This document shows, one piece after another, positions 1 to 64,000 of a stretch of 64,000 nucleotides of DNA. How positions within the stretch are numbered: the first letter of the stretch is position 1; every line of letters begins with the position of its first letter. A model generated the notes under the pieces. The model was given only the letters and a program-made list of their open reading frames with translations, was not told the DNA's origin and searched no databases. Source of the stretch: Mesaphorura yosii. Its lineage: Eukaryota > Arthropoda > Collembola > Poduromorpha > Tullbergiidae. The stretch spans positions 1 through 64,000 of the forward strand of contig WIXG01000242.1 in the NCBI GenBank assembly GCA_009869945.1, given 5' to 3'. A program made the translations under genes and the position numbers.

Positions 1-20
1 GTAATGCAAAATTAGGAAAT

Positions 21-199
21 AAAAAAATATATTCCTAGGGAAAAGGTCTTCCTTTGGTGAGGCGCGATAAAAAGTATGAAATAATTTTTTTTAATTTTGC
101 GCATAATTCGTGGACTGTTCTCGCCAAAAAAGTTGCAACGTGCTACTTTTTATCGCGCCTCACCAAAGGAAGACCTTTTCCCTAAGAATATATTTTTTT
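21..199. repeat. Foldback inverted repeat with 56-bp arms
   Basis: The arms at 21-76 and 144-199 are reverse complements with one mismatch that I can see, separated by a 67-bp A/T-rich loop. Both arms contain the GGCGCGATAAAAAGTA block and end outward in a run of A (left) or T (right). The structure is typical of a short foldback or MITE-like element, or of the end of a larger one. I see no clear target-site duplication and no coding sequence inside. Confidence 0.85.
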
Positions 200-355
200 T
201 TCTTAAAGCACTTTAAACACTGATGGATAAAGCCATGTCGAGCCGCCTGAATTTACATTGGGAAAGTTGCTACTTCCCCGTGAACGTCTACGTGTTTTTG
301 TTATTGCAGAACATGACATTTCGTACTTCGAGAGGGGAAATATGCCTGAGCGCTT

Positions 356-1662
356 TTATTTCAGAACGGAATTGTATACAAGCAACAAGATTTTGCTTGT
401 ATAGTAAATGACTTTTCCGATGACATTCAAATTAGTAATCTTCTTGATTCGTGTCCATTTCCCGACCAAAATTGCAAGTGGTGGACAAGAATTTGCATAT
501 TTCAAGGCCAAATGTCTGTCGTACTGGCTGAGGTGTGGTGATTTCCAGGAGATTTTCCAGGCGATAGATTGCGACTCAATTGAGCCTACGAGATAATACA
601 TTGCCTTCTGCAGGTACGCAACGAATATTGACAACAAAATTATTCCGCCTGAACTGAAATGCAAATCGCGAAAATACAAGATGACACTGAGGTTTGAAAC
701 AATATTCAGAATTAGACTCAAGACAAAAACTGGCGGAACTGCGTAACGACAAACGTCGTTGATTTCGTTCTGAATTATCTGCAGGCATCGAAAGTTGAAG
801 ATGGAGGCGGCAGGTCGTCGAAGTTTTCCAGAAGTGTGAAAGTCATCCGTCGTGGATGGCCTAAAATATCAACAGCGCAGCATGACACTCAAACGAAAAT
901 TAGAGACAAAGACAAGCATTCAGCAATGTCTTACCTGATTTCCTGCAAAAGAAACAAATACCCATACACGTACACAACGCACAGAGACAGGTACACCGCC
1001 GTGATCGACCAGACATAAAATATGAGCAGCATTTGCACGAGACCAACGCCAAGCACAATCCAATTTGGGGGCAAGTCGACGATTGGAAGAAGTGACGTGT
1101 AAAGGAAGGCGAGTGGTGAGTCCAGGAATACGTAATAGCACATCGCCTGAGTCAAAATCGGGTGACAGATTGCGGTGAAGAGAAGAAATTTGCAAAGACT
1201 TCGTATTCTGATACTCCAATCCTTGTTTCGATGCGGAGTCCGGACCTGGGTCGGGGTTGACGATAAAATGTCGAGAAAGTATTGCTGCTTTATTTTCTTG
1301 AAGTAATTCAGCAGTCGATTAACTAGTCGGACGATTTCTTGTATGCGCGGAAGCGTAAATCCCTGCACTGCAAGAGGCAATGCGACGGCGATCACGCTCA
1401 AGGATTCCAAGACCACGACCATGGGCTGCATCGGGTAGCGTTTTGTAAGAAACCAGAGGATACGCTCGATAATAATCAATTCAAAATTTATTGAACAGTA
1501 GAACAGCGACAGACAAATCAGCAGCTGCAACTTGCACCACTTGGATTCTAGATTTAGACAAAGGTGTTGCCGCTTCCAGTCCCAATAAAAAGGGACGCCA
1601 CACAAACAGTAGCCGTAATTAATTATGAAGCCAAGCAGCTTGAGCGTCTTTGGAGACAGCAT
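356..1662 (-). CDS. Gustatory-type seven-TM chemoreceptor
   Basis: Two exons, 1662-935 and 860-356, are joined by a 74-bp GT-AG intron (phase 2, completing the Arg of QEIR) and give about 410 residues. The protein is strongly hydrophobic with several membrane segments. It ends in a conserved block, NSCPPLAILVG..TRIKKITNL, followed by a last membrane helix, as in the receptor at 7300-8643. The insect gustatory/odorant receptor superfamily forms ligand-gated cation channels in sensory neuron membranes, which is the likely role; no ligand can be read from the sequence. I chose the ATG at 1662 (MLSPKT) over an in-frame Met 16 codons upstream because the paralogue starts with MFSPIT at the same place. 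No disabling change is visible. The exact receptor subfamily is uncertain. Confidence 0.72.
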
Positions 1663-1972
1663 GTTGACTTGTCGTCGGCAAATGACTTTGTGAAGTGAAT
1701 GACACTCCACACACGTGTCTTAGGCTTTGCATTAAGTTATTGTTTCAGTGTTGTTGCTTGAAATAAGGCTGATTCCATTTTAAGTGCACAGTTATCCATT
1801 AACTATGATAAAATATTCATTCTCATCATCTAAATTCAGTCTTTTTGGCGGAAGTGTCTTGCTCTGAGAGCAAATATGCATTTGTACCGAGAGAAAAACG
1901 CCCAGGAAATTATCAGTCATGAAAAGAGCTGAACATTGAAACCCTTTCCAGATGCTTTCAAGACAAAATGCT

Positions 1973-3265
1973 TTATTTCTTCAGGACAGTATTTTTCAAC
2001 AGCAGCAAAATTTTGTTGGTGTAGAAAATTACTTTACCAATGACAATCAAGCTGGTAATTTTTTTGATGCGCGTCCATCTGCCTACATAAATTACGAACG
2101 GTCGGCATGAGTTGGCGTACTTCGGTGCCAGATGCCGGTCCTCCCGAATGAGTTGTGCACACTTCCAAGACCTCTTTCATGCCACTGAACTTGATTCAGC
2201 TGAACCTACCAGGTAGTATATTGATTTCTGCAGGTAGGCTACAAATACTGACAGCAGGATCAATCCCGCTGAGTTGTGGCGCAATTCGGCGAAGTTCAAT
2301 ACTAAAAAAAGGTTTGAAGTGACGTTTAGAAATTGACCTAAAATGAAAACTGGGGGAATGATGTTCCGCAAAATGTCGTTGATTTCGTCTTTAATAATTT
2401 GCACACATCGGAAGGCCAAGACGGAGTTCCCGAATCTTATTTGAAGTGTAAAAACTTTCCTGCTTGCATGGGGTGGAAAACCAACCCATTGCAAATCGTC
2501 TACTTTTACTGCTTATGTTTTATTTCATACATTTGAATGTGTGTAACCTGATTTCTTGCAGGAGAAACAGGGTCCCGTAAATGTACACCACACACACGGA
2601 TAAGAACGCCGCTATCAGTGACCAAAGATAATGTACAGCTTTTTCAACGCCAAAAAGAAGCATAATCCAGTGCAGGGATAGATGAAGGCCTGTCTCCAAA
2701 AATCTCAAAAATGGCAGTGTTGTCGTGAGGAAGGAGGACAGTGACGAATTCAACATGTGGAATACCTTCAGCAGGAACAAGACGGGGTGACGCATTGCCG
2801 TAAATAGCACCGATCTGAGCAGAGCTCCAATGTTTGTGTCCTATCTTAGGCGCCGCGTTTCCTGGCCGCCGGCTGGGTCCAGGAAATAGATTTCTTGCAC
2901 CTTCTTGAAGTGCCTAGGAAAGTGATTGCCCAGGCATACGATTTGTCGCATCCTAACCAATGCGTAACCAACGACCACGACGGGCAGAGACACCGCGACA
3001 GCAACCATGAACAGAACAATGATCATCTGGTCAAGTTGTGACTTCCCGAGAAAAACCAAATAGTACGCTCGAGAAGAATTAGCTCGAAAGTGAAGGAACT
3101 GAAAAAGAGGGAGACGCATATCAAAAATTGGAGCTTCGAAAAGATGCCATCCAGATTGAAGCAGATTTGTTGCCGTTTCTTGTCCCAGTGGAACGGGGCA
3201 CTGCACAACAAGTACGCGTAATTGATGACGAAGCCAAAAAGCTTCAATGTTCTTGAAAATAGTAA
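1973..3265 (-). pseudogene. Chemoreceptor pseudogene
   Basis: This is a tandem copy of the receptor at 356-1662, alignable along its whole length. It has four independent lesions. The start codon position reads TTA (3265-3263). A frameshift lies near 3040, within the segment after ERTIWFF. An in-frame TAG sits at 2841-2839, just before the stretch matching LLFTAICHP. A TGA at 2179-2177 replaces a conserved Trp (SVA-stop versus SIAWK). The reading frame downstream of each lesion still matches the paralogue, including the terminal NSC.PF..YVGRWTRIKKITSL block. The intron donor at the QEIR position reads GTTACA instead of GTAAGA. The locus looks like a recently dead gene rather than a diverged functional one. 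Confidence 0.85.
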
Positions 3266-5137
3266 CTTGATCAGCTGCGGCCAGTACCAAAGCGACTTGG
3301 GCGAAGCTTTGAACGGCTGGAGTCGACGTAACTGTTTGACTTAGTTTGATTTTTTGTCTGACTTGATCGAGACAGACAGAAAATTGCAACTTGCAAGTGC
3401 ATTAAATATTGTGCATGCTGCATTTGAACATGAACATACCCAGCTTCTGTATTACCGTAGAACATTTGAGACTTGTGTTTGAAAATGTACCTTCTGATTT
3501 CTGAAAAGGAATTCATGGGCCCCAGTGGGAAGTTGTTGGCTTTTCTGTAAAACTTCGCGAGAATAACTTGCACTTACTTGTCTGTGTATGGCACAGTCCT
3601 CAATAACACAGCGCAATTAACCTTGGACAAGAATGAAGATTGCTACACATTATGTAAATTATTGATCATTTTGAGTTGTTCTTTCCTGAATCTCAACTCA
3701 AAACCACGAACGCGTGACATTAATTATTAAATCAAGTCAAGATTCGACAATAATTACTTTGACTCCTCCAATTCTTATGTTCTAAGTGCTAATTTATGAT
3801 TTGAAGCTTTTCAACTTCATGCTTTAATGCTTTACAAAACAAAATACCACAGACAGGCATTAAATGAGCGTTGACTTCTTGTTGTGCTCATGAAAAGTTG
3901 ACTTTTCTTGTAAACCACGGAACTATACTTTGCACTAGTCGATGTGCCTATCTTCAAAGCAGAGGAACATGCAAACATGCTGATTACAGAAGAATATACA
4001 TCTCAGACGGGAAATTTGAGGATGAGATTCTTAACTGTTCGTACCCTGTAATTATCAACCAAAGACTCGAATCGCGTGATCTTAAGTAAATCGCCCAACA
4101 TCGGCAAGTCCTGTAGACTTAGGTAGACTCTTCCAAAAGGAGTTGACAATGACAGGACTTGCGGGATTTTCATGGAAAATTTTAAGTTTTGCTGCTAATT
4201 CAAGAATGCAGTCGGAATCAGGGAATTGACTTTTTGTTGTGTATCGTGAAGTATCGCTTGCCTTGATTAAACCAGTTACCAGTCTAATCACACAGCTCCG
4301 AAATGAATGCGAAGCTGAAGGTCATAGACTTAGATGTGGATTCGCTGTTGCAGCGCAGCGGCTTTTGCGTGCTCTACAAGAAAGCATCGTAGCATAACCA
4401 TAAGCAAACTGTAACATTAAAAACTGAATCCAGCAGCATGTTATATAATTATTTTACCAGGTTGCAAAAATTTCGGCGCGTGTCCACGTGTGGCGGGTCC
4501 GTTTCAGAAGGTGGCTTCCGTCAATTGTTTACAAAGTCTGCGTAAACAACACATAAAAAAAAATAATGGCCGCAGAAGAGCAATAGACAAAGGCAGACAC
4601 CCTCGAATGAATTGATGGAGGAAACTGGAAATCAAAATAACCAAAACAGTGCAACGAGTCTGGAAAAAATCTCACGAGACAAGTTTTTGACTTTATGCAA
4701 CCGACTCGACAAGACTTGTGAGTTCGCAGTTCGCATGGGCGACTCATGAGCGTAGTGGATCCAAGATTTCAAGAAATACAATTCAACAATGTCGACTCGA
4801 CGCTATCTTAAACTACAAAAATCCACGTTGGACTCGCAGAGAAATAAATTTCACATGTTATGCAGTGAAAAATGGAAAGAATGAAAACGTGTAAAATATC
4901 AAAATGTCCCGTCCGGAATCAACTAAATTGAAATAATACGATCTTTCAAATATAACTCGGTTTATTATTGAAATATTTTCTAGAACTATTTACAACGAAA
5001 ATAAATATCTAAACAATGGTAAGCATATTTACAGGCTAACTTACATATTACATTGCATTTTGGAAAGAAATAATACCATTCGGTGGCTTGTCTTGTGGCT
5101 CCCACAAATTTTTTTACAGACGTCTTGTCCGATTAGA
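3266..5137. other. Intergenic, no gene seen
   Basis: A/T-rich spacer between the chemoreceptor pseudogene and the secreted-protein gene. The open frames here are short, lack splice-consistent partners and resemble nothing I know. Confidence 0.6.
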
Positions 5138-5752
5138 TCATCCCTGACTCACGATGTAATCGCCTATCAATCTAAACAAGTAATTCCAGTACTGATTCCA
5201 TATATCGCTTTGGTTCATTTCCTCGTCATATTTTGAAAACGTCTCGAGAAAATTCAGCTGTGCTTTCGTCACGGCGTTATTCTCTCCGTACGTCGTGGAC
5301 AGCAGCCAGCTTAGAATTCTGGGGTAGTCTTGCTGCAGGTGATGCACAAGTTCGGCCAGATAGGCTTTGGCCTGTGCTTGCACGTCGGGATTGCTTCGAC
5401 TGATATTTTCCAGGAAGTCATCGCTTGTCTTGGACCCGGCCAACACTTTTCTGAACTTAATTAGGCCGGATTCCATTGTTCCCGGCTCGGCTTCGTGCAG
5501 ACGCTCATAGAAGGCGATAAGTTTCGGGCTCAGAGCTTCATTTTCCACCTGACAGCAGAAATTGGCAAATTAGATCAAGAAAGGTATGAGCGCCCAACAG
5601 GTGATCCGAAATTGACCTACCTCCAGGTCCAGCTTGCTCTTGTCCCCAGAATCCTTGCTCAGCGGGGCCGAACTGACGTTTCCTACTGTGATCGTGAAGA
5701 GAAGCAGCAGGACCGGGAGTTGAATTCGCATAAGAGCAGAAATGGCACTCAT
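5138..5752 (-). CDS. Secreted Cys-free protein, unrecognised family (copy A)
   Basis: Exon 1 (5752-5621, 44 codons) encodes a signal peptide (core LPVLLLLFTITVG, probable cleavage near VSSAP) and a short charged linker. A phase-0 intron of 72 bp follows, and exon 2 (5548-5138) encodes 136 residues, so the precursor is about 180 residues. The mature part has no cysteine and looks helical. It shares LSPKL, KFR..L..SK..D.FLE, LSW, FLE.FS..DEEM and a terminal WN.YW.Y....GD.I signature with the gene at 9118-9966. I do not recognise the family. Secretion is well supported by the signal peptide; function is unknown. A T/A-rich TATTTAAAG element lies about 100 bp upstream on the minus strand (5857-5849). 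The gene sits between a chemoreceptor pseudogene and a chemoreceptor gene on the same strand. Confidence 0.75.
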
Positions 5753-7299
5753 CTTGATGGTTCCTGGATCTGGATATTGGCACTTGTACTGATTTGATTT
5801 GTTAACGATCTTGAAGCTGAATGAGTTGCAGTCCTTGGTGTAGTCACTCTTTAAATATGAACTGGATTAATAACTACGAGTGACTGGTCAGTGCTCGCGG
5901 TGCCGCCGTCTTTGTTATGTGCAATTAATTACAAGTTGTACTCTCCACTGCTCATCTTCTGCAATACCAGAGACGGCTACTGCTTTTTATAGTGTGAGGA
6001 ATCAAAGAAACAATTTCTTCACGTTCACGGTCGCGGTCAGAACAAAAAATTGCACCAAGATCGTTACTCACTTTGCAGTGGTCGTGGAACGTGGAATTTC
6101 ATTTCCCAGAAGGTTGGGTATGATAATTGAATTCAAAACTCGTCGGTGCGGTCTTCTTCACTGCTGAACTGCGGTTCTGGTACTGTAACTTTAATCTCTT
6201 TATTTATATCTTTGTTTATATGATCCTTTTTTATGTGTGCTTTGCGTCTCGATTAACTATTTTGTAATGAAATTAAAAAGTCAAGTTTACTACACATCGT
6301 AGTAAAGTGCTGGGTTTGTGTTACAGGGAAGTTCCCAAGGCATGTTTAGAATGTGGAATGACCGGGACGCCCAATGCCAATACCAAGCCATGTTGACAGG
6401 CTTTGGCTTCAAATCTTCAAACTTGTTTTCGTCTAGTCGTCTAGTTGACCGCTCGTCTCGTCGCCCACGGAATGATGGACGGCTGACGGCTACAGGTACT
6501 CAGCTACCGGCCTTTGCTTGATGAGACACCTCGCAGTTAATCATGGCGTTGAAGAGCAAAGACATCATCCGCGCGGCATCTTGAAAGGGATTTCCTCTTC
6601 TAATTCGCGTATTTCCTTTCTCTGGTGCGTAAAAAGAATAAATTTGTATAATCACGAGTGGATAGGCAAATTCCGCAGGCCTGGAGCGCTTTCGTAATTT
6701 CCGTTGATGATAGGGAAATACTCTTGTCAACCGCGAAAGCGCACTCGTCTCAGGGTTCCAACATTGGTCCAGTCGAGTCCAGTGTCAAGTCCAGTTCCCA
6801 GTAAAAACCAAAAACCTTGAATTCTGCATGCACATTCGAAGTCGTCTTGCATTGTCCTTGAAAGTGGAAGTAGACAGGTTGTTGTTAAGATCAGAACTCG
6901 TCGCCTATTAAGCTTTAGCTTATGAGAGATTTTAAGATGATCAAGGACTAGTTCCACATTTTGTTCATGTTCCTGGGAAAACCGAGCGGAGATTACTTTA
7001 TTCCATTTTGTTTCCAAGCAAAGCATTAAATGTTGAAGCGACTAGCAACAAGGTCCCATGAGCTTTGTTTCCTGTATTGCTGCATTCTGGTGTAATTTAG
7101 TCAGACCATTCAGCAAGTTCCCAAACGCCTGAAAAATCTCAGCGTTTAATTCCTGTGCAGCACTTCATAAATAGAATGGTTCATCCTTGATCCCACAGCA
7201 AATTGCAGCCTGTACTTGCTGTACGCGTCGCGTCTGCCTGGCACGGCGCGTGTCTTTATTTTCGGGATTTCACAAAAACAGAGTACTGGGATCCTAATC
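5753..7299. other. Intergenic, no gene seen
   Basis: Upstream region of the secreted-protein gene and downstream region of the chemoreceptor at 7300. The longest open frames (about 95-99 codons) lack a signal peptide, domain or splice context, and I regard them as chance. Confidence 0.55.
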
Positions 7300-8643
7300 T
7301 TATTTTATTGCTTTGTTAAACGTGAGCATAATTCTAATCGTGTAGATTGTTAACTTGTTAATAATTTTGAGGCTTGTGATTTTCCTGATGTAGCCATAAT
7401 GTCCGATCTTGATGCGAATGGGTGGACATGATCTGAGATACTTATCCAGAATTCGTCTGTCTAACCGGTCCATTTGTGGGTATTTCCACGTTTTCCACGC
7501 TCGCATCCACGCGCAAGAACAAGTCTCAATAAATCCAATCTGGTAGTACATGAGGGCTTGGGTGAACAAAGCCATCGCGGCCACCATGCCCAAAGGAACC
7601 ACCCCCATGCCTAGGTCGTTGATGTATTGTAGAAGGGTTATGTTGCAAACAATGTTGAGACCGACAATGATAGCGAGAGTGATTGGGTACGGATAAAGCA
7701 AGAGGGCGTCCATCTCCGCCTGAATCACTTGAAGGCATCGGTGAGTGAAGAGAGCGATGGAATGCTTCCTCAGAAGGTTGATTGTGTGCAGAGTGTCATG
7801 ACCTTCTTTCGTAAAACTGCAAAACAATGACAAATGTAATCAAAAATGCGGGCACTATACTAGAAAATTTATCTTACTTGAGTTCGCGCACAATCAGAAG
7901 CACTCCATAAATAAAAACGAGGAATATTGACAAAATTGGCACGAGGAACGACCACACGAATTGGCTCACAATCCAGAAGATGATCATGCCTCCGTCAAGC
8001 ATCTGGCTACTGACATTCATGTACGGAATCATTGATGTGAATACGAGTCGGCGATCATCTTGCAGGATTTCGAAATTGGCAAACACCATTGATGAAATGG
8101 GATGTGAAATTCCAGCCGCAAGCACCGCGCGCAGCAACAGCATCACATGTTTGTCGTACGATCGTGGACCTGATGCCCGATTTTTCCTCTTAATGTACAC
8201 AGCTAAATTGCCAATTTGAAACTGTTTGATTTAATTGGCTAAAAGTGACTTGTTAAGAACCGTTTGATTTTATTACCTTCAATCATTTCGAAGTAAGTCA
8301 TAAATCGATTGGTGAAAGAAATGACTTCGTCAATATTCATCATGACCCAAGTCATCATTACGAGGCCCAACACATAGCTCATGACCACCAGGATAAGCAA
8401 GCAAGCTAGCATCGGGTCCTTCGGGTACTGTTTCACGAATAAAAGCCACACTGTTCTTTCTCCTATCACAAAAGTGATTACAACAGTCGTGGCGATGAGA
8501 GCAGCACGAGCGAAGGCTCGATGCTTGCACAGAACTTGGCGCACACGTCGTGTCTTGGAATCCCAGCAGAAAGGAACACCAAACAGGTAGCACCCAAAAT
8601 TAATTGAGAAACCAAGTGTCTGAAAGGTGATGGGTGAGAACAT
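7300..8643 (-). CDS. Gustatory-type seven-TM chemoreceptor
   Basis: Three exons, 8643-8277, 8202-7878 and 7816-7300, with introns of 74 and 61 bp, give 402 residues. The protein is hydrophobic throughout. It keeps the family landmarks: MFSP.TF..LGF.INFG at the N-terminus, GERT.WLL in the second membrane segment, RCLQVIQ.E at the start of the last third, and RSCPPIRIKIG..GYIRKITSL before the last helix. It probably acts as a chemosensory ion-channel subunit, as known for the family; no ligand can be inferred. The intron after EMIEG is absent from the paralogues at 356 and 1973, while the intron after the REL/QEIR position is shared, so one intron was lost or gained in this small array. Confidence 0.72.
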
Positions 8644-9117
8644 CGTCAGTCAGTGAGTTGGAGTCGGTCAGGAACTGACGACTGACTGCTCATACGCACT
8701 GTAGCGCGATTTAAACTTAGAATACTTGGAAAGCCCTCCACTAGGCTGTAATCAATGGGAGTTACGTTGTTAGAAAATCGTAATGTCTCGAAAATCATGA
8801 CTACGAACGCAACTATAGAAAGATAGTAAAGAGCAATAATCTAATCAACATCAGCCGGAGACTGTCAGCCAGTTATTGACCACCCAGTTTATTGCCGTCG
8901 ACTTTCAATCGCAATTTTGGTAATTGCGAGAATGTATGAAATTGCGGTTATCAGAATCTGATTAATCATTATAAATTGAGGCTGAAAATGATATTTATTA
9001 CAGTTGCAATTGTTCGAAGTCGAAGTTAATAGGTACATTTTTTATTTACAATTGAATTATGTGACCGAACTCGCTGCCAGCGTGCTAGCGCGTTCTGTTC
9101 GCCGAGGTCCTTTGCAC
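8644..9117. other. Intergenic, no gene seen
   Basis: Short A/T-rich spacer between the chemoreceptor start and the stop of the second secreted-protein gene. I see no coding or RNA feature. Confidence 0.6.
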
Positions 9118-9966
9118 TTAACCCCACTTTGCAATAAAGTCTCCGGTAGACTGAAACCAGTAATCCCAATACCGGTTCCAGACTGGATACACACTCATTT
9201 CCTCGTCAATTTCAGAAAATTTTTCCAGGAATGAAAGCTTGCTGTTTGTTGTTGTTGGACGACCTCCGCCGATTGTTTGCAGGAACCAGGAAAGTACTTT
9301 TGGATGCTGTTCTGCAATGAATGAAGCAAGTTCGTTCAAGTCCGACTTAAACTGGAGAAGCTCCCTCGGATCGGCGTTAGTGGTCTTTTCTCTCCAAAGG
9401 GTTTCGAGAAATTCGTCTCGAGATTTGGACTGCAGGAGAATTTCACGGAATTTCAAGACACCGGATCGCAGAACGTCCTGGTCCAGGGTGGACAACCGTT
9501 TGTAGAGTGTGGCGAGTTTTGGACTTAGATGAATGTTCTAAAACCGGAATGAAAGAAGTTTAAAAAAATGAGAGAATGAATCATGAGCATGCATTTGAAT
9601 TTGTATTTGATTTATAAATAATTTGTCAGTGCTTACATCTAAATCTGCAAATTTATCAGGAGTCACCGACGGCGGCAACGGCAATGATGTGGCGCTTGAA
9701 ATCGAAGTTACTTCCACGTCCGTATTGGTCCCCTTTCCTCCTCTTTCCTCTTTCAGTATGGAAACTTTCCCAGGTGGTGACGGTGCGTCGGCTTCGTCAG
9801 TTACTCTCTCGTCCAGCGGAAGGCGTTCAATTGGCGTGTCTTCGTCATGGGCTTGAGTATCAGTTGACTCCAGAACCGAAATTGGATCAGCATCTTCAGA
9901 AATAGGAGCCGAGTACGCACTCGCCACTAAGAACGAGGAAAATACGACGAAAAGTAGAAACTTCAT
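9118..9966 (-). CDS. Secreted Cys-free protein, unrecognised family (copy B)
   Basis: Exon 1 (9966-9637, 110 codons) begins with a signal peptide (MKFLLFVVFSSFLVASAYS, then AP) followed by an acidic, Ser/Pro/Thr-rich spacer. A phase-0 intron of 99 bp precedes exon 2 (9537-9118, 139 residues), for about 249 residues in all. The exon 2 domain is a clear paralogue of the gene at 5138-5752: LSPKL at its start, GVLKFREIL..SK..DEFLE, LSWFLQT, FLEKFSEIDEEM and a terminal WNRYW.Y....GDFI. The first exons share only the secretory character and differ in length, so the spacer evolves fast while the C-terminal domain is kept. I chose the ATG at 9966 over an in-frame upstream Met because it begins the signal peptide directly. 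The role is unknown. Confidence 0.75.
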
Positions 9967-11020
9967 TATGAGTTTAATTTTCGTGTCGTTGCTTGATGTT
10001 TTTTGAGACAGAAGCCTCAAAATCAATGAACAAGACTTAAATAGAGAATGAAGTTGATCTCGTGCACAGGATAATCTTTTATGTGTCGCTCCTTGTCTAT
10101 TAGTACCTATAAATCAGTTCTGACCAAATACTCACGCCCGCAGCTCTGAAATGCATTGACTGAATATCAATTACAGGTAGATTGTGCGCACGAAGTGAAG
10201 ATCGTGAAACAATGAGCAGGTTGCTGCATGTGCAATAAATCACGCCTGCTTTTGTATTGATTGAAGTATAGACTGTAGACAAAAACCCTCCAGTAGAATA
10301 GCGTACTCGTCGAAGATGGACAGGTGAAGATGACATCTTGCCATGTATGTAAACCTGTTCTCCTCTTCTTCAGAATACCTGCTTCCATTTCCAATTTTTT
10401 CGTCTCCGTCATCAATGTCACACTCACGCTCAAGTTGGCCTGACTGTTGGCTTGCATGCTGAAGTTTCTGTTAATTCTATTTGCATAAGCGAGACAAAGG
10501 CGTAAGCAAATCCCTTCATGTTAACAATTAATCTACGTGAATTTAACATGTATGTGCGCAAGAAGTCAAGTCAAGACCAGTTTTGGAAGTCGTGGCCTTG
10601 AATTTTGCACTGGGCAGTCACAACCACGACCACGACACTTGTTGACTCATGTTACCATTGGTCAACTCTTGTTTGAGAAACGTATGGCTCCATTCCTCAG
10701 AAATCGTTAAGATTTAGTGCGTCTTTTGTGGAGTTTTCGAACTGTATACACAGTCTCTCAGTAAAAAAAAGCTGTGAAACTTGTAGAAAATCAAACAGGA
10801 GCCCGGAAATCAAACCCTTATTCTGGGAAATCGATGTACTGTGGTCTGGCTTAGATCTTCAAAACATGATTATTTTTGTAATGGGACAGATTCCGGATGA
10901 AAAGTGAGTTTTTCGCAGAAGCGAAGTGCAGTTCGCAGTAATTCGATCCTAAGCAAACAATGGCTTCCGATAATAGGGTGACAAGACAAGATGGGGATTC
11001 ATTCATGCTAACAATTGAAC

Positions 11021-11051
11021 ATTTAGCATATGCAAGACGCATATGCTAAAT
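11021..11051. repeat. Perfect 13-bp-arm hairpin
   Basis: ATTTAGCATATGC at 11021-11033 is followed by the loop AAGAC and then the exact reverse complement at 11039-11051. No other partner copy was noticed in the window. It may be a chance palindrome, a recombination scar or a structured site. Confidence 0.7.
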
Positions 11052-14000
11052 TAGCATAAACGATAGTGAATGACAAGAACCGAGACAGTCAACGAGCGTG
11101 CTGTAGTCTGATGTCTACTGTGTATGAGCTTTCTGAACAAAGAATTAGACTCGATTGCGTTACTTCGATTGATTCCATGTGTCGTATCTTCGCGTGCGGT
11201 AAAACTATGAAATCTCATGTTTTGTTGACTCATTTTCCGTGCTCTCTGGTCTCGCACCAGACGGGAATTCAATTTATTATGACTGCCAGTTAATATTGAT
11301 TCGTAATTTGATCTCAGTTGGAACTCCACATATGAACATAGTGCATAGATTTACTAATAAAGCAAGTACTGTGCAGCACAGGCACTCCGACTTCAGCAAG
11401 CTTGTATTTTAGCTAATTGGCTTATTGGCGTGTAGACTTGAGTGATCGACACAACGGATGGGTAAGTAACCTTTGCAATATGAAAGTCAAAAACAGAGAT
11501 AGCATTAAGCTAAGTAAAGTTGTCGGAAAAGCAAATGGTATCGTCCGTAGTTTTCCATTAGATCATCAATTTTATTAGTGTTAAAGCTTGTCCGTATTTA
11601 GTTACAATGCCAAGCACGTAAATAATGACTAAAGAAGCGAAATAAAGCAAGGCCATTATTGTGGGTGATAAGATCAATAGTTTGTGACTATACTAACCAT
11701 GGCATGAAGTTTAGGCTGCCGTTTGAAGTAGTTTATCCAATCGCGCCTATCCGTACTCTATACATACATGAATGATAGGCATATTCATTTTACTTTTACC
11801 AGTTAATCTGCGGTTTTGATGAGCGAATTATTAAACGCGGTTATGACGAGAAATTATTGCTCCTCGCACTAATTTTCTGTCCGATCTATAATTAGCGCCA
11901 CTCACGTACAGTACAGTTTGAGGTTCACAGCTACAGGGATGGTGTATTAATTTTAGTGCGCAGTGTTAGTGTTGACTTCCTTCCTTCCTGTTCCTGTTAC
12001 CCTCTGTGTTCTAAAGTCTTCATGTTGAGTTGCCTATAAACATAAAGACTGTGGTAAAAGTACACAATTGTGTGTTAAATCTGGAAATTGGGAAATTCTG
12101 CGGAGTGCCGCGTTTTTACAACCTCAACCACCAAATGTGAGTAAAAAAGCAAGAAGAAATCTCTCGCGTCTCGCATCGATTCAATAGTCTAGTCGCATCA
12201 GTCGCGCATGTGAAACGGATCAAGGCAACAAAATCGCATTTATGTTTACTTTGGATTTGGTGACAGTGATAGCAGGTGGGTTTGGGTAGATTCTTCATTT
12301 CTCTGCACTAGAAATATGAAATACTGCACTCAACTGAATGACGGTAGACAGGACGGGGATTGTACGTTCTGAAGTTGTAACAGTAATAGGTAGGAAATCT
12401 GTGCATGCGAATAATCCGCAGCCGCAGCGTAGAGATTTGTTTACAATTTATTGATGATGTCAGTTCACACATCAAATACATGATATCAGTACTGACTTTA
12501 CTGATTACTTGAGACACTGAGGCTGGAGAGTATTTATTTATCATACAAGCCATGCCCCTATGCCAAGTGTGTTACTATCAATAACACCGATCATAGCGCG
12601 CAAGTGCTTCCTATCACGCGTGTCTGACTGTCTGTTTTTTTCACATGGGCTAAGTTCAATAGGTGGTTGAATTGAAGTGAACCTCGACTTCGATTCACTT
12701 CAGCCACTCGGTTTAGTTGAGAATTTAGTCCGGGAATTGTGGTCGGCTTTTACAGTACGTCGTTCGTAATGTGTCCAGCACTCAGTACACGTGCGTGAAA
12801 TCTTTGTTTATATAGTTAAGTAAATAGTACATCCGCAATCGCAAGTCTCTTCTGTAATTGGAAAATCGAACGAGCAAGATCTCTTTTCTCAAGCTAAATT
12901 AATTGTAACGAGGATAATCAAGTCTAGACTAGACCGGGGCCGGCATTGAAATGTTTTCCCATTCCGGGCCTGAACTGGAAAAGTTATCGAATTGGAACGA
13001 TTCTCAGAATTAGGGGCTAGCAAACAAATTGTGATGTTTTGACAGTGTTTGACGAAAAACCTTGAAACATAAAGTAAAGTCAATACAGAAAACATCACTC
13101 ACTGGCTGCATTGATTTTCTTTATTCTTCCGAAGCCAATTTCCATTTCCAGCACGGGACACGCGTGCTTGGGCTTGCAGCTCAGACATGACACGACCCGT
13201 CACCTGTGTTGCACAGATTACGAGCATGTCCCAATAATTCGGTATCAATTTTGGTGATTGAACAGAGCTGGTGATGGTTAGCTATTCAATTTTAATTTCA
13301 ATTTTATACCAGAAGCGAAGCGAAAAAAAATGCGCACAATAGCACAATTCATGTGTTTCTTGAAATCGCCTTTCGATCGAAAGAAATGAATACCTGAAAA
13401 AGTTGTGCAAATGAGGCAAACTCGTACTTGACGCATCAATTATATTCACCATCATGATCCGTCTAGGATTCTAGCATAGAGTCAGAATTTATTTGTCGTC
13501 GCGGAGCATAATTACCAGTTCATAACATCACAATACATGCAACTGCAGCAGTCAGTCAGAATCAGTTCACACATACTACGTCCTTGTGGGATAGCCGGAA
13601 TGAATGAATTTTGTATTGTAACTTGTAGGAACCGCAGAGCGAACCGATTCCGTCTCAGCCAGGTACACATTATCGGCCTGAGCCCAGCTTGCTTCAAAGA
13701 CTTAAATTAACATATAAATAGTTCTGCATTGTGTGCCAGGCACACGCGAAAGTCATACACAATGAGGACAACGGAGAAGTGAAGAGAAAAGAATTGATTC
13801 GTGACAATTGGTTCCTGGTATTCTTTCACGGTGTACACTTTTACTTTTCGGTACTGACACTTATTACGCACCAACGCGAAGTATTCTTATTGACTTTCTC
13901 CACATGTTCTCGCCTCCGCCTGTAATATGGCAATTTCAATGTCGACGTCGACAGAAACTAATAAGCCTTTAAAAGTTTCGGGTTGTTTGCTGGTGTGGTG

Positions 14001-14065
14001 CTAGGCTCGATTATGTACCAAGTCAATGTAATCTCGGCGCGGCATCGCGACAATGCCCACAGGCC

Positions 14066-14073
14066 TATAAATA
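14066..14073 (+). promoter_or_regulatory. TATA box of the NAPRT gene
   Basis: TATAAATA lies 196 bp upstream of the NAPRT start codon, within GGCCTATAAATACTGC. The spacing allows a 5' leader of about 160 nt. Confidence 0.45.
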
Positions 14074-14261
14074 CTGCACGAGCTCCTTTTGCTGTAATTT
14101 AGTCTCGTGTTGAACCTTGGCTTGAATCGATTAATCAAGTCTCTTGCTACTACTGTCTTATATTCAGATTCGGCTCATCAGCGTCAATCTGCGCCAGTGA
14201 CAATTAGACTCTACTGATTCTACAAGAAAAGACGTTCACGCTTGATCCTCACGAGAACAAG

Positions 14262-16731
14262 ATGGCAGACTTGTCGGATGGAATTCCGAGAAGCGTTCGC
14301 AGCGGAAGCCACAGCTACAGACAAAATGGCGTGATTCAGCCGCTTCTTACAGGTAATAAGCACTTTCACCGCTTTCTTCGAGATTCTTGTAATGACCCAT
14401 GACCGCTTGTGTATTACAGATTTATACCAAATCACAATGGCCTATGCTTACTGGAAAGCTGGTAAAATTAACGACAGCGCTGTCTTTGATTTGTTCTTTC
14501 GTAAAAATCCTTTTCATGGCGAGTTCACAATTTTTGCTGGGTTGGACGAATGCCTTAAATTCTTGGACAACTTTCACTATTCTGTCAGCGGTAAATAGAA
14601 AAAAATGAGAATTGCGGATTGTTGGCATGCTTGCCCTTCCCCTCTAACCTAGTTCCCATGTCCAATTTTTTCGTTGCAGATATCCAGTACTTGAAGGAGA
14701 TCATGCCGAATGCTGACTCCGCATTTTTTGACTACCTCTCAAATCTGACGGCAGAAGAAATCGTGCTGTATGCGATTGAGGAGGGCTCGGTTGTTTTTCC
14801 ACGTGTTCCAATCATAAGAATCGAGGGGCCTTTAATCATTGCACAATTACTCGAAACGACTCTGCTAACTCTTTGCAATTACGCAAGCTTACTAGCGACA
14901 AATGCGGCGAGGTATCGTCTTGCAGCTGGAACGAAGATAGAACTGTTGGAATTCGGGCTGCGAAGAGCTCAAGGACCTGATGGTGGCCTTTCAGCATCGA
15001 AGTACGCTTACCTCGGCGGATTCGATGGAACCAGCAATGTACTCGCTGGAAAACTTTATCAAATACCTGTCAGAGGAACTCATGCACATGCCTACGTTAC
15101 CAGCTTTTCTGATTGCGACCAGCTGAGTTCCAGGGTAAGACTTCGCGATATGACACGAACACGCATTGTGGTTATATAGCTCATGCAAGTCGTATATTAT
15201 ATTCGTCAGACCTTGAAATTCCTGAACACTGAAGAAGAAGTCGATTTCATCAACCTTTGTCGTGAATGGAAAGCAAAAGTTTCATCAATACTTAAGATCA
15301 TGCAAGACGAATCTTCTGACGGAGAGCTAGCTGCCTTTGCGTCGTATGCGATTGCGTTCCCGACATCGTTTCTCGCTCTTGTCGATACGTATGACACCGT
15401 CAGGTAGCATGAACGTGTACCAGACTATTTATACAGTGTATTTGCCACTCCATCCTCTTTCTCCTTATCATATATCCTAACAACCCTAGCCTGACACCTC
15501 CTTCACTAATTGTTCTATGTGCTTGGTGTACTCAATGTTCTAACAATTGTCGTTTCTGCTTTGTGCATTTTGCATGTTCTCTCCTTTCTATATTTTCATG
15601 GGCCTTCTTCCTAACATCACTAATTTCTAACCCAACAATATTTGTCAGCGTGCGTATTGTCCGGTATGCAATCTTGTCTTGCATGAATCTTAATGTGCGG
15701 GAAGCGTGTTTTAAAATTCAAATGTTACCAACTTTGGGTTGATTTCCGTTTTCAGGAGCGGGTTGCTGAATTTCTGTTCCGTGGCATTGGCACTAAATGA
15801 TCTGGGTTACACACCGAAAGGAATACGACTCGATAGTGGAGATTTGGCGTATTTGTCGAAATTTGCAAGAAAAGCATTTGACAAAATCGCGGCAGAGTAA
15901 GTCAATGAAGTGGTACATTAGACTAAAAAACTCCGTGTATATTCTGACCCTTTTCTATCGTAGGTTTAAACTTCCTTGGTTTCGTGAATTGGTAATTGTT
16001 GCTTCCAACGATATCAATGAAGAAACAATATGGTCACTCAACGAGCAAGGTCATCAAGTTAATTGTTTCGGAGTTGGTACTCATTTGGTAACTTGTCAAA
16101 GGCAGCCGGCTCTGGGCTGCGTGTACAAGCTCGTCGAAATCAATGGAACTGCGAAGATAAAGCTCAGTGAAGATGTGGAAAAGGTTACAATGCCAGGGCG
16201 AAAGGATGTTTACAGGTAATACAATAAATTTTAGAGTTGCTGGTGATAGTTCTTGGTTCACTTGATGGGCCATATAACATGTACGTTTATTTCGAGCCAG
16301 GCTGTATGGAGTTGATGGGCATGCGCTTCTTGATCTCATCGTTCAGTCGGGCGAGCCTCCTCCAGAAGCCGGTTCACGTGTTCTTTGTCGCCATCCATTT
16401 CACGAATCCAAGCGAGCATGGGTGAATCCAACCCAAGTTGAACCTTTGTACAAAGCCTATTGGAAGGATGGCAAGGTGGCTGGGAAATTGCCAACCTTGC
16501 AAGAGACTAGAGAGAAAGTCAGAGCGTCTATGGCAGCCTTGAGGCAAGATCACAAGAGAAACTTGAATCCAACACCGTACAAGGTATTAACTTCCCCGTT
16601 CTCAATCACATCACCAACTAATCAATCACTTAACTCTTCACTCTCGTGAATAGGTTTCCGTCAGTGATAAACTCTACCATTTCATTCATGATTTGTGGCT
16701 TCAAAATGCTCCGATTGGAGAACTCGTCTGA
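14262..16731 (+). CDS. Naprt: Nicotinate phosphoribosyltransferase
   Basis: Eight exons (14262-14352, 14420-14590, 14680-15134, 15210-15403, 15756-15896, 15964-16215, 16301-16583, 16654-16731) join in frame to 554 residues, close to the usual animal length of about 540. The enzyme makes nicotinate mononucleotide from nicotinate and PRPP with ATP hydrolysis, the first step of the Preiss-Handler route to NAD, in the cytosol. Visible hallmarks in order: TDLYQ (31-34), [14 protein letters not shown], the long block [12 protein letters not shown]...[13 protein letters not shown] (179-212), GTHAHA with the family's phosphorylated His (about residue 222), RLDSGDL, the ASND motif and GVGTHLVTC. All splice sites are GT-AG with consistent phases and no catalytic motif is missing. 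The gene looks single-copy and functional. Confidence 0.97.
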
Positions 16732-17441
16732 CAATGAAAGATCCCTTTTTTGTTTTTGTTAGCCTTGCCCGTTTCTCCACGTGTTGCAACTGCGATTGTA
16801 GTGAGTGCAACTTATGCAATCGTCGTGTCCGTCATGGGTACTGCATGTTAATACTCAAATGCGTTCAGAAAGTACTTATTTTGTAAACTCAGGAATCAGC
16901 TCAGGAAATACCTTGTAGCTATTTTTCTATTTGATAAGCGAACATACTAGCTGACAAATCTTTACCAGCGAGAATAACTTTGGACTCTTAGTAACGATTT
17001 GGAACGCTTTAAACCGTAAGCTCGTGAAGTACTTATAAATTCTATAAAGCGTGCCAGGATAGCATTTCACAATAGGAATAGAGACCAGACATGATATGCA
17101 TTCTTGAAATCGTTGAGGCAATACAGTGAACTTTTAAGTGCAATTCAATTCAGATGCCATATTTTCCTGACTGCAGATATATATTGACAATTTATGAGTT
17201 ACAAGTTAGTAATTTACTACTTAAAGCCTTTCAAATAGTCATGTTCGAGTCATCTTCGCGTCTAGTCTGTACGTTCTAATCAATATAAGTTTAGAGAATT
17301 GTTCCATTGAAAAAGAGTAAAAACATGAACATATGTATTCTAGAAATATATGCAAGTATTTCTTGGCAAAGATCTTGATTTCACACTGGCCCACGCCCCT
17401 TTTCGAAGTAAAAGTTTCGGGAGCCGCCGTCATGCCGTCAA
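16732..17441. other. Intergenic, no gene seen
   Basis: Spacer between the convergent NAPRT and glycine-rich genes. Open frames are under 70 codons and unsupported. Confidence 0.6.
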
Positions 17442-18457
17442 TCAGCCTGGAAACCCAAATCCACCGTTGTTAAAGCGCTGGTTATTCGCAAAAGCATTCG
17501 CATTCGCATTGGACGAAGAAAATAGGGGATTCGACAAGTGATTTGACGCAGCATTGGAGCCTGACGAGCTAGCCCCAAATTGATCATGGTTGTTGGCGTG
17601 TGTGTTTGCGTGATTAAATCCAAACTTCTGCCCGCCGGGTCCGCGACCATTCAAGGAAGCGGTCTGACTGCCACTGAATGACGAACCCTTCGGACCTATG
17701 TTGAAAGTATGCGAGACACCAAACGCTCCTTCGTGCCCTGTACCACCAAACCGTCGAAGGAATTAGCAATCACTCTCATGCGTGGATAAATCTCATAGAG
17801 TTTTATTTACCTGGTCCATTTAAGGCTCTTGACGCGGAGAAGCTGCCTGAGATGCTTCCGTCCGGATTGCGCTGGTATTGCAGTTGGCGCTTCGCTCTCT
17901 GAAAAATGCAAGATGTGATTTTCAGACAAATAAGCTCAAACCAGCTCAATTAGCGTGGCGTTTATTTGAAACAAAGAGACGATACAAAACATACTTATAT
18001 GAAACTGACAAAGTTGACAAACACAGACATATATAATAAATTAGCTAATCGCTACGAATATTTTAACGTCCTTGCCGCTTTGCTGCGACATTAGGTGGAA
18101 GGTTTAGCGCAGCAGTGATGCCAACGGTTCCCGCTTGGTTAACTTGACTTCCTCCATGCGGTTTAGTCTTAAAGTTAACGGACTCTGAATAATTCTCTGA
18201 TAATCCAAGCCCACCTTTTCCTGAGCTGGCTGAGTTTGATGAACCAGCAATATTAAAGCCGCCCTGAACCGTTCCACCCGGGCCAACAGTGAATAATGGC
18301 GACTTCTAGCGCAACACAGCATCTTGCATCTTAAACTGGGATCTTAACCTTGTAACTGTACCCGATTACTTACGTTTGCTGGAGCACTCCAACATGAATC
18401 GATGTAAACGGTGGCGTACAGGAAGATGGCAGCTAAAATGATGGCGTGTGTCTTCAT
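17442..18457 (-). CDS. Attacin-like glycine-rich secreted protein, long splice form
   Basis: Exons 18457-18374, 17898-17811 and 17737-17442 give 155 residues. Exon 1 is a signal peptide ending near SCWSAPAN. Exon 2 opens with RAKR, a furin-type processing site, followed by QLQYQRNPDGS. The mature part is rich in Gly, Ser, Asn and Phe, with alternating segments such as SGSFSAS.ALNG, FGVSHTFNIG and SFSGSQTASLNG that recall the G domains of insect attacins. It ends with an Asn/Ala/Ser tail (SNANANAF) and GFGFPG. Secretion and furin processing follow from the sequence; an antimicrobial role is inference from composition and architecture, and a structural or silk-like role is possible. The last acceptor is taken at TACAG before GGCACG, because reading on upstream meets a stop. 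This form skips the terminal exon used by the short form. Confidence 0.65.
18063..18457 (-). CDS. Glycine-rich secreted peptide, short splice form
   Basis: The same signal-peptide exon (18457-18374) can be spliced in phase 0 to a terminal exon at 18305-18063 (acceptor GCTAG before AAGTCG), giving 108 residues. The 80-residue mature part starts KSPLFTVGPGGTVQGGFN, is rich in Gly, Ser and Asn, has no cysteine and ends in NVAAKRQGR. The AAKRQ end echoes the RAKRQ start of the exon used by the long form, which hints at exon duplication. An AATAAA-like hexamer (rc CAAATAAACG) lies between this exon and the next, so it may be the natural 3' end of the short transcript. Transcript data are not available to me, so both forms are predictions from splice signals and frame. 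Confidence 0.55.
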
Positions 18458-20517
18458 TTTGGAAGATTTCTCCTGGAAGTTCAAGTCCACAGCCACGGTA
18501 GTTTGAAAATCTCGACTAGGGAACTCGGCCCTTTTTATATGCACGAAACACGAAATTAACTCCAACGACACGGCACAGTCCACGCCACAAACTGATACGA
18601 CAGTTTTAGTCAGAAAGAGATATCACTATCACAGATTAGGACTGGAAGGCTAATTACTTCTTGTTATTCGAGAAGAGTTTGAGAAATGCGTTTGTTAATT
18701 ACATACAACAGAAACTCAACAACTGAAAAACTTCTCCCAATGGTTAACGAAATTACAGGACTTCAAACGGCTCTCAAGCTGAAACTCCGTCCGTTGTATG
18801 CTGTATTGGTGGACCCAAATTTGTCAAAATTTCCTGAAAAATTCCAGATTTAGCTGCCCAAATCAGGTCACGAGTAGGAAAGAATGTTCCGAATGTGGTG
18901 GCAGCGGTGTTGGTAAAAGAAGCAACAGAATAACGCGAATTCTTAGGATTTGATGTGGTCTGAGCCTGACGGAGAACGGAGAAGCTCCTGACAATTTAAC
19001 ACCTGTCTCGCCCGTTTTCATCCAGTTAGCAGCCATTAAATACCTGACTATCTCAACTTTGTCTGCATTGACGTAAACTCTGTCATTAAATGTATGAATG
19101 AATGATGATTTCCGTGTAAATGCAAATTCATTTACAGGTTCACAACTGCGATAATTAATTGGAGGTGCCTGGCATAAATGGCTTATGGACTGCATGGAGT
19201 GTGATGAGGTGAAAAGTAATTAAGCGATGACGATGAATGATGAGTTAATCAGAAGCAGAAGCCCAAGAGTCCATATACCACATTGGGGGCTTGAGATCGA
19301 AATTTTTGCAATCATGCTTGCGCATCGCGCTAAACTGTACAATTCGTGCAAATAATGGCTCACGTCGTTAAGAAGAATTTTGCAAACGACAGCGAGAAAA
19401 TGCTGTTGAGTATTCTTAAGTCTTGGGCAAAGTTCACGGCCTCCTTCAAAGTTCAAATCCACCTCCTCTTCCTTTTGAATTCTGAACGTGTTTCCTTTAA
19501 TTTTGGGGGGCATTTTCCTTAAATTTTGTGTTTCCTTCCAAGAATGAAGCAGGAAATGATAAAATTAGCATTTCGGCCGTCTTTTTGCTGCTGGCTGCTG
19601 TGTCAGGCACTTCCTTCCTTCTAGACATTGGGTTTGGGTGGTCAAAGAGCGAGCTGCGAGCTGCTTAAACTTGCACGTGTTGCGTAGAGCCCAACTTGAG
19701 TTCGGTTGCCTGAAATGAGAATTTAATTAACAATTTTAGTGGGAAATCCAATAATTAAATCCAAGCGCTTGCGCTTCCGGTCTTCCTGCACTGCACTACA
19801 TCATACGCGATACACGGCAACAACGTGTCAGTTACGAGATGAACTTCAAAATTCCCATGGATGATGAATGTTGAAGGCAGGCAGACGCGGTCAGACTTCA
19901 CACATCATACATCAGGTTCTCAGAATACTATGTAAGCAGTAAGCAGTAAACATTCAAGGTGAGAACAGTAATTAACCTTTCTGAATTTCGCCATTTCGCA
20001 GTTTGGCCATTCAAACTGTACAGTTCGTACGAATTTCTGCAATTGATTACTAACGACCGCAGCGATCAAAATATGAGTACGCTGCTGGTTTGTAGCTTTA
20101 AAATATTTACTTTGAATGGCAGCAGCTTCGGGCTGGGAAGCTGGCATATCCAAAGTTTTTCCTCATGTCCACCAAAATAGCAGCACTAAATCCGGCGTTG
20201 CGTTGAATTTCGTCGTAGTCATTGGGTTTTCTATTACTGTTGCTTGTGGTCAAGTAATTGTCGTCGCTTTCCGTTTAAATAACTACGTGAGCACGAGCCG
20301 TTTGAATTTATGTGGCATAACTATGGATATGACAGTGGACCTCAGAATTTTGGGCTGCAGCTTCAAGGAAAATTATGGGGAACATCCTCCTGCAGCAAAC
20401 TAATAAATTCACCAGAGCCCGTTCCATCCAGCTCAGACCATCGCTGAACTGTTCACCGGATCCTATTCGCTAATTGCTAAACTTGGTACTTCACGTGTCT
20501 TGCAAAGCGTTACCAAA
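18458..20517. other. Divergent intergenic region, no gene seen
   Basis: This region separates two divergent glycine-rich secreted-protein genes and should hold both promoters. Apart from the TATA box at 18531-18539 I see no coding or RNA feature. The longest open frames (about 95-110 codons) lack support. Confidence 0.55.
18531..18539 (-). promoter_or_regulatory. TATA box of the alternatively spliced glycine-rich gene
   Basis: TATAAAAAG on the minus strand, 74 bp upstream of the ATG at 18457. The spacing fits a short 5' leader. Confidence 0.6.
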
Positions 20518-21038
20518 ATGAATTTCAAGGTTCTGATCCTGATTGCTCTGTTTGTAGCAGTAGCTGCTGCCGCACCGTCCCGCAGTAAGCCTTATTTTCC
20601 TACTTCCAGTCGTCAATTATCGTATCTCGACTTTCTCGATTAAATCACGCATTCATTCAAATTTTTCATCCGCAGGCAAGAGATTTTACCGTCGCCCGCC
20701 GTACTACGGAGGAGGTGGACTCAGCGGTAGCAATGCGGCTGCGAATGCAAATAGCTTCAACAGCGGATACGGTGGCAATTGTAAGTTTAATTCTGAGTTC
20801 GACATTCACACATTCGACAAGTTCAAAGTAAAACTCTGAGCCATTTATTTTGAATTTTCTACACCCAGCATTCAGCAATGCCAATGCCAATGCACACTCC
20901 TTCAACACCGGGTACGGCGGCGGACTGAGCGCTTCCAATGCTGCAGCCAACGCTGGCTCCTTCGGTGGCAACGGATACAGTGGTGCGAATGCAGCAGCCC
21001 AGTCGTCAAGTTTCGGCTCATACGATGATGACCAATAA
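20518..21038 (+). CDS. Glycine/asparagine/alanine-rich secreted protein
   Basis: Exons 20518-20584, 20676-20780 and 20869-21038 give 113 residues. A signal peptide (NFKVLILIALFVAVAAA) is followed by APSRSKR, a dibasic or furin-like processing site, and then FYRRPPYYGGGG. The mature chain repeats short units of the form G.SNAAANA..SF followed by GYGG, and ends SYDDDQ. No cysteine is present. The precursor layout (signal, short propeptide, basic cleavage site, Gly-rich mature chain) is common to glycine-rich antimicrobial peptides of arthropods but also to some cuticle and silk components, so the role is open. The repeat motif is shared with the genes at 17442 and 22733. AATAAA at 21136-21141 is a likely polyadenylation signal. 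Confidence 0.78.
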
Positions 21039-22732
21039 GCAGTGTCTTGCGTCAAAATGGTTTTTTAACCTGTATTTATCAGTATTTATGTTTGAATTCA
21101 GATATGGTCAATTGGCATTTGAAGCATTTCATCCAAATAAATGCCGAAATTGTAGATCACATCGCATTCGCAAGGTTGAATTTAATTTGTTGTTTGTCCG
21201 ATTAGTCACACTTTGTACCTCGTACGCATTCTTGCTCTTTCACGTAAGTTGAGCAAGGCTCGCGTGAAGCAAAACAATTAATTTCAGAGTCAGGTCATAA
21301 TTTCCAGCATGAAATTGGGCTAGGGTTGGGCATTAAAAGACGGAAGGACTCGAAGTCGAAAGTTTCCTGAAAGAAACTGCATCTCATGAGCGCGCACGCA
21401 GCAGGCCGTAAACGAATTAAGAGTGAGTCATTTTCGAGTGAGGCCCTCGTCAATTAGTCAATCGAATCGCACCCGGAGACCCAAGAATGGAACCGCACTG
21501 CTCGCTGCGGTGACTAAACTCAATCACTCGAAGCTTTTTTCCTGAGAAGCCTGTGAAGTTGAATGAAATTCCGTTAAATGATTCACAATCACTGAATGAA
21601 TTCCGTGCAAGAAGGTCACTCGTGAGAAAATCTGGAGCACGAAATGACAGCGGCCAGGATGCAATGGTTTCATGATATGAATTCCTTGCCATTCATTCTT
21701 CGTTAAATTATGTGCATGATAGCGAAGAAGAATGACGCTAACCAGCCATCCATTACGTACGCGCACCACGCAAGTCTTAATTTTGTTTAACTGCAAGTTA
21801 TGATGTCAGAGTTCTAGAGTTCACGTTCACGCGACATCTTAATACATGTACAGGTGACAGATGACATTGACATCAAGAATTTGTATGACAGGTCCTGATT
21901 AAGAGGAAATCCTACCTGAATCATTGTCGCTAGCATGAAGATTTGACATGCCACGCCACAAGCAACTAAATTTGGGAGGTCGGCCGACAAGCATCATTCA
22001 AATGCACGGCGCGCACGGAAATCGGCGTGATGACTTCTCGCGAAGTGACCGTGACCATGGCCATGACCATTAATTCCGTGTATAATTAACCAGTAGCCTG
22101 AATCGTAATGACGTTGATTTTCACTTGCATAATCTGTGGACATGCAACCGCAAACGGCAACGCGTACATTGTTGAATTACGTGCAACAATGGGCTGGCTA
22201 CTGACCGCATGGCACACGAGTACGAGTTAATTGAAATGGCACTCTTCTATTTAGCTTTGTTTACACGTTAAACGGTATGACGCTCTCACCTGCCCATGCC
22301 CATAATTACCTACAGTGGCTACGGTGTTAATGATCACCTTTTTCGCTAAATAATCATACCACTTCTTGGAACGAATGCTGGGTACGACTGATGAGCTCAT
22401 AAACTCATACTTTTTATGAGATTTCCCAAAGGATACGGCTATTGTAAGGTCATCGTGGTTATTTTTGCCAGCCTTTTGCAAATGCAAACCTCGTATGGAA
22501 TTGCGATACGCAAAACTCGAAGACCTTTAAGCTGCGCCTGTACGGTACGCCGGAGTTATAAAATCGCGAGGTCTTTGTTGCTTAAGTCTCAGTGTCAATT
22601 CACTTCTCTTCTGCTCTTGCAAATTCTTGCTACTTGCAATTCTCTCTTGGCCATTGGTCCTTGTCACAATACAATTTACTTCAATCTTATAATTTTGCTG
22701 TGATTTTACTCTTCGTAACGACAAACTTGAAA
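21039..22732. other. Intergenic; promoter of the next gene
   Basis: Spacer between two glycine-rich genes on the same strand. It contains the AATAAA of the upstream gene and a TATA box at 22557-22563; nothing else is recognisable. Confidence 0.6.
22557..22563 (+). promoter_or_regulatory. TATA box with downstream initiator
   Basis: TATAAAA is followed by a TCAGT initiator whose A is at 22591, 34 bp downstream, close to the usual arthropod spacing. The start codon follows at 22733. Confidence 0.6.
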
Positions 22733-23511
22733 ATGGATCTTAAAACAGTTCTCGCTCTCGCACTTTGCCTTGTGCTTTCAGTGTCCTTTGCAGCAACCAA
22801 GCCTCACGGTAATGTCCAAGTTTCCATTTATCCATTTTCGCCAGATTCCAGTCTTGAAATCTTTTAATATCACAAGTCAGGACTGACCACACTAATCATT
22901 AATCGTATTCGCATTCTGTATCTTGTGTATTCGCAGGAAGGAGATATGGCCCTGGAGGTGCACGCTATCCTGGAGGAGAGCCAGGATACGGACAAGGCCG
23001 TCCAGGGTATGGGCCAGGTGGCCCAGGATACGGTCCAGGTGGCCCAGGATTCGTAGGCGGACCAGGTTATGGCGGCGGTGCTGGAATTAGTCAGAGTTCA
23101 GCCAGCGCACAAGCACAAAGTTCAAATTTCGGTAAGTAACAGCGAAAACAATTGGCAAGAACACTTTTTAAACGTTCATCGTGTATTTCAGGTGGCCCAG
23201 GTCTCGGTGGTTCAAACGCAGCTGCCAACGCTGCGTCACAAAGTTTCAATGCAGGTGGGCCAGGTGGGTTTGGCGCAAGCGGCTCCAACGCAGCTGCACA
23301 AGCTGGAAGTGGAAATTTTGGTGGATTCGGAGGCGGTGGCTCAAACGCTGCTGCATCGGCTGGCTCTCAGAGCTTCAATGGAGGATTTGGAGGTGGCTCA
23401 CAGTCTAGCTTCGCAAATGCTCAAGCATCGTCACAAAACTCGGGGGGATTCGGTGGCGGTGGCAGCTCAGCCAACGCTGCGGCTCAGGCCAACTCTATTA
23501 ATTTTGGATAA
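22733..23511 (+). CDS. Glycine-rich repetitive secreted protein
   Basis: Exons 22733-22808, 22937-23131 and 23192-23511 give 196 residues. A signal peptide (MDLKTVLALALCLVLSVSFAA) precedes TKPHGRRYGPGG. Exon 2 encodes proline-glycine-tyrosine repeats of the type YGPGGPG, and exon 3 encodes repeats alternating G-SNAAANA or SNAAASA blocks with SFN and GGFGGG. It has no cysteine and few charged residues. The SNAAANA unit ties it to the two neighbouring glycine-rich genes, and the three form a family cluster. Secretion is clear. Candidates are an antimicrobial, cuticular or fibre-forming protein; the PG-Y region favours a structural role here. Both introns are in phase 1, as in the gene at 20518. 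Confidence 0.78.
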
Positions 23512-26500
23512 ACAAGGTCACGAGTATTCTATTCTCGAGTTCACAGCTCACAAACTTTTGTATTAGCAAAATAATAGTGCCCGAATATAGTAATTGTATA
23601 AGTGGGCACCAACTCCAAGTCTGTGCGATCTCAATCCAGACTTAATTATTGCCTTTGTACGCTGAACTGGGCATTTCTATTGTTATCATTATTAATATTG
23701 CGCGTAATCTAATATTGCTTTAATTGTCGTGATTAAACCTTTTGAATGGGAACTTTCGAGTTGCGACTGTGAAATTAAATTACAATTGTGTTATTAATTC
23801 AGATTTGCCCGATTTCTTAATCAGTTTCCTACCCAGGCCCAAAATTAGTTATTTATTGTATTTTCATCCGAACAAGTGCATTGGTAGTTTCTAAAACCTG
23901 CTGTCAAAAGCCATATTCTGGTGAAAGATATATATTCGCTATTTAAACGATTTTAGCGTACAGAGTGCCTGAACCTGACTGATCTCTTCGAATCGAACTC
24001 TTCTCGTTTTTGTTCCGTCATCATCGTCTTGTGAAGAACTGGGAAAACTGGAGACTTGATCATAATTTTCGACTTCAAACTGTTAAGCACATAAACCAGT
24101 CAATTAATATGAAATTGCATACAGTAATTACAGTGTGTTGACAGTTACATCTTAATTAAGGCATTTGATGGGTCAGCAGTCAGTTCAGTGCTGCGTGACT
24201 GAGAAGAGAAAGACGAAGACCTGATCGCCTGGCCTGAATGAATGGCGGCTGCACAGGCTGCATGGCATGGCCTGACCTGGCATTTGGTACCACGGTTGTT
24301 GATGATGACCTCTTTTATTACATCTGTCATGTCAAGATAATTACAATCCAATCTTCTCTTCCAATACAACAACACATCTCATCGCATCAGCATCAAATTC
24401 AAGTTCAAGCTCTAAGTGAAAAAGAGAGACCGAGACGAGATTTTGTGAGAAAATAATAAAAATTATTGCATTGCATGTTTATGGCCACTCCGCCAGCTGC
24501 AAAATGCAAACTGCAAAACTCCTGCTGCTGATCTCGACCCACGAGTTCGGGTTCTCAGGTCTCAGGTTCTGTCTTTCATTAATTAAGAACAACTGTTGTG
24601 TTCTTTTGTTTTATTACCGCATTATTACGAATTATGCAGGTACAGGTTTCATTGTCTGTGAAAAGTCTGTAATCATCACAAATCTTGAGACTTGCGACTG
24701 CGGCTGCGCCGAAGCCGTCTATGGCTTAATGAAATATGAAGTCGTAAATTGTGCTGACAGATTTCTTCATCTTCGTCTTCAAACTTAGCCGAGCCCCGTT
24801 GATGCCTGCCAATTCATTCTCGATCTTTTGTTTCTGAGGGTGCGCCGATGGGCCGGTGACCAATGACCTTTTGCACATCCTAAATAATGGAACCATGGAA
24901 CGGTCAAGCGAGCACTGCGCGCGCGCTGCGTATTTTAGAGTTCAGGCAGAGCAAAAGAATAAAAGCACGGGACAAACAGCAGTAGCCAGACACAGGCACC
25001 AAGCCAAGGCAGCACTTTGAAAGAAACAACGAAGAAAGCCAAACCAAGCCAAAACACAACAATCACAGCAACAACAACAATGTAAGGTAAGGCGCAAAGG
25101 TAAAGGTGCATAGATTTGCAATGGAACTTACCTTGAGAGCAAAGAAATACAACCGTGCTGCTGCGCTTGAAAGGACGTAAATGCATTTGGCTGCACATTT
25201 ATTGCTGCCATGTCGCTGTTTAGCGCTACGATGCGATGCACTACACATATGAGAGTCCGGTTTTGCTTTTTCAAGCCATCATAAACATTACTCTATGCCA
25301 CGCCAGGCAATCTCATCTGTTCTCTGTTGCTGTTCTATTCTGTCTTCTGTCTCGATCTTGCTCACAGTGTTTCTTTCTCCGTCGTTCGGTGAAGAAGTGC
25401 GTTCACGATCAGAGAGATCAGTGCGTCAGCATCAGAGATCTTCTGTGAAGCAAATCTTCGTCAAATTTCTCAGTTCTGCAAACTGCACCACGAACGAGCT
25501 TAGACTTAGACCTGGAGCGCATTCGCACTGCATTGCATATGATGCCATAAAATATTTATGGTTATTATTTGTTTGGGCCAAGCCAAGACAAGACAAGACT
25601 CAAGACCGACCAAGTGACAGCAACGGCAACGCTGATAGTGGACCAAGTCGTGCTCATCTTCATCTCATTGAATACCGTATCCTAAGCAGCGACAGTGGCA
25701 GTAGCCAGCCGACGCTTGATTCTGTTCATTTTAAGTGGTTTTTGTTGATGAACAGGTTATATAACCAAATAACCACAACACAACAGACGGACTTGGGCTA
25801 TACTTCAATCTTCTCAATAATAATTCCAGTTTTGCCCTTGAAAAATTATACACAAAGTGGTCATCAAAGATTCATCCAAGAAAATCTTGTTCATTGAATC
25901 ACAACCGCAGCATTGCATTGCATCGGGACGACTCAGAGACCCAAAAGTCGTGATCACCGTCAAGCGTCAAGTGGTCAACTTTTGTACGACTACCACGTAT
26001 CGTCACACATTTCGTACCACGGCTCCTCATTGTTCAGCTACGCTGCGAGTACGTGGGACAACAAGACAAAACAATACGAAGAAAGAAGAGATAAGCAACT
26101 GAAGCAGCAAAAAATAAGTAAGTCAGAAAACGGATCATTTTAATCAATACGTGATTGAATAATTAAAGGATTATTTAATTCTTAATTGCGGCATGGCACT
26201 TGTCAAAACACAAAAATCCTTTAACACATTACCCGTGAATGGCGAACGCGAACCGGCCTTTGCCTTTGTTCCTAATTTGTATCGTTACAGCACGGCTTAG
26301 ATTCTAAACATTGTATTTCATTGTTGTAAGTCTAATTGTTGTACCGCACACGTCAAAGAGCTAACGTTTCGGCTCGGCTTTCGTTTGGTTCAATCGAGGT
26401 CCCAGATCACAGAACGCCGGATCCGGTGTTTCACATTTCACTCAAAGCCAAAATATCGAGAATTGTAGAATGTGCGTGACAAAGGCTATTATTATGATTG

Positions 26501-29500
26501 TTGCTTGATGTCTGCCCTGCGCTCGTTGATCCGGAGAAGTGTATTCAACTGTCCATTCCTGCTTTTAGATAATTGCTTTGCGAAGAGAGGAGAGCATGGG
26601 AAAAGTCAAAAGAGACCTCGCCCTTTAGTTAAATATACCGTCATTGTCAAAATACTAGAAAATTTACATGCTTCGATCCGCTCTCCGTGTTCGTGATCAT
26701 TGTCGTTGTCGTCATTGTCTTGAGTGATTAAATTGGACCCGGCCCTTCCGTCGTTGTTTCATGCTGTCAGCTTTGTGCCCGTCCATGACATTTCGCTTTG
26801 TGCACGGCAACTGACAGCCCAGTTGCAGTGTGTCTTCAGTTCCTCATTGGGAGAACAGAACGAGAGATGCTCTTTCGGGCCAAAATACGGCAGATTTTTC
26901 GATGCAGCATCGTAAAATGTTGTATATTTGTCTTTCCCAGCGTGCCAGCGTAGCGCAAGTTTGTTCTGCGGTTACCTTTACCAGAGTTCAAGCCACAGTC
27001 ACACAGACATGCACGAATTTGGTTTTTGGCATATGGCTTCCTGATTCTGATTTGTGTTCGTTTGCTCGCCTGCTTTTTCCATCATTAACTTGGTTGAGAT
27101 TCCGTTCAGTGTTGTGTGGTGAGCCGGTGAGTGCAAGTGCAGAAGTGAGCCTTCACTTCCTTTTCTCTGGTTATATATTTATATATCTCCTTCAGCCTTC
27201 ATGAGACCAGATAGCTTGTGCAGCCGAGTACAAAGGTTATTTGTATTAGCGCAAAGTAAGAAACTGATTTATGGGAAGATTTATTTCAAATTGAGTTCAT
27301 TTGCGGCTTGGCCTCTGCCTTTGCTTGCATTCGCTGGCCGGCGAACCTGGCCTGTCCTGACCATGGCCTCATTGAACATCGAGCAACTCAGCTTGTTTGT
27401 AGCTTGTAGCATCGCCGATGCAACCAGGTTTAGATTAGAGACGAACCCTCGCTGGCTGGCGTGTTGGTCGGCCGTATTTATTATTTTTGTAACATTTTCC
27501 CATCATAAATAATACGTTTCGGGCTCATTTTCCCACTAACTGCCTGCCCTGTTCTTGCATTACAATACTTACATAAGTTTTAACGTAATCTCTGCTGATG
27601 ATCACACGGCGATGATGAGAAAAAACAAGTTGACTAACAATCATGACCGTGCCGTGCGGGGAGAGAAAACAGCACAGCGGAGGGAAAGATTACAAAGGAG
27701 ACCGAAAATCTTCCTTCAGTTCATTATTTTTGCTATTATTTTGAAGGGTTCGTGGTCGTGGCCGTAGTCTACTTCGTGCGGCCAGGCCGGACGGCCAAGG
27801 GCTCTTTCAGTCATATCCCGTTTGGACAGACAGGTTTGCGTTTTAGTCCCGATGTCCGTCCGTCCAGAACCTTTCCCATGCACGAGACAATGCACGATGC
27901 ACTTGTTCATCACTTTCTTCTTTTCTTGCGCTGCCGTCTTTCAATTTCTTTTTCTGATTTCCCTTTTCGATTTCGTGGGATTTTCGGTCGGGAAGGCCAG
28001 CATCCAGGACCCTCCTTGTTTCGTGTTGTGTAGGGTTCCTTTGCGGTGCGGTCCGTGATGGTGATAGTGGTTTCGGTCTGGGTCTGGACGTTTTAATCAT
28101 CCGCACCGCCGCCACTGCACCGTGGCATCAAAACAAAAGCAGAATAAGAATTTGAAGCACGATTCCATTCACAACCCACATTTATTAAATCGTACAATAA
28201 ATCTTAACCTACCTGTTGAATAATAATATTGTGTGGCTCCTCTGGAGACCATGGACTGGACGATGGAGACCAGCGCCAGACGCAAGACTCCTACGGCGGA
28301 GTCCCAGCTCAATTCCAGTTCGATTTCAATTGTTGCATTGTCGCTGCGACTGCGACGGGACCGTACTTTTAAAAGCTACCTGTTTCGAGGTAGATTCTAA
28401 ATCTAGCACAGTGCAAGGTTCATACACAAAGTGAAAATGACTTGCCGAAAATAACTTATTCTGTGTCTGTCTCCATTTTACGATGATTTCGCACTTTGTT
28501 CTGCGTCTCGGTCTCGTCCTCGTTCTTTTCATGATAATCACCACTGCCATGCTGCCACCATGTCATTGTCGCCGTCTCCGTCGCCGTTGTGTATGATTTA
28601 CCCGTATTTATGTTTGTCACCATGCTTTTACCTGAACTGCCTTTGAACGAAGCAGAAGCAGGTTGGTTGACGTTGACACTGTTCGTGTTTGTATTTGGGT
28701 TTATTGTTGCTATTTTAGTCGCATATACTCATTCTTACCTATCTCGCAGTGACTCAAGCGCTAAGGATAACTGTTCTTTACTTTACTTTGCGTTTGTGTA
28801 TTGATTTTAGTAGCTTTTGCTCGTAAAAATATAAACAAGCGAGAGCCTTGCTGTCATTGTCCTCGTCAGTCGAGTCTGAAACTCATAATTTCAGTAAACG
28901 TAAACGCGCAGTGGATGTTTACAATGCTAAATAAATACTTCACTGCTGTGTGGTTCCTGGTTTTAATGGGCACAGGGCGCGGGCGACGTGCATCGGTTCC
29001 GGCTTGGTTTTTTAGTTCACGTCGGTTTTGTTATTGGAAAACACGCTGAGACGGAGCCGAAATTAGGACAAGTGACCAGCTGGCCTTTATCTTCATGAAA
29101 TCCCAAATTAGCTCAAACGCGGTTCTGTTTACTGTTTACATGTGCAACTTCCTTGTGTGAATTGTCAAATGCCACATCCTTCCCGACTGATCCATTAGTA
29201 TCGCAAATCGCGATTATGACATAACTAGGTATTAGTAGTCCCAATGCAACTTGGTTTGTGGTTTGATTAGAATTGCTTTTTGTGAAGCAAGAAAACAGTG
29301 CTAGTGCAATGCAAGGTCGTTCTGATTAATTATTAGCTGTGGCTGCTAAGGACGAGCGCCTACAATGGCAAATGGACAAAATCTGCAGCGAACTTTAAAA
29401 CTAAAACTAGTCGTAATCCTGAAGATATAAGACAAAAAGACACTGCGTTGGTGGAGAGAGTCTTCAGTCTTTAATCACGCTCCTTTCTGGTTTGTTGTGA

Positions 29501-29543
29501 GCAGGTTCCGTAAACCCTAAACCAATCTTCGGAGGAGGCCACA
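23512..29543. other. Long non-coding stretch, low sequence complexity
   Basis: About 6 kb with no gene I can support. The text is rich in recurring GCATT, CATGC and GACAAG-like words. Several plus-strand open frames reach 90-200 codons (for example 25295-25897), but none shows a domain, credible signal peptide or splice-paired partner. It probably contains the promoter and possibly 5' untranslated exons of the calponin-homology gene. Confidence 0.5.
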
Positions 29544-32500
29544 ATGAGCAGTCGCGAGAAACGCGGACCGCTGGCCCTGGAAGCTTGGGCCAAGCAGAAT
29601 CTCGACGGCTACATGGGAGTTCGAATAAGAAATATGACCACATCGTGGAGGAACGGCCTCGCATTCTGCGCTTTGATTCATCGGTGGAGACCAGACTTGA
29701 TGTACGTAAGCCAAAAACGAAGCCTTCTGTTTATTTAAATCATGTAATTATACACTAAACTAACATGTGTTAATCGTGTCCGAGTCCGAGTCCATTTCCA
29801 AATTTGGCTGGCCATTCGATACAACGCTGAACATTTGTAAAGTAATCTCTTGGCATTTGCCCATGTTTCATGTTCTGTTCGCCTCACCTCACCTTGGAAC
29901 AAGATATTTCTGGCCTGGTTAACTCTGTTGTTTATGTGATTTCAGTGACTACGACAAATTGAATCCAGATGACATATTTGGCAACTGCTCGCTGGCCTTC
30001 GAAGTTGCCGAGAGTAAACTTGGGATCCCAGCTCTGCTGGACGCTGAGGACATGGTTACCTTTGAGATTCCGGACCGACTGTCCATTCTGACCTATGTCG
30101 CGCAATTCTACAACACGTTCAAGCATTTCCCCGCGCCTTCCTCTCACAAGCACCCCAAACTTGGACCTTCGAAATCGCTGTCGTCTTCGTGCTCCGACTC
30201 ATCTCCAATTCAAGAAGAGCCCCCGACGAGCCTTCTTCGCCGCACGAGCCTGAGCCTTGTGAATAGTCCAACCCCGATCAGTTCCGACACGACGCCTTTG
30301 TCATCAACCAAGATAGTGACGACAAGCGACGAGAGCGGTTGCAGCTCCAGCTCCAGAACGGCCAGCACGAGCAGCTGCGCGAGTTCGAGCGAGAGCACAA
30401 GCTGCAGTGGCAGCGACGCCGACGCTGATTTACAGGCGGATGATGACCTTGAAGATGAAGATTCAATTTTACACGAGACAAGCAGTGCAACACCGCCACC
30501 AGTGCCAGTTGCAGCTCCTCCTGATAAGGTAAATTAATTTATTCATTCAATTCCACTTGTCATAGTCGCAGTCGACGCTTTGAGCGCGTCATAGCTGTTC
30601 TTGCACAGGTTATCATAATTCCTTATTCGGAAACCATTTGCGCAATTTGTTGTTGTTTGTGACACCAAAAACGATACGTCTTACATGTTCAGCTTCTACA
30701 ATTTTCCATTACCACAGCCATACCATAACCCATCCATCATCGCCATCATGCCACGCCACGATTATTCCTTTAACCTTGAGGACGAACCGCGAATGGCGAA
30801 TGGTGAATCTTTCGTTCTACATGATTATTAATTGCTCACAAAATTACTATTACTGCACTACACATCGGCATGCCATGCCAAGCCATGCCATGCTGTAATA
30901 ATAGTGATTATCAAATGATGACAAGATGCCACGGCGAGAAAGATGACATAAGCACTTGTGCAGTTATTTTTGGAGCGAGCTGGGTCGGTCACTTGCGCAA
31001 TAGCACAGCACAATTCATTTTCAACTTGAAGATTGAGAACTAAGCCCAAGTCCAAGCAAAGACTCGATCAAGTCATGATTGCTCTCAAGACTCAAAAGAT
31101 TGTTTTCGCACTCGTTCGTACAACAATCTGCAATTTGCAATCAACCGTGTAATATTTTCAATAAATCTTCATCTTCATTTCGTAAATACTTCAAGCACAA
31201 CCAAGCCACACACAAAAGTCTGCCTAGACTTCACGACGCAAAGAATTTGACCTAGAACTTGAGACTTGAGTTTAGGCTTGTGTGCAGTTGGAAATTACGA
31301 TTTGGGACGTTGATGAATGATGACGGCGGTGGTGCAGAGTACAGTACAGAAGCATATTTGCGAGACATGTTTTATCACACTAGACTGTATAAATCGTAAA
31401 TTCGTACGCAAATTGTGGTCCGTGGTCGTAAATATTTAGACATGCATTTGGTTTTAGAGGAGAAAGATGCAAAAGCAGAAAGCAGAATACAGACGCTTCT
31501 TTCGACTTTTCCATTAAAGACCTCATAAAAATGTGAATCACAAATCAAGCTCGCTGCTGACCCAATTCTCTGCTTGTTTCTGTTTCTGCTTCTGCCTAAT
31601 TGAACCACTTCAGGCTACGGGCGTCTTCGTGAAGTGAATCTTGATTCGAGCCGAGGCTGAGAGACTGAGACTGACTCACATAGGATTCTGAATTGTTAAT
31701 TAAAAAATACAAGCCCAAGCCATAAGAAGCCGAGCCAAACCCGACCACAACACAACAGCAATCTGGTCTGTTTAATATTTTCCTTTGAGAAAGGGAAAAA
31801 CGCCATTTCCATGTCGTTCTCACAAATTCGGCTGTCTGACTTCGAATACAATGTAGCCAGCGTAACTGCAAACGCCTTCGTCTTTCTTTCTATGAAAATA
31901 ATAATCAGAATAATAATAATGTTTTGTGTATTGTTGTTGGATTTATTTATGACTAGGAGTTGGATGTTAGATTTGGGCTGACTGCAGTGTAGTGCAGTGA
32001 GATGCATACAAGAAAGTTATTATTTTGAGAATGAATTGAATGAAATGAACCGAGCTTGGTCTGGCTTGTGGCTTCAGGCATTCATTCATGAGCTCGGGAC
32101 TGAGAATGAGATGCGTGCGTTCGTTCATCGTTTATCAAGCTATTTTAGTGCTCAGCTCGTACATAGTACACAGACGCATCTTGCGTGCGTGTATTTTGAT
32201 TGCTGATACTGATAACGCTTTTAACACAGTGACATACGCATTCGTACAGTGTCAGTCATCAATGTTTGCTGTACACTGTTCAGGATAATACAACAATCAA
32301 TTATTATAATTCTTCAACAAGAAAAGGTGCAGTGCATTTGCCATTTGCATTCGATTCGCTATTCGCATCGTCATGCTGATTTTTATTAATTCCATACACG
32401 CTGTATGCCGTGGCTGTGGCCGCACGGAACGACGGCGCGTCTTCAGCTTATACGCATATTTGTATTTGTATTTATTTGAACAGTTATTGTCGTGTTATTA

Positions 32501-35500
32501 GTATTAAGTTGGCTGCGTACAGCGTGCTTTGTGCTTAGTCCGTTGTTGAGTGCGTAAATGGGAGATTACAGGGCACGCACGCACTCGCAAGCGAAGATTG
32601 AATTTGAATTCGATTCCATTCCAATTGATTGTTATTGTAATTGCACTACAATTGCTGTTATGATTATGACTCTGATTATTGATGCATTCAATCTTCTTTC
32701 CTTCTCTGACTTTCTTCTGCTTACTTGTTCCGATGACGATGGGCTGATGCTGATCGAGTTTAATAGGGCGTTAATGGGCCTACGTCTCCGTCAGAAAAGA
32801 AAATGGGCCCATTGTTGTCGCTGTAGATTTTGCGTATACGCGATACAAGCCAAAAGCCATCACTGCAGCACCGTTAAGTTAAGTGTTCCCACTTCGACTT
32901 CGCTCGCGCTGCATGTAAATTCCTTCCTGCTCGCTCCATTCTATTGATTCAATATTCAATCAAATTCGAATAATTCGATCATTGACGACGACCCAATTTA
33001 TCAGAAACACATCTTGACTTGCTTGACTCTTCTATTCTTATGCTGCAAACAATGGCAAGACCAAGACAGGAATTATTTAAATGTACTAGCGCTGCAGTGC
33101 AGTGTCTCTGCATTAAGTGGGTTATTCATTTCGCGAATCGTGGCCTGCCTGGCCTGGCCACGCGGTGAGTCTTGTGCCATGCCGTGCTGCGAGGATAATG
33201 CGGAACTATGAAATTAATTTAGCGTGATGTCAATCCCGTGCACGGTGCAACGTTGCTATGCAATCTGCTTGCAACGCAACACAGTAATTATTCTCATTCT
33301 CAAGTGGACCCATCATCGTCACGTTTGCAATTGCAATCGGCAATTGCTACGATCATTTCCATTTCCCTGTGCAGTGTTTGCAAGATGCGATTATTATATT
33401 GTTGTAATAATTACATTTAGTACATCTACTTCAACTTTCACTTCTTTTGTGCTTGTACACACGTATGCACTACACCAGCTAGCACCGGCAGCGGCAGCGA
33501 GGATAGAAGAGCAAGATACTTACAACTAATAACCAGCAATCAACCTCTTTTGCATCTCTGCATTGCAAAGCAATCACAGTCACAGTCGTCGCAACGCAAG
33601 ATTTGTAAATCATCGCATTGTTTACTTTGGCACAAGCAATACGAAGCTGGTTATGTTATCTAATTGAAATGAATGCGTGATAGCATCTCGGTCGCGGCCG
33701 CGTTCGAGAAAAGTGAAATTATAAATGAGCAAATTAAAAGTTTTTCATCTCTTCTTTCGATAATAATTATGATTTATCGCGACCCGTCGCTGATTTATGC
33801 ACGGCACGGCAATGCATAATTTATTGAGTTGTGATGCAGTGCATCGGCATTGGCTGCTGGCTCGGTATCGAGAGTCGAGAGGCAGCGGCAAGCAGACTTG
33901 CTTCATGATATCTGATACGCTGTGTATTCAAGTTTCACGTCAATTCACTTGTACTTTGGGTTTTATAATTTGTCAATAACCTCAGGCACGACACAAGACT
34001 CGGGACGTGCTCAGATTTTCGTTATCTTCACTTTAGTACATTTACACAAATTACGGCTGCACATTTTGTCATGAAACTTGAAATTTACGCATAACGCATG
34101 TTAGGATATTTGCAGTCTATTCGCCTTGGAAGTGAAGCATAAATTCAGGCTGCTTTGTTCTGCTGCAGGATTTGAACTTGTGAAGATTCCGGTCGTCTTT
34201 CATCAGTTCAAGCAGCACGGATCGCGGAATAACAAAATAATTCAATTCTAATTTATTCCCCGTTAAGTACCTGTCAGCCGCGATACCGCGCTAATTTCAT
34301 TTCCTCCTCATTGTCATTGTAAGCAGGATTTTGCTTTTGTATTTTGACGCAATGCATTTGCGAGATGCTCTTGTCGTGTCTTGACTGCCGTGTCATACAT
34401 CTTCAGTTGAGATTAGCGGCCTTCTTCTGAAACGCGAAATCTGCAATTCGCGTTCGGTATTCGTAATTTGCACTTTATACGCTTACGCAGTAATTTACGA
34501 AAAAGTAATAAAAAATAATTATCACATTTACGACGACATAAAATTACTTCATTATTACCCTGCAATTTCACGGCATGCATGCTATACTCGTACCCCATGC
34601 TTTTAGAACATCGAGCATAAGCACGCAAATTGTTCGCATCGCAAAGCAAGCCTGAGAAGCTTATTAGCACCAACGCTCAATTCTAAAAGGATTTTCTAAT
34701 TCTTTACAGTTTATTTGATATTTAGAACGAGCGTGCAAATTACCGCATTGCCCTCCGCGTCCTGCTGTACTCCTCTGGTCATACGATCGTGTAATACGAG
34801 GATATTGTCATTTTAACCGTGATGCCGTTTGTCAGGGATGCTGGCCTGGCTAACTGGCTATTTAGTCTCACCAGCTCAGCAATTTGTGACATATTACACG
34901 CAATTCTTAGGCACGGCACATTGTTAGCAGTTGGCAAAATGGTTCGCGTCACGGCACATTGGATCCATCATCCATTTTAGGTTCGGCTCATTTCGTATTT
35001 GTGCAGTGTTGTAAGCGTAAGCTTAATGTGAAGCAAGTTGTTGACGCACAAGCACTCGTAGCTCTTTATGATGTTTATGACATGTAAACAGTTAGCTTAT
35101 AAATAGACAGAAATTGCATTGAGTGAGCATAAAATTTGCGTCAAGACTAGACGTTGGCGCAACATTCAATGCTGCTGCAATACGCTAAATAATGGGCCAA
35201 CGCGCACTCGAAATTCGCATCCGTCATGACAAAGACAAGACATCGACTCAAGGTGACGTGTATCTTTTAAAAATTGAGCACCTGTCACTTGGGTTCAAAA
35301 TATTTGTCATTAATGCCACGCATGCATTAAATCCTGAATTATTTCGGTTCATTTCGCGTGTGGGCACGGCACGGTTTGGCAGTTGCCTTTGTGAATGAAT
35401 GAGTTCGATATCCGTTCCAATAACTGTTCATTGGAAATTCATCCAAGCGTGTATTGCATGTCAGACCTGCCCTCCTCCTTCATTATCGTCATCGTCAACG

Positions 35501-35974
35501 CAAAATCGCAGAGTATAAAGTTTTTAAATCTATTTTTGATTTATGCACCTGTAATTAACACTGATTCATTTTCCATTTTCCTCCTGGCAGGCCATTGCAG
35601 TGGCATTGCCATTAATACAATGCAGGTGGTCCTTCATTCATTCTCTCGTACTCGTACTCCCTGTAATTTGCAATGATCTCACATGGCAACCCGTCCCCGT
35701 TCGTGGTTCATGTTCACTTTTACAGTTGGTTCCTAGAACTGTGAATTCATTAAGATTTTACTGCGTGAGACGGCATTGTTTCAGATTTATTATTTCTTGA
35801 ACCGGCAGGTTTCTTGGATTCATGTTTCGTTGTACTTGATGACCTGAATTAATGTTTTCTTTTTGTTTTGTTTCCGTGCAGGCTCCAAAAGAAGAAAGAG
35901 TCACTACTTCGAGTGCCATCAACATCACTCTTGAGGAAATAATGGGACAGTTCAAAGGAGAAATCTTCTGCTAA
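29544..35974 (+). CDS. Single calponin-homology-domain protein (MICAL-like)
   Basis: Exons 29544-29701, 29946-30528 and 35882-35974 join in frame to 277 residues. Residues about 10-115 form a type-2 CH domain: [43 protein letters not shown], then LAFEVAE..LGIPALLDAEDMV and PDRLSILTYVAQFY, closest in my memory to MICAL-like and EHBP1-type proteins, which link membranes or Rab effectors to the actin cytoskeleton. The rest is a serine-rich, low-complexity stretch, an acidic patch (DDLEDEDS) and a Pro-rich segment. The last exon, after a 5.3-kb intron, adds 30 residues ending GEIFC. No LIM or coiled-coil domain was found. The third exon rests on a strong polypyrimidine-CAG acceptor and frame; other exons could exist in the large intron. 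AATAAA at 36453 may end the transcript. Confidence 0.72.
30529..35881. other. 5.3-kb intron, no nested gene seen
   Basis: Intron of the calponin-homology gene. It is A/T-rich with many cryptic repeats of GCATT, CATGCC and AATAAT words. Open frames up to 129 codons occur on both strands without support. No transposon end or tRNA was recognised. Confidence 0.5.
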
Positions 35975-36593
35975 AAAGTACCAAGCGAACCCGAGTGTGG
36001 TGTCGATGGTCGATATGAATCATGTTGCAGTTACGAAATAGATCTGACTTGTTCAGTTTATTCTTTAATTTAAGTGCCTAAAATTATGAATTATCAAGTA
36101 CCTTCAGAATTCTTGACTCTCGACAGAATTACTTTATTGAATTAATTACGACTTCAGACGCTTTGCAGTTGTAGCTGAATTGATGTTAAGTTAATCGTAG
36201 TTGATGCGTCTTCTAGCCTGTCCGTTTAGTTGTGGTTAAGCTAGCATTACCAACTTCACGTCACGAAATTGAGTATTTTATGTTCCTAGTCAGAGATTAA
36301 ATTTTATTGTGTAGTACTGCTATAGACAAGCTGTGTAGCTGTGTGCGCTTACCTGTTCTATGATTGAATTACACTTATCAACTTCGAAGCAATTTTATTC
36401 TTAAGAATGACCTGTGAATTTATGCAGCATTTATACTCAATTTTAATTCTAGAAATAAATGCTCTTGGAAAATGTTTTTAACTTCTTTCGAGTAATGTCA
36501 AGATGGAAGTGTAATTTGGAGAATCATATTATTTATTATCGTCAATCGTTAAACAAATCAGTGTTCTGATTGATTCAACAATGTCCCATATAA

Positions 36594-39064
<2,471 letters not shown>

Positions 39065-39393
39065 CCTGGAGTCTGGGCTACTGTGACTGCGACTCTCTTT
39101 GCCTCGTATCACAAATCACTATGACAGAACATCCGACAATCGACTGGCACATTCTTACATTTAGTGACAGGCTGGAAATCTTCAAGAGACTTTGATTGCC
39201 CTCCCACTTTTTTGTTTCTCACATTGCGTAATAATCACGAATCATAATTGATTACGAAACCAATGTACAATGCCGTGTGAAGTGTCCCTACAATCAAGAG
39301 TGATCACTCCAATATACTCTGACTTTATTTGTTCTTTGAATAGCAGATTAATTAACAAGTACCAATGCTGCCTGTGCCGCACATGTGTCCAGC

Positions 39394-41355
39394 TTACAAT
39401 TCCTCACGACCGCTAGCACCGTATTTCTCGAAGAGACTATCCCAAAACTTCATGCGGTACGTGAAACTCTCTTTTTCCAGCGAAGGGGTTTTGCCCAATT
39501 GGTACCATTGCAAAGGCTTCTTTTTTATGGCTTCGTCTTCGCTCGTTTTAGTCCATTTGGTGCCCTCAAGAACACTGGAATCGGGAGCCCTTCAGCACAA
39601 ATGGTTGAAATTAATTCTGATACTGACTACTGAGGTGGTGGAATCCTTACCCGTGAACCGCGAACGACACCAGCAGTTTAACGTACTTCTTCGAGAATTC
39701 ATTGGATTCTGTGTTGTTGGGATTCAATTGCTGACCAAAAACGTAGTCGCTGAACCCGTACAAGATGTCATCAGCATGCAACACTTTCCCAGTGTAATCC
39801 TTTGGGAAAAAGGCTTTGAAACCGGAATCAGTCGCCCAATAGTCAAACAAATATGAGTAAACATCCGTCTCCTTTGCCAAGTGTTGAATGGTTGACCGGA
39901 CTCCGTGGAAAAAAAACCTGTCACTATACATTTGCTCCAGCCCGTCTTCGTTTTCCTCAACGGCACCATCCTTAGATCCAAAGTAGAATACTCGAATTTC
40001 TTCGGACGCCTGGTCCCATTTGGATTTGGGAATCTTTCCTTCCAGAGAAAGACTGATTGGTAATATTTTATTCCAGTTTTGGTTTAGTGCTCTGACCAAA
40101 TCGTTGTTTGCAAGAATTCCTGCGGAATTTGGATACAAGAACCATAAAATATAAGACGCACATCGCACATAAATGCACAATTAAAGGATCTGGTGCGTAT
40201 GATACTAACCTCCGGCTTGGAGAAGCAAGCCCTCATGTTTGGTTACCCCAGTCAAGAAAGGTACTTTTTGGAACTTCCCTTTCCGGAGTAGAACTTCAGG
40301 ATGTTCCGAGAGAAAAACGGGTCCGGCCTTTTCATTTGGCTTCTCAATGGTTGGGCCAAAAGGAGTGAGTGGATCCAACGGCCACTCCTGTACAATGAAA
40401 GAGTGCATGAAGCTTACCGTTGTCGAAACGGAGTTGAATCTCGAACCAGTCTTACCGGTACTGGAGAAATGTAGCTTTTCCCAATAATTTCGTTTGCATC
40501 TTTCTTCAGCAAACACTCAACGAGCTTCTTGGACTCAGAAATCGGGCAACCCATAGCTTTGCCCAACTCCTTGGCGTAAAATGTCGGATTCGGAGTAAAT
40601 CCCCAGGAATTCAGAGGGCTTCCGCTTGCCGCAATTGCGTTTTTGAACAAGCCTTTGCTGAGTGGGCTCAAAAGGTGGTACGTCACAGAAGCTGCGCCGG
40701 CACTGGTTCCAAACAGGGTAATTTTCTCTGGATCACCACCAAACTCCTTAATGTTGGCTTTCACCCACTTCAGAAGCTGTGTTTGGTCTTTCAATCCCAT
40801 GTTGCCGGCCGCCAAACCCGAGTTGTCTAACGATTTGTCGAAATGTGCCACATTCAAGAATCCTAGTGAAGAGAGCCTGTAGTTGAAGGTCACAAGCACA
40901 ACATCCTCGTCCAAGAAGTAACGCGGACCGAAACCATCTCCAGTCCCAAACATGAAAGCACCGGGATGAACGTAGACAATGACAGGCTTTAGACTTCGCT
41001 TTGAGTCCGTGGATGTCGTGAAAACGTTCGCGAAGAGACAATCTTCGACTCCAGACATTTGACGGTCGAAGTATCCCAGATGCAAGCAGTGAGGTGCCGG
41101 TTTCGTCGCACTTCTCTTGCCTTTCCAACCTGGAATCGCTGGCGGTTCTGGTGGCTGAAATCTTCCAGGTGTTTTCGCGTACGGAATGCCCCAGTATGCG
41201 TAAAAGTCGGCCCCATTCCGAGTTTTTGACACGACGCCTTGTAATTCACCCTGCTTCAGTTTGACAACCGGTGCATGGTCCCCTTCTTCCGCTGCAGTGA
41301 TCGCATTGGGAATCAGAAACAATGCCCAAATTAAAAGACTGGTTCTCGCGTTCAT
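39394..41355 (-). CDS. Type-B carboxylesterase (four exons, altered oxyanion loop)
   Basis: Four exons (41355-40456, 40387-40210, 40119-39651, 39589-39394) give 580 residues with a signal peptide (SLLIWALFLIPNAITA). It has [20 protein letters not shown] with the nucleophile Ser, GVTKHEG with the catalytic Glu and VLHADDILYGF with the catalytic His, so the triad is complete. The oxyanion-hole segment reads HPGAF where the neighbours have HGGGF, which may change substrate range or rate. The first exon (900 nt) covers what is split into five exons in the two neighbouring genes, and the remaining junctions match in position and phase. The most likely reading is precise loss of four introns, for example by gene conversion with a cDNA. 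Function is otherwise as for secreted arthropod esterases. Confidence 0.93.
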
Positions 41356-41889
41356 TTTTAACTATGGTCTTACAGAAATTTGCACTCTGATGCAACCATG
41401 TCAGTTTCGGACTGAACTCGGAATGAAACTAAACTATCGTTCGATCTGTGGAACTTGTTAACAAAAATTCAGGTTCCCATCAAGGTCATCAAGGACATTT
41501 AGGCAAATAATTAGTAATATCTCTCAAAGTGTACAAGCATGACAAGTCAAGTACTGGAGGTAAGCTTCTTATTAGCTGCACAACGTTAACCTTTCTGCCT
41601 TGTGCTCTGAGCAGAAAAGCTGTTACATAATTGTGCAGGCATAACCATCTTGACTTGTATTGAAATGCATGTATGGGCTCTGCTACGAGACAAGTAATAT
41701 GGAACTTGTTTGGTGTGCGTGTCCAGAAAGATTACGACTCGATCTTTGCACTTTGCACCTGAATAAGCACCTGGACATAGAAATGTGCAATTGAAATGGG
41801 CTTAATCGAAAATCGATTATTAATATCATTAACTTTTTTTTATTGTAGCAAACAACATGTGACAGCCAATTCCTTAATTTGATACAACT

Positions 41890-41952
41890 AATTTTCATCG
41901 ATGCACCCGTTGCTGGCCACCGTCAACTACAAACCTTCATCAGTGGGTGAGA
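41890..41952 (+). pseudogene. Esterase exon-3 fragment
   Basis: The stretch CCCGTTGCTGGCCACCGTC with AACTACAAACCTTCATCAG and a following GTGAG matches the end of exon 3 and the donor of the esterase at 43363 (the VTINYRLSSLG region). The similarity continues weakly into the intron. No other esterase exon is found next to it. Confidence 0.6.
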
Positions 41953-42184
41953 AGGCGCGGGGCTTCTCCTTACATGAAGGAGGGCATTTTTCCTCTCTCT
42001 CCCAAGGAGGGCAAAATTTAAATTTTTGTCTTTTGCGAAGATTTTCGTTCATGCAATTCAAAATTAATTGTGAAATCAATATTCAGTTCTGCATTAGGCA
42101 GAATCAAGCTGACTCCTTCTAACTTTAATTGGTCTTCTGTGAATAACTTTCAAGTATAAATGCTGTCGTCCAATGAATATATTC

Positions 42185-42480
42185 CATTTATAATTCCTCC
42201 AGCACCGTATTTCTCGAAGAGACTATCCCAAAACTTAAGGCGGTCCGTAAAGCTCTCTTCCAGTGTGGGGTTCTTGCCCCAATGGTACCATTCACTGGTT
42301 TCGTTTTCGTGGTCACGTCTTCACTCGTTTGTGTCCATTTGGGGCCTCCAAGGATGCTGGCATCTGGAACCCTACAGCATAAATAGTTGAAATGAGTTCT
42401 GGAAACGGTAAGCAAGGAAGCGATGGAATTTTTAGAATTTTTACCCATGAACCACAAAGTGCAACCTTAACCTGCTTGGA
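42185..42480 (-). pseudogene. Esterase 3'-end fragment
   Basis: On the minus strand this begins with a decayed copy of the last codons of the penultimate exon (SKKYVKLLVSF..HG region) and its GT donor, then an intron-like gap, then the last exon. The last exon matches that of the esterase at 39394: DAS.L.G.KW..TSED, and FWDSLFEKYGA in a shifted frame. A one-base deletion after the KP codons throws it out of frame. No upstream exons are present, so it is a truncated, dead copy. Confidence 0.8.
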
Positions 42481-43362
42481 CTCCAAGTGAGTTGTGGAGT
42501 CTGGAGTCCACTATGGGACAAACAGTGGCGAACGTGCGTGATGTATGCAGAAGCATTACTGAGTCATATTTGTACTTTTATCTTAATGAATACCTCATAA
42601 TTGGAAACGTGCAATTGGTGCAATGGATCCGAGCTTGATCGAAAATCATTATTATCTCATTAGGTTTTATTAATTGTATCAAAATAACATGTGACTGCAT
42701 GTGGTGAAGCATAAGTTGGGTAAGTAGATCCCGTCGCGTGTGGCTTCAGATCCCTCGCCATACCGCCATTTTGAGTACCCAATGATGGTGTGAGACCTGT
42801 GCGTGCTTACATCCTTTATGCCATGCGCTCGACACGACTGGCGTGAATAAATACTGGAGAGTGGAGGAGAGGAAGCCACACAAGTAAACACGCGTGCGTT
42901 AATCATTCGCGTGTCACATATATCCAATCAGTAATAAAATGCTGAAACACTTTTCCCACAATTTAGAGTTTAGTAAAGGTGCTGGTGATGACAACATCCT
43001 TAATTGCGTTGGCTTGCCACGCGTCACGGTAATAAACCTAGAGTTTCCCATGCTAAATGAACACTGTCACCGCCGCTCTCAGCGTTCCTTCCAGGTCCAG
43101 CTTCTAGGTTATTTACTGCATGGAATCCAAATCGTGTGCATTAAATTTTACAAGTAAACGTAGCTAAATTTAAAAGTGTAAAAGAGTGTTGCTGCTCTAC
43201 TTCGCTAAAGCGATTCCGGCCGAATACGAGTGGGCTTATTAATTGTAAGAACTTGCAAGGCCGTTCATTTTAATGGAAAATCTTCCTTTAACGGTTTAAC
43301 GTTGCTAGGTCAAGTCAGTTCATTCTTCTTTATTAATTATCTTAAACTAAATCGTAACAGCA

Positions 43363-45741
<2,379 letters not shown>

Positions 45742-47921
45742 AGTGCCCTTTTATAAAAGAATCTTCATCAAGTTTCTCCTTTAATGCCTGCTTATGATTT
45801 AATTTCATGCCTTTACTTACTTTCTTGGTGACAAAGATAATAAATGATTCATATTTCATCAACTTGGACTTGATCCAGCTACCGTCTGCATTGGAATTTT
45901 GTAACAAGGATTGTAAACATGTGCAATGATTTCATGCGCGTGTCAAACGAAACGACAAACGACTGCTTTGTTCTTATTGGCACCCGCCACGACCAATCTT
46001 ACTTAACAGAAAAGCATGAACCGCAATGCAAATGCAATAAATAATGCGAGAAGGTGTTGATTAATATTAGTGCGACCGCGACGTACAATGTCTGACTCTT
46101 TATGCAAGGAACAATAAGCAATCATATTGAAAGTGAGAATGTGGAGCAAATCAATGAGATGAGGTGCAAGGTAGGCAGGCTGCTTGCAACAATGAACCAT
46201 TTCGATAATTATTACTCAATACTGATAAACTTGACACACAAATAATTAAATTATCATGTTTACTCCTTACGTGTGACACATTTACGACGATGACATGTGT
46301 CAAGCCCCTTTTTGTCCCTGTGTTTTATTGCTATGTTTGTCGCATGGCACGGCATGGCACATACGCTCGTGTCTTCTTGTACCGGCCGCCACAAGTACTG
46401 CGTAATTACTTCTTGTCTGACCGGTCAGTCTTGCACAGATTGTAAAATGGAATAGAATCCAGATTAAACCTGTGAAATAATGCGTTCGCGTTCGAATTCA
46501 TACCTCATAATACGCATACGCATCGATTTCTAAGTCAAATTTCGCTTTCATCAACAAGAATCTTAATTTTGAGTCGAATCAACATCCACGCTTGTCAATA
46601 ATATATGCCAAGCAAATCGTTCAGAGTGGTGATTACAATCTATTAGATCCCAACCACTCATTACTTGGCCAGACCACGAGTAGAGTAATTATAATGATCT
46701 TTGCATGTAATTAGATCAAGAACGATTATTTTTTTTTCAGATTTTACATAACAGTTGGTCCTCATCATACTTTCTACTCACAAATCACGCGTACATGTAT
46801 GTATTTATTGGTTCCACTAATGAGAATTAAATTTTTTTCACTTTCCAATTCCAAATTTAAGATCCATATCAGGAGGACGGGTGGATAATTGCAGTGATTA
46901 AAAGGAGAAGGGCAAGACAAACAGAAACTGACAGGCGAATCGCGAATGCGAATGTGAATACGCAATAAATCGAGTGGAAGATGTTGATGCTGAAGTTTGA
47001 AGGTGTCATTCGTGCTTTGCGCTTTGGCTTTTTTGCACCCAAAATGTATCAGTTACGGTCAGCTCATTGAAAGTGGCAGTCGCGGCAAGGCTTGGCGCTT
47101 GAGTCTTGAGTAAGTACAATTGCACATTATGAATGGCTCGATTTTTGGCAATGAATCGAAAAATTACTTATTTATGCGAATTACGTGCAAGAATGCGTTG
47201 CGCTGCGCGAACTGGTGCTAGCCGGCCATGCCTTTTACTTTCAAGGTAGCTGTATCAGGTGTGTGTACATGTATTGGACGGAGGGCAGCCAAAGCCAAGT
47301 CAATTTGAGTGGAGACGATCGGCTCATGATTGCAATTAAGATTCCAAGTACAGTTAAGGCAAGGCATGCCTCGTAACTGCTGCTCTACTGCTCTTGTACC
47401 GCGTAACTGATCATCACACACTCGTGCACTTTAATTGAACAGTACACAACAAAGGTAAGGGCGACAGATGAGGGCCAAGGTAAGACGCTGATTACCTAGT
47501 TTTTACTGGCCATTTGTTTTGTTTTGATTTTGGGATTTTTTGCTAATAAGCTCGAAATTGAACGTTTTGTCTCTGCCCTGCGAAGAATGCTTTGAACCGG
47601 TTTCTTTCTAACAACAATAAGCGTTTGCCTTTGCAGTGTGGAGTGCCGTGGTCATACACAAAATTTAACAAAATGCCAAAGTGTAACCCCTGCGCCTTTG
47701 GTTCATAGTTCATTCATTTCACGCAATCGCAGTCGCAATCCAGTACACCATTACTTATTTGGCAAATTAATTTTGGGGTATAAAAGAATGCCAAAGACCC
47801 GTGTGACCATCAGTTTCGCCATCTTCGTGCCTTGAGTACCTCGACTCTTTCGTTTGAGTTCCAATTCAACGTCTTTCAGGTTCGTATTTCGCTGAAGCCA
47901 ACAACCAACACATCCGCCACC
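45742..47921. other. Intergenic; promoter of cuticle-type gene at its right end
   Basis: No gene seen. The right end holds the TATA box (47779) and initiator for the next gene. Confidence 0.6.
47779..47786 (+). promoter_or_regulatory. TATA box and initiator of the cuticle-type gene
   Basis: TATAAAAG is followed by TCAGTT with the A at 47812, 33 bp downstream, a standard arthropod core promoter arrangement. It lies 143 bp before the start codon. Confidence 0.75.
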
Positions 47922-48291
47922 ATGAAATCCGTAAGTTAAAAAATCTGAACTGGAGTGCTAAATCCTGAATCCGATTTCAAAGTGCTAACATCTATAATCG
48001 GTGTCTTTTTTCCTCTAGTTCATTGTTATCGCTCTCTTCGCCGCCATTGCCGCAGTCAATGCTGGACACCTGCATGCCCCAGCCATCTACGCGGCTCCAG
48101 CCGTCTACGCTGCCCCAGTGCACTACCCAGTCCTCAGGGCTCACTACCCAACCTACGCCGTGCACTCACCGCTCGTTGCTCCAGTCGCCTACAAAGCTGC
48201 TCCACTCGTCAGCCACTACGCCCATGCCCTTCCATACGCTTATGGTCATGGTTATGGCCACGGTTATGGATATGGATTCTACGGCAAGTAA
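47922..48291 (+). CDS. Cuticle-type Ala/Pro/Tyr-rich secreted protein
   Basis: A nine-nucleotide first coding exon (47922-47930, Met-Lys-Ser) is joined in phase 0 to exon 2 (48019-48291), giving 93 residues. This tiny first exon, splitting the signal peptide after three codons, is a well-known layout of arthropod cuticular protein genes. The signal peptide is MKSFIVIALFAAIAAVNAG. The mature chain carries AAPA or APAVYAAP repeats, HYP and YAVHSPLVAP segments, and ends in GHGYGHGYGYG. No chitin-binding Rebers-Riddiford domain is present, so it belongs with low-complexity cuticle proteins. It probably contributes to cuticle or to a surface coat. The strong TATA promoter suggests regulated high expression. 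Confidence 0.82.
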
Positions 48292-49820
48292 ATCGTTCAG
48301 CGGGAAGTTCTTGCCCAAGAATATTTATTAAAGCACAGTTGCAATTTTTCAACGCTGTAAAAGTGTTCCATCAATAGTAAAATTTGAAACTCAAAATGTT
48401 TACTACTTGTTGCAAGCTCGAGAATCTGTGAAACTAAATTGAAAGTACAACAATAAAGCCATTATTTTATACAAATCGGCAGTCATGTACAGTTAATTTG
48501 ATGAAGTTTTCAGCCTAGGATGGCTGTGAAAAATGTTGCAACGCGTTTTAGTAATAAAGGCACTAAGTGAATTGATTGTTTGTTTGCAGATAGATTGCTT
48601 CCAATGAAATGTTCCGATACAATTATTCCGAGACAGTTGTTTCCAATGAAATGTTCTGATACAATTATTCCGAGACAGTTGTTTCCAATGAAATGTTCTG
48701 ATACAATTATTCCAAGACAGTTGTCAATGAAATGTTCCGATATAATTGTTCCAAGTAAAGTGTTGCACGACATTCGCAATGCCCACGATAAATTACATAA
48801 CGTCGTGATTTACCATTTTAAACGTAGATACGTGAACTTTTAACGCGCATTAGTGGCGTGGCTTCAGTTCAGTCGCAAAACAGTCGGGTTGCCAAGTTTC
48901 ATCATGGCTTGCTTTTGCAAACTTTTGCTGGATGTAACATTTTGCAAAAGCTACTCTGCAAAATTGTGGACTATGACAGAATTGTTTCAGTTTACCCCTT
49001 GCACGTTCTTAGTTTTTGTAAAGTCTGTAAGCAATGAGTTGTACTTATTTCATGAATTTTGCGCTACAAGCTGCATACGACTCGGCTGTTTTTGGTTGCA
49101 TTGCTTAATTTTAACCGAAATAGATGATTTTAATGGTAATACTGGTACCCGAATCTGAGTTGAGGCTGCGAATGATAACATGGGAAATGTTGAACCGGTT
49201 ATCATCATCCTTGTCCGTTGCTCACGATTCGAACGAAAAAAGGGATGAAATATTGTCAAAGTCAAAGTTGGCCTTGAATCTTGAGAGCTGAGGAGCTCAA
49301 GCCGGGATGAGCGCATTAGTCATGCCTTGCAAATTTTATGAGTTGGTGCTCCGTGCTCAGTGTAGATAAATCCATAACATAGTACGAATATTGTACGCAA
49401 TCGCATCGTATCTGGAACGTTTAGTTTAGTGTTACTTTATTACATCAACTTTTGTGCCTAACGACAATCGTTTAGTATTTAGTATCCATTTGCAGTTGTA
49501 GATTGGTTAACGCATCTCGCTCTTGTAAGTTGGCTTGCTTGTCGCTAATTGCAAGTTTCTAATATCACACACTAATACCATTTCATTGCGTAGGATTCCT
49601 GGCGAATGTGATTGTGAGGCTTGCAACACGTTGGTGCACTTCTTGAATTGTCGTTTCGTTCGATTGAGGTGGCTAATTTGGTGCCCTGACTCCTGACAAT
49701 TCGAAAGATCTCCTTGTAAGTCCTCTCGCTACTATTCTCGTCCGTCTTCTGATCCATCAAAACACTGCTGTTGAAATAATTGTTAGGTGAAGCTCTTTCG
49801 TCCTAAGTTCATCCAAGGCG
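48292..49820. other. Intergenic with a tandem repeat
   Basis: Holds the 42-bp tandem repeat at 48599-48755. No gene is otherwise supported; the right end is probably the 5' leader of the long intronless gene. Confidence 0.55.
48599..48755. repeat. 42-bp tandem repeat, about 3.7 copies
   Basis: Copies start at 48599, 48641 and 48683, with a partly decayed fourth near 48724. The unit begins TTCCAATGAAATGTTC and contains ACAATTATTCC. Because 42 is a multiple of three, both strands stay open across the array (14-residue periodic translations), but I see no gene start, signal peptide or splice context that makes it coding. Confidence 0.9.
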
Positions 49821-52800
49821 ATGGACCCCGTAACACTGGAAAAGCTACAAAGCAGCCATGTCAAACTTGGTGAGAAGCACAAACTACTTAACGATTTTCT
49901 ACGTCAAGCCAAAAAGAATCCGACGCTGGCAGAAGGAATACTGAATCAGAAAGATGCTACAGATTTCTATATGAAGAAATTGCGGTTTGACTTAATCTTG
50001 ACCTTGCAACGTGAAGACCTGTTGATTGATTTGTTTAACTCCGACGAGAAGATACTTACTTCAACAATATCCAAGAAAGGACGCCTCACCTGGATCTTTT
50101 CTAAGGAAGGATCTCGGTTTTTGGAGCCGGAATTTTTGGTCAAAGAATTCTTCCCAAAGCTATCCTATCTTACACGCTTGAAATTCGTCAATCAACTAGC
50201 AAAACATGTTTCAGACGAAAAGAGATGTCAGCAAATTTTCGAAGCTATTCGATCCGAATTTGGCTTGAAGTATGCGTCGCGTTTGTTACCAAATTGTTCT
50301 CCACCTTTCATTTCAAAGATTTTGGCAACCAACCGCGTGAAGAATGTGAAGACATTCTTAATTCCAATAATCGCCAAGAAACATCCACAAGTGGTTTTTG
50401 AATACATAAAAACAGCATGGAATATTGAACGCAAGAAGTTGGAATATTCGAATAGCAGGCCAGGGTATTCACATGAGTATGGAGTCATCCTCAGAAAACT
50501 AGCGGGCCAAGACTTGAAGCAATTTCTGGATTTGTATGAGTCAAACCACAAGGAACTGTCTGGACTTCACATTGGATATTTGTCACGACATATCGTGAAG
50601 AATCATTTGGATCGAGTGTTGCAACTGCCAATTGTCTATTCAGAATTGGTCAATACAAAGGATATATTGGAGCTGGAAAAGGAAACCCTCGTCAAGTTCC
50701 TGCTACCCTTGATGCCAAAACGTTTCTCAGATTTAAATGAGAGTCCATTTCACAACAATGAATGCAGACGGATTCACTGTTACTTGGGAGAACGTCTTCC
50801 TGCCGACGTATTTGAGCAACTCATTGAAAAAGGGTACCCAGGCCAAGACGTGGTCAAGGAGAAGAGTGACATCATTTCCCAGACCATCGCTTCGTATTTT
50901 GGCCCAGAAGCACGACTTTGCATTGCTGAACACCATCTTCAAAATGCGACTATCACCGGAAGTGATTGCTATGCATGGATTTCCCTGAAACCGACATCAA
51001 AATCTATTCCCGAACTTAAACAGCTTCTGTTCATCGAGTCTGATGCGAATGAGAGACAGAAACTGATTTCCGCATTGTTGAAAACTTGCAATATCAATGG
51101 CGATAAAGCTGCGCTCTTGGAAGTTATCACATTTCTCGTTCAGAGATACAGGAACGATCAAATCGATATCTTGGCGGCTATTATTACCGAAATAGAACAA
51201 TTCCCAAAGTTGTCCAAGATTGGAAATGAGCATTGGGATACAATCAACGCGCTCGTGCAATTCTGCCTTCTTCATCCAATGGTTGATCGAATTAAGTGGC
51301 GGTTGCAAGCGATGCTGTACAAGCTGTTTGCAAACATGGCTGAAAGAGACCTGCCACTGGAAGCCATTACAGAAAAGATTTTCGAGATCTCGTCAAACTA
51401 TTTGAACTTTCCACACCTCAGCGGGTATGGAATGGCGGTGCAAAGAAAATATATTGAAGCCTGCGGCGCGTATTATTCCAGAACGTACGGGGATCGTATA
51501 GATGAAAATAATACTAATGAGCAGTTTGTGGCCTTGCAAATTGGAGAGGCCATCAAAACTTGGAATATAACTTATCGAAAAGTCAAGTTGTCTGTCGACC
51601 AGTTTCCTGCTCTGAAGAAAAAGTTTCTGGGATTTGCTGTTCAAGATGAGTACCAACTCCCGGCTCACACGCGCTATCAAATACTGGAAATTTGGAAGCA
51701 TGACCCTGGGCTTAAGAAGGAAACGTCTGTCATTTACAACTCATTCATTAAAGTAGCTCCATCCGAAAAAGTTCTCCGGTACTTCTTACTGCATAACCCA
51801 AAAGCAATTTCTGACCATCTGGATGCTGTTTTCAAAGGCGTGACTGAAAGAAGGACGGGAGATTTCTTTGACAAGTTTTTGCGTACTCTCAAGGAGCACT
51901 GCTACAAAGACATTTATACTCGACTGGTCGAAAAAAGCCTGTTAATGCTTAAGAAGAAGGATCTTTCCAAGGACGAGTTGTCACAAATATACCGAATCCT
52001 GCCGTGCTATCAAACATCAGCCTGGATGGTGGACCACGTGAAGGAATACATTCCAAAAGAACCCAAAATAGATTTGCAAAAGGAGAATGTGCAGCAAGTA
52101 GTTCAGCGTGTGGAGTACGGCGTCCGCTCTCTTTTGCGCATTGACCACCCGTCAGCGGGATTGGAAATAATCAAATCATTTTGCGTAGGCGACTATCTGA
52201 AGTACGGCCGAGATGTTTTGTATTCGCTCTGTGAGCACACCCAAGCCCCAAGAAGTTTGGACTTGGTTTCAACAATGCTGGACTCGCCAGTGTCCGTGAA
52301 GAAGCATGCCATACGCATTTTCTTTACTCTGACACTGGAACCGGAAAAGAAGGTGGCCTTCCTGGAGGACGTCTGGAAACAGGAAAGCCAAGCTTCGAGC
52401 AACGTGTCAATTCGCCTTGTTCTGGTTCAGCACACGATTGATTTGATCCAGTTTGAAGCAGAAGGCGCCGTGCTGGAGAGAGCCAGGGATTTCCTGTTGA
52501 ACACAATGATCCTTTCACTGACCTTCAAAGATAAGGCAGCTCTGGCAGAGGTTGTTGGACATTTTGATGGCATAAGCTCCCTCGTTTCTGGAAAGCCACA
52601 AGAGGATTTCTTGCTCTCAACGTTCGAAAAATTGCTTGTGTCTCAAGAAAATCTTCCTCCCGTCGAGCGCTTCGGCGATCCCATCAAATTGAAGCTGATC
52701 CAAACCATTGGCGAAAACCATTCTCGATTGTCCGATCAAACTCTGCTACAGCTCTGCCAGAAGTACTTCTTCCCTCCCAATGATTTGGGGATGGAAGACC

Positions 52801-53567
52801 AATTTATCGAGTATTTTGTAAGAATCCTGCTGCTGCGAGACGAGACGACGGTCACTGTGCTTCTTGCTGAAGTGCTGAAGAAGTTGACCCACGTGCTGCA
52901 ACTAATTGCCTCGCCTTCTCACCAGCCCGCGTCCGCCGCGAAGAAGAAGAAAGGCTGTGAGCTCGAACTTCGCCAAAGATTCTGCTCGTTTTTCAAACGC
53001 CTATGCGCCGAATCCTTTCAACGAAAAAAGCGAGAGCGAGAAAGTGTCAAGAATTGCGATAAATACACCAGTTTGTTCAAACGCATATTCCAGAGTGATT
53101 TATTGAGGAAGAATCCAGCCGATACGTTTGACAAAAGCCTCTGGATGCAACTGGCCATTATCTTCCATTCCAACGAAGGCAAACATGCCCAAATTGGGCG
53201 AGAAATCGGCAAGACACTGAATGAGTATGTCGGGAAGTATGGGAATGACATCGTGGCGGTCTTCATCGAGAACCTTAACCTTTTCTTGAGAACAGCCTGC
53301 GAATCCGAATCTGAGCAGTCTACAAAAATGCAACTCGTCCAGGGGCTAATCAATTCCGAAGCCGATGCTCCTGCTGGTGACAACGCTACTGCAAAACATC
53401 CTATACCCACGGCCGTAAGAATTGTGGCGCTCGACCTTCTTCCAGCAGATTGTCCAGAAGATTTCGATACAACAGTATATGTTCAGGTTTCAAAAGCCCT
53501 GTTCACTCCAAAATCCGAAGTTGAAGCGATTTACATAAATCATTGGAGGAACAAGCATTCAACATAA
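49821..53567 (+). CDS. Large intronless gene, alpha-solenoid-like protein of unknown function
   Basis: A single uninterrupted frame of 1248 codons starts at the first ATG (MDPVTLEKL). I do not recognise a named domain. The protein is hydrophilic and almost entirely helical in character, with repeated amphipathic pairs of about 35-45 residues, which suggests a HEAT/ARM-like or similar solenoid scaffold. There is no signal peptide and no membrane segment. A very basic patch (AAKKKKG, then QRKKRERE) lies around residues 1035-1075 and could bind nucleic acid or act as a nuclear signal. Every multi-kilobase neighbour has introns, so an intronless frame of this size is unusual and could reflect retroposition or recent gain. 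AATAAA at 53708 is a likely polyadenylation signal. The frame is certainly real coding sequence by length; its function is unknown. Confidence 0.8.
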   Translation: MDPVTLEKLQSSHVKLGEKHKLLNDFLRQAKKNPTLAEGILNQKDATDFYMKKLRFDLILTLQREDLLIDLFNSDEKILTSTISKKGRLTWIFSKEGSRFLEPEFLVKEFFPKLSYLTRLKFVNQLAKHVSDEKRCQQIFEAIRSEFGLKYASRLLPNCSPPFISKILATNRVKNVKTFLIPIIAKKHPQVVFEYIKTAWNIERKKLEYSNSRPGYSHEYGVILRKLAGQDLKQFLDLYESNHKELSGLHIGYLSRHIVKNHLDRVLQLPIVYSELVNTKDILELEKETLVKFLLPLMPKRFSDLNESPFHNNECRRIHCYLGERLPADVFEQLIEKGYPGQDVVKEKSDIISQTIASYFGPEARLCIAEHHLQNATITGSDCYAWISLKPTSKSIPELKQLLFIESDANERQKLISALLKTCNINGDKAALLEVITFLVQRYRNDQIDILAAIITEIEQFPKLSKIGNEHWDTINALVQFCLLHPMVDRIKWRLQAMLYKLFANMAERDLPLEAITEKIFEISSNYLNFPHLSGYGMAVQRKYIEACGAYYSRTYGDRIDENNTNEQFVALQIGEAIKTWNITYRKVKLSVDQFPALKKKFLGFAVQDEYQLPAHTRYQILEIWKHDPGLKKETSVIYNSFIKVAPSEKVLRYFLLHNPKAISDHLDAVFKGVTERRTGDFFDKFLRTLKEHCYKDIYTRLVEKSLLMLKKKDLSKDELSQIYRILPCYQTSAWMVDHVKEYIPKEPKIDLQKENVQQVVQRVEYGVRSLLRIDHPSAGLEIIKSFCVGDYLKYGRDVLYSLCEHTQAPRSLDLVSTMLDSPVSVKKHAIRIFFTLTLEPEKKVAFLEDVWKQESQASSNVSIRLVLVQHTIDLIQFEAEGAVLERARDFLLNTMILSLTFKDKAALAEVVGHFDGISSLVSGKPQEDFLLSTFEKLLVSQENLPPVERFGDPIKLKLIQTIGENHSRLSDQTLLQLCQKYFFPPNDLGMEDQFIEYFVRILLLRDETTVTVLLAEVLKKLTHVLQLIASPSHQPASAAKKKKGCELELRQRFCSFFKRLCAESFQRKKRERESVKNCDKYTSLFKRIFQSDLLRKNPADTFDKSLWMQLAIIFHSNEGKHAQIGREIGKTLNEYVGKYGNDIVAVFIENLNLFLRTACESESEQSTKMQLVQGLINSEADAPAGDNATAKHPIPTAVRIVALDLLPADCPEDFDTTVYVQVSKALFTPKSEVEAIYINHWRNKHST

Positions 53568-53891
53568 ATTCAACGGTGGCCTTCAAATGCGACTGCAGAC
53601 GAAGGAGCAGTGCCTACTTTACTAGTTTATAGTTCGTACTATCTTTCTACTTCGTGATTAATTTGCTTTACACTGCATTGTTGATTTTTTGAAGCTTTAT
53701 TCGGGGGAATAAATACTACAAATTAATTGCTAGAAAAACAAACCCTGAATGATAAAAGCTGAAACACGTCCGATAACTAAAATTCATTGTTTTTGGTACT
53801 GAAGGTTGTTTCCTATTCTAAATTAATGCCTGAATTAGTTAATAAATGAAATAAAGTTTAAAGTTTGATAGTATTTCGCATGTAGCGACGG
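53568..53891. other. Short spacer between convergent genes
   Basis: Contains AATAAA hexamers for the upstream gene on the plus strand. Nothing else is seen. Confidence 0.7.
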
Positions 53892-55163
53892 CTAGAGAAT
53901 ATAACAAGTCGTACTGCGTCGTCTTCTAATTGGAATGCAACCGCAACTGTCGTCATCATTCGCGTCTGGCATTGGCAGCGATGATTCGGTGTCCGTCGTG
54001 AAGGAATTCAGAGTTCTTGCGTTTTCTAATTCCAGTTCTTTAATCACGCTGTTCATTTTCTCGAACTTTGTCAGCGAAGAAGGGCTTCTTTTAGCGCAAT
54101 TTGGGCCATATTTTGAGTCAACAAGTTGTCCTCTCCGGTTGCATAATTCTTTCTCCTTAGCATGCTTGATTCTAGAACTCAAGGTCTGAAAACATTCCAG
54201 CACATTCAGTCCGGTTTTAGCTGAGGTCTCAATGTATCTGAAAGAAAAGCACACAAATTGATTCCGGCAACTCTTATTATAAAACCTGCAGCCTTTCCAT
54301 TTGACGTACAAGAACTTATTCTCAATGGCCAGTTGTTCTCCGCTGGCTTCGCTTATGACTCGTTTTGTCAACATGTCCTCCTTGTTACCCACCAAAATCT
54401 TGACTGGATTCCAGGCTGCATTGAAAATTCCAATGCAATGATTTAGTATCTTCATTTTTAGCAGCCGGATTACTGACACGACAAACCTCGGGTTAGATTC
54501 ACTGAAGCTAATTCACCCAACACAGTGATCCACTTCTTCGCTGCCACAAAGCTATTCGAGTCGCAAACATCAAAGACTACCAAAACACCAGCAGCTTCCG
54601 AACCACGGCAGTAGGAATCCACGACTTTTCGGAATCTGTCTTCTCCAGAAGTGTCCCTGAATGCAAAATATAAACGTTCATTGACGTACGATTGATTGTG
54701 TACGTGCAATCGTGTCGAGAATCGAATCAAGGTTCCAACTGTGACAAACCATAGTTTAAGTTTGATTCTTTGTCCACTTAGTTGAATGTCACGCACTTTG
54801 AGGTCAATTCCTGTTGTAAAAAATCCATATTCAACTACACATAACATTAATTACTGCTGGTTATTATATCATTTGTAGGCGAAGCCCAGATATGACAATA
54901 TTCTTACCAAGGGTCGGGTAATGTTCTAAAACAAAGTTGTCACAACAGAACCGCTGAACCAGAGCCGTTTTGCCAACACTCGGGGCTCCAACTAGGACAA
55001 CTTTGTACATATCGTCGTAGGGAATTTGAACGTTCTTCGACAGATTGCTCCGACATGACTCATACGACTCTGTTTTTGTATCTGTATCCGAGATCAGCAC
55101 AGTTGCAGAAGTTGAATTAGAAGAAAGACCAGAAGATAAGGGGTTGAACGGCTGCGTCATCAT
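53892..55163 (-). CDS. Rab/Ras-like small GTPase with variant switch-II motif
   Basis: Five exons (55163-54908, 54810-54750, 54656-54487, 54415-54310, 54237-53892) give 312 residues, longer than a standard Rab (about 210) because of an N-terminal Ser/Thr-rich extension of about 55 residues and a long tail. The P-loop GAPSVGKT, the NKED base-recognition motif and ETSAK are present. The G3 motif reads WDTSGED instead of WDTAGQE, so the catalytic Gln is Glu, predicting altered GTP hydrolysis. The C-terminus is basic (RRRRS) and ends CYIL, a CaaX box with Leu that suggests geranylgeranylation and membrane attachment. Exon phases are identical to those of the divergent neighbour at 55902. A role in vesicle traffic is likely by family, but the subfamily cannot be named. 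Confidence 0.85.
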
Positions 55164-55901
55164 CTTCACAGGCTACGGGTAGCGATTGCCACAGATGTGA
55201 GTATCATTAAAGCCTCCGATTCATGACATCGTCATGTCCTCTAGATTCAGGATCTTACCACGACGGGAAGTCCGATATACTGCAGAAAGCAATATCGCTG
55301 TAGCTGGCAAAAGAAAGAAATAAAGAAACTGATTTGAGAAACTTTGATCTTATCCCTCCTGCTGGCGTTGTTTCTGATCTCAATGATGCTCCTCGACTAA
55401 AGTTAATGACAATTAGGACGGCAACAAAATCAAGGGCTGCCTTGGGCAAATACTAAATGAAAATAGCCAATTTGGATTTTGGTTTCTTTGTGTCTTACTC
55501 AAATGAGAGCGTCCAATTAGCGATAACAACGGTATTTAATATTTATTGCTGATTTATTGAAGGTGGACACAGAACACATGTATTACAGATCGAATCCGTG
55601 ACTCGGTTAAACTGTGACAAAAGAAAATCGTATTCGAAATCCCAATCTGTCAGGTCCCACATCTTTTATTGAATCTTTTACACAAATATACACAAATGAG
55701 TCTGGTAGCTTTCTTTTTTCTGTAGGTTTTCCGTGAGATGGGTTGACCGCTGCTATTTTAAAAGAAACGTTCAGCATTCGTTGCTGTCTGTGATATTGTT
55801 TTAGATTTAATTGACGGCAAATAGTCATTCACATTCTATCAGTTTCCATTCCATTGCGGTGGCCCGCCGACACTGATACTGAGCTCGATCTCCGTTCGAT
55901 C
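55164..55901. other. Divergent promoter region of two GTPase genes
   Basis: About 740 bp between the start codons of two head-to-head GTPase genes. It presumably carries both promoters; no TATA box or open frame stands out. Confidence 0.55.
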
Positions 55902-56998
55902 ATGTCATCGCCAGTGAATCAGTCGCCTGCCTACACTCGCTTTTACCACCGACGCCCCTCGCCAAATCATCAGAGTTGCCCACCGACATCCGATAAATCC
56001 TACGACTACCTGTTCAAGGTTCTGCTTTGCGGAGATGCCGGCGTTGGGAAAACAAATATGATTGGAAGATTCTGCGATGGCGTGTATTCGTCTCTGTATG
56101 TTAGCACAATTGGTAACTACTCATTTAGATAATTACGTGAGTGACAACTCTGTCGGCTGGAAAATCTAGTCAAGTTTGCTTTTTCTCAGGTGTGGATTTC
56201 AAAGTTAAGACAGTGGAGTGTTTCGGTCGGGTTGTAAAACTTCAAATATGGTATTAAATCCTACTTGAAGTAGATTTTAGGTCTTCAATGTTAATTCGTA
56301 GTTGTTTTTTCCTTGTCCTTATGCTTTAGGGATCCTGCAGGACAGGAGCGCTTTGGAAATTTAGTTCGGGCGTATTTTCGGGGTGCCAATGCTGTCATGT
56401 TTGTTTATGATATTACAAGGAAGAAAACATTTGACCATATTCGGAATTGGCGTCAGCACGTTGAAAGCGAGCTGGGTAAGAAGCACGACGGTCACGAATC
56501 GTACACTGCTGACACTGTCCAGCTGTAATCTTTTGACTGTACAGGTCCGATTTACAGTACCATTCCCAAAATCTTAGTTGGAAACAAGCTGGATAGAGAT
56601 TTTGATAGGCAAGTCACTTTTGCAGAGGGCACCTCTTACGCCGAGTTTGCTCACATGAGGTAAGTTTGCCAAAATGCCAAATGTTCAATACTTTGCCCTA
56701 CCTTTTGACTTCATTCACTGATTGACTTTGGCATTGCAGGTTCATTGAAACGTCCGTCTTGAATGACGACAACGTGTGCATTGCATTTGGTTTACTCGTT
56801 GAAGATTTGGTGCGACAGAAGGATTACGAAATGGAGCATGGTATCTTGACAATTGACGGGGGCGGTGACAGCAATAACTCGGGATTTACTCTTCCAAGAA
56901 AAGGTCAAGAGAAGTCAACATCAAGCTGTGCGGGGAATGGAAAAGAGGGAAGAGGCGGATCGAATGGAAGTGGAACGAAGAAGGGATGCTTAATTTAA
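55902..56998 (+). CDS. Rab-like small GTPase with variant G3 and G5 motifs
   Basis: Five exons (55902-56112, 56190-56250, 56330-56475, 56545-56659, 56740-56998) give 263 residues. The P-loop is GDAGVGKT and the base motif is NKLD, both normal. The G3 motif reads WDPAGQERF, with Pro in place of Thr, and G5 reads ETSVLND in place of ETSAK, so nucleotide handling may be unusual. The tail is rich in Gly, Ser and Lys and ends KKGCLI, with a single Cys three residues from the end, which is not a standard Rab CC/CXC or CaaX signal. The 61-nt second exon and all phases match the neighbour on the other strand, so the two arose by an inverted duplication. The chosen ATG is the first one in frame that I can see in exon 1. 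AATAAA lies at 57201. Confidence 0.85.
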
Positions 56999-57297
56999 CT
57001 CATCTTGCATCTAGGCCTGGAGAATAATGACTACATAATTTGACTTATGAATTTTAGTGAGGAATTCGGTAGAACTGGAGCCTGTTTTATCTTAAGGACA
57101 ACTCTTTTAATAACTTGTTAAAAGGGTCATTCGGTCGTTACTTAGTGTAAATTGATTAGTGCCATATTAATTTTGAACTGTTGTGGAGTTGAGTCGTTCG
57201 AATAAATGACTGTCTTCATATTATGTTCGGGTTGGCTGTTTAATTATTATAACTTGAAGACTCACGCAATATTACAGAAACTAAGTTACGAATATTC

Positions 57298-58653
57298 TTA
57301 CTTCTCTCTTCTGTAAAGTGCATCAATCACATTTAAGAAAGGTTCTTGGGGAATTGACAGTGGCAGGGAGTTGATTTTTGTCAATATTTCATTTCTCTCG
57401 TTGTCTTCATGTTTGTAAAATAATTCTTCAAGCGCCAAATCATCGTAAATACTCTTCACCACGTACTCAGCTGTACCGCTTGGTTGGCCATAATGTTTTT
57501 GCAGCATTAGAATTTGCGATTTCGAAGCCAATTGGAGCGCCTTCACAATTAGCCAGGTCAGCTTCCCGTCCCGTATGTCTGTACCCACTTTCCCGGTGAT
57601 TTCCGGATCTCCGTAGCAGTCCAAGAAGTCATCTTGAATTTGGAATAATTCACCGATTCTCAGTGTAATATCTTCCATATCATTTAAGCACTCTTCGTCG
57701 TCAATTCCGACCTGCAATTAGCAATTCGTAACTATTCGCGTTTAGCACTGTTTCAGACGACGTTTCCGACATAAGACTGGTGAGTTTCTTACACGAATAA
57801 ACGCATTCGCCACGGGCCAGACAAATGTATAGTGGCTGGTCTTGTATTTCACGAGCGCCTTGTACGTTGCTACGGTGAACCTGAACATGAGGCATGAAAA
57901 CCATGAAATTAACATTCAGACAGTACATCACACTTCTCGATCATTGTCCCTTACATCCTGAAATTCGGCCTTCCATCGCCAGAAACTTTCAGATCCAACG
58001 ACTCCCCGAGGGCGGTGTTCAGGCAGCTCTTATGTGTATATTCCATAAACTTCAAGAAGTAATGTTGTTCGGAGAAATATTTGAATATGATGTAGTTTGC
58101 AAAATGGCCCATTAGGAATGTGTCATTAATAGCTCCTAACCCAACATCATCGCGTTTGTACCAACATGGCATTCCGCGTCTCGTCTCTGAACGGTCCATA
58201 ATGTCGTCTGCTATCAAAGCACTAGCTTGAAACTGCCGAACAAAAGTCAAAGGAATTGAGTGCGGGTTGCGGCTAAGTAAGTAAGTTGAGTGTAATGTGT
58301 GATGGCTTACAATTTCAATCATCCAACCGCTAACATAGTTCAGAAAATCCTCCTCCTCAGTACGCTCGTGTTTCAGGCTTCGATACATGAAGATGCTGAG
58401 GTACGCCCTGCAAAATATTAGTGGGATAAGGAGAACTTTGACCCAGGTCGGCTGAGACGCACACACGGACTCACCTCGTTTGTTTCCCGAACGGAACATT
58501 TCTCTCCAGCACGTCCACAAGTTTATGAACTTTATCTGAAATGTCTTTAAATTTAGGCTCGCCCAAAATGTCATTCAGAAGAATTTGCCACACTCGCTTA
58601 AATTCTGCCTCCACCTTCTTATATTCCTCCTTAACTTTCGCTACGGTACTCAT
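57298..58653 (-). CDS. FPPS-family prenyl diphosphate synthase, enlarged chain-length pocket
   Basis: Five exons (58653-58475, 58407-58311, 58232-57955, 57880-57793, 57711-57298) give 351 residues, the usual FPPS length. Enzymes of this family condense IPP with allylic diphosphates. Catalytic and substrate residues are all present: FGK.TR, the FQA Gln, DDIMD (101-105) with SETRRG, KYKTS, FQIQ then DDFLD (241-245), GTDIRDGK and the terminal YRREK. At positions -5 and -4 before the first Asp the sequence is Ser96-Ala97, where C15-specific FPPS has Phe-Phe. In avian FPPS those changes lengthen the product, so C20 or longer is expected. TATAAAG at 58776-58770 (minus) is followed 31 bp on by a TCAGT initiator. 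The gene heads a cluster with a microbial-type terpene synthase and two more paralogues. Confidence 0.92.
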
Positions 58654-60211
58654 TTCAGAGTTTCAAGTGCTTGGTGACGAAGGACAATTGAAATCAGTAA
58701 TCAGGCGACAAAGCGAATGAATCTCGCAAGTGAATTATCTCGACTGATTTGAGGTGGTGAGCCGCATGACTTTATATCAGAATCCCGATTGTGATTAGGG
58801 AATACCTAATTTCTGTGTTTATAATGTGCATTTTAATGACTACGTGTCAGGATTCACGGAAACATCGTAAACAACGCAATAGAAAATAGAACCGTATATT
58901 CCCCAAAGCGAGTTCGCCAAACTTCCCATACTATTCAGTTGATACGGTCTACAGACGCTGTTGAAGTTTTCATCTTCGATAAGCCATCCGACCTGAAAGT
59001 TTCCACTACTAACCATAAAAATGAATGGGTAATTTGCAGAGACAGATAAAAAGCCATGAGAAAAAATTAATTGTAATGTCTTTACTCCAGCTTTTAAGCC
59101 AGTCTTCACGACGTCACCTACTTGCGCCAGTGGCGATTCTGGTTCAAGAGGGCACAAATTTTGAAATTGCACAGTGTACAATTGAAGCGTTTTGAGTCAT
59201 TTTAATGATATTCAATACAATAATGTAAATTGCGAAACTGCTTGTTGATCAATGGTCGTCGGACGCACTTTTCGTGAAACATTGTTTCAACAAAAACCCG
59301 AAAGACCCGAATGCTTTTGTTTTTGTCTTCCTAGATCTTATCAGGACCAGGTGTGTGGGAAGGCTCTAATTACCTTAACTCGAACATATTATTAATTACA
59401 TTATAAGTGTGAAAATCACAGGTTGTGTTTGAAGAAATTAGTAATTCAAAGCGTGGCAAAATGACTTTGACCTTCGGATTGCTGAAACTTGAATGGAAGG
59501 TTGGCGTCGGGCAGATTATTCCAGGCCTTCGGGCTCTGGCATTCGAAAATATTTACTCGATAATATTTGTTTTTGCATGGCTCTTTGGAAAATTTAGAAT
59601 CTCCAAAATACACAAAACCAAACTCCGTGGATTCTCTGCATAATTTATTGAATTTACTGAAGCCGCAGTTAAGGGCTTGAGTGTGTCTCAATAGTCATAA
59701 ATACACGTGGAATGTTTATGACGAATTTATGCTCCTGTTTTCCGCGTTAGGCTCATAAACATTGACCATCTAACATCCTGGAGGATTTCTAAAGAAGTTA
59801 GAAATCTGGAGATTGGCGAAGGCGAGGGATTTGAGTGGTTCTTTGGATTACGAAATGTTTACACACCCCCAAGTTGTACCGTAAATTCGCAATACGGCAG
59901 TAAACACTTTGGTGATTGCGAATTCTGAAATTCTCGCACATAAACCATAAACCATCGCCAGCAACTGTGCTGGGCGCTACACATGGAGCTCGTTGGTGGA
60001 TATTAAGTGCTTGCTAAAGTCGCACACGTGTGTTTAGTAGTAAAGTAACTTTCCATGAGACTTGTTTATATAATACACTTTATAAACTTGGGACATCATC
60101 CATATTTGCCACATTTCACGTCGTTGGACTTGCAAGTATTTTGTACTCAAATGAACAAGTTTGTCTAAAATAACATTTCTGAACAAGTTGCGGACTTTGA
60201 GGCAGTTCAAT
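58654..60211. other. Divergent spacer between synthase genes
   Basis: Contains the promoter of the prenyl synthase at its left end and that of the terpene synthase at its right (TATA-like TATATAA near 60068 and TATAAAC at 60081). A 113-codon minus-strand frame (58840-59181) is open but unsupported. A five-codon upstream ORF (ATG at 60151) precedes the terpene synthase start. Confidence 0.5.
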
Positions 60212-61432
60212 ATGGGTGACAGCACACCAACCGTGAACAAAATTCAGCCAACCATATTTTCGCTCCCGGAAGTGTCCAGCGATGACCTGGAAATAGAAAC
60301 AATCTCTGACTCCGACGTGAAATTCGTTCATTTCATCCTGCGAAACACTTCTGACGACGGAGCGATCCTGCGCGGAAGGATTCCGATGATGCGTCCACCC
60401 GAGAGCTATAAGCTTCCAGACCCCCAAGCCCTGCAAGTTGGAGTGCAATGGGTCGAAGACTGGATGCTGAAGAATATACTGCTTCGGAAGCACGAAACGG
60501 AAAAGCTGGCCAAGAGTCGCCAAATTGCGCAGGATTTGTTCATTCTCTTCGCGTTCTGCGTGCCCGAGCAATCCCTGGCCGATGAGCAAGTTTACAGGCT
60601 GATAGCGGGACTTCAGCTCATCTTCGTCGTGGATGACATCATCGAGGAAACGAATCTGCTAGGAAGAAATCAATCTATGGGCATGCTGGCTGCAAATTAC
60701 ATTGATCAGGTGTTGAAGGGAAATCACGAGTTCAATCCGGACGAAAACGTGTTCCCATCGCTGAGGAAGGCCGCAAGAGCAGGGCAAGAGCTGATCAAAA
60801 AGGCGCAGGAGTACTCGCCAGATTTTCATTCAAGAAGTGTCCACTTTGCGAATGCCGTGAAGGAAACGTATTTTGGCGTGTACTTGCTGCAAGTGGCTGA
60901 TGCAAAACCTGTCGACGCACTGGTGGCTTCAACTTCTGGCGAGGATGGTGATGAAAGAATGTCAGAGGACATTTTTGTCTACTTGAGACGAGCAGACGCT
61001 GCCGGGCTCCCGGCCATTGAAATCGCGCTCTATGCTAAAGAAATTAACTTACCAGCAGAAATTCGCGACAATCTCTTCTTCAAGAAGTGTTTGGAGGTTG
61101 TGCAAGAGACTGTTGGCCACCAAAATGATTTACTGGGATTGGAGAAGGATATCAATAATGACGAATGGAACATTGTCTTGTTCAAGGTAAAAAAGTACGG
61201 AATTCCAATGCAAGACGCTTTTCAAGCGGTGATTCAGCTTGTGGAGAAATTAATGAAGGAGTTTGTGTATTTAAAGTCAAGACTTCTGAGACTTTACCCG
61301 GACAATGAAGATCTGGAAGAGTTTTTTGAGATTGTGAGCTCCATTCTGGATGCGAATGGATATTTGCTGCTGTACACCGAGAGACATGGCGACTTGCGGT
61401 CAGCGTTCACGAAACTCCAGGCTCGAGCCTGA
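60212..61432 (+). CDS. Microbial-type class I terpene synthase, intronless
   Basis: One exon encodes 406 residues from the ATG at 60212 (MGDSTPT); the open frame extends 17 codons upstream but begins there with TTG. Class I terpene synthase marks, numbered from this Met: the metal-binding DDIIEE at 141-146; LRRADAAG with the pyrophosphate-sensor Arg259 and linker Asp262; the second metal motif NDLLGLEKD at 305-313 (NSE form with Gly for Ser and Asp for Glu); and ERHG with Arg391 where bacterial enzymes have the RY pair. The sensor is 46 residues before the NSE Asn and Arg391 is 86 after it, the spacing known from bacterial cyclases. The enzyme should cyclise a prenyl diphosphate to a terpene. 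It is not related to the FPPS fold-family members beside it by motif order. AATAAA at 61502-61507 suggests expression as a host gene. Lateral origin is inferred. Confidence 0.93.
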   Translation: MGDSTPTVNKIQPTIFSLPEVSSDDLEIETISDSDVKFVHFILRNTSDDGAILRGRIPMMRPPESYKLPDPQALQVGVQWVEDWMLKNILLRKHETEKLAKSRQIAQDLFILFAFCVPEQSLADEQVYRLIAGLQLIFVVDDIIEETNLLGRNQSMGMLAANYIDQVLKGNHEFNPDENVFPSLRKAARAGQELIKKAQEYSPDFHSRSVHFANAVKETYFGVYLLQVADAKPVDALVASTSGEDGDERMSEDIFVYLRRADAAGLPAIEIALYAKEINLPAEIRDNLFFKKCLEVVQETVGHQNDLLGLEKDINNDEWNIVLFKVKKYGIPMQDAFQAVIQLVEKLMKEFVYLKSRLLRLYPDNEDLEEFFEIVSSILDANGYLLLYTERHGDLRSAFTKLQARA

Positions 61433-61501
61433 ATTTCGTCGTCCATTATTCTTTAATCCTTAACTTGTCTTTCTTAAAGGCAACAAACTTAATAATATGT
61501 G

Positions 61502-61507
61502 AATAAA
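61502..61507 (+). promoter_or_regulatory. Polyadenylation signal of the terpene synthase gene
   Basis: AATAAA 70 bp downstream of the stop codon, inside the short gap before the convergent prenyl synthase gene. Confidence 0.6.
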
Positions 61508-61544
61508 TTGGATTACTGCTAAAAACCTTTTACTATGCTAATTT

Positions 61545-62877
61545 TTATTTGTCTCTTCTGTAGATGGCATCCAGCGCATTTAAAAATGGTTCCTGCGGAA
61601 TTACATGAGGCAGAGCTTTAATGTCTGCCACTATTTCCAGTTGTGTCGCGTATTCATGCTTGTAAAACGTCTCATCGATTCCAAGTTCGTCGTAAATCCG
61701 CTTTATCTCACTTTCCGAGGTACTGGGAGGCTTTCCATAATGCTTCTGAATAGTATTTATCTGAGACTCGGACGCCAAGCTAAGTGCTTTCACAATCAGC
61801 CATGTCAGTTTCCCGTCTCCGATGTCCGTGCCAACTTTGCCAGTGATTTCTGGATCTCCGTAGCAGTCCAAGAAATCATCCTGGATTTGGAACAGTTCAC
61901 CAATTTTCAGAGTGATTTTTTCGACCGCGCTATGACAGCCTTCATCTTCGATTCCAGCCTGGAATTTAGACAATTCAACCTCACTTTCTCACTGATTTTG
62001 TTCTTCCTTTCGCTTACCCGAATCAATGCATTTGCAACGGGCCAATGAAATGTATAGTAGCTAGTCTTATACTTCACCAATGCTTTGTAAGTGGATTCAG
62101 TGAATCTGTGGAAGTCAACACCCGGTCACGTTCACGCCAATTCAGATTATTAAAGAGCTCTCAGGAAATGATCACCCACTTGCTAAAATTGGATGTTCCC
62201 TCATTGGCCATTTTCAAGTCTAGCGATTCCCCCAAGACGGTGTACAGATTGTTGTACTGATAAGCCTCCAAGAGTTTCAGCATGTAATCTTTGCCAGAGA
62301 AGTATTTGAGCATTATATAATATGCAAAGTGGTCCATCAGAAACGCATCATTCACAGCCTTCATGCCGATGGCGGCGTTCTTGTACCAGCATGAGATTCC
62401 TCTTCTCGTTTCCGATTTATCCATGATGTCGTCCGCGATCAATGCTCCAGCCTGCAGCTGGTTGACAAATGAAGGTATAAATCACCTTATTTATTGAAAT
62501 TATTTTACTTGTTCATATCAGGCGACGTCAACTTACAATTTCTATTATCCATCCACTGATGTAGTTCAGAAATTCATCTTCCTCAGTGCGTGACGGCTTC
62601 AGGCTCTTGTACATGTAGACGCTGAGGAATGCCCTGGAAAAATAGCAATCACTGGTAAAGTTAGTCTGGATTCTTGCCAAAGGCTTAGCTTTTACCTGGT
62701 CTGTTTTCCATGCGGAACGTTTTTCTCGAGAACTTGGACAAACCGGTCGACACTGCTTCGAACTCCTTTCAAATCGGGATCATTCGATAAATCATCGAGA
62801 AGTTTTGCCCACGTCTTTCTAAATTCTACTTTGATTTTCTCAATTCCCCGTCCATCACCTGTGGAATTCTTACTCAT
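61545..62877 (-). CDS. FPPS-family prenyl diphosphate synthase, enlarged chain-length pocket (paralogue 2)
   Basis: Five exons (62877-62696, 62633-62537, 62457-62180, 62105-62018, 61958-61545) give 352 residues. Exons 2 to 5 have exactly the same lengths (97, 278, 88, 414 nt) as in the gene at 57298. All substrate and metal residues are kept: HGK.TR, LQA Gln, DDIMD (102-106), SETRRG, KYKTS, DDFLD (242-246), GTDIGDGK and the terminal YRRDK. Residues -5 and -4 before the first Asp are Gly97-Ala98 in place of Phe-Phe, which opens the chain-length pocket even more than in paralogue 1. Product length of C20 or more is inferred. The ATG at 62877 is preferred to an in-frame codon ten positions upstream by comparison with the paralogue. 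A TATAAAG lies at 62987-62981 (minus). It is convergent with the terpene synthase. Confidence 0.92.
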
Positions 62878-63785
62878 GATTGAGATTTCAGAAGGTGCCC
62901 AAAACAATTTTCGTAAAATAGCTTTTGTGTATCAAGAAACATTCATGAATGAATAAACGACCGTGAGCTCCCTGTCTAGTCTTTATAGTAGCACTGATGA
63001 TGTAATGAATTTTATCAGGAATTCTGCAGGTAATTTCATTTTGATGATTTAAATGACTTTTTTTATGCTTCCTGCTTGTTTTTCACAATCATTGAGTTCG
63101 TAAAAATGTTATTAACACATAAAACGAGAGGCGCTTGCTTGCGTAAGACCATTCTTCTTCTTGTCTATCCTACACGAAGACGAAAGGCCCAGATTCTTCC
63201 ATGTCTCATTAACCTGGAGTAGAAATCACTTTCCATCGTTGATGTTGATGTTCTATCGTGAATTTCTTTTTACAATTAACGTGCTAATTGAGTGGATTTT
63301 CACAAGACTCAACCAGGCTCGGGAAGTACAAAGAGTCGTGAAACATGGGAAGCACTTAAATTTAATGTCGCTGTCCTTTTGCTTAGCATTTAATCGATGA
63401 ATAATTTTGACAATTTGTAACGCGCATACTATAATTGCTATACTATAGTTCCTTCTGCACTTGCACACATGATTTCCCGAAATTAAAGATGAAGGCGAGT
63501 TTCATTATTCATAAAACATCGTGTAACGAAATGTAGAAATGTAGCTGCGTGCCTGAATGCAGCATAAACTTCGCACTTTCCTTTCACATGACCGACCACG
63601 AGCCCATAAAGTATCTTTCCTGTCGTTGGCGTATTCCAAAATATCACAAACGGGATTTATGGAACACTTGAACATGGATCATTTATGGGTGTGCATTGTA
63701 TTTATTGCAATCGTTCATCTCAGAACAGAGATGACCAAACACGACATAGAATTTACTGTATTAACAAAACAAATCTGCGGAAATT
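62878..63785. other. Spacer between synthase genes, no gene seen
   Basis: Promoter region of the synthase at 61545 and downstream region of the next paralogue. Open frames are short and unsupported. Confidence 0.6.
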
Positions 63786-64000
63786 TTATTTCTCTCTTCT
63801 GTAAATTGCGTCCACAACATTCAAGAACGGTTCCTGAGGAATGGTGGGTGGCAACGACTTAATATCCGTCAATATTTCCAGTCTCGCCGCGTCCTCATAC
63901 TGGTAGAACAGTTCTTCGATTCCAAGATCATCATATACGCGTTTCACTTCTTCCACTCCGACAATGGTTGACTGTCCGTAATGCTTTCGAAGAGTTTCTT
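63786..64000 (-). CDS. FPPS-family prenyl diphosphate synthase, C-terminal part only (paralogue 3)
   Basis: The window ends inside the last exon of a third paralogue. The visible part reads ETLRKHYGQS, then VYDDLGIEELFYQYED, then IPQEPFLNVVDAIYRREK and stop, clearly matching the C-termini of the genes at 57298 and 61545. The chain-length residues and Asp-rich motifs lie beyond the window. There is no internal stop in the visible part. Its presence shows the cluster continues to the right. Confidence 0.9.
   Translation of the reverse strand, partial: ETLRKHYGQSTIVGVEEVKRVYDDLGIEELFYQYEDAARLEILTDIKSLPPTIPQEPFLNVVDAIYRREK

Follow-up and report, generated by a model that had tools for sequence, protein, structure and literature searches.

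The window analysed here comprises the first 64,000 bases of a contig of 120,802 bp (hereafter C242) from the springtail Mesaphorura yosii, whose assembly amounts to 93.0 Mb in 1,127 contigs. At its right-hand end lies a compact group of genes, three of the FPPS family (IDS-A, IDS-B and IDS-C) and one terpene synthase (TPS), that occupies positions 57298-65065 of the contig; this TPS-IDS cluster spans 7.8 kb and ends beyond the window, in place of the 6.7-kb extent given by an earlier sequence-only reading of the same DNA. From left to right the order is IDS-A (-), TPS (+), IDS-B (-) and IDS-C (-), with the following features:

57298..58653, - strand: IDS-A, FPPS-family gene; spliced model with GT-AG introns, start and stop; PF00348 in both fragments
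58653-58475, 58407-58311, 58232-57955, 57880-57793 and 57711-57298, - strand: the five exons of IDS-A
58654..60211, no strand: divergent intergenic region between IDS-A and TPS, 1.56 kb
60212..61432, + strand: TPS, class I, intronless, 406 aa; PF19086
60632..60646, + strand: TPS metal motif 1, DDIIE (DDxxE), from an alignment of 12 paralogues
61124..61150, + strand: TPS metal motif 2, NDLLGLEKD (NSE/DTE type), from the same alignment of 12 paralogues
61502: AATAAA, after the TPS stop
61545..62877, - strand: IDS-B, FPPS-family gene; GT-AG spliced model; PF00348 in both fragments
62695-62634, 62536-62458, 62179-62106 and 62017-61959, - strand: the introns of IDS-B
63786..64000, - strand: 3' end of IDS-C (whole gene 65065-63786 on C242, stretch L009); gene model with start

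The divergent arrangement of IDS-A and the TPS is such that the region between them (58654..60211) could hold a shared promoter, and on its other side the TPS converges with IDS-B at a stop-to-stop distance of 113 bp. Exons of a Rab/Ras-type GTPase lie immediately to the left of the cluster, and two open reading frames that flank it (441 aa, L009:1329-2651; 1,258 aa, window 49791-53564) gave no Pfam match.

The TPS frame (414 aa) matches PF19086 with an E value of 4e-12 and 46.8 bits, against a curated cut-off of 23.7 (Pfam, six window sequences); among PDB entries it is best matched by presilphiperfolan-8-beta-ol synthase (E 3.4e-7), and NCBIfam returned seven weak matches, every one far under cut-off. 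Metal motif 1 reads as DDxxD/E by virtue of DDIIE. Motif 2 can be set beside the NSE/DTE consensus (N/D)Dxx(S/T/G)xxx(E): in NDLLGLEKD a Gly occupies the Ser/Thr place and Asp replaces the last Glu, with the Asn invariant in all 12 aligned paralogues. The C-terminal RY pair, a variable and secondary feature of terpene synthases, is absent from the window TPS, which has RH instead, and is kept in 10 of the 12 aligned paralogues. As predicted from these features, the gene is an intact microbial-type class I terpene synthase, and the initial recognition of such an enzyme beside FPPS-family genes is borne out by the above-cut-off PF19086 match, by metal motif 1 and by the variant form of motif 2.

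PF00348 was matched by four of the five IDS fragments of the window (E 5.8e-18 to 4.7e-23; Pfam), the fifth, a 70-aa IDS-C piece truncated at the window end, giving no Pfam match. IDS-A is 63% identical to IDS-B and 58% to IDS-C, with the IDS-B/IDS-C identity not above 58%. The reference points for these genes are two further family members, C71 and C284, which we infer to be the housekeeping FPPS genes. All four introns of IDS-A and of IDS-B coincide with those of C71 in place and phase, hence we interpret the two as host duplicates; C284 has three of the four intron places, and IDS-C has one fewer, having lost the first intron. In a tree of eight IDS proteins, whose root was placed by hand on C71 and C284, these two are split from IDS-A, IDS-B, IDS-C and the genes at C99, C116 and C144 (hereafter the derived clade) with support of 100/100; the node uniting IDS-A, IDS-B and IDS-C likewise receives 100/100, and two intermediate nodes receive 93/91 and 90/93. 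The C144 gene model includes a 39-bp intron and deviant intron places, and its details are not to be trusted.

Alignment places DDIMD at the FARM and DDFLD at the SARM of both IDS-A and IDS-B, which also retain TRRG, KYKTS, FQIQDD, TGKVGTD and a basic C-terminus. Retention of these conserved blocks is expected of chain-elongating enzymes, and IDS-A and IDS-B are probably able to elongate prenyl chains. The two genes depart from the C71/C284 type at positions -5 and -4 before the FARM, where C71 and C284 read F,F and the derived clade carries smaller side chains (S,A in IDS-A; G,A in IDS-B; S,V in IDS-C; A,A in both C99 and C116; S,C in C144), such that IDS-A and IDS-B lack the bulky -5/-4 residues by which a strict C15 FPP synthase is recognized. 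The closest PDB structure to IDS-A is the IDS 8a6u (E 2.8e-78; avian and human FPPS score about 1e-73), which we take to be a beetle GPP/FPP synthase; this structure reads S,L at -5/-4, and a small -5 residue alone is therefore no proof of a long product. In IDS-A and IDS-B small residues stand in for the two phenylalanines that hold avian FPPS to a C15 product, from which a product of C20 or longer would be predicted: avian FPPS altered at both phenylalanines makes C20 and longer chains (PMC10563020) that stay below C50 (PMC7887238; the literature is represented by excerpts of the papers cited, here and below). Taken together, these residues tip the balance slightly towards a product longer than FPP for IDS-A and IDS-B.

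IDS-C differs in its catalytic apparatus. It presents TDIMS at the DDxxD place and YDFLD at the DDFLD place, and so lacks both Asp-rich motifs while still being homologous to the FPPS family; in addition, its RRG is broken by three additional residues and the Gly of GKxxR has become Glu. The frame is nevertheless open and interrupted by three GT-AG introns. Nonsynonymous divergence (NG86) is 0.30 from IDS-A and 0.31 from IDS-B, with dS saturated or not computable against IDS-A and 3.4 (NG86) or 1.6 (YN00) against IDS-B; these values and the open frame point to an old, retained gene, dN/dS itself having been rejected as a measure on account of the saturation of synonymous sites in most pairs. 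IDS-C is very likely incapable of chain elongation, to judge from its residues, and we do not count it as a working prenyl synthase since its metal-binding aspartates are lost. The earlier description of three prenyl synthases must accordingly be reduced: homology to the FPPS family holds for all three genes, the third being only partly in the window (63786-64000), and the enzymatic designation does not extend to IDS-C.

A genome search located TPS-like places on 12 contigs, at least 18 in all (a hand-compiled list; TPS counts from this search are lower bounds). Ten TPS-like proteins were scanned against PF19086 and seven passed the cut-off, with C116b, C246 and C556d falling short. The longer TPS-like frames at C1022 (577 aa) and C581 (447 aa in the part examined) score above the PF19086 cut-off, and six or more TPS-like genes stand in an array at C556:1-10000 and C556:10940-11365, with GC of 0.518 in C556:1-10000, higher than that of C242. 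In a TPS tree built without C1022, C581, C964 and the sixth C556 gene, the C242 TPS and one of two TPS-like genes on C116 (C116a) are nearest paralogues with support of 84/85, a pairing that is not starred and in which C242 sits on a long branch. The C116 region contains the following features:

C116 67026-67676 and 67756-68598, + strand: C116a TPS, one intron (coordinates of the open frames)
C116 71636-72966, + strand: IDS of the derived clade
C116 73979-75073 (L016:3979-5073), + strand: C116b, TPS-like, open over 365 aa, DDxxD and RY lost

C116b reaches 22.6 bits against the PF19086 cut-off of 23.7. C116 is thus a second TPS-IDS locus, at which a derived-clade IDS sits between two TPS-like genes, and the original proposal of a gene cluster on C242 gains strength from it.

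The question of whether such neighbours could have met by accident was addressed by calculation. Under uniform placement, the probability that at least two of the four derived-IDS loci lie within 5 kb of any of the 18 TPS places is 2.9e-5 (7.1e-5 if the calculation is made for two of six FPPS-type loci). We regard as fairer the value obtained with C242 excluded, since this was the discovery locus; the chance that one or more of the three remaining loci would be so placed is then ~0.7% (genome share 0.0022). Of these three (C116, C99 and C144) only C116 is linked to a TPS, there being no TPS in the 10 kb around each of the derived-IDS genes C99 and C144 and none listed on those contigs. Genes with predicted substrate-making and product-forming roles are physically linked beyond chance at C242 and C116.

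The main rival explanation is that the genes are chance neighbours, a mobile TPS copy having arrived in a tandem FPPS array, with the FPP or GGPP substrate of the TPS made elsewhere and IDS-A, IDS-B and IDS-C serving some other role. The distribution of the two families lends this a certain weight, in that derived IDS genes occur on just two of the 12 contigs with TPS-like places (at least 18 places) and the derived-IDS loci C99 and C144 are unlinked; against it stand the recurrence of the same pairing at C116, with the low probability calculated above for the three remaining loci, and the nearest-paralogue relationship between the TPS genes of the two loci. We consider chance adjacency somewhat unlikely.

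Gene structures, motifs, paralogy and two-locus linkage are readings of the DNA itself; the mode of action that we propose from them is as follows. IDS-A and IDS-B, as altered FPPS duplicates, would extend an allylic starter with IPP into an all-trans prenyl diphosphate of a predicted length of C20 or more; the TPS would bind the diphosphate together with Mg2+ via DDxxE and NDxxGxxKD, ionize it, and then cyclize or rearrange the chain. IDS-C would most likely act as a non-catalytic partner (e.g. a size-modulating subunit) or have an altered function. We lean towards IDS-A and IDS-B feeding the neighbouring TPS, and the locus as a whole is, by a modest preference, best described as a specialized-terpenoid mini-cluster of the host genome. 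Several observations weigh against this reading: the unlinked loci C99 and C144, the S,L of the best PDB match of IDS-A, the RH and the final Asp of motif 2 in the C242 TPS, the loss of DDxxD in C116b, and the absence of cytochrome P450 genes from both C242 and C116 among the 92 of 306 candidates scored.

Two other roles for IDS-A and IDS-B have to be weighed against substrate supply. The first is that they are themselves insect-style, FPPS-derived terpene synthases (as in flea beetles), with no part played by the microbial-type TPS; the acquisition of TPS function by duplicated FPPS genes is described as the commonest route in insects (PMC13143122), and the terpene synthases then known from Folsomia candida were flea-beetle-like (PMC6275457), but IDS-A and IDS-B have kept TRRG and the remaining IDS blocks along with both Asp-rich motifs, which makes this role quite improbable. 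The second, irregular prenyl-prenyl coupling of the kind that the branched springtail lipids nitidane and viaticene bring to mind, has in its favour the presence of irregular terpenes in springtails (PMC11129290, PMC11321324) and of a mealybug FPPS-family enzyme with irregular activity (PMC10960109); it is very improbable for IDS-A and IDS-B, whose motifs are those of ordinary IDS.

That the TPS segment might be foreign DNA joined to host sequence (by chimerism or contamination) is a practically negligible prospect: the TPS is intronless, with GC of 0.480 and third-position GC of 0.562 against 0.425 for the contig, but it is bordered on both sides by host genes with shared introns, the contig contains no N, GC runs at 0.40-0.45 over 56-64 kb (2-kb steps) and stays inside the range of the window, an AATAAA lies 3' of the TPS stop, the C116 paralogue contains an intron, and one prokaryote-genome scan, which reaches close relatives only, found no relative. 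Contamination and chimerism were rejected on the strength of the shared host introns, the second linked locus and the continuous sequence; the sequence-only reading, which had cited host-type introns to the same end, was right on this point, as the introns of IDS-A and IDS-B at C71 places testify, and there was no sign of a join (introns on both sides, no N). The idea that the TPS came from a close prokaryote source was also set aside, 30 pattern matches having yielded 0 relatives in the one scan, which covers close relatives only.

Genes of related interest were observed elsewhere in the assembly. On C1048 (a contig of 11.7 kb), positions 3801-9200 hold a TPS (PF19086, 52.8 bits), a short-chain dehydrogenase and two P450 matches, possibly a further terpene cluster with tailoring enzymes. 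On C420 a single NRPS frame (3,156 aa) contains three condensation-type domains, and the contig also gave three 2OG-oxygenase matches, one of them DAOCS-like (E 1.8e-112), and NCBIfam gave no name to either of the two C420 oxygenase frames scanned; NRPS and oxygenases together would constitute a beta-lactam-type gene group, with identity of the NRPS as ACVS putative. The beta-lactam genes ACVS and IPNS are described from Folsomia candida (PMC5200902), and the excerpted text of that paper contains no mention of DAOCS; the C420 genes would thereby fit a springtail source, for which a COX1 comparison gave no match. The C420 stretches have a GC of 0.527 versus 0.425 for C242, and could on that account be transferred or foreign.

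The mini-cluster can be considered alongside springtail chemistry. A survey found higher terpenes, e.g. [7]- to [9]-terpenes, in 16 of 23 species, some of them with sesquiterpene-like cyclic heads, and its authors propose the ubiquinone pathway as their source (PMC11321324); no gene for building the chain or cyclizing the head is named in the excerpted text of that survey, according to which Orchesella cincta and Sminthurides aquaticus lack cuticular terpenes. The nitidane core, for its part, is a prenylated diterpene (PMC11129290). A link between the locus and the C35-C45 cuticular terpenes of springtails is plausible as a candidate role. The specific proposal that the cluster makes cyclic-headed [7]- to [9]-terpenes (C35-C45), with the opened FPPS duplicates building the chain and the externally acquired cyclase closing the head ring, is unlikely as it stands; if true, the avian FPPS double mutant would have its natural equivalent in this locus and the published ubiquinone-pathway proposal for these lipids would be replaced. 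Pocket-opened FPPS duplicates with linked cyclases offer named candidate genes and a testable alternative to the ubiquinone pathway, and would in any case be an arthropod example of an acquired cyclase adjoining host substrate enzymes that have been re-tooled.

Several known systems share individual elements with this locus. Chen et al. are said to have reported canonical TPS in arthropods in 2024. Terpene gene clusters occur in octocorals, where terpene genes are likewise grouped, but in a distant phylum. Trombidid mites have large families of microbial-type TPS (PMC6275457), to which the M. yosii enzymes compare in being class I genes of bacterial/fungal type that form a multi-gene family in an arthropod nuclear genome; the TPS by itself is hence a further member of a published kind and is not novel. 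Where M. yosii differs is in the linkage between TPS genes and FPPS duplicates, seen at two loci. The Folsomia candida genome contains two terpene clusters identified by antiSMASH (PMC5490193), a likeness in the grouping of terpene genes in an animal genome. Among open-licence papers, judged by title and the start of the abstract, no report of IDS-TPS adjacency in arthropods was found among the top matches listed, and the linkage of TPS and IDS with a pocket-opened FPPS clade looks new.

With the FPPS of other animals, IDS-A and IDS-B share the family, the conserved blocks and the C71 intron places, and they differ in having small residues in place of FF, as does IDS-C in being without both metal motifs. 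The same two places are opened as in the avian FPPS F112A/F113S, which makes C20+ products (PMC10563020, PMC7887238); the avian protein is a laboratory mutant, whereas the residues found here (S,A in IDS-A and G,A in IDS-B) occur in natural genes. IDS-derived terpene synthases of termites and flea beetles (PMC13143122, PMC6275457) provide a parallel in that terpenoid enzymes arose there from duplicated IDS genes, but at the M. yosii locus, in contrast to those insects as excerpted, the likely cyclase is a separate gene of microbial type, and IDS-A and IDS-B retain their IDS motifs.
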